From a virus, in the IMG/VR virus record IMGVR_UViG_3300050343_000176, positions 1-27,375 of that record: a DNA stretch of 27,375 nucleotides; one strand, given 5' to 3'. The translations under genes were made by a program, and so were the position numbers. Positions 1-27,375 of the stretch are shown here, piece after piece. The notes beneath the pieces were generated by a model. It did not search any database. It worked only from the letters and a program-made list of their open reading frames with translations, and was not told the DNA's origin. The number at the start of each line of letters is the position of its first letter. The first letter of the stretch is position 1.

Positions 1-205
1 AGACTACAACGAAAATTATTTTTTAATGGGCGCTACAAATGGGTGCCATAGCTCTGGCGGGTCTATAACAACTGGGCAAGCCTACGGCGACTTAAGCGGT
101 TTTAGCGCTATTACTTTTAACGCGCAAGAAACGCTACCAGCATACTTTACGGCAGCAACAGTAGTTACTGACAATGAGAGTGCATCACAAATTGAGCCAG
201 CATAA
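1..205 (+). CDS. Tail tube-like protein, C-terminal part (continues from 27044)
   Basis: This is the 3' end of a gene cut by the window edge. Base 1 is the third base of a Glu codon whose first two bases are 27374-27375, and codons then run from base 2 to a TAA at 203-205 (67 residues plus stop). The peptide contains GGSITTGQAYGDLSGF and an AQETLPAYF segment, the kind of C-terminal half I associate with small tail-tube or virion proteins of Bacteroidetes phages. Joined to the right edge it makes a 178-residue protein with no frame break. The function is inferred from family resemblance and from its place right after the major capsid gene. A terminator follows about 40 bases downstream. Confidence 0.7.
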   Translation, partial: DYNENYFLMGATNGCHSSGGSITTGQAYGDLSGFSAITFNAQETLPAYFTAATVVTDNESASQIEPA

Positions 206-243
206 TATAAGGGGTTAAATAGGTATATGCTTAGGCTATAAAG

Positions 244-271
244 AGGGCGCAGAAATGCGCTCTTTTTTTTT
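244..271 (+). terminator. Rho-independent terminator after tail tube gene
   Basis: The stem AGGGCGCA / TGCGCTCT has one G-T pair and a GAAA tetraloop at 252-255. It is followed directly by a run of nine Ts (263-271). It separates the capsid/tail-tube unit from the portal unit. Confidence 0.9.
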
Positions 272-290
272 AAGCAAAAAACTAAATTAT

Positions 291-304
291 AACGTTATAT
301 AGAT
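291..304 (+). promoter_or_regulatory. Structural-gene motif AACGTTATAT, 4 bases before ATG
   Basis: AACGTTATAT at 291-300 is followed by AGAT and then the ATG at 305. The same motif with the same 4-base gap precedes 22559 and 23936, a variant precedes 13061, and a copy with a 16-base gap precedes 15822. It sits just after a terminator here, so a promoter role is likely. With so short a gap the transcript would be leaderless or nearly so. Confidence 0.6.
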
Positions 305-721
305 ATGAAAGTATTAAAGCCGACAACTGACGAGCAAACGTTTTACTTTATACCGCAAAGTTACGAAATAACAGAGTTTTTAAGTTTTAGAGACGACCAA
401 ACTAACGAGACCGTAATTTATACGCCTACTATGATACAAGAAAACGACTTTATTAAAGTTACTGGCGTTTTTAATTTAGTAGAGGGTCATTTTTACGACG
501 TAGAGCTAGTTAAAGACTTTGACGTATGGAATACGAATTTAGACCTTTGGCAGCTTTCGCAAGACAACTGGGACGACAGCAAACCGTTATTTAATTTTGT
601 AGTAGATAAAATTTTCTGTACAGACCAAGACATAGACCAGGCGCAAAATAAAAGGTATAGCATAAATAAAGGCGAATACCAAACGCAAGACACTTTCGAC
701 AATGACTATATAGTATTATGA
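305..721 (+). CDS. Conserved virion-associated protein of unknown function
   Basis: A 138-residue acidic protein. The C-terminal half has the pattern DKIFCTDQ followed by YSINKGEY and a final NDYIVL, which I recognise as recurring in proteins beside virion genes of Bacteroidetes phages. No enzyme motif, signal peptide or membrane segment is visible. It is the first gene after a terminator and the AACGTTATAT motif, and its stop overlaps the portal start (ATGA at 718-721), so the two are probably translationally coupled. A neck, tail or baseplate structural role is a guess from position. Confidence 0.65.
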   Translation: MKVLKPTTDEQTFYFIPQSYEITEFLSFRDDQTNETVIYTPTMIQENDFIKVTGVFNLVEGHFYDVELVKDFDVWNTNLDLWQLSQDNWDDSKPLFNFVVDKIFCTDQDIDQAQNKRYSINKGEYQTQDTFDNDYIVL

Positions 722-2709
722 AAAAACAACAAAAAAAACCTAGCGTAAAAGGCGGTTTAAAATTTATAAACCTAAACACTTATACGTCGCCAGAAATTAT
801 AGAAGACAAACAGCAAGCCTGGGTTAGTTATGGCTCTGACAATTTGTACTATAGCTACCTAAACGACCTTTTTAACGGCTCGCCAACAAATTCGGCAGCT
901 ATTAACGGTATTGCGCAGCTTATAGCTGGGCGCGGCGTAGACGCTACAGACAGCAGTAAAAACCCAAACGGTTACGCTGTAATGAAAAAACTATTTACAG
1001 ACGAGTGCTTACATAAAATAGCCATAGACTTAAAGCTATTTGGCCAGGCAAGCGTACAGGTAATATATAACCAAGAGCGTACGCAAGTCGCGCAAGTGGA
1101 CCATTTTCCTATAGAAACGTTACGAGCTGAACGCATGAACGAAGACGGCGAAATTGAGGCTTACTACTACAGCAGCGACTGGGCAGACGTAAAAAACAAA
1201 AAAGAATTAAAACGTATACCAGCTTTTGGTATGTCTAGCGAAAGCATAGAAATTTATTGTATTAAACCATACAAGCCAGGTTTTTATTATTATTCGCCTG
1301 TAGACTACCAGGGGGCAACCCAGTATATAGAAATGGAGTGCGAAATATCAAATTTTCACTTAAACAGCTTACTTAACGGTATGGCACCGTCGCTCTTAAT
1401 GAATATGAATAGCGGCATACCAGACGAAGAGACGCAACGCGAAATAGAACAAAAAATTTACAGTAAATATACTGGGACGTCCAATGCTGGGCGCATAATT
1501 TTAGCTTTCAATAATGGGTCCGAAGAGCAAGCGACAGTCGAAACTATACAGCTGTCAGACGCGCACCAACAATATAGTTTTTTGTCAGAAGAAAGCTCTC
1601 AAAAAATTATCATAGGCCACAGAATTACGTCGCCTATGCTACTAGGAATTAAAAACAATACTGGCCTAGGATCAAACGCCCAAGAGCTTGCCAGCGCTAG
1701 TATTTTATTTGATAATACCGTAATAAGGCCCTTTCAAGACCTTATTTTAAAATGCTTTGACGCAATACTAGCCTTTAACGACGTTAGCTTAAACCTATAT
1801 ATAAAGACCTTACAGCCGCTAGAGTTTATAGACTTAGAAAACGCTAGAACGGTAGAAGAGGTAGAAGAGCAAACAGGGCAAAAATTGTCTATGTCGGCTA
1901 CAGAAATAGACGGCAAAACGGCTTATAGCACAATAGAAGAGGCCGAAGCTGCAGCCAAAGAAATAGGCTGTAAAGGACATCACGAACATACAGACGAAGA
2001 GGGCCAAACGTGGTACATGCCATGCGAAACGCACGACTTTAAAGCGCCATGCTGGGACGGCTACGAGCAAATAGGTACAAAAATAAAAGACGGCGAAACG
2101 GTGCCTAATTGCGTACCATTGAGCGACGCCGACAAAATACGTGAAGAGCTATACAAGCGTTTAATGACAATAGGCGAAGACGAAGACCTAGAAAATTACG
2201 ACTTAATAGACGCCAGGCCAGCAAACGAATACGACAGCGTTTTACATAGCAGCTTAAATTTAGCTAGCACAGTAAGAAGTACGCCAAGTAAAAAGAGCGA
2301 CCAGGACACTTTAATACTAAAAGTACGCTACGCATACATGGGCAACAACAACCCCCAGCGCGAATTTTGTAAAAAAATGTGGAACGCTAAAAAAATATAC
2401 CGCGTAGAAGACCTAGACAGCGACAACCCAAACTATAACGGTAACGCTGACGGCGTAAACCCTGGCTTTGGTATCGACGGCGCAGACAATTATAATTGCT
2501 TTCTTTTTAAGGGCGGCCCCAACTGCCGCCACTACTTCGAGCGTAGGGTTTATTTAAGAAAAAATAATAAGAAAATTACGGTTACTGAAGCTATTAAAAA
2601 AATTAACGAGCTAGACCCAAGTTTAAGGTCAGAGGCGCGTATAATTAAAAACCCAAAAGAAGTAGCTATGTACCCAGCAAATATGCCAAATAACGGATAT
2701 TACAGATAA
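718..2709 (+). CDS. Portal protein with long C-terminal extension
   Basis: This 663-residue protein should form the dodecameric ring at the head vertex through which DNA passes. Residues 1 to about 375 look like a phage portal: an N-terminal segment with WVSYGSDN, then GNPTN-like spacing in LFNGSPTNSAAINGIAQLI, and a C-terminal stem region around HRITSPMLLG (301-310). The extension is unusual. It has a Cys/His cluster (GCKGHHEHT at 417-425, MPCETH at 434-439), then CWDGYEQIGTK and VPNCVP at 445-467. A further domain has REFCKKM (548-554) and GGPNCRHYFERRV (599-611), which resembles the C-terminal part of MuF-type head morphogenesis proteins. No separate MuF gene is seen, so this may be a portal-morphogenesis fusion. 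The portal call is firm and the MuF idea is weak. Confidence 0.8.
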   Translation: MKKQQKKPSVKGGLKFINLNTYTSPEIIEDKQQAWVSYGSDNLYYSYLNDLFNGSPTNSAAINGIAQLIAGRGVDATDSSKNPNGYAVMKKLFTDECLHKIAIDLKLFGQASVQVIYNQERTQVAQVDHFPIETLRAERMNEDGEIEAYYYSSDWADVKNKKELKRIPAFGMSSESIEIYCIKPYKPGFYYYSPVDYQGATQYIEMECEISNFHLNSLLNGMAPSLLMNMNSGIPDEETQREIEQKIYSKYTGTSNAGRIILAFNNGSEEQATVETIQLSDAHQQYSFLSEESSQKIIIGHRITSPMLLGIKNNTGLGSNAQELASASILFDNTVIRPFQDLILKCFDAILAFNDVSLNLYIKTLQPLEFIDLENARTVEEVEEQTGQKLSMSATEIDGKTAYSTIEEAEAAAKEIGCKGHHEHTDEEGQTWYMPCETHDFKAPCWDGYEQIGTKIKDGETVPNCVPLSDADKIREELYKRLMTIGEDEDLENYDLIDARPANEYDSVLHSSLNLASTVRSTPSKKSDQDTLILKVRYAYMGNNNPQREFCKKMWNAKKIYRVEDLDSDNPNYNGNADGVNPGFGIDGADNYNCFLFKGGPNCRHYFERRVYLRKNNKKITVTEAIKKINELDPSLRSEARIIKNPKEVAMYPANMPNNGYYR

Positions 2710-2713
2710 AACT

Positions 2714-3217
2714 ATGGCAACAGCATTATTTATAAATAGAACAGACTTAGTAAAAAACACTATAATAAACGGTAACGTAGATACGGACCTTTTTATACAG
2801 TCAATAAAATTAGCGCAGCAGACGCATATTTTGCAGTATTGCGGCAGCGCGTTATATGACGAAATTTCTAATAAAATACTAAATAGCAACGTAGACGCCG
2901 ACACAGAGGCTTTACTACAAGACTTTTTACAGCCTATGCTTATACATTTTGCTATGGTAGACTACTTGCCTTTTTGCTCGTACCAAATTAAAAACGGCGG
3001 TTTATTCAAGACTACCAGCGAAACAGGCGCAAACGTAAGTAAAGACGAAGTAGACTATTTAGTACAAAAGCATCTAAGTAGCGCGCAGTTTTATACTAGA
3101 CGTTTTATTGACTTTATGAGTTTTCATGCGGCGGCTAAATTTCCTAAATATTTTGAAAGTAAAAACGAGCAACTATCGCCAGAAAAAAGCGCGGCGTTTA
3201 CAGGCTGGGTACTATGA
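2714..3217 (+). CDS. Head-tail connector-like protein
   Basis: A 167-residue, mostly helical protein immediately after the portal. Its N-terminal layout (a start like INRTDLVKNT, then IQSIKLAQQTHIL and YDEISNKI, then a long helical region ending in an aromatic FIDFMSFH segment) resembles the gp6-like head completion adaptors found next to portals in Bacteroidetes phages. The role would be to sit under the portal and receive the neck. The stop overlaps the next small ORF at 3214. The assignment comes from position and general pattern, without a diagnostic motif. Confidence 0.55.
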   Translation: MATALFINRTDLVKNTIINGNVDTDLFIQSIKLAQQTHILQYCGSALYDEISNKILNSNVDADTEALLQDFLQPMLIHFAMVDYLPFCSYQIKNGGLFKTTSETGANVSKDEVDYLVQKHLSSAQFYTRRFIDFMSFHAAAKFPKYFESKNEQLSPEKSAAFTGWVL

Positions 3218-3318
3218 AAAAACAATATAAGATAAAAAGCATAAATGTAAAAAAGCTAGTAAGCTATTTACGTAAAGACAAAAAACAGAAAAATGGCAAA
3301 TACAACAAACTGGGGTAG
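3214..3318 (+). CDS. Tiny basic protein, 34 aa
   Basis: The ATG overlaps the stop of the connector gene (ATGA) and the ORF ends at TAG 3316-3318. The product is strongly basic (about a third Lys/Arg) with no other features. Coupled spacing and same-strand packing support expression, but nothing indicates a function. Confidence 0.35.
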   Translation: MKKQYKIKSINVKKLVSYLRKDKKQKNGKYNKLG

Positions 3319-3415
3319 TATTTACTGTCCTATGGTTACAAATAGCGGCTGGGGCAATATAGAAAATACAGACAGCATAAATATAAGCTCAAAACCTAGC
3401 TGTTTTAGACCTTAA
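3293..3415 (+). CDS. Small Trp-Gly protein, 40 aa
   Basis: The ORF begins MANTTNWGSIYC and contains a second NSGWGNI segment, then ends at TAA 3413-3415. NWG-x-IYC near the start recurs, in my recollection, in very small ORFs beside head genes of marine flavophages. Two Cys (12 and 37) could form a disulfide or bind metal. It overlaps the preceding mini-ORF by 26 bases in another frame, and of the two this one looks more protein-like. A minor virion role is possible. Confidence 0.5.
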   Translation: MANTTNWGSIYCPMVTNSGWGNIENTDSINISSKPSCFRP

Positions 3416-3432
3416 TAAAAAAAACATAAAAA

Positions 3433-4950
3433 ATGAGTGCATTAACAGGTAAAAAAATATCGCAAACGTACGAGGGTTTATTAAAAACTAGCGACGAAAC
3501 GCCTTTGTCGGCAACGCCAAAAGCAATTACAGACGGTTTAGGCAACAGCTCTGGGATCAAATTAGACACAGACGGCAACCTTGACGCGTCAAATACTGTA
3601 AGTTTTAGACAAATAAAAGTAAGAGGCGAAGACGTTACTATAAATAAATTTATAAACGAGGCAGACGGTATAGCAAACAATGACGACGACGTTAGCCTAC
3701 CTACTAGCGCAGCTGTAAAAGACTATGTAGACCAGACAGTAACAGCCGAAGACTTAGACACTAGCGGCAATACTGGTACAGGCAGCGTAGACTTAGACAG
3801 CCAGGCGCTGCAAATAAGGGGCGCTAATGGCATAACTACAAACGCTTTTGAAAACGCTATAGACATTGACGGTAGCGCGCTAGAAACGTCTATAAACACT
3901 AATACAAGCGTCATTTTAACAAACGCTACTAATATAACAGCCAATACTACATTAATTAACGAGCGTACAGCTGGTATAACAATAGGCGAAACAACTGGCG
4001 GCGACAGAGCAAAAGACTTTACGTTTCAAACTGTAAATTTTGGCGGTACCCCAAATAGTCAGTTTATTATGAGCCAGCAAGGCAAGTTTACTACTAAAAG
4101 TTTAAAAGTAGAAAACGCCTTAGAAAGTACGGCAACCGAAAACAAGTTTATAAATAATGGTAGGGTAGAAATAGGCTCAAACCAACAAACTAGCGGCTCT
4201 AGTAATTTGTCTTTAGGTTTAAACAATACTAATATAAGTAATTACGCTTTTGTAAGTGGCACAGGTAACGCAATACGAAGCTCTGTAAATTCTTTTATAG
4301 CTGGGCAAGGCAATACCTTAGACGAAAGTCCAGAGGGTATAGCTTTAGGCGAAAAAAATAATTTAAATGATGCGCCTAGTTCTGTAGTTATAGGCGAAAA
4401 AAACTCTATAGACGGCGGCAGCGTAACGCAGTCTTCGGTACGCTCGCAAGCGTTTGGTTTTGGTAATCAAGTAGAGGGTTATTCAAGTATGGCAGTAGGC
4501 GGTCAAAACTTTGTTGGTACCGCTCAAAATGGTTTTGCTTTTGGTTTTAAAAACAATATAGGCGGCGACAGTACAAATTTTGCAATAGGCGAAAACAACA
4601 AACAATTACTCGGTAGAGGTGGTTATATGATAGGCGGCAACCTAAACGGCCAAACAAACACTATGGTTTTAGGCTACAGAAATGACATCACGAAAAGACC
4701 GACGCCAGACCAAACAACAGGCTTATCTGACACTCGTATTGAAATAGGGGTAGGCGACGTAAACGACCATACAGCTATGTTAATTACAGAGGGTGGCGCA
4801 ACAATAAACGGCGTACCGCAAGTAGCTAGAATAATATTACCTACAATAAAAGAGTTTGACTTTACAGACGACAACGACGCCGCAAATAATGGCATACCAA
4901 TAGGCGGTTTGTATCATTTTAAAGGCGACCTAAAAATACGGCTGGTTTAA
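3433..4950 (+). CDS. Tail fibre/receptor-binding protein with YadA-like repeats
   Basis: A 505-residue protein probably exposed on the virion for host attachment. Residues 1-240 are low-complexity, Asn/Thr/Asp-rich and fibre-like. From about 245 to 418 a repeat of hydrophobic-Gly-x-x-Asn recurs with Gly at 248, 262, 276, 291, 306, 321, 342, 356, 371, 386, 401 and 414, mostly 14-15 residues apart. This is the signature of the left-handed beta-roll of YadA-type trimeric autotransporter heads. The C-terminal 85 residues break the repeat and end in GGLYHFKGDLKIRLV, probably a cap or trimerisation part. It lies between the connector and the lysis genes. No peptidase or sugar-cleaving motif is evident. 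Confidence 0.7.
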   Translation: MSALTGKKISQTYEGLLKTSDETPLSATPKAITDGLGNSSGIKLDTDGNLDASNTVSFRQIKVRGEDVTINKFINEADGIANNDDDVSLPTSAAVKDYVDQTVTAEDLDTSGNTGTGSVDLDSQALQIRGANGITTNAFENAIDIDGSALETSINTNTSVILTNATNITANTTLINERTAGITIGETTGGDRAKDFTFQTVNFGGTPNSQFIMSQQGKFTTKSLKVENALESTATENKFINNGRVEIGSNQQTSGSSNLSLGLNNTNISNYAFVSGTGNAIRSSVNSFIAGQGNTLDESPEGIALGEKNNLNDAPSSVVIGEKNSIDGGSVTQSSVRSQAFGFGNQVEGYSSMAVGGQNFVGTAQNGFAFGFKNNIGGDSTNFAIGENNKQLLGRGGYMIGGNLNGQTNTMVLGYRNDITKRPTPDQTTGLSDTRIEIGVGDVNDHTAMLITEGGATINGVPQVARIILPTIKEFDFTDDNDAANNGIPIGGLYHFKGDLKIRLV

Positions 4951-4953
4951 AAA

Positions 4954-5115
4954 ATGAGCATTACAGATTTGAAAATATACACGTTAAATTTTAGTAGTCT
5001 AGCAATTAGCATGACAAACATAGACTTAATTTTAAAACTTACTCTTTTAGTAGTTACTATAGGATATACTATACATAAATGGTATTTAATGAGTAAAAAA
5101 AATAACGAAAAATGA
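4954..5115 (+). CDS. Small single-span membrane protein, 53 aa (holin-like)
   Basis: The ORF starts at ATG 4954, three bases after the fibre stop, and ends at TGA 5113-5115. One hydrophobic segment (about residues 24-41, LILKLTLLVVTIGYTI) is followed by a short, mostly Lys-containing tail. Size, topology and position just before the amidase suggest a holin, pinholin or antiholin. The next ORF starts inside its stop. Confidence 0.55.
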   Translation: MSITDLKIYTLNFSSLAISMTNIDLILKLTLLVVTIGYTIHKWYLMSKKNNEK

Positions 5116-5246
5116 AATACATTATTAAAGGCTTACGTTTTTTAGCAAACAAATTAGAAAATTTTAAATGCGCGGTGCATAGAAACTGGAATATGTTTTT
5201 AGAGAGCCTTAAAAGTAAATGCGTATGCGAAAAATTAACAAAATAA
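5112..5246 (+). CDS. Small basic protein, 44 aa, in lysis block
   Basis: The ATG at 5112 overlaps the preceding stop and the ORF ends at TAA 5244-5246, overlapping the amidase start by 28 bases. It is basic, with three Cys (20, 37, 39) and an amphipathic start. No family is recognised. Its tight coupling between a membrane protein and the amidase argues that it is translated. Confidence 0.4.
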   Translation: MKYIIKGLRFLANKLENFKCAVHRNWNMFLESLKSKCVCEKLTK

Positions 5247-5653
5247 TAGTACACTGTACGGCTACGCCAGAGGGTAGAGACGTAAGTATTGACGAAGTAA
5301 GACGCTGGCACGTGGACGGTAGAGGCTGGCGAGACATAGGCTACCATTTTTTGATCCAAAGAGACGGCACAGTAGAAGAGGGGCGGCCAATAGAACAAAC
5401 AGGCGCACACGTAAAAGGCGAAAACTGGGACAGCATAGGCGTAGCGTATGTAGGCGGCATGTCTAGCTACGGCGAACAAAGCGAGCCAAAGGACACTAGG
5501 ACAGACGAACAAAAAGACGCTCTAATAGAGTTACTTTGCCAATTAAAAGACACTTACGGCGGCTATATATACGGACATAATAATTTTAGTAATAAGGCTT
5601 GCCCCTGTTTTGACGCAAAAACTGAATACGAAAATATAAGCAATAGATATTAA
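5219..5653 (+). CDS. Endolysin: N-acetylmuramoyl-L-alanine amidase (T7 lysozyme type)
   Basis: A 144-residue zinc amidase that should cut the bond between MurNAc and the stem peptide to lyse the host. Its length is close to T7 lysozyme. The zinc ligands are in place: His12 in IIVHCTAT, His120 in YGHNNF and Cys128 in KACPCFDA. The catalytic Tyr (Tyr42 in DIGYHFLI) and Lys (Lys126) match T7 Tyr46 and Lys128. There is no signal peptide or wall-binding domain, so export must depend on a holin, and holin-like genes flank it. An alternative ATG two codons in gives nearly the same protein. In T7 this protein also inhibits RNA polymerase, but no phage polymerase is seen here. Confidence 0.93.
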   Translation: MRMRKINKIIVHCTATPEGRDVSIDEVRRWHVDGRGWRDIGYHFLIQRDGTVEEGRPIEQTGAHVKGENWDSIGVAYVGGMSSYGEQSEPKDTRTDEQKDALIELLCQLKDTYGGYIYGHNNFSNKACPCFDAKTEYENISNRY

Positions 5654-5803
5654 ATGTTTTTTAGTGTAATATTATTGTTTCCTAGTAGTTTTATAGTAGG
5701 TTTAAATTACTACCCAGCTGACGAAACGACAGACTTAAACGAAATAAACATATACTTATTTATAATACAATTAAAATTAGCCTGGTATGAAAAAAATATT
5801 TAA
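5654..5803 (+). CDS. Small hydrophobic protein, 49 aa
   Basis: The ATG follows the amidase stop directly, and the ORF ends at TAA 5801-5803 inside the start of the holin gene. It has two hydrophobic stretches (residues 2-18 and 31-43) around a polar middle with Asp/Glu. Short ORFs of this pattern (a YY-x-x-D middle and an ending like IQLKLAWY) recur in flavophage lysis regions in my recollection. A membrane-associated lysis accessory role is inferred from context. Confidence 0.5.
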   Translation: MFFSVILLFPSSFIVGLNYYPADETTDLNEINIYLFIIQLKLAWYEKNI

Positions 5804-6182
5804 TTGGTTTAGTAAAGGCGTAATAGGAGAAATAGGCAAAGTAATAGACGACTTATTTACTAGCGACGAAGAGCGTATACACGCTAAAAACGAAATACTT
5901 AAGGTACTTAAACAACAGCAATTAGAGTTACAAAAATTACAGACTGAAATTATAGTAGCAGAGGCTAACGGTAATTGGCTACAACGCAGCTGGCGCCCTA
6001 TCTTAATGCTAGCTTTTGGCTTTATAGTTATTTACGTAAAATTTTTAGCACCTTTATTTAACTTCACTATACCGCCTTTAGAAAACGAGTTTTGGAATTT
6101 ATTACAAATAGGTATAGGCGGCTATGTAATAGGCCGTACAGGCGAGAAAATAGCAAAAGAATACGCTAGTACCAAAAAGTAG
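5787..6182 (+). CDS. Holin (3TM / GTA-type family)
   Basis: A 131-residue membrane protein that probably permeabilises the inner membrane so the amidase can reach the wall. A cytoplasmic amphipathic region with a predicted coil (residues 28-58) leads into NGNWLQRSWRPILML (61-75). The W-L-x-x-x-W-R-P pattern is typical of the GTA/HP1-like 3TM holin family. Hydrophobic spans lie at about 71-90 and 102-116, and the end is charged. It overlaps the preceding ORF by 17 bases. It is the last gene of the late unit before the repeats and terminator at 6186-6350. Confidence 0.8.
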   Translation: MKKIFNWFSKGVIGEIGKVIDDLFTSDEERIHAKNEILKVLKQQQLELQKLQTEIIVAEANGNWLQRSWRPILMLAFGFIVIYVKFLAPLFNFTIPPLENEFWNLLQIGIGGYVIGRTGEKIAKEYASTKK

Positions 6183-6185
6183 TTT

Positions 6186-6204
6186 AAGGCCCTTAAAAGG
6201 CCTT
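6186..6204 (+). other. GGCC hairpin after holin gene
   Basis: AAGGCC (6186-6191) and GGCCTT (6199-6204) form a stem with a 7-base AT-rich loop, extendable by flanking TTT/AAA with one bulge. There is no T run after it, so it is unlikely to terminate alone. It may protect an mRNA 3' end or be part of the adjoining repeat region. Confidence 0.4.
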
Positions 6205-6214
6205 TAAAACGGTT

Positions 6215-6322
6215 ATACTAGTATATGTATATGCTAGTATATATATAGTAGTCTAGTATATAGTAGTATTTATATATAGTAGTTATATACAGTAGTCTAC
6301 TATATAGTAGTATAAAATATAA
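6215..6322 (+). repeat. AT-rich iteron-like repeat region (candidate origin or packaging site)
   Basis: This noncoding stretch is made of TA-rich repeats. TATATAGTAGT occurs at 6242, 6257, 6273 and 6301 (start spacings 15, 16 and 28), mixed with CTAGTATA copies near 6218, 6234 and 6253. A perfect 14-base palindrome, CTACTATATAGTAG, lies at 6297-6310. The region sits between the lysis genes and the replication block. Iterons in an AT-rich segment beside replication genes suggest an origin. A packaging initiation site is the main alternative, because the lysis/late boundary is also common for that. Confidence 0.55.
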
Positions 6323-6326
6323 ATAG

Positions 6327-6350
6327 TTTGCCAAACGGCAAATTTTTTTT
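6327..6350 (+). terminator. Rho-independent terminator
   Basis: Perfect 6-bp stem TTTGCC / GGCAAA, loop AAAC (6333-6336), then eight Ts (6343-6350). It ends the late transcript from the lysis genes before the NinG gene. The stretch from here to 6406 is AT-rich with no clear promoter that I can name. Confidence 0.9.
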
Positions 6351-6406
6351 GCTATTTTTTTATAAATTATAATTTCTTAGTTTTACGCTAGGATCAAAAA
6401 AGCATA

Positions 6407-6826
6407 ATGTTAAGTAAAAAGTCTAAAAAGCCTACAGTTACTAAACTAAAAAAAAAGCTAGACACTATTTTTAGTAAATACGTACGTTTAAGTCATGCAG
6501 ACAAAAGCGGCTTTGTTAAGTGTTTTACTTGCGACGTAAAAAAATACTGGGAGAAAGACGGCATGCAAGCTGGACATTTTATAAGTAGAAAACATACTAT
6601 AACGCGCTGGGACCTTAAAAACGTTATGCCACAATGTTATAGCTGTAATTGCCATTTTTACGGTAGGCAGTTTATTTTTGGTAAAAACCTAGACAAAAAG
6701 TTTGGCAGCGGTACAGCTGAAAGCCTTTTACAAAAAAGTCGTAAAATGCAAAAAAATACTGTAGCAGACTTACAAGACTTAATAAAATTATATACTGACA
6801 AATTAGACAAGCTAACAAAAAAATAG
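6407..6826 (+). CDS. ninG: NinG/Rap-like recombination nuclease
   Basis: A 139-residue basic zinc protein of the lambda NinG (Rap) type, a structure-specific nuclease that processes Holliday junctions or D-loops in phage recombination. Visible motifs are CFTC (39-42), GHFISRKH (56-63) and CYSCNC (77-82), the paired Cys clusters and HNH-like His expected for the family. In lambda the protein is about 200 residues, so this is a compact version common in Bacteroidetes phages. The C terminus is a Lys-rich helix. A promoter-like element begins right at its stop codon, so downstream genes may be transcribed separately. Confidence 0.85.
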   Translation: MLSKKSKKPTVTKLKKKLDTIFSKYVRLSHADKSGFVKCFTCDVKKYWEKDGMQAGHFISRKHTITRWDLKNVMPQCYSCNCHFYGRQFIFGKNLDKKFGSGTAESLLQKSRKMQKNTVADLQDLIKLYTDKLDKLTKK

Positions 6827-6834
6827 TATATTTG
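6803..6834 (+). promoter_or_regulatory. Bacteroidetes-type promoter (TATATTTG)
   Basis: TATATTTG at 6827-6834 is a perfect match to the -7 element TAnnTTTG. TTAG at 6803-6806 lies 20 bases upstream as a partial -33 element. Transcription would start near 6840 and read into a hairpin and a terminator. Confidence 0.55.
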
Positions 6835-6839
6835 CCCCA

Positions 6840-6909
6840 GTAGAACGCTCGTTTTACTATTTATATCGTAGACAAAGGACAGTTTTTTTTAAGGCTGTCT
6901 TTTGTTTTT
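6840..6909 (+). ncRNA. Candidate short RNA or attenuator leader
   Basis: Downstream of the TATATTTG promoter there is no ORF but there are two hairpins. GTAGAAC (6840-6846) pairs with GTTTTAC (6851-6857) over loop GCTC. An 11-bp stem ACAAAGGACAG (6872-6882) / CTGTCTTTTGT (6895-6905) has one G-T pair and ends in Ts. The result would be a transcript of about 70 nt. It could be a stand-alone phage small RNA or a leader whose terminator controls the genes after 6956. Confidence 0.45.
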
Positions 6910-6950
6910 ATAAACAATTTGTGTATATTGCAGTCAATTACGATATAATA
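6901..6950 (+). promoter_or_regulatory. Replication-class promoter with ACGATATAATA element
   Basis: TTTG (6901-6904), a 19-base spacer and TATATTGC (6924-6931) form a Bacteroidetes-type promoter with a near-consensus -7 box. Eight bases further is ACGATATAATA (6940-6950), which would lie around the transcription start. The same pair recurs at 14575 and 15288, which suggests co-regulation. Confidence 0.6.
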
Positions 6951-6955
6951 AAATT

Positions 6956-7099
6956 ATGCAGCACACTACAGAATACCTACTCGCTAGAGTAGCAGCTCTC
7001 GAAAACGAGATAGAAAAATTAAACAACCAACTAGAATACCAAAAGGCCAAGTCAGAAACGTTGCAAAGCGCTTTAGACGAGGCCTATTTATTTATTTAA
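6956..7099 (+). CDS. Small coiled-coil protein, 47 aa
   Basis: ATG 6956 to TAA 7097-7099. Residues 7-43 form one heptad-patterned helix (LLARVAALENEIEKLNNQLEY is its core). It follows the replication-class promoter directly and precedes the OB-like gene by 18 bases. Short coiled-coil ORFs at the head of early operons are common in these phages. Oligomerisation is expected but no function is evident. Confidence 0.55.
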   Translation: MQHTTEYLLARVAALENEIEKLNNQLEYQKAKSETLQSALDEAYLFI

Positions 7100-7117
7100 C
7101 CCTTAACAACAAAAACA

Positions 7118-7495
7118 ATGAAAACAGGCAAAATAACCCACCTAGAGCCTAACGGCCTTTGGAATGGTTTAACTAAGTACAAAGTTACTTTCGCAGACGG
7201 CAACCAGTATACTTTTTTCGCAAAAGGTAATTTTAAATTTGCAGTAGGCGAAACAATTAGCTACGAAGTTACAAACGAAGAGTATCGAAACGCAAAAGTA
7301 AGCGCAGACGAGTACAAAAAAGACACGCAAACAAACACTACGCCAAACGTAAGTACAAGTTTTGTAAGTAAAGACATTTTAATTATACGCCAGACCTGTA
7401 TAAAAGCCGCAGCAGACTTTAACGCCAGGCGAGCTGTAGGGTCAGACGAAATAATTAAAGACGCCCAGCTAATGTTTGACTGGATAACTAAATAA
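7118..7495 (+). CDS. OB-fold-like, putative ssDNA-binding protein
   Basis: A 125-residue protein. The N-terminal 55 residues read as a small beta barrel (GKITHLEP, YKVTFADGNQYTFFAK, FAVGETISYEV), matching the OB-fold pattern seen in phage single-strand binding proteins. A linker rich in Thr/Asn is followed by a helical C terminus with RQTCIKAAADF. It lacks the acidic DDDLPF tip of SSB, but that tip is on the next protein, 25 bases downstream. An ssDNA-binding role is inferred from fold pattern and neighbours. Confidence 0.5.
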   Translation: MKTGKITHLEPNGLWNGLTKYKVTFADGNQYTFFAKGNFKFAVGETISYEVTNEEYRNAKVSADEYKKDTQTNTTPNVSTSFVSKDILIIRQTCIKAAADFNARRAVGSDEIIKDAQLMFDWITK

Positions 7496-7519
7496 TAATT
7501 AACCCTTAAAACAATAAAA

Positions 7520-7840
7520 ATGAATACTAAATACGAAAGCGAGTTTGTCAATAGTTTTGTCGTAAAAGACGAGCCTAAATTTGACTGGATAGCAGCAAAG
7601 CTACATATTAAAGCGTCAGAGTTTGTAGACTTTTTACGTAAGCATAAAGACCATATAAAAGCCAATAACGGTTTTATGTCTATAGACTTACTAAGAGCGC
7701 AAAAGGACCGTACAAAAATGTACGCTAAGTTTACAAAAATTAATAAGCAAGCGTTAAAGAGTGAAACTAAAAAAGTAGAGACGTCAGAGTTTATGCCAGA
7801 CCGCGAAGAGGTTACGGCAGACGACGACTTACCGTTTTAA
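7520..7840 (+). CDS. Protein with SSB-type C-terminal tip (DDDLPF)
   Basis: A 106-residue protein whose last residues are ADDDLPF after a disordered acidic stretch, almost the same as the conserved tip of bacterial SSB (DDDIPF) that recruits repair and replication proteins. The body (residues 18-75) has the pattern FDWIAAKLHIKASEFVDFL followed by GFMSIDLLRAQ and KMYAKF. I do not recognise this as a standard OB fold, though it may be a divergent one. The gene is last in its unit and is followed by a perfect terminator. The likely role is ssDNA binding or adaptor work at the fork together with the 7118 product. Confidence 0.55.
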   Translation: MNTKYESEFVNSFVVKDEPKFDWIAAKLHIKASEFVDFLRKHKDHIKANNGFMSIDLLRAQKDRTKMYAKFTKINKQALKSETKKVETSEFMPDREEVTADDDLPF

Positions 7841-7861
7841 TTTTAATTAATTTTATATAAG

Positions 7862-7888
7862 GGTAGTAGAAATACTACCTTTTTTTTT
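7862..7888 (+). terminator. Rho-independent terminator
   Basis: Perfect 7-bp stem GGTAGTA / TACTACC with a GAAA loop (7869-7872), then nine Ts. It closes the 6956-7840 unit. Confidence 0.93.
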
Positions 7889-7910
7889 ATATTTAACAAA
7901 AAACTACGAT
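7888..7910 (+). promoter_or_regulatory. TATATTTA plus ACGAT element before helicase gene
   Basis: TATATTTA (7888-7895) resembles the -7 box. After 10 bases, ACGAT (7906-7910) runs into the ATG, giving ACGATATG as at 14591. No -33 box is seen because a terminator occupies that space, so the promoter call is weaker than at 6924 or 15288. Confidence 0.4.
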
Positions 7911-8816
7911 ATGCTAGTAAACTATAACGAACAAATAAAAACACTTTCAAGTCTTCGCAAAGGCGAATTTAAACAGGGCCTAAAATTAGACATACCAGAA
8001 ATAGACGAATACTTTAGACTAAAACCCCAAGACTTTGGCATCTGGCTAGGACACGCAAACGTGGGCAAAACGAGTATTACTATTTACTTAATGCTTTTAT
8101 ATGCCATTAAACACGACCAAAAGTTTTTAATATACAGCAGCGAAAACGAGCCTTACGAATTAATACAGCGGCTTTTAGAGTTTATACTAGAGCAACCAAT
8201 AAATAGAATAATACCGACAGACTTTAACGCTGGTATTGCGTGGATCAAAAAACATTTCCAATTTATAGACAACAGCCAGCTGTATACTTACAAAGAGCTT
8301 TTAGCAGAGGCCGTAAGACATAGGACCATTTTCAAATACGACGGTTTTTTAATAGACCCTTATAATAGTTTAGCAAAAGATAGGGACATGCTTAAAGGCA
8401 TAAGCACCCACGAATACGACTACGAGGCTACAACCGACATGAGACTATTTTGTAAACAATACAGAGTTACTATTTGGCTTTGTACACACGCAAATACAGA
8501 GGCTATAAGGCAAGTATATAGAGACGGCCTATACCAAGGCTACCCAAAGACCCCAGAAAGCAGCAGCATAGAGGGGGGCGGCAAATTCGTAAACCGCTGC
8601 GACTTTTTCGCAGTATGCCATAGGTTTATACAGCACCCTACGGAGTTTATGAATAGCCAACTACATATTAAAAAAGTCAAGTCTATAAGCTCTGGCGGTA
8701 GATGCACGCCCCTAGACGACCCTATTATGCTTAAAGCAATTACCAACAATGTAGGGTACGCTATAAACAATGAAAGCCTGGTAAAAAAACTTAAAGCAAT
8801 AAAGGCACCGTTCTAA
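7911..8816 (+). CDS. RecA/DnaB-type replicative helicase core
   Basis: A 301-residue P-loop ATPase resembling the C-terminal motor of DnaB or Twinkle-like helicases, without an N-terminal primase or DnaB N domain. Walker A is GHANVGKT (47-54). SSENE (76-80) supplies the catalytic Glu region. Walker B is GFLIDPYN (145-152), and the IDPYN form is typical of phage Twinkle-like helicases. CTHANT (191-196) fits motif H3, and a late CDFFAVCHR (230-238) could bear the arginine finger. It should unwind phage DNA at the fork. No primase or DNA polymerase gene is recognised, so host enzymes are probably recruited. It has its own promoter-like element after a terminator. Confidence 0.8.
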   Translation: MLVNYNEQIKTLSSLRKGEFKQGLKLDIPEIDEYFRLKPQDFGIWLGHANVGKTSITIYLMLLYAIKHDQKFLIYSSENEPYELIQRLLEFILEQPINRIIPTDFNAGIAWIKKHFQFIDNSQLYTYKELLAEAVRHRTIFKYDGFLIDPYNSLAKDRDMLKGISTHEYDYEATTDMRLFCKQYRVTIWLCTHANTEAIRQVYRDGLYQGYPKTPESSSIEGGGKFVNRCDFFAVCHRFIQHPTEFMNSQLHIKKVKSISSGGRCTPLDDPIMLKAITNNVGYAINNESLVKKLKAIKAPF

Positions 8817-8845
8817 GTTAGTATTTTTTTTATTAACTTTTAAAC

Positions 8846-9439
8846 GTGAAAAATTGCGTTTTATCGAAAATACACGAAAACCATAATATCTGGCTAGACA
8901 TAGTACAGAGCTTTAACGTAAATAAAGAGACGGCAAAAGACGTCGTTTCAGAAATGTATATAAACGTCCAAACGCATATACAAAAAAAAGGCGCAGACAT
9001 ATACTATAATGGCGACGAAATAAACTACTACTTTATATATATATGTTTACGAAACCTGGTTTATGATCTAAAGCGCAAAGAAAAAAAGGTTAAGTATATA
9101 GACATAGACAGTAAAAAACTACAAACCGAAACCGAAGAGTATATCGAAACGCCAGACGGTTACGAAAAATTAAAGTCTATAATTGACTGGTACGAAAACC
9201 CAGAGTATTTAGAAATGCTAAAAGGCGATACGTACCTAGAAGACTTTACAAGCGACAAAATGCACCTTTACTATTTAAGACGTATATTTAAAGAGGTTTT
9301 TATTGACGGTAAAAAATTAGCTAAATTTAGCCGCGAAACTAAAATAGGTTACTGGTCGCTTAGAAATACTTTAAAAACTATAAAAAACCAAATAAAAAAT
9401 GAGTATAAAAATAGGCACGATACTAGAGACAATATTTAA
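8846..9439 (+). CDS. Phage sigma-70-like transcription factor
   Basis: A 197-residue protein from a GTG start (8846), chosen because no ATG gives the full N-terminal domain. Residues 14-80 resemble sigma region 2: KETAKDVVSEMYINV and then YFIYICLRNLVYDLKRKEKK, the helix that contacts the -10 element and core polymerase. Residues 150-190 look like a region 4 helix-turn-helix (GKKLAKFSRETKIGYWSLRN followed by a basic helix). The likely role is redirecting host RNA polymerase to phage promoters. The AACGTTATAT motifs before structural genes are natural target candidates. Sequence divergence from host sigmas is high, so function is inferred. Confidence 0.65.
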   Translation: MKNCVLSKIHENHNIWLDIVQSFNVNKETAKDVVSEMYINVQTHIQKKGADIYYNGDEINYYFIYICLRNLVYDLKRKEKKVKYIDIDSKKLQTETEEYIETPDGYEKLKSIIDWYENPEYLEMLKGDTYLEDFTSDKMHLYYLRRIFKEVFIDGKKLAKFSRETKIGYWSLRNTLKTIKNQIKNEYKNRHDTRDNI

Positions 9440-9560
9440 GTATACAGGCGTTAAATGGCTCGTAAAAAAAATAGTCATTGACTGGCTAGGCTATGAGAGC
9501 TGCGGCTGCGAAGAGCGACGCGACAAGCTAAATTCTTTAACTATTAAACGGCATGAATAA
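9399..9560 (+). CDS. Small CxC-motif protein, 53 aa
   Basis: ATG 9399 lies inside the end of the sigma-like gene and the ORF ends at TAA 9558-9560, overlapping the next start (9553). A hydrophobic N-terminal helix leads into LGYESCGCEERRDKLNSL (31-48). The CGC-x-x-R-R-x-K-L-N pattern is one I have met in small flavophage ORFs, always uncharacterised. The two Cys may bind metal. Confidence 0.6.
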   Translation: MSIKIGTILETIFKYTGVKWLVKKIVIDWLGYESCGCEERRDKLNSLTIKRHE

Positions 9561-9759
9561 AAGAGACTATCAATACTGGACTAAATTTCGAGCTAGCAAG
9601 TCTACGTCTATTACAAAAGAAGAGTATACAACAATTTGCCGTATGCACGCCGAGCTAAAAAAACACGCCTATTTTGAGCCTTGCAGATGCTCGCCAAAAG
9701 GTATACAGCGTTTTATAGACGACATAAACAAAATATATGAACAAAGACAAAACAAATAA
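9553..9759 (+). CDS. Small Cys-containing protein, 68 aa
   Basis: Basic protein with a helical N terminus, ICRMHAELKKH (28-38) and EPCRCSPKGIQ (42-52), then a C-terminal helix. The C/H spacing (C29, H32, H38, C44, C46) could hold one zinc. It is sandwiched by overlaps between the CGC protein and the nuclease. Similar C-x-C-x-P-K mini-proteins occur in flavophage early regions, with no known function. Confidence 0.6.
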   Translation: MNKRDYQYWTKFRASKSTSITKEEYTTICRMHAELKKHAYFEPCRCSPKGIQRFIDDINKIYEQRQNK

Positions 9760-10225
9760 ATTCGAGCAAGCCGTTGTAGCTATATTAAATATTGACGGCT
9801 GGCAGCTAAACTGGTGTGGCGATACAAACAACCTTTACGACGCCGAGGGTTTAACGCCAGAAAAAGAGGGCAAGCGCAATAAATGCGTTATAGAAATTAA
9901 GTTTAGAAACGTATACTATGAAGACAAGCTACTAGAGAAAAACAAATACGACAGTTTAATGGCCCTAGACGACGACATAGTAAAGCTATATTTTGTTTTT
10001 GATCCTAAAGGCAATTACCTATACTGGCTTAATAAATTAAATATGCCAGAGCCGCAAAGTAAAAACCTAGGTAAAACTAGCCTATGGGCAAACCAAAGAG
10101 TACCCAAAGAAATATATCTACTACCAGAGACTAAAGCAACCATAATACAAAGAAATTCTAACGAGCGAGCGCAAAAAAGCGTTTGGGACGAATATTTAAA
10201 AAAACAACGCAAAATAACTTTTTGA
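9737..10225 (+). CDS. PD-(D/E)XK nuclease-like protein
   Basis: A 162-residue protein. The N-terminal FEQAVVAIL helix, then NLYDAEGLTP (Asp36) and KCVIEIKFR (Glu54-Lys56), reproduce the order helix, D, E-x-K of PD-(D/E)XK nucleases such as Holliday junction resolvases. YYEDKLLEKNKYDSLM after the core fits the helix that often follows. The start overlaps the preceding gene by 23 bases. The substrate is unknown. Recombination or resolution is plausible beside NinG and an exonuclease. Confidence 0.55.
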   Translation: MNKDKTNKFEQAVVAILNIDGWQLNWCGDTNNLYDAEGLTPEKEGKRNKCVIEIKFRNVYYEDKLLEKNKYDSLMALDDDIVKLYFVFDPKGNYLYWLNKLNMPEPQSKNLGKTSLWANQRVPKEIYLLPETKATIIQRNSNERAQKSVWDEYLKKQRKITF

Positions 10226-10231
10226 CATAAA

Positions 10232-10269
10232 AGCCTATATTTTAACATTTTTTTTTGTAATTTTAGGCT
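10232..10269 (+). promoter_or_regulatory. Inverted repeat abutting the 10270 start
   Basis: AGCCTA (10232-10237) and TAGGCT (10264-10269) are perfect inverted repeats 26 bases apart, and the second ends exactly before the ATG. TATATTTT at 10236 resembles a -7 box. This could be an operator or a start-site hairpin. The arms are short, so chance is possible. Confidence 0.3.
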
Positions 10270-10596
10270 ATGGCAAAACACGATATAATAGAAGAGCAAA
10301 AAAACAACGTACACGATATTGAAGAGCTAGCCTACTTTGGCAGTTTTCAAAAAGCCAGCAACTTACTAATTAACTGGCAAGCCAAAGCGCAAAAAGCAAA
10401 CAGCGAAAATACTTTAAAAGAGCTTACAGCGTGCGCAGACGCGCTAGCTAGAATAGGCATATATGTTAGTCAAATGCAAACCAGGCAGCGCGAATACGAC
10501 GTACAGCTAAGTAGGTTTAGGGTAGCCAAACTAGAGGCAGACGCAAAAGCTGAAAAAGCAATACAAGACTTAGAAGACTATAAACTACAATTATGA
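10270..10596 (+). CDS. Coiled-coil protein, 108 aa
   Basis: Almost wholly helical, with Ala/Glu/Lys/Gln heptads and a C-terminal coil (about residues 70-105). No enzyme motif. It starts after the only 45-base gap in this stretch, so it may head an operon that runs through the small ORFs to the exonuclease. Its stop overlaps the next start (ATGA). A scaffolding or regulatory oligomer is possible. No family is recognised. Confidence 0.6.
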   Translation: MAKHDIIEEQKNNVHDIEELAYFGSFQKASNLLINWQAKAQKANSENTLKELTACADALARIGIYVSQMQTRQREYDVQLSRFRVAKLEADAKAEKAIQDLEDYKLQL

Positions 10597-10688
10597 ATAA
10601 AAAAACCGAATACCAAATAACGTTTTACTCGCTAGTAGCTATACTTATAACTATAGCGTATTTAATATTTGACAGCTGTACGTCATGA
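10593..10688 (+). CDS. Single-span membrane microprotein, 31 aa
   Basis: ATG overlaps the preceding stop and TGA is at 10686-10688. Residues 9-26 form one hydrophobic span, ending in FDSCTS. It looks like a bitopic microprotein. The Cys near the end is not in a proper lipobox. It is coupled on both sides by 4-base overlaps. Confidence 0.45.
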   Translation: MNKKTEYQITFYSLVAILITIAYLIFDSCTS

Positions 10689-10837
10689 CTGAATTACAGC
10701 TACTTAAAAACGAGCTAAAAGACATACAGTACCTTTTAACGCAAACCCAGCATATAAGCGCTGGCAGCTTTGAATTTAGAGCCAAAGCCTTAAAGCGTTT
10801 AGAAGAGATAAAAACAATACTTAAAGACTTTAAATAA
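10685..10837 (+). CDS. Small helical protein, 50 aa
   Basis: ATG overlaps the preceding TGA, and TAA is at 10835-10837. Two amphipathic helices (residues 2-20 and 27-48) with a Gly between suggest a helical hairpin. No function is evident. Confidence 0.5.
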   Translation: MTELQLLKNELKDIQYLLTQTQHISAGSFEFRAKALKRLEEIKTILKDFK

Positions 10838-10926
10838 TGTATCTACCAATTTTACACCCTTGCCCAGTATGTTTAGGTATATGCCTAGCGACATATTTAA
10901 TACTTAAAAAAAATAAAAAGAAATGA
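10837..10926 (+). CDS. Microprotein with CPxC motif and membrane span, 29 aa
   Basis: TAATG overlap with the previous ORF, TGA at 10924-10926. The sequence begins MYLPILHPCPVCLGICLAT and ends in a Lys-rich tail, giving a hydrophobic segment with HPCPVC and an inside-positive end. The short length makes it uncertain, but both neighbours overlap it in the same style. Confidence 0.4.
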   Translation: MYLPILHPCPVCLGICLATYLILKKNKKK

Positions 10927-11054
10927 AACATCACGCTATAGAAAACGAAACATTTGACGCGTATAGAAAACAACAAAAAGAAATACAAAAGTCTATACAA
11001 ATACTAAAAAAGCATAACTATAAAATTTACAAAAATAAAAATGAAGAGCTATAA
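10923..11054 (+). CDS. Small basic helical protein, 43 aa
   Basis: ATG 10923 in the preceding stop, TAA 11052-11054. Rich in Lys/Gln with a likely single helix. No recognised family. Confidence 0.4.
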   Translation: MKHHAIENETFDAYRKQQKEIQKSIQILKKHNYKIYKNKNEEL

Positions 11055-11208
11055 AATAGAATACCGCTATTTAGCCTTTGGGGGTCAAGACCTAGAGGGT
11101 TACGACTACGACATAGTAAACGTAAAGGCTATAAGTCCTAGCCAGGCTTTAAGGCTAGCAAAAAACGAGGCACCCTTTAACGCAAAAGACTTTCAAATAC
11201 TGAATTAA
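11041..11208 (+). CDS. Small conserved-looking protein, 55 aa
   Basis: ATG 11041 lies inside the previous ORF, and TAA 11206-11208 overlaps the exonuclease start. A beta-rich start (YKIEYRYLAF) and a final SPSQALRLAKNEAP helix give a compact beta-beta-alpha look. Coupling to the exonuclease suggests co-expression. Function unknown. Confidence 0.5.
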   Translation: MKSYKIEYRYLAFGGQDLEGYDYDIVNVKAISPSQALRLAKNEAPFNAKDFQILN

Positions 11209-12005
11209 TGAAAAACGAAATACAACTACTAGACGGTAATTTTTACGACAAAAGCGAGCTATTAAATAAAATGTACGACGACGAGTTTTACTACGGCGAG
11301 CTGTCAAAACTAGCTTTAAGTAGCTCTAGTCTTAAACTACTTTTAGACAGTCCGAAAACATACTACTACGTTACTAAGTATGCAAAAAACGAAACGACCG
11401 CGGCATTACGCGCTGGTCATCTTTTCCACCTGGCAATTTTAGAGCCTACAAAATACGACAAGATCAAATTTGTTGAGGTCCAAAGTAGAAACAGTAAAAA
11501 GTTTAAAGACGCTGTCGAAGAGTTTGGCGACGTTTATACCGCAAAAGAGCGCGACGAAAACAATAGGCTTATAGACGCTATGCTTAAAAACCCTACGGCC
11601 CAGGAATTAATAAGAGACAGCAAAAGCGAAGTACCACAAATAGGTAATGTACTAGGCATGCCGTTTAGAGGCAAGGCCGACATATTAAAAAACAAAGGCG
11701 GTATCGTAGACTTAAAAACTACCCAAGACGTACAGCATTTTGACAAAAGCGCTTTTAAATATAAATATCACTTACAGGCCGCAATTTATATAGACCTATT
11801 TAGCACGCCAGAAAAACCGCTAACGCATGAAGACTTTACGTTTTTATGTATATCAAAAAATAATTTAGATATAGGCGTCTGGCGCTGTAGTGAAGCGTTT
11901 GTTGAATACGGCCGTCAGGAATTACGCAAAGGCATAGACTTATATAAAACTTATATACGTGAAGACTTTGACATAAACGACTATACAATACAAGGCACGC
12001 TATAA
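11208..12005 (+). CDS. RecE/lambda-type exonuclease (PD-(D/E)XK)
   Basis: A 265-residue nuclease that likely resects double-strand ends for phage recombination. LRAGHLFHLAILEP (67-80) carries the motif I His and Glu region. GKADIL supplies Asp158. GIVDLKTTQD gives Asp168 and Lys170 of D-x-K. YHLQAAIYIDLF holds the Gln190-Tyr motif typical of the RecB/Cas4/DUF3799 branch. Length fits this branch. No annealing partner (Erf, RecT, Beta) is recognised nearby, though the small genes or the OB-like protein might serve. Its stop overlaps the next nuclease-like gene by one base. Confidence 0.82.
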   Translation: MKNEIQLLDGNFYDKSELLNKMYDDEFYYGELSKLALSSSSLKLLLDSPKTYYYVTKYAKNETTAALRAGHLFHLAILEPTKYDKIKFVEVQSRNSKKFKDAVEEFGDVYTAKERDENNRLIDAMLKNPTAQELIRDSKSEVPQIGNVLGMPFRGKADILKNKGGIVDLKTTQDVQHFDKSAFKYKYHLQAAIYIDLFSTPEKPLTHEDFTFLCISKNNLDIGVWRCSEAFVEYGRQELRKGIDLYKTYIREDFDINDYTIQGTL

Positions 12006-12343
12006 TGGAATTTAAAAGCAATTTCGAGTACGACTTAAAAGTCGGCCAGGTAAAAGAAAAACAGCTAGCCGACATACTAGAAAATAAAACCATTGAAGTA
12101 AAAAGCTGTATAGAGGCAGACTTTAATATATTTGTAGAATACGAAAGCCGCGGCAAGCCGTCTGGCATAAACAAAAGTAAAGCTAACTATTATTGCTTTG
12201 TACTAAAAAACGTATTTATATTAATATCACTAAACGACCTAAAAAAGAAATGCGCGCCTTATATGAATACAAAACGTAATGTAGTAGGCGGCGACAATAA
12301 TACGTCAAAAGGCATACTACTACCAATTAGAGACCTAAAATAA
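12005..12343 (+). CDS. Putative PD-(D/E)XK-type nuclease, 112 aa
   Basis: The pattern FEYDLKVGQVKEKQLADIL, then IEVKS (Glu-x-Lys) and NIFVEYESRGKPSGI, is one I associate with small restriction-like nucleases of flavophages. The acidic residue before the E-V-K is less clear than in the exonuclease. A GK-SGI turn followed by SKANYYCFVL fits the later strand and helix of the fold. Coupled to the exonuclease by a 1-base overlap, so a joint role in DNA processing is likely. Confidence 0.55.
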   Translation: MEFKSNFEYDLKVGQVKEKQLADILENKTIEVKSCIEADFNIFVEYESRGKPSGINKSKANYYCFVLKNVFILISLNDLKKKCAPYMNTKRNVVGGDNNTSKGILLPIRDLK

Positions 12344-12522
12344 TGAAAACAAAAAAATCGAAGTGGCGTAAAGTCAAAGGCAAATGGGTTAATTTAGAAG
12401 ACATAAGCAAAGCTGCTGGCAACCCTAGGCCTATAAAATGCAGCGAGTTTTCACAAACTTATAGCTATGCACGTACAAACAAAAAATCTAACTACATACC
12501 AGACCATTTGCATAAAAAATAA
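12343..12522 (+). CDS. Small basic protein, 59 aa
   Basis: TAATG overlap with the preceding gene, TAA 12520-12522. Very basic N terminus (KSKWRKVKGKWVN) and a central helix, suggesting nucleic-acid contact. No known family is recognised. Confidence 0.5.
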   Translation: MKTKKSKWRKVKGKWVNLEDISKAAGNPRPIKCSEFSQTYSYARTNKKSNYIPDHLHKK

Positions 12523-12659
12523 TGAGACGCAAAAAACTAACCCAGCAAAAACGTATAGAAACCCTAGAGCGAGTAGTCGCCCAGCTATACGTTAAAATCG
12601 AAACCTTACATAATATAGTTAAAAAACTTACGCATGAACAACCACAAGAAAATAGCTGA
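12522..12659 (+). CDS. Small coiled-coil protein, 45 aa
   Basis: TAATG overlap at the start, TGA 12657-12659, overlapping the DnaA-like gene by 26 bases. One amphipathic helix (QQKRIETLERVVAQLYVKIE) with heptad spacing. Function unknown. Confidence 0.5.
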   Translation: MRRKKLTQQKRIETLERVVAQLYVKIETLHNIVKKLTHEQPQENS

Positions 12660-13041
12660 CCTAGTAATTGAGTATACAGGCATAGACATATACAGTAATA
12701 GAAAAACCCAAAACATAGTAGACGCTAGAGCTTTATTTGAGTACATAATGAAACACGACTATAACGCTACTTATTCTAGCCTGTCGGATCACTACAGAAA
12801 AAACGGCAAAGAGCGCAAGCATAGCGTAATGATATATAGCGTTAGAAACTTTGAAAACGAAATACGACACAGGCGTAAAGACTATAACGAATACTACCAA
12901 AATATACTACAGACAGACATAACAGTAAAACAATACAAAAACGCTTATAAGCTAATAACCGAAAACTTAAAAAACCAAAAACAACTACGCAAAATACGTA
13001 AGTATATTACAGAGGTTTTAGAAGAGCAACCTAAAAACTAA
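12634..13041 (+). CDS. DnaA domain IV-like DNA-binding protein
   Basis: A 135-residue basic protein. Residues 10-80 resemble the DnaA C-terminal DNA-binding domain: a lead-in like SNRKTQNIVDARALFEYI, a helix-turn-helix, and KERKHSVMIYSVRNFE, which matches the DnaA signature R-D-H-[ST]-T-V followed by a helix. The C-terminal half is another helical region. It has no ATPase domain. It could bind phage origin boxes and help load the helicase, or act as a decoy or regulator at host DnaA boxes. The iteron region at 6215-6322 is a candidate target. It precedes the terminase pair. Confidence 0.55.
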   Translation: MNNHKKIADLVIEYTGIDIYSNRKTQNIVDARALFEYIMKHDYNATYSSLSDHYRKNGKERKHSVMIYSVRNFENEIRHRRKDYNEYYQNILQTDITVKQYKNAYKLITENLKNQKQLRKIRKYITEVLEEQPKN

Positions 13042-13046
13042 AAACA

Positions 13047-13060
13047 ACCGTTATATAAGT
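13047..13060 (+). promoter_or_regulatory. Structural-gene motif variant ACCGTTATAT
   Basis: ACCGTTATAT (13047-13056) plus AAGT precedes the terminase small subunit ATG by the same 4-base gap as at 291, 22545 and 23922. It differs at one base (C for A before CGTTATAT). Confidence 0.5.
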
Positions 13061-13396
13061 ATGGTAAGAGACACAAAAGACAGTAAAAAAAAGATGCTAG
13101 AGGCCCTAGAGTTTAATTTAGGCATAGTATCTACGAGCTGCGCAGTCGCAGACGTAAGTAGAGCAACCCATTACCGCTGGCTAAAAGAAGACGAAGACTA
13201 CAAAGCATACGTACAAAACATACACGAAGCTGCTATTGACTTTGTAGAAAGTAAACTATACGAAAAAATAAAGGACAAAGATACCGCGAGTATTATTTTC
13301 TATTTAAAGAGCAAAGCAAAGCACCGCGGCTATGTAGAGCGCCAGCAAATTGAAGTAGGCGAGACAAAAGAGTTTACAGTCAAAGTTATAGAATAG
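13061..13396 (+). CDS. terS: Terminase small subunit
   Basis: A 111-residue protein with an N-terminal helix-turn-helix (SKKKMLEALEFNLG, VADVSRATHYRWL) of the phBC6A51/homeodomain-like type, a helical middle and a C-terminal strand. Length and fold pattern fit small terminases that recognise the packaging site and assemble with the large subunit. Its TAG overlaps the GTG of the large subunit, which is the expected pairing. Confidence 0.8.
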   Translation: MVRDTKDSKKKMLEALEFNLGIVSTSCAVADVSRATHYRWLKEDEDYKAYVQNIHEAAIDFVESKLYEKIKDKDTASIIFYLKSKAKHRGYVERQQIEVGETKEFTVKVIE

Positions 13397-14568
13397 TGCA
13401 AATAGATACTAACGTCGTCTGGCGGCACCTAGAAGAGACAGACAAAAAAATAGTTATATGCCAGGGCGGTACACGTAGCGGCAAAACTTATAATATATTA
13501 CTATGGCTTATATTTTCTTACAGCCAAAAGTATACAGGCAAAACCATAACAATATTTAGGGCAACGTACCCAGCTTTACGCGCTACAGTCATGCGCGACT
13601 TTTTTGACATACTAAACAAATACGACTTATACAACGAGGCAAAGCATAATAAAAGCAATAGCGAGTACAGGCTCAACGGCAACCTATTTGAGTTTGTAAG
13701 CATAGACCAGGCCAGCAGACTAAAGGGGCGTAAAAGAAACATAGCCTTTTTAAACGAGGCTAACGAGTTAAGCTACTCTAGCTATAGCCAGGTTTTATTT
13801 AGGACCGTAGGCACCGACGGCGCCCCAAGTCTAATACTAGACTATAACCCCAGCGACGAGTACAGCTACATATACACAAAAGTAAAAACACGCGAAGACG
13901 CCGACTTTCACATAACTACATACAAAGACAATAAATTTTTAGAGCAGACACTTGTAGACGAAATAGAGCGCCTAAAAGAAACTGACGAAGACTACTGGCG
14001 AGTATACGGCCTGGGTCAAGTAGGACGCAACCGCGCTACTGTATTTAAGTTTAACGAGTGCGACGAAATACCAGACAGAGCCAAACTAATTGCCAGGGGT
14101 CTAGACTGGGGGTTTGTAAATGATCCTAGCGTTTTAGTAGCGACATACGTACTAGACAATAATATGTATATAGACGAGCTATTTTATAAGTACGGCATGA
14201 CAAACAGAGACATACACAATGAATTAACAAAATTAAACTTAACGCGTGCGGACCAGATATTCGCCGACAGCAGCGAGCCAAAGAGTATAGACGAGCTGTA
14301 CCGCTACGGCTGGAACATTAAGGCAGCGACAAAAGGCAAAGACAGTATTATGCTAGGCATTGACTTAATGAAACGCTACAATATATTTATAACTAGCCGC
14401 AGCGCAAACACTATACAAGAATTTCGTAATTACAAATGGCTAGAAGACAAAAACGGTAATTTGCTAAATAAGCCAGAAGACCGTAATAACCACGCAGTAG
14501 ACAGTACGCGCTATAGTATTTTTACTAGACTGTCTAGGCCAAACGTAGCTAGGTACGCTATAAGATAA
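13396..14568 (+). CDS. terL: Terminase large subunit (packaging ATPase-nuclease)
   Basis: A 390-residue protein that pumps and cuts DNA at the portal. Walker A is GGTRSGKT (24-31), with the Arg two residues before the Ser-Gly-Lys. Walker B and the catalytic Glu are IAFLNEAN (116-123, Glu121). The RNase H-like nuclease has Asp237 in GLDWGFVNDP, Asp291 in IFADSSEP and Asp369 in HAVDSTRY. The layout matches PBSX/Terminase_3 proteins. The GTG start overlaps the TerS stop by one base. It lies far from the portal on this map, separated by the early region on one side and the tail module on the other. Confidence 0.95.
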   Translation: MQIDTNVVWRHLEETDKKIVICQGGTRSGKTYNILLWLIFSYSQKYTGKTITIFRATYPALRATVMRDFFDILNKYDLYNEAKHNKSNSEYRLNGNLFEFVSIDQASRLKGRKRNIAFLNEANELSYSSYSQVLFRTVGTDGAPSLILDYNPSDEYSYIYTKVKTREDADFHITTYKDNKFLEQTLVDEIERLKETDEDYWRVYGLGQVGRNRATVFKFNECDEIPDRAKLIARGLDWGFVNDPSVLVATYVLDNNMYIDELFYKYGMTNRDIHNELTKLNLTRADQIFADSSEPKSIDELYRYGWNIKAATKGKDSIMLGIDLMKRYNIFITSRSANTIQEFRNYKWLEDKNGNLLNKPEDRNNHAVDSTRYSIFTRLSRPNVARYAIR

Positions 14569-14574
14569 AATTTG

Positions 14575-14595
14575 TATATTGCATAAATTTACGAT
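14575..14595 (+). promoter_or_regulatory. TATATTGC plus ACGATAT element before methyltransferase
   Basis: TATATTGC (14575-14582) is followed after 8 bases by ACGATAT running into the ATG (14591-14598). The arrangement is the same as at 6924/6940. No convincing -33 TTTG was found upstream. Confidence 0.45.
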
Positions 14596-15252
14596 ATGAA
14601 GTTGCTCGAATTATTTGCAGGTACACGATCAATAGGCAAAGAGGCAGAAAAACTAGGTTTTGACGTTTTCAGCTCTGACGTAAACGCTTTTGACGGCATT
14701 GACTACGTTACTGACATTTTAAATTTTAACATAAATAAACTACCCTTTAAGCCTACAGTAATTTGGGCAAGTCCACCCTGTACTACTTATAGCGTCGCAG
14801 CGCTATTTAGACATAGAGACGGCGTAAAACCAAAAACTGAAGCAGCCAAACTAGGCGATAAAATAGTCATCAAGACTATAGAAATAATTAAAGAGTTACA
14901 ACCTAAATTTTACTACATAGAAAACCCTAGAGGCATGCTACGTAAAATGCCTTTTATGTCTGGCCTACCTAGAGCTACAGTTTGGTATTGTAAGTACGGC
15001 GACCATAGGGCCAAACCTACAGATATTTGGTCCAATAATATATTTAGCCTTTTTAATACTAACGGCTGGCAGCCTAGGCCTGAATGTTTTAATGGCAACT
15101 TAAAATGCCACCACGATAAACAACCTAGAGGCTACCACGCGAAAAAAGCAGCTAACGCTCTAGGCAAAGGTACGCAAGGCCTAGATAACAATTATGAGCG
15201 TAGTCGCATACCTATTGAATTGTGCCGCGAAATAATGCAAAACAGCAAATAA
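14596..15252 (+). CDS. DNA cytosine-5 methyltransferase
   Basis: A 218-residue, short C5-MTase. Motif I is LLELFAGTRSIG (3-14) for SAM. Motif IV is WASPPCTTYS with catalytic Cys62. Motif VI is IENPRG (108-113). KYGDHRAKPTDIWSN resembles the QxRxR motif VIII and later region of phage-borne enzymes. It lacks a long target-recognition domain, so specificity is unclear. No partner endonuclease is visible, which makes it a solitary enzyme, probably protecting phage DNA from host restriction or changing regulation. It has its own promoter-like element. Confidence 0.85.
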   Translation: MKLLELFAGTRSIGKEAEKLGFDVFSSDVNAFDGIDYVTDILNFNINKLPFKPTVIWASPPCTTYSVAALFRHRDGVKPKTEAAKLGDKIVIKTIEIIKELQPKFYYIENPRGMLRKMPFMSGLPRATVWYCKYGDHRAKPTDIWSNNIFSLFNTNGWQPRPECFNGNLKCHHDKQPRGYHAKKAANALGKGTQGLDNNYERSRIPIELCREIMQNSK

Positions 15253-15264
15253 CTTTATAGACAT

Positions 15265-15323
15265 TTTGTTTATAAGTAAATTAATTGTATATTGCGTTAA
15301 TTAATAAATAAAAAACGATATAA
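15265..15323 (+). promoter_or_regulatory. Replication-class promoter with ACGATATAA element
   Basis: TTTG (15265-15268), a 19-base spacer and TATATTGC (15288-15295), as at 6901-6931. ACGATATAA (15315-15323) then overlaps the start codon of the next gene. The gap between the boxes is 19 bases here and 8 at 6924 and 14575, a difference of about one helical turn. Confidence 0.6.
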
Positions 15324-15565
15324 TGAAAACAAAAAACGAGTACACTAACACAAAGCTAGTAAAAGCTATTGCGAATACACTAGGCGATAATTTCTTCTTA
15401 TGTGATATGATAGACCAAGAAGAGCTACATAACCTACAAAGCAAACTTTCTACTATAATTTGCGAATATTCTAACAATGAAAATTCTTTAGCGCTAGCTA
15501 TAACAAAGCAATTACCTAAGACTTTTTATACTTCGTATACTGACGAGCAATTTGCTATAAGATAA
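15323..15565 (+). CDS. Hypothetical protein, 80 aa
   Basis: Helical acidic protein, ATG 15323, with an N-terminal LVKAIANTLGDNFFL segment and a C-terminal SYTDEQFAIR. No family is recognised. It has its own promoter and is coupled to the next ORF by TAATG. Confidence 0.55.
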   Translation: MKTKNEYTNTKLVKAIANTLGDNFFLCDMIDQEELHNLQSKLSTIICEYSNNENSLALAITKQLPKTFYTSYTDEQFAIR

Positions 15566-15720
15566 TGAAAAACTACGACTACAAAGAGTTAATTAAAGAC
15601 GCCGAGTTTGAAGTACAGTATTACGAAAGCGAATACAACAAAGTAGAGGGCAGACTGTTTAGAGCAAAATTAGCTTTAGAGCAGTTACAAATTAGACAAG
15701 CTCAAAACGAAATAGTATAA
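15565..15720 (+). CDS. Small acidic helical protein, 51 aa
   Basis: ATG 15565 overlaps the preceding TAA, stop TAA 15718-15720. Tyr/Glu-rich start (NYDYKELIKDAEFEVQYYES) then a long helix. It is the last gene before a terminator. Function unknown. Confidence 0.5.
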   Translation: MKNYDYKELIKDAEFEVQYYESEYNKVEGRLFRAKLALEQLQIRQAQNEIV

Positions 15721-15727
15721 ACATAAT

Positions 15728-15773
15728 TTTAGTTTAGTTTAGTTTAGAGGCAGCCGAGAGGCTGTCTTTTTTT
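15728..15773 (+). terminator. TTTAG tandem repeat and rho-independent terminator
   Basis: Four perfect TTTAG units (15728-15747) are followed by the stem AGGCAGCC (15748-15755) / GGCTGTCT (15760-15767) with a GAGA loop and one G-T pair, then Ts to 15773. The terminator separates the early/terminase side from the tail module. The 5-base repeat may vary in copy number. Confidence 0.88.
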
Positions 15774-15795
15774 ATGCTCACAATTTTAGTATTTT

Positions 15796-15805
15796 AACGT
15801 TATAT
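15796..15805 (+). promoter_or_regulatory. Structural-gene motif AACGTTATAT, 16 bases before ATG
   Basis: Identical ten bases to those at 291 and 23922, placed after a terminator and before the tail module. Here the gap to the ATG (15822) is 16 bases instead of 4, which argues that the motif is read as DNA (promoter) rather than as a ribosome site. Confidence 0.6.
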
Positions 15806-15821
15806 AATAAACCCTATAAAA

Positions 15822-16439
15822 ATGAAAGTAGAAATAAGAGTACCGACAAGCCTAGCAGACATACCGCTGCATCAATACCAACGCTTTATAAAAACGTTTG
15901 AAAATACAGACGACATGACAGAGGCATACGCTGGTACTAAAATGCTAGAGATATTTTGCGGCCTAAAAACAGACGAGACTTTACAGCTAAAAGTAAAAGA
16001 CCTAAAAACAATTACCAATAAATTAAATATAGCGCTTTCAGAAAAACCCTTACTAATTACTAGGTTTAAAATTGGCGGCACAGAGTTTGGCTTTGTACCC
16101 CAGCTAGACGACCTAACGTTTGGCGAGTTTGTAGACATAGAAAATAACATAGGCGACTGGGACAATATGCACAAAGCTATGAGCGTACTATATAGACCTA
16201 TTACAGAGCGCATAGACAGCCAGTACCAAATAGAAGAGTATAGAGGCGACAGCTGGCACGACGCTATGCTGAATATGCCAGCAGCTGTAGCAATTAGCGC
16301 TATCAATTTTTTTTTTCTTTTAGAAAACGACTTACTAAAAGTTACGCTTCCTTATTCGAGCGAGACGACGACGGACAAAGTCCAGGATCAACAGCTGACA
16401 ACTTTAACAGACAATGGGGGTGGTACCACAGCTTTATGA
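15822..16439 (+). CDS. Tail assembly chaperone, short form (gpG-like)
   Basis: A 205-residue protein at the head of the tail module, where lambda-like phages carry gpG, the chaperone that helps the tape measure recruit tube protein. Residues 1-165 look folded and helical (IPLHQYQRFIKTF, then FGFVPQLDDLTFGEFVDIE). The last 40 residues are Thr/Gly-rich and poorly structured, as expected for a tail read only when frameshifting does not occur. At codons 162-165 the mRNA has AAT TTT TTT TTT, a slippery run of ten T. Frame -1 is open beyond it and encodes a conserved-looking segment (16316-16576). Homologous genes in Bacteroidetes phages sit in the same place. Confidence 0.7.
   Translation: MKVEIRVPTSLADIPLHQYQRFIKTFENTDDMTEAYAGTKMLEIFCGLKTDETLQLKVKDLKTITNKLNIALSEKPLLITRFKIGGTEFGFVPQLDDLTFGEFVDIENNIGDWDNMHKAMSVLYRPITERIDSQYQIEEYRGDSWHDAMLNMPAAVAISAINFFFLLENDLLKVTLPYSSETTTDKVQDQQLTTLTDNGGGTTAL
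16307..16316 (+). promoter_or_regulatory. Slippery T10 site for -1 frameshift
   Basis: Ten Ts at 16307-16316 span codons 162-165 of the chaperone gene and fit the X-XXY-YYZ slippery rule. The -1 frame is free of stops from here to 16574. I did not find a clear downstream pseudoknot by eye. Confidence 0.6.
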
Positions 16440-16576
16440 GTTTAGCAAACGACAAATTTTTAGACTTAGAAATTATAGCAAAAAAAAACGTACATAATTG
16501 CTTAACCTACTTAACATACGTAGGCCAGAAAAACAAAGTACAAGACATATACATAAAAAGTAAATTTAAAAAATAA
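16316..16576 (+). CDS. Frameshift extension of tail chaperone (gpGT-like, T part)
   Basis: Reading frame -1 relative to the 15822 gene, from the T10 site to TAA 16574-16576, gives 86 residues. The fusion would be 251 residues. The extension carries DNFNRQWGWYHSFMSLAND and then a helical NVHNCLTYLTYVGQKNK. The F-x-x-x-W-G-W-Y pattern is what I know from the downstream part of tail chaperones in Bacteroidetes phages, where it likely binds the tape measure. The ATG at 16436 in this frame would only give the last 46 residues and would cut off the WGWY motif, so it is not taken as a gene start. The stop overlaps the next ATG by one base. Confidence 0.65.
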   Translation, partial: SFRKRLTKSYASLFERDDDGQSPGSTADNFNRQWGWYHSFMSLANDKFLDLEIIAKKNVHNCLTYLTYVGQKNKVQDIYIKSKFKK

Positions 16577-17046
16577 TGGCAAACAATGGCGCTAGAGCTT
16601 TTTTTTTAATGCTCGAAACAATTAAAAATACACTACTACAAGACAAAAACGTCAATACGGTTACCTATGGCGACTTGACAGAAATAGACCTAAGTAAACA
16701 AACTATGTTTCCTTTGTCGCATATTTTAGTAAACAGCGCTACAAACGACAGCCAGACAATGACTTTTAACGTTACTATTATAAGTATGGACGTAGTAGAC
16801 ATAAGTAAAAAAGACTTAAACAATATTTTTGAAAGGGACGCGCACGAACATTTTGTTTTGAATACGCAACTAGCTGTAGGCAATAGACTATACCAACTTT
16901 TGCATAATGGGCAAGTAAGGCTAGACGGTTACCAAGTAGACGGCGACGCAAATTGCGAGCCGTTCGTGGACCGCTTTAGCAACAACCTAGCTGGCTGGGC
17001 AACTACTTTCGACATAATGATAAAAAATGACTTATTTATATGTTAA
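16576..17046 (+). CDS. Tail terminator/completion-like protein
   Basis: A 156-residue protein with a beta-rich middle (MTFNVTIISMDVVD), a helix NTQLAVGNRLYQLLHNG (94-110) and a C-terminal EPFVDRFSNNLAGWATTFDIMI strand. This order resembles proteins in Bacteroidetes phages that occupy the gpU/tail-terminator slot. The role would be to cap the tail tube at the head end. It lies between the chaperone and a gp10-like protein, a common neck/tail order. The assignment is from pattern and position. Confidence 0.55.
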   Translation: MANNGARAFFLMLETIKNTLLQDKNVNTVTYGDLTEIDLSKQTMFPLSHILVNSATNDSQTMTFNVTIISMDVVDISKKDLNNIFERDAHEHFVLNTQLAVGNRLYQLLHNGQVRLDGYQVDGDANCEPFVDRFSNNLAGWATTFDIMIKNDLFIC

Positions 17047-17606
17047 AAAATGTAAACAAAGTATTTAACGCTTTAGGTATAAACGTCGTTTCAAAGGCAA
17101 AAGCAAACCTAGCAAAGAGCAACAGCTCTGGCGCTTTAGCTGACAGCCTAGACTATAAAATAGACAACAGCGACCCAGACAACCCAAGGCTAAATTTTTA
17201 CGCCGAAGACTACGCAAAGTTTGTAGACTTAGGGGTCCAAGGTAACGACCCCCAGGCTATGCCGCAAGGCTCACTAGCTAGGTTTAATAAGGCCCCAAAT
17301 AGTCCGTACCAATTCGGTACAGGCAGCTATAGTGGTAGCGGTAGTTTACGAGGCGCTATTGACAAATGGGTAGTACAAAAAGGTATACCAAACGTAAGAG
17401 ACGAAAAAGGCAAATTTATAAAACGTAAAAGTTTAGTTTTTTTAATATCTCGCAGCATCTGGAATACTGGAATAAAACCTACATATTTTTTTACAGACGC
17501 CAAAAACCAATACAGTAGGGGCGTACAAGCTAAACTAGCTTTTGCCTATGCCAAAGACTTAGACAGCGAATTTAAAAACCAAAGAAAAAAACGAAAACGA
17601 AAATAA
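17040..17606 (+). CDS. HK97 gp10-like neck/tail protein
   Basis: A 188-residue basic protein with N-terminal helical region, then DYAKFVDLGVQGNDP (about 60-74), the F-V-[DE]-x-G motif typical of HK97 gp10 tail-component proteins. The middle is Gly/Ser-rich and the last 20 residues are strongly basic (KNQRKKRKRK). It overlaps the preceding gene by 7 bases. It likely works at the head-tail joint during assembly. Confidence 0.65.
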   Translation: MLKNVNKVFNALGINVVSKAKANLAKSNSSGALADSLDYKIDNSDPDNPRLNFYAEDYAKFVDLGVQGNDPQAMPQGSLARFNKAPNSPYQFGTGSYSGSGSLRGAIDKWVVQKGIPNVRDEKGKFIKRKSLVFLISRSIWNTGIKPTYFFTDAKNQYSRGVQAKLAFAYAKDLDSEFKNQRKKRKRK

Positions 17607-17610
17607 TATA

Positions 17611-18558
17611 ATGGCAACTTTAAGACCTTTACGAAGTCCTATAACAATAGGCAATACAAATACAACGAGCTACCCTTTTGGCTTTACGACGTCTAATATA
17701 TTTATTAATGGGCAGCCGTCGCCTGTATTGTCATTACAGCGTACAGGTTTTTTAAACAATAATAAAAGCAGCTATTTTGAGTATGCCGAAATATTACGTA
17801 ATTACTTAGACATAACATTTGACGGCACATACACTAGCCAAACTTTAGAGGTATCTATAGGCTTTGAACAATGGGACACTTCAAGCCAACAAACACTATT
17901 ATTTAGTACGACTGTAGCTTTTGAGGGGGTAGCTGGCTATACAGACTATAGAGAGGGCGACAACGTAGAATACACAACAGACCAGCCAGCCATAAGCACG
18001 ACAAATTTATATATACCAGACGGCGTAGCTGGATATATACCAGTTTACGATACGGCAACGCCAGCAATTTTTTACAGTCCTTTTGGTGCTACGGTAACGT
18101 CGGTTACTATAGGCTCAACTGAATTTACAATAAATAGAATATGCGAGCCTAAATACCAAGACTACAAAGTTACTTTTATAAATAAGTTTGGGGCGCTACA
18201 AGACCTTTATTTTTATTTAGTAAGACGAGACACTACAACGGCAAGCTCTGACACTTACAAAGCGCACAAAACAACGCCTACAGGCGGCTACGTAATTGAA
18301 GAGCATAGCAAAGAAACGTTTAACATAAAAGCTAACGACAAATTTATTTTAAATACGTGCTATTTAGACGAAACATACAACGACGTAATTACCGAATTAA
18401 TGTTAAGCGAGAAAATCTGGATCACAGAAAATTCGCAAGTATTGCCTATAAGAATTACGACGACATCACTAGAAAAAAAGACAACTGTAAACGACAAACT
18501 AATACAGTACACTTTAGAGTTTGAATACGCTTTTGACAAAATAAATAATATACTTTAA
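17611..18558 (+). CDS. Tail structural protein, 315 aa
   Basis: Mostly beta, with Thr/Ser-rich N-terminal half and a distinct C-terminal half: NRICEPKYQDYKVTFINKFG (176-195), then FNIKANDKFILNTCYLDETY and IQYTLEFEYAFDKINN near the end. I recognise this C-terminal pattern from tail or baseplate proteins conserved across flavophages, without known structure. TAATG overlap with the next large tail gene suggests the two work together at the tail tip. Confidence 0.6.
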   Translation: MATLRPLRSPITIGNTNTTSYPFGFTTSNIFINGQPSPVLSLQRTGFLNNNKSSYFEYAEILRNYLDITFDGTYTSQTLEVSIGFEQWDTSSQQTLLFSTTVAFEGVAGYTDYREGDNVEYTTDQPAISTTNLYIPDGVAGYIPVYDTATPAIFYSPFGATVTSVTIGSTEFTINRICEPKYQDYKVTFINKFGALQDLYFYLVRRDTTTASSDTYKAHKTTPTGGYVIEEHSKETFNIKANDKFILNTCYLDETYNDVITELMLSEKIWITENSQVLPIRITTTSLEKKTTVNDKLIQYTLEFEYAFDKINNIL

Positions 18559-20732
18559 TGCGCGAAGTACAAATAATAGTAGTAAACCCAAATAGCGGTA
18601 ATTATGAGCGCCTAGAGCTTTTTAAAGACGAGACTATTTTATTGACCCAGACCATACAAAACGCTAGGGACATAGGCAGTATATTTACGGATTTTTCGCA
18701 AAGCTTTACGTTGCCAGCGTCAAAAAGCAATAATATACTATTTGAGTTTTACTATAATAGCGACATAGAAACAGGCTTTAACGCAAACGACAAAAGAAGT
18801 GCGCAAATATTATTAAACGGCTCTTTGTTTCGCAAAGGCTTTTTAGCTTTAGACGGCGTAGAATTAAAACAAAACAACCCTTTTAGCTATAAAGTTACAT
18901 TTTTCGGCGAGACAGTAGACATAAAAAAACAACTAAAAGACCTTACGCTAAGAAATTTATTTGAGTCTTACACAGCCTTAAACCATACTTACGACGTAAG
19001 CACAGTATCGCAAGGTTTAGTAACGTCTTTATTTAATGGCAAAATATGCTACCCTTTAATTTCACATACTGAACGCTATTTTTACGACAGTAGCACGCAT
19101 GCAAACGGCACCAGAAATTTACACTACGCTGGCAGCGGCGCATCTCAAAATCAAGGCGTAAATTTTAGAGACCTAAAACCAGCTATAAAAATTAATGAAA
19201 TATTTAAAAGAATAAACGAAACTACAGACCTACAGTTTGATTTAACGACTGGCTTTTTAGCGACGTCAAACCCAGACTTTCAACAGTTATTTTTGTGGTT
19301 GTCTAGAGAGCGAGGCTCGCTAGGGCAGTCTTATACAGGCGGCCAACTGTTTCAATTAAACGTTAATAGTATTACTAACTTTTTTGCAGACGGCGGCAAT
19401 TTGGGCGGCTTTGTACCGCCTTTAACTATTTTTCAAGGCCAAGTAGCAACGCGCACAGAAATTGTTTGTAGTATAGATAATGGCATTATTAACATGTCGC
19501 CTTTAGCAAGTGGTAATTTTCAAAACCAATTTGGCGATAGACAGTTAAGGCTAGACTGGACCGTTACAAGTACAAGTACATATAGTTTGTACATGATAGA
19601 CACGCTTACAAACAATGTGGTATCTAGTAGAGAAAGCGTTACAGGTGCGCAAAGTATAGCCTTTGAGTTAGAGCCTTTAACGTTTTTTGATCCGTCGCCT
19701 GTAGCGGCAATACAATTAAGAATAGAAACCGAAGACGGTACCTTTGTAGCTAGCGCTATGTCTTTAAGAATAAAATACGAATATTTTTTGAATAACCAAC
19801 TAAGAAGAACATACAGTAAAAGCACAACATTAGCGCCAACAGCTTTAGTAAATGACATAGACGTAGCCCTACAAATGCCGTCTATAAAGGTTTTAGACTT
19901 TTTAACAGGCATGTTTAAAATGTTTAATTTAACAGCATTTTTCCAACAAGACAACACAATAGCAGTACAGACTTTAGACAGCTACTATAACGGCGGCGTA
20001 CAAAGAGACATTACAGACTATGTAGACGTAGACAAGAAAAACGTAAACTACCCTATACCTTACCAAGAAATAGCCTTTAGATATGAAAAACCAAAAACTT
20101 TTTTAGCTATTAATTTTGAAGAGATAAACGGCTACCAATTTGGCAACCTAGAAAATACTACACAAAACCAAGGCGTTACACAGACCGACAGAGGTAAAAA
20201 ATACGTAGTCAAATTACCGTTTGAAAAAATGATATACGAGCCTTTATTCGATCAAAACGGCGCTACGGCACAAAATATATTATACGGCTATACTGTAGAC
20301 AAAGACCAAAACCCTGTAGCTGTAATGCCTTTAATATTTTACAGACGTAATACAAATTCTATAAATGGCTACTCTATACAAAACCTAGGCGGTAGCAACC
20401 AGGCGGCGCAACGACAAACATATAACAGGCCTAGTAATAGCTATTTTCAAAAGACATTAAATTTTAATGCCGAAGTAGACGAATTTACAGGCTTAGTAAA
20501 ACCGCAAAGTTTATTTAATAATTATTACAGAAATTATATATCATCACTTTTTAGTAGACAACGTAGACTCGTAAAAATTACCGCTTATTTGCCACTTAGT
20601 TTTTTACTAGAGTATAGCTTAAAAGACGTTTTTATAGTCAATGGTAGGCTGTATAATGTAAACAGTATAAAGACAAATTTACAAGACGGTAAAAGCGAAA
20701 TAGAAATGTATAACAAAATAGAAATTAGCTAA
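18558..20732 (+). CDS. Large tail tip/baseplate protein, 724 aa
   Basis: Starts with a small beta domain (REVQIIVVNPNSGNYERLEL) and the segment ARDIGSIFTDFSQSFTLPAS (36-55), a motif I associate with the large tail-tip protein of Bacteroidetes phages. Around 210-230 a helical IKINEIFKRINETT segment follows, and the C-terminal third has YNVNSIKTNLQDGKSEIEMY, a hub-like barrel strand pattern. It likely forms the tail hub or connects it to fibres. It is the longest gene here. No enzymatic motif is seen. Confidence 0.6.
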   Translation: MREVQIIVVNPNSGNYERLELFKDETILLTQTIQNARDIGSIFTDFSQSFTLPASKSNNILFEFYYNSDIETGFNANDKRSAQILLNGSLFRKGFLALDGVELKQNNPFSYKVTFFGETVDIKKQLKDLTLRNLFESYTALNHTYDVSTVSQGLVTSLFNGKICYPLISHTERYFYDSSTHANGTRNLHYAGSGASQNQGVNFRDLKPAIKINEIFKRINETTDLQFDLTTGFLATSNPDFQQLFLWLSRERGSLGQSYTGGQLFQLNVNSITNFFADGGNLGGFVPPLTIFQGQVATRTEIVCSIDNGIINMSPLASGNFQNQFGDRQLRLDWTVTSTSTYSLYMIDTLTNNVVSSRESVTGAQSIAFELEPLTFFDPSPVAAIQLRIETEDGTFVASAMSLRIKYEYFLNNQLRRTYSKSTTLAPTALVNDIDVALQMPSIKVLDFLTGMFKMFNLTAFFQQDNTIAVQTLDSYYNGGVQRDITDYVDVDKKNVNYPIPYQEIAFRYEKPKTFLAINFEEINGYQFGNLENTTQNQGVTQTDRGKKYVVKLPFEKMIYEPLFDQNGATAQNILYGYTVDKDQNPVAVMPLIFYRRNTNSINGYSIQNLGGSNQAAQRQTYNRPSNSYFQKTLNFNAEVDEFTGLVKPQSLFNNYYRNYISSLFSRQRRLVKITAYLPLSFLLEYSLKDVFIVNGRLYNVNSIKTNLQDGKSEIEMYNKIEIS

Positions 20733-20882
20733 ATGTTAAATTTAATACTAGAAATGCTAAACCAGGCAAACGGCGAGACTGAAAATATACGTATCGCGCA
20801 AGGCAAAAACAAACTACCTAAAACCCTAAAAGACGGATATAAAAAACTTAAAAAGCAAAGTAAATGGGTATTGAAAAAATAG
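20733..20882 (+). CDS. Small basic protein, 49 aa
   Basis: ATG directly after the preceding stop, TAG 20880-20882, overlapping the tape measure start by 19 bases. N-terminal hydrophobic helix and a Lys-rich C terminus. Position just ahead of the tape measure suggests a minor tail role. No family is recognised. Confidence 0.45.
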   Translation: MLNLILEMLNQANGETENIRIAQGKNKLPKTLKDGYKKLKKQSKWVLKK

Positions 20883-22525
20883 GGGTACAGTTTGAAGTAA
20901 ACGGCAAAGAGGCTGTAAAACAAATTAAAGATACCGCAAAAGCTCTAGACAACTTTAATAGCGAGCTAGAAAAAAACCGCGAAGGCATGCAGATACTGGA
21001 CCAGCTGACAGGCGGCGCAGTATCGCAATTTCAAGACTATAAAAATAGTGTAAAAGGTGGCATAGGTGCTATAAAAAGTTTAAGTAAAAGTTTTAAAGGC
21101 TTAAAGGCTGCAATAATATCTACAGGTATAGGCGCTATTGTAGTAGCTTTAGGTTTAATTGTAGCGTACTGGGACGATATAAAAGAGCTAGTAAGCGGCG
21201 TAAGCAAAGAGCAAGAAGACCTACTCGAATTACAGCAGCAGAGCGTAGCACAAAGCCAGGCGGCTAGCGACGCAATAAGCGCAACGTCAAATACTTTAAA
21301 ATTACAGGGCAAAAGTGAACGCGACATACTTAATTTAAAAAAGGCCCAAACCGACGAAACTATAGCAGCTTTAGAGGCTCAACTTATTACACAAAAAGAA
21401 ATTAAAAAAGCGCAAGTAGAGAGCGCAGAGCGAAACCAAAATATAGCAAAAGGTATTATAGCGTTTTTGTCCGCGCCTTTATTAATTATTACAGGCCTTA
21501 TAGACGGTATTACAAACAGTTTAGCAAGTTTAGGTATAATTGAAGAGGCTACAAGTTTGACCGAAGACTACCTAGAGACTACGTCGTCATTATTATTTGA
21601 CCCAGAGGCAGTAGCTGGCGCAGCAGACGAAACAATAAAAGAAACAGAAAACCAATTAACTAAGCTAAAAAACACTAGAGACGGTTATATACTACAGCAA
21701 CAGGCCCAGGATCAAAAAACCGCAGACGACGAGCTACAAAAGAAAAAAGACGCAAACCAAAAGCTACTAGACGAAGAAGAGGCATTTCAAAAAAAGCTAG
21801 CAGACATAAAACAAAAAGACTTTCAAGACCAGCTTACAATGATGCAGCGTATTGAAGACGCAGAAAACGCATATTTTGACAGTAAACTATCAAAAGAGCA
21901 GCTAGAAGAAAACGCAGTAAGAGAAAAATATTTTGCGCTTATTCAAGCGGCAGACCAGTACGGCCTTTCTACGGTAGACCTAGAGGCGGCCCAAACTGAA
22001 GAGTTACAAGCAATAAAAGACGAGTCAGCAGCTAGAGACGAGGCTAGAGAAGAGGCGCTAAAAAAGCAAAGACTGTCGGCAGTAGGCGACACTTTCGGCC
22101 AAATAGCTGGTATTTTAGGTAAAAATAGCGCAGCTGGTAAGGCGGCAGCTATAGCACAGGCGACAATTAATACCTACCAGGGGGTTAGTGAAATTTGGGG
22201 CAACAAGTCTACGTTACCGTCGCCTTTTGACGTAATACAAAAAGGGGTAGCAAGTATAGCGGTTTTACAAAGCGGTTTACAAACTGTAAAACAAATTAAG
22301 TCGGTACCAAAACCAAAAGGCGTTAAGGGCGGCGGCAGCTCTGGTGGTGGTAGCGTAGGGCAAAGCGCGCCAGCCTTTAATTTAATAGGCGGCACAGGTA
22401 CAAACCAATTAGCCGAAACAATAGCAGAGCAAACAAATAAACCGTCTAGGTCGTACGTAGTAGCTGGCGACGTTACAACGGCCCAAGAATTAGAACGTAA
22501 TACGGTAGAGGGCGCGGCGCTTTAA
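20864..22525 (+). CDS. Tail tape measure protein
   Basis: A 553-residue protein with helical coil at 1-60, two hydrophobic spans (about 82-103 and 195-215), long Gln/Ala/Glu coiled-coil (250-400), and a Gly/Ser hinge (KGGGSSGGGS, about 490). It ends in SYVVAGDVTTAQELERN, a C-terminal motif I recognise from flavophage tape measures. It sets tail length and may enter the host membrane during injection. By the usual rise of about 1.5 angstrom per residue it predicts a tail near 80 nm, short for a siphovirus. It follows the chaperone pair as expected. Confidence 0.82.
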   Translation: MGIEKIGVQFEVNGKEAVKQIKDTAKALDNFNSELEKNREGMQILDQLTGGAVSQFQDYKNSVKGGIGAIKSLSKSFKGLKAAIISTGIGAIVVALGLIVAYWDDIKELVSGVSKEQEDLLELQQQSVAQSQAASDAISATSNTLKLQGKSERDILNLKKAQTDETIAALEAQLITQKEIKKAQVESAERNQNIAKGIIAFLSAPLLIITGLIDGITNSLASLGIIEEATSLTEDYLETTSSLLFDPEAVAGAADETIKETENQLTKLKNTRDGYILQQQAQDQKTADDELQKKKDANQKLLDEEEAFQKKLADIKQKDFQDQLTMMQRIEDAENAYFDSKLSKEQLEENAVREKYFALIQAADQYGLSTVDLEAAQTEELQAIKDESAARDEAREEALKKQRLSAVGDTFGQIAGILGKNSAAGKAAAIAQATINTYQGVSEIWGNKSTLPSPFDVIQKGVASIAVLQSGLQTVKQIKSVPKPKGVKGGGSSGGGSVGQSAPAFNLIGGTGTNQLAETIAEQTNKPSRSYVVAGDVTTAQELERNTVEGAAL

Positions 22526-22544
22526 AAACAAAATTTAAAATTAA

Positions 22545-22558
22545 TACGTTATATAAAT
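22545..22558 (+). promoter_or_regulatory. Structural-gene motif TACGTTATAT, 4 bases before ATG
   Basis: TACGTTATAT (22545-22554) then AAAT and the ATG at 22559. It differs from the 291 copy only at the first base. It lies at the junction between tail and head modules. Confidence 0.55.
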
Positions 22559-23494
22559 ATGAAAATTATAGAGTTAATTATTGACGAAAACGACGAATAC
22601 AGCGGCGTAGATGCTATAAGTTTAGTAGAGTACCCAGCCATTGAAGAAAACTGGGTAGCGCTAAACAAAAACGACAGAGAGTATAAATTTAAAGCTGTAG
22701 ACGACGACAAGCGTATTTTAATGGGCGCGCTTTTAGTACCTAATAAAATGATATATCGCAAAGACGGCGACGAAGAGTATTACATACACTTTACAAAAGC
22801 TACGGTAAAAAAGGCTAGCGAGCTTTATTTGCAAAGAGGCAACGCAAACAACGCGACATACGAGCATATAAAAGAAGTAGAGGGCGTTTCGTTAGTCGAA
22901 AGCTGGATAGTCGAAGACAAAGAAAACGACAAAAGTAATTTATACGACCTAGACTTGCCAGTCGGCACCTGGGTAGGCGCAGTAAAAGTATATAACGAGC
23001 AGCTCTGGCAAATGGCAAAGGTAGACGGATCAATTCGCGGTTTTAGTATCGAGGGGTTTTTTGCTGAAAAAGCACAAAGGCCAAAAGAGCCAATAGCCGA
23101 AGACTTAAGCAGAGAGCTAAACGCCGCCTTTAAACTACTTAAAATTAAACAGTCGCTAATTGAAATGTCGGCTAAAAAAAAAATTGATTTAGACAGCTAC
23201 AATGACTACCCCCAAGGCGCAGTAAATAACGCTAAACGCGCTTTAGACTGGGTAGAAAAAAACGGCTGGGGCAGCTGCGGCGAGGCTACAGGCAAAAAAA
23301 GAGCTAGCCAAATTGCAAACAAAGAAAAATTAACACGCGACACAATAGCACGCATGGCAAGTTTTAAAAGACATCAACAGCACAAAGACGTACCCTACAG
23401 CGAGGGGTGCGGCGGTTTAATGTGGGACGCCTGGGGCGGTAGCGCTGGCATAAACTGGGCCATAAACAAACTAAAAGAATTAGACAATGAATAA
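22559..23494 (+). CDS. Prohead protease, XkdF-like, with C-terminal domain
   Basis: A 311-residue protein. Residues 1-170 match the XkdF/S78_2 type of head maturation protease: LIIDENDEYSGVDAISLVEYPAIEENW at the start region, HFTKATVKKASELYL, a candidate catalytic His103 in TYEHIKE, SWIVED, and GSIRGFSIEGFF with candidate nucleophile Ser163. After a helical linker, residues 210-311 form a second domain (SYNDYPQGAVNNAKRALDW, CGEATGKKRASQIANKE, GGLMWDAWGGSAG) that I know only as a conserved flavophage module. The protease would cleave scaffold and tagged internal proteins in the procapsid. It opens the head module. Confidence 0.78.
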   Translation: MKIIELIIDENDEYSGVDAISLVEYPAIEENWVALNKNDREYKFKAVDDDKRILMGALLVPNKMIYRKDGDEEYYIHFTKATVKKASELYLQRGNANNATYEHIKEVEGVSLVESWIVEDKENDKSNLYDLDLPVGTWVGAVKVYNEQLWQMAKVDGSIRGFSIEGFFAEKAQRPKEPIAEDLSRELNAAFKLLKIKQSLIEMSAKKKIDLDSYNDYPQGAVNNAKRALDWVEKNGWGSCGEATGKKRASQIANKEKLTRDTIARMASFKRHQQHKDVPYSEGCGGLMWDAWGGSAGINWAINKLKELDNE

Positions 23495-23666
23495 AAGACG
23501 CAGACGAAATAGGGGCCTATACGGCATAGACAATACAAACAACGCGTCGCCAACTGGCGGCAGTAGGGCCTGTCTTTGTAAAGACGAGCAAACCTATAGT
23601 ATTGACTGTTGCGACGGCTCACTATGGGCGCAAGGTATAGGACGTATAACAGCAATAGACGAATAA
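23487..23666 (+). CDS. Small Cys-rich protein, 59 aa
   Basis: ATG 23487 inside the protease stop, TAA 23664-23666. Basic Arg-rich start, then RACLCKDEQTYSIDCCDGS and WAQGIG. The C-L-C ... Y-S-x-x-C-C-D-G ... A-Q-G-I-G pattern is one I have seen in flavophage ORFs beside head genes. Four Cys in this spacing could bind a metal or form disulfides. Its role is unknown. The next gene begins directly after its stop. Confidence 0.6.
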   Translation: MNKRRRRNRGLYGIDNTNNASPTGGSRACLCKDEQTYSIDCCDGSLWAQGIGRITAIDE

Positions 23667-23900
23667 ATGGACCATAAACAAATTATACAAACACTTACAG
23701 ACAATATAAAAACTGTAAACGAAAATTTTGTAGTAGAATACGACATGCTAACTTATAATTTAATGGACAGCGAAGAGCTAGACGGACCAGAAATTGTAGA
23801 AGACCTAGCCGAAACATACGAGCAACTAACGGTTTTTTTAGACATACTAAAAGACAGAGCCGTAGAGCTAGAAGACAACCTAAAAGACTTATTACACTAA
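23667..23900 (+). CDS. Acidic helical protein, 77 aa
   Basis: All-helical, Glu/Asp/Leu-rich with a coiled-coil look in the second half (LAETYEQLTVFLDILKDRA). No motif. It starts directly after the Cys-rich mini-protein and ends 21 bases before the AACGTTATAT motif. Possibly a small assembly factor. Confidence 0.55.
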   Translation: MDHKQIIQTLTDNIKTVNENFVVEYDMLTYNLMDSEELDGPEIVEDLAETYEQLTVFLDILKDRAVELEDNLKDLLH

Positions 23901-23921
23901 AAATGCAAAAAAAAACATACT

Positions 23922-23935
23922 AACGTTATATAATT
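23922..23935 (+). promoter_or_regulatory. Structural-gene motif AACGTTATAT, 4 bases before ATG
   Basis: AACGTTATAT (23922-23931), then AATT and the ATG at 23936. Same sequence and spacing as at 291. It would drive the three paralogs, the scaffold-like gene and the capsid gene. Confidence 0.6.
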
Positions 23936-24391
23936 ATGAGTACAGAAAATAGAGTATTTAACAAGCTATTCAAAGGCAAAACTAACTTGTCTAAAAAAAT
24001 AGCTTTAGGAACGCTAAAAGAAGACATAGACTTTTATATTGAGTATATAAACGAGCCAAAAAACAAAGCTGAACAAATTGTTTCGGACTTTGAAAGGCTG
24101 GGCGGCGAAATGCAAAGAATTTTAAGCGAAATACAGACACTTGTACCAGAGGCTAAAACTACTTTAGAGCTAGGCTATCGTTATACCGAAGAGGTAGACG
24201 AATTAATTGAGCGTACAAGACAAAGCGCGGACGAGCTGGGAATTGATCCAGCCGACATAGGTAATTTTACAGAGTTAGAGGCAATAGCAAAAGTAGACTT
24301 TTATTACTTTAAATATATCGAGGACGCCTGGTGGGAGAATATAAATTATTACACGTCTGAATTAAAGGACAGCGAAGACTTATTTAAATAA
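23936..24391 (+). CDS. Tagged acidic helical protein 1 (putative internal capsid protein)
   Basis: A 151-residue acidic, helical protein. The extreme N terminus reads ENRVFNKLFK (residues 4-13), nearly the same as the C terminus of the scaffold-like protein at 25339. KKIALG follows at 20-25. The C-terminal part has DELGIDPADIGNF (99-111), shared with the next two genes. I infer a family of procapsid-loaded proteins: the tag would bind the inner shell or scaffold and might be removed by the XkdF-like protease. Function after loading (ejection, DNA condensation, decoy) is unknown. Confidence 0.6.
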   Translation: MSTENRVFNKLFKGKTNLSKKIALGTLKEDIDFYIEYINEPKNKAEQIVSDFERLGGEMQRILSEIQTLVPEAKTTLELGYRYTEEVDELIERTRQSADELGIDPADIGNFTELEAIAKVDFYYFKYIEDAWWENINYYTSELKDSEDLFK

Positions 24392-24397
24392 AAAACT

Positions 24398-24859
24398 ATG
24401 ACTACAAAAAACAGAGTATTTAGCAGACTGTTTGACGACAAAAAACACGCTGCGCAATTAAGAGCTGAAAAACGCAAAGAAGACAAACTAAAAAAAGTAG
24501 CTTTAGGTCTAGTAGACGAGTTTAATTACGAATACCAATATTTACAAGACGAAATAGGGCGTTTGTCTTATTCGGTAGAAGAATGGTTTGACGAAAAATT
24601 TGACGAGTTTTACCAATTACGTAGCGACTTACGCTCTGTATATTTACAAAACAGCGAGGCTTTTATTACTACAGCCGACGTAGCTGGCGACTTAGAAATA
24701 CTAAACCAAATAAAAGACAAAGCAGAAGAGCTGGGGTTAAGTGCAGAAGACGTATACCCAGACTGGCAAGTACATTTTGACGACTTAGAATATTTAGACC
24801 AACTAGATAGTAAATTTGACGACCAAGTAGCCGAATTACGCTCTATAGGCCTAGAATAA
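24398..24859 (+). CDS. Tagged acidic helical protein 2 (paralog)
   Basis: A 153-residue protein, six bases after its paralog. N terminus KNRVFSRLF (4-12) carries the tag. KKVALG (32-37) and ELGLSAEDVYPDW (111-123) align with protein 1 and protein 3. The insert between tag and KKVALG is longer and basic (residues 14-31). The rest is acidic and helical. The same role as protein 1 is inferred. The pair look like an old duplication, because the sequences differ outside the motifs. Confidence 0.6.
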   Translation: MTTKNRVFSRLFDDKKHAAQLRAEKRKEDKLKKVALGLVDEFNYEYQYLQDEIGRLSYSVEEWFDEKFDEFYQLRSDLRSVYLQNSEAFITTADVAGDLEILNQIKDKAEELGLSAEDVYPDWQVHFDDLEYLDQLDSKFDDQVAELRSIGLE

Positions 24860-24870
24860 AAACATAAACT

Positions 24871-25311
24871 ATGAATACAAACAAAACTGTATTGTCTATT
24901 TTAGACAAATTTAAACCAGCAAAAGCCGCAGTAAAACTGTCGGCTATTAGCGACATTGAAGACAACCTTGACCGTTTTGAGTATGCCGAAAGCGACGCAA
25001 GCTATTTAGCTTACGAATGGGGCGATCAAATAATGGACGAGTACAACGAATTTAAAATGCGTTATAACTTAGACGACTTTATTGTAAACGGTAATACTAG
25101 AGACCTAGAAGAGGTAGCAGAAATTATGCGTAACGCACTAAACGACCTAGAGGCAAAAAGCGAAGAGCTGGGAATTGACCCCAGCGACGTATACGCAGAC
25201 TACGAAGACCTAAAAGCTAGAGTAGACAACGCAGACGTTTTATTTGAAGATGCTAAAAGAAAATATTACGAAGTAGTGCCATACGTTGGTTATGCTGACT
25301 TTTGGAGATAA
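24871..25311 (+). CDS. Acidic helical protein 3 (paralog, degenerate tag)
   Basis: A 146-residue protein whose ELGIDPSDVYADYEDL (99-114) clearly matches proteins 1 and 2. The N terminus is MNTNKTVLSILDKF, which keeps V7, L8 and L11 of the tag pattern but lacks R-V-F. It may target the capsid weakly, bind a sibling, or have lost the tag. It is followed 27 bases later by the scaffold-like gene. Confidence 0.55.
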   Translation: MNTNKTVLSILDKFKPAKAAVKLSAISDIEDNLDRFEYAESDASYLAYEWGDQIMDEYNEFKMRYNLDDFIVNGNTRDLEEVAEIMRNALNDLEAKSEELGIDPSDVYADYEDLKARVDNADVLFEDAKRKYYEVVPYVGYADFWR

Positions 25312-25338
25312 ACAATAAACAATAATAAATTAATAAAT

Positions 25339-25935
25339 ATGAAAGCAACAGAAATGTTATCGCAAATTAAAACTTTGCTACGTGCTAGAATAGGTTTAGC
25401 ACAAATGACGCTAGAAGACGGCGAAACAGTTATCGAAGCAGACGCTTTAGAGGCTGGGCAAGCTGTTTTTATAGTATCTGACGACGAGCGTATCGCTTTG
25501 CCAGTAGGCGAGTATACGACAGCTGACGGCCAAATTGTAGTAGTAGCCGAAGAGGGTACTATCGCAGAGGTTAAGGACGCTATGGAAGTCGAAAAAATGG
25601 AAGACGACGAAGACGAAGAGAAAAAAGAAGAGCTAGAAGAGGTAGTCGTCGAAGACGTGCCAGAGATAGCAGCCGAAGAGGTAGCAGCTATTGTAGAGGC
25701 AGTAGTCGAAGTAGTGGCGCCAGTTTTAGAAGAGGTTAAAGAGCAAGTAGAAGAGCTTTACAAAAAGTTTGAAGACCAAGAAGACAAAAAAGAAAAAATG
25801 TCTAGTCAAAAACCAGCTCGCAAGCCAATGAAACATAACCCAGAGGCAAAACAAACAGTAAAACAAAACTTATACAGTCAAGGTGCAAATTTCAATACAA
25901 CCAAAGACAGAGTATTTAGTAAACTATTTAAATAA
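25339..25935 (+). CDS. Scaffold-like protein with C-terminal capsid tag
   Basis: A 198-residue protein directly upstream of the major capsid gene, the usual scaffold slot. The N-terminal 85 residues are a small beta domain (GETVIEADALEAGQAVF, PVGEYTTADGQIVVV). Residues 85-155 are extremely acidic and helical (runs of D/E/K), and then a basic linker follows. It ends TTKDRVFSKLFK (187-198). A C-terminal capsid-binding helix is a known feature of scaffolds in other phages such as P22. Finding the same peptide at the N terminus of the two tagged paralogs supports a docking role. Confidence 0.65.
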   Translation: MKATEMLSQIKTLLRARIGLAQMTLEDGETVIEADALEAGQAVFIVSDDERIALPVGEYTTADGQIVVVAEEGTIAEVKDAMEVEKMEDDEDEEKKEELEEVVVEDVPEIAAEEVAAIVEAVVEVVAPVLEEVKEQVEELYKKFEDQEDKKEKMSSQKPARKPMKHNPEAKQTVKQNLYSQGANFNTTKDRVFSKLFK

Positions 25936-25964
25936 AAATAACAAACGTACAAATTAATAAAAAA

Positions 25965-26957
25965 ATGAGAAAAACACACTTACGTACAATTACAGGTAAT
26001 GGGTCAGTAGATAGCATCACAACTAGCTACGAGGGGCAATACCTAGGCGAAATGATATCTGCAGCTTTATTGTCTGGGGACACTATCGACAAAGGCGGTA
26101 TTACCGTAAAACCAAATGTAAAATACAAAGAAGTAATTAAAAAATTGTCTTCTACAGGTATTGTAGGCGACGCAACTTGCGGATTTACAGTTACAGCGGA
26201 TCAAATTACGCTAGAAGAGCGAATTTTAGAAATTAAGCCTTTCCAAGTAAATTTAGAAATTTGCAAAAAAGACTTTTTAAGCGACTATTTAGCTTTAGAA
26301 ATGGGCAACAGCGCATACAAAAATTTGCCGTCTTCTTTTGCTGACTTTATTATGGCACACGTAGCAGCCAAAGTAGCAGAGAAAACAGAGCAAAATATCT
26401 GGGGCGGTTTAGGTGCAAACCCTGGCGAGTTTACAGGTATTACAGTAGAGGCTTTAGCTGACGGTAACGTAAACGACGTACCAGGCGTAACGGCTACAGC
26501 TTTTACAGCTGCAAATATTGTAGAAGAGCTAGGCAAAGTAGTAGACGCTATACCAGCAGCAGTTTATGGTAAAGAAGACCTACACTTATATTTACCAACT
26601 GGCGCGTTTCAAAAATACGTTAGAAGTTTAGGCGGTTTCGGTGCAGTAGCTGGTAACGGCGGCGGCGCTAACGGCGTAGACAATAGAGGCTCACTTTGGT
26701 ACGATAACGGCGGCTTAACTTTTGAGGGAATTAAAGTATTTAAGGCCCCAGGTATGCCAGCAGACCATATTGTAGCGGCTGAAAAATCAAACTTATTCTT
26801 TGGTACAGCTTTGCTAGACGACATGGGACAGACAAGTGCTAAATTGCTAGACATGGCAGACCTTGACGGCTCGGACAATGTCAGAGTAGTGCTACGCTTT
26901 CAAGCTGGCGTAAATTATGGAGTATCGCAAGATTTGACGCTCTATACTTTAGCATAA
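25965..26957 (+). CDS. Major capsid protein
   Basis: A 330-residue protein with an HK97-like capsid layout: a short N-terminal arm, EYEGQYLGE-like start at SYEGQYLGEMISAAL (21-35), a long helix and beta region with FADFIMAHVAAKVAEKTEQNIW (about 125-146), and a C-terminal half with GIKVFKAPGMPADHIVAAEKSNLFFG, the typical P-domain/A-domain strand ahead of the receptor-like D region. It is the last gene before a strong terminator and follows the scaffold-like gene. I see no classic cleavage site by eye, and the pro-part may be short. Confidence 0.82.
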   Translation: MRKTHLRTITGNGSVDSITTSYEGQYLGEMISAALLSGDTIDKGGITVKPNVKYKEVIKKLSSTGIVGDATCGFTVTADQITLEERILEIKPFQVNLEICKKDFLSDYLALEMGNSAYKNLPSSFADFIMAHVAAKVAEKTEQNIWGGLGANPGEFTGITVEALADGNVNDVPGVTATAFTAANIVEELGKVVDAIPAAVYGKEDLHLYLPTGAFQKYVRSLGGFGAVAGNGGGANGVDNRGSLWYDNGGLTFEGIKVFKAPGMPADHIVAAEKSNLFFGTALLDDMGQTSAKLLDMADLDGSDNVRVVLRFQAGVNYGVSQDLTLYTLA

Positions 26958-26983
26958 TAAAACAAATATTTAATAAAATTAAG

Positions 26984-27019
26984 GGTAGGTAAGCTCAAAG
27001 CCTACCGCCCTTTTTTTTT
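26984..27019 (+). terminator. Rho-independent terminator after capsid gene
   Basis: Stem GGTAGG (26984-26989) / CCTACC (27001-27006), an 11-base loop, then GCCC and nine Ts (27011-27019). Readthrough would feed the tail tube gene, so partial termination could set the capsid to tube ratio. Confidence 0.85.
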
Positions 27020-27043
27020 AATAACACTAAAAAACATAAATTT

Positions 27044-27375
27044 ATGAGCTGTAATACATTAAGTATAGGACGTACTTTACCTTGTACTAGCTCTGTAGGT
27101 GGCATTAAAGCCTTTTACGTTGCCAGCTATGGCACGCTAGGGGCCTTAAACGTAAGCGCAACTACAGGCGAGCTAGAAACAATAGGGGGTACGCCTACGC
27201 TATACAAATACGACGTAGAGGGTAGCAACGGTTTAGAGCAAGCTATAACGGCTAGCGCTGAAAACGGCAGCGTCTTTTACGATCAAACTTTAACGGTTAC
27301 GTTGAAAAAATTAGACAAAGCGACGCAATTCGAGCTACAAGACTTACTAAAAGCTAGAACGCATATTTTTGTCGA
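27044..27375 (+). CDS. Tail tube-like protein, N-terminal part (continues at base 1)
   Basis: ATG 27044 opens 110 complete codons and stops two bases into the next at the window edge. It begins MSCNTLSIGRTLPC and has a beta-rich middle, then TLTVTLKKLDKATQFELQDL and ARTHIFV. Base 1 completes a Glu codon and the frame continues to 205. The position right after the capsid gene and its terminator fits the tail tube or main tail protein, expected to be made in high amounts. No other candidate for the tube is seen in the window. Confidence 0.7.
   Translation, partial: MSCNTLSIGRTLPCTSSVGGIKAFYVASYGTLGALNVSATTGELETIGGTPTLYKYDVEGSNGLEQAITASAENGSVFYDQTLTVTLKKLDKATQFELQDLLKARTHIFV

Follow-up and report, generated by a model that had tools for sequence, protein, structure and literature searches.

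A scaffold C-terminal peptide recurs at the N-termini of exchangeable neighbouring proteins: a predicted capsid-docking tag in small marine Bacteroidetes phages

The C-terminal peptide of a scaffold-like protein encoded next to the major capsid protein (MCP) gene of a phage recurs at the N-termini of neighbouring proteins, and in related phages it stays constant while the protein bodies behind it are exchanged. We interpret the peptide as a docking tag: a predicted capsid-docking helix of the scaffold, copied at the N-termini of what we call cargo proteins, would recruit exchangeable internal proteins, and an XkdF-type prohead protease would probably remove the tag. We put the probability of this reading at about 0.6. 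The location of the tagged genes between the prohead protease and the scaffold and MCP genes was counted in its favour.

The genes concerned lie at the right end of a 27,375-base virus record that was analysed over its whole length (the window). All head genes listed here share one direction (arrows mark candidate protease sites):

20864-22525, + strand: tape-measure-like protein
22559-23494, + strand: XkdF-type (S78_2) prohead protease, long form with an extra C-terminal domain (Pfam PF14550, E 1e-12; upstream of cargo and scaffold in relatives)
23936-24391, + strand: cargo protein 1, putatively internal, tagged, 151 aa (tag ENRVFNKLFK at 23945-23974; PSSM score 28.7)
24007/24008, + strand: candidate junction KIAL↓G of cargo 1, after residue 24
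24398-24859, + strand: cargo protein 2, putatively internal, tagged, 153 aa (tag KNRVFSRLF at 24407-24433; PSSM score 24.3; paralog by profile, E 1e-50)
24505/24506, + strand: candidate junction KVAL↓G of cargo 2, after residue 36
24871-25311, + strand: cargo protein 3, putatively internal, tagged, 146 aa (divergent tag NKTVLSILDKF at 24880-24912; PSSM score 5.5, above 99% of controls)
24939/24940, + strand: candidate junction VKL↓S of cargo 3, after residue 23
25339-25935, + strand: scaffold-like protein, 198 aa (directly 5′ of the MCP gene in all relatives; phrog_24921, E 1.7e-6)
25867-25878, + strand: predicted candidate site NLY↓S just before the scaffold tag
25897-25932, + strand: C-terminal tag of the scaffold, TTKDRVFSKLFK (consensus and conservation among 78 distinct scaffolds)
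25965-26957, + strand: MCP, HK97 fold (phrog_11320, E 4e-33; AlphaFold2 model of a near-identical relative)

The AlphaFold2 model, made for a relative whose MCP is 99% identical, matched HK97-fold capsids (best E 3e-11). phrog_24921 is common to the scaffold, the protease and the C-terminal part of the P12024 protease-scaffold fusion; in Nonlabens phage P12024L the protease and scaffold form a single 349-aa ORF with the MCP gene directly after it. The C-terminal domain of the window's protease (23200-23494; DYPxxxxNNAKRALDWVEKNGWGSCG...) is optional, being missing in many close relatives. It matches ORFs of haloarchaeal tailed viruses and of Vibrio and Roseobacter phages at 33-50% identity, and would appear to be a mobile domain. 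Two small ORFs separate the protease from ORF 23936. A small ORF beside the protease (23487-23666) contains a cysteine-rich motif, SRACLCKDExTYSIDCCDGSLWAQGIGRI, that is conserved in several relatives.

The sequence-only reading had placed the same short peptide at the scaffold C-terminus and at the N-termini of its neighbours, and the translations agree. The scaffold ORF (25339-25935) ends in ...NFNTTKDRVFSKLFK, with the tag at 25900-25932 as that reading gave it, while ORFs 23936, 24398 and 24871 begin with MSTENRVFNKLFKGK / MSTENRVFNKLFK, MTTKNRVFSRLFDDKK / MTTKNRVFSRLF and MNTNKTVLSILDKFK / MNTNKTVLSILDKF, respectively. An 11-column profile was built from only 27 distinct scaffold C-terminal 11-mers and scored on the N-termini of ORFs from 121 loci. 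Within the window the three ORFs reached 28.7, 24.3 and 5.5, with 4.0 for the best of the remaining ORFs. The median score of 113 ORFs located between protease and scaffold, about nine of them unrelated, was 10.8, compared with a mean of –7.6, a 99th percentile of 3.4 and a maximum of 7.6 for 547 control ORFs scored with the same profile. Of the 113, sixty scored higher than any control (Mann-Whitney P-value 4e-53, for sequences that are related and not independent). A chance match was rejected, as the scaffold-tail profile picks out these ORFs against the 547 controls. The cargo tags of L097, L100 and L124 and the second tag of L141 are weak by this profile.

The shared peptide is confined to scaffold C-termini and cargo N-termini. 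Between the scaffold and cargo copies of the tag we counted 71 synonymous codon differences in 60 pairs, which indicates conservation at the protein level and led us to reject a recent copy by gene conversion. An origin of the cargo tags from the scaffold N-terminal helix was likewise rejected, with 14 of 102 cargo N-termini matching that helix versus 75 of 102 matching the C-terminal tag profile. The description of the three neighbours as paralogs was borne out by profile searches (E 8e-60, 1e-50 and 2e-10), the first ORF being only distantly related. The third tag, which had been called degenerate, is indeed divergent but not merely degenerate: M-NTNK-T-V-L-S-I-x-D-K-x-K is itself conserved in many relatives.

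Scans of viral contigs and bacterial genomes yielded relatives at about 26-99% identity in the MCP, with 78 distinct scaffolds among them. The carriers of the tag are a group of small marine Bacteroidetes phages with genome records of 27-37 kb. In a phage collection the window DNA and the scaffold protein had no match, and the MCP and protease matched distant relatives only. A search of related phages for the terminal peptide near capsid genes, proposed earlier as a check, found it in many distinct loci. In many lineages the interval from protease to scaffold contains two to four tagged ORFs; one tagged ORF is located after a portal-like gene in L126, and one behind the gene that follows the MCP gene in L142. 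Three loci that came to light once the pattern was already defined, namely L141 (an independently found Bacteroidetes MAG), L142 and L143, contain tagged ORFs and the scaffold tail on the same plan. Among the relatives compared, tagged ORFs were absent from clade B (L036-L078) and from the P12024 group. When the cargo profile was run on whole records, its positions 2-30 matched the scaffold C-terminus of L055, a clade B phage without cargo (E 0.004). Scaffold and cargo tags are more alike within than between lineages (13 lineages, permutation P-value 0.003), and this matching may come partly from common descent.

Scaffold and MCP relatives were also seen in a chromosome labelled Woesearchaeota (L139; CP070803.1, Woesearchaeota MAG), behind a 2001-aa ORF; the likely explanation is a chimeric assembly or what remains of a provirus. 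The record behind L091 (28,787 bases) has cargo ORFs at both contig ends, which suggests a circular or circularly permuted genome.

The cargo proteins share one plan: a tag, a basic linker, a K-V-x-L↓[SGA] junction and an acidic helical body. The N-part, made up of tag and linker, is about 27 aa long with a mean net charge of +4.4, and the body about 119 aa with a mean net charge of –18.9. Across 102 such proteins a short conserved N-terminal peptide sits on otherwise divergent small proteins. The tag is constant while bodies are swapped precisely at the junction, and tag and body evolve independently. L117 and L119 agree at 21 of 21 tag residues, with bodies 20% identical; their DNA identity is 97-100% over the stretch that starts 150 bases upstream and runs as far as the junction, drops to about 50% within the body and returns to 97% past the stop codon. 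In L086 a slot-2 tag is joined to a body of the slot-3 type (95% identity to slot 3 of L002), and the switch again falls at the junction. Cargo 1 has a body 76% identical to a cargo body at L070:542, with tags only 42% identical. At L129, tandem cargo genes (5093-5473 and 5473-5922) have identical 26-residue N-parts (MKNNIEKVYGKLPKKKLGLKKHKIDL) and different bodies. Searches with the cargo bodies returned no convincing Pfam or PHROG family, and the PDB sequence matches were weak and coiled-coil-like. The AlphaFold2 model of cargo 3 is all-helical (pLDDT 89.7) and has no fold match in the PDB.

These bodies could also belong to accessory scaffold or core proteins resembling T4 gp67/gp68 or SaPI1 CpmB, which would use the same docking peptide, tune head size or assembly, and then be degraded or expelled. 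This is the strongest rival to the docking-tag reading because the middle of the scaffold (average net charge about –33) is also acidic and helical, like the acidic, all-helical cargo bodies. In addition, the tagged genes adjoin the scaffold gene, and CpmB has the capsid-docking C-terminus of the 80alpha scaffold and redirects capsid size. However, it would be unusual for assembly factors to come as two to four paralogs in one phage and to have whole bodies exchanged between phages that are otherwise near-identical; the tagged proteins are wholly absent in clade B and P12024 relatives; and they have a single conserved junction site, not many. We regard an accessory scaffold role as unlikely, though a serious contender.

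In the scaffold itself, an N-terminal helix is followed by an R-I-G-L↓A candidate site, a small domain, the acidic helical middle and the C-terminal tag. Nearly all of the 78 distinct scaffolds end in the consensus [DNE]RV[FLM]x[KNR]Lx, and the tag is the best conserved stretch of the protein (R 85%, V 93% and K 81%, against block means of 44-61% elsewhere). The tail is kept in phages without tagged ORFs, both in clade B and in the P12024 group (LAERLENLNK). Thus, it is primarily a scaffold element which was borrowed by other proteins, or those proteins have since been lost. The amphipathicity of the window's tag is moderate (muH 0.51, a value reached by 14% of shuffles). The scaffold resembles those of the P22/80alpha type in that its gene adjoins that of an HK97-fold MCP, its middle is acidic and helical, and its C-terminus is conserved, basic and amphipathic. 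By analogy with P22 and 80alpha, the C-terminal helix is predicted to be the capsid-docking element. In a read-through AlphaFold model of scaffold tail and MCP from relative L001, with the stop codon read as G, the MCP adopts the HK97 fold and the tag (residues 35-44) forms a helix of low confidence, with a pLDDT of about 57 versus 30-38 in most of the flanks.

A second shared helix was noticed at the other end of the scaffold. Its N-terminal helix (25339-25400; EMLSQIKTLL) is similar to the helix at the C-terminus of short XkdF-type proteases (QLLNQIKTII, KLLKIKQAL), and 12 of 18 short proteases, a set considered here that includes L127, L129, L086 and L143, score above 99% of control C-termini for likeness to it. 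Judged from these sequences, it may be a relic of a P12024-like protease-scaffold fusion or a second docking element. This helix suggests helix-helix contacts in the core, and T4 internal proteins are proposed to join the core via their capsid targeting sequence (CTS); both points speak for a reading in which the tag holds scaffold and cargo, or scaffold proteins among themselves, together in the core instead of docking to the capsid. Against it, the scaffold C-termini of P22 and 80alpha contact the capsid, and phages that have no cargo still keep the tail on their scaffolds. We consider core association improbable, with odds well below those of the accessory scaffolds.

Candidate protease sites adjoin the tag in both classes of protein. 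In the scaffold, [VINLMTHA]x[LFY][SGA] precedes the tag in 41 of 45 distinct tails, versus 7.4 expected by shuffling, for a pattern defined post hoc. The order is body-site-tag in the scaffold and tag-site-body in the cargo; by this post hoc reasoning, the tag would be cut off on the body side in both orientations. The V-x-L↓[S/G/A] junction motif recurs at the scaffold N-terminus (R-V-S-L↓A) and, as [V/I/N]-x-[F/Y/L]↓[S/G/A], ahead of the scaffold tag; the linker of the protease has a similar motif (K-I-D-L↓D), as do MCPs at their N-termini (K-V-N-L↓Y). The MCPs of many relatives start with K-V-N-L↓Y/S/T-like motifs and others directly at the conserved ITTTYAGEF (25965-26000 in the window), as if the same protease removed a short N-terminal peptide. 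In cargo bodies a depletion of sites looked strong on redundant data and is weak after clustering (19 versus 33, z –2.7), and in scaffold middles an enrichment apparent on redundant data is gone after removal of redundancy. The candidate site differs from the site of T4 gp21, and the K-V-x-L↓[SGA] junction is a candidate drawn from conservation. It is very improbable that the peptide serves the prohead protease solely for recognition or anchoring, or that it is left over from a duplication of the scaffold end, in either case with no targeting role: the tag does adjoin the candidate site in both protein classes, but the terminal helix and not the junction is most conserved in the scaffold, and the use of different codons for the same residues, together with the tag's persistence from lineage to lineage, points to selection acting on the peptide.

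The docking-tag reading can be put as a sequence of steps. The C-terminal peptide of the scaffold would be a capsid-docking helix, and its N-terminal copy would bring cargo into the procapsid, probably at the docking sites of the scaffold. The XkdF-type protease would then probably cut scaffold and cargo alike at V-x-[L/F/Y]↓[S/G/A] sites that lie on the tag's body side. Released by the protease, the acidic helical bodies would stay in the head and possibly be ejected with the DNA. The sequence-only reading had called the tag a portable address for the procapsid interior. Recurrence of the tag across loci and its constancy while bodies change uphold portability; capsid binding, presence in the virion and cleavage we infer. 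An anti-defence or DNA-mimic role of the bodies, suggested by their exchange and charge, is a guess. Taken as a whole, a natural loading system, in which the scaffold docking tail serves as a protease-removable N-terminal cassette tag for exchanged acidic proteins (possibly DNA mimics with an anti-defence role) delivered with the genome, is a tentative proposal to which we give somewhat less than even odds.

Several known systems resemble parts of this arrangement. T4 IPI, IPII, IPIII and Alt have a short N-terminal CTS, diverse bodies and processing by the gp21 protease (PMC3012670, PMC7411985), and the wholesale exchange of bodies among T-even internal proteins reflects defence and counter-defence (PMC3012670). 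The phages studied here likewise have a short N-terminal peptide on several small, diverse, putatively internal proteins, with predicted removal by a prohead protease. They differ from T4 in a protease that is XkdF/S78_2 by Pfam, a different candidate site, a tag that is the scaffold's own C-terminus, strongly acidic bodies and small genomes. In searches for homology to T4 internal proteins, Alt and gp21, the cargo gave no convincing Pfam or PHROG match and the protease was assigned to S78_2/XkdF. The 80alpha scaffold protein (SP) and SaPI1 CpmB dock to the capsid by a shared, swappable C-terminal amphipathic helix and hook (RIIK; PMC5644958). Here, too, a short motif is common to the scaffold and a second, putatively internal protein, with docking predicted, but the cargo motif is N-terminal and there is no RIIK motif; CpmB, moreover, is a satellite-encoded rival scaffold and not cargo.

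SPN3US gp53/gp54 and the inner-body paralogs of phiKZ are head proteins that are processed by protease and ejected; their first 15 residues are identical and their copy number varies (PMC5694885). They are alike in forming paralog families with a common N-terminus, and differ in having long propeptides and belonging to giant phages, with no match to a scaffold C-terminus reported there. The first 30 residues of P1 DarB are enough to send a reporter to the capsid (PMC9024508); DarB, however, is a single large protein, and P1 is without a known separate scaffold. In engineered P22 scaffold fusions the scaffold C-terminus anchors cargo (PMC9962691), but this loading is man-made and the peptide stays C-terminal. 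Encapsulin cargo-loading peptides are short terminal peptides that dock to an HK97-fold shell (PMC8229669); encapsulins work without a scaffold or prohead protease, whereas the window has scaffold, prohead protease and tape-measure ORFs. In the open-access literature we found no case of one peptide at a scaffold C-terminus and at cargo N-termini, nor of such an exchange of tag cassettes. The earlier claim that the system is not described thus holds, within that literature, for the exact arrangement; the claim goes too far if taken to mean unprecedented, given the CTSs of T4 and P1, SPN3US gp53/gp54 and 80alpha SP/CpmB. As each element has a precedent and the combination no report, we see a variant on a known theme.

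The binding partner of the capsid-targeting sequences of internal phage proteins is still poorly known in general. Since the tag copies the scaffold C-terminal peptide, the partner is hinted at by the sequence, and the question can be put to a test in a small phage with a single capsid protein, a single scaffold and a peptide of 10 residues. The tag could also be placed at the N-terminus of foreign proteins to bring them into HK97-fold shells. For the phages themselves, the swappable bodies amount to a ready list of candidate anti-host proteins that marine Bacteroidetes phages may inject.
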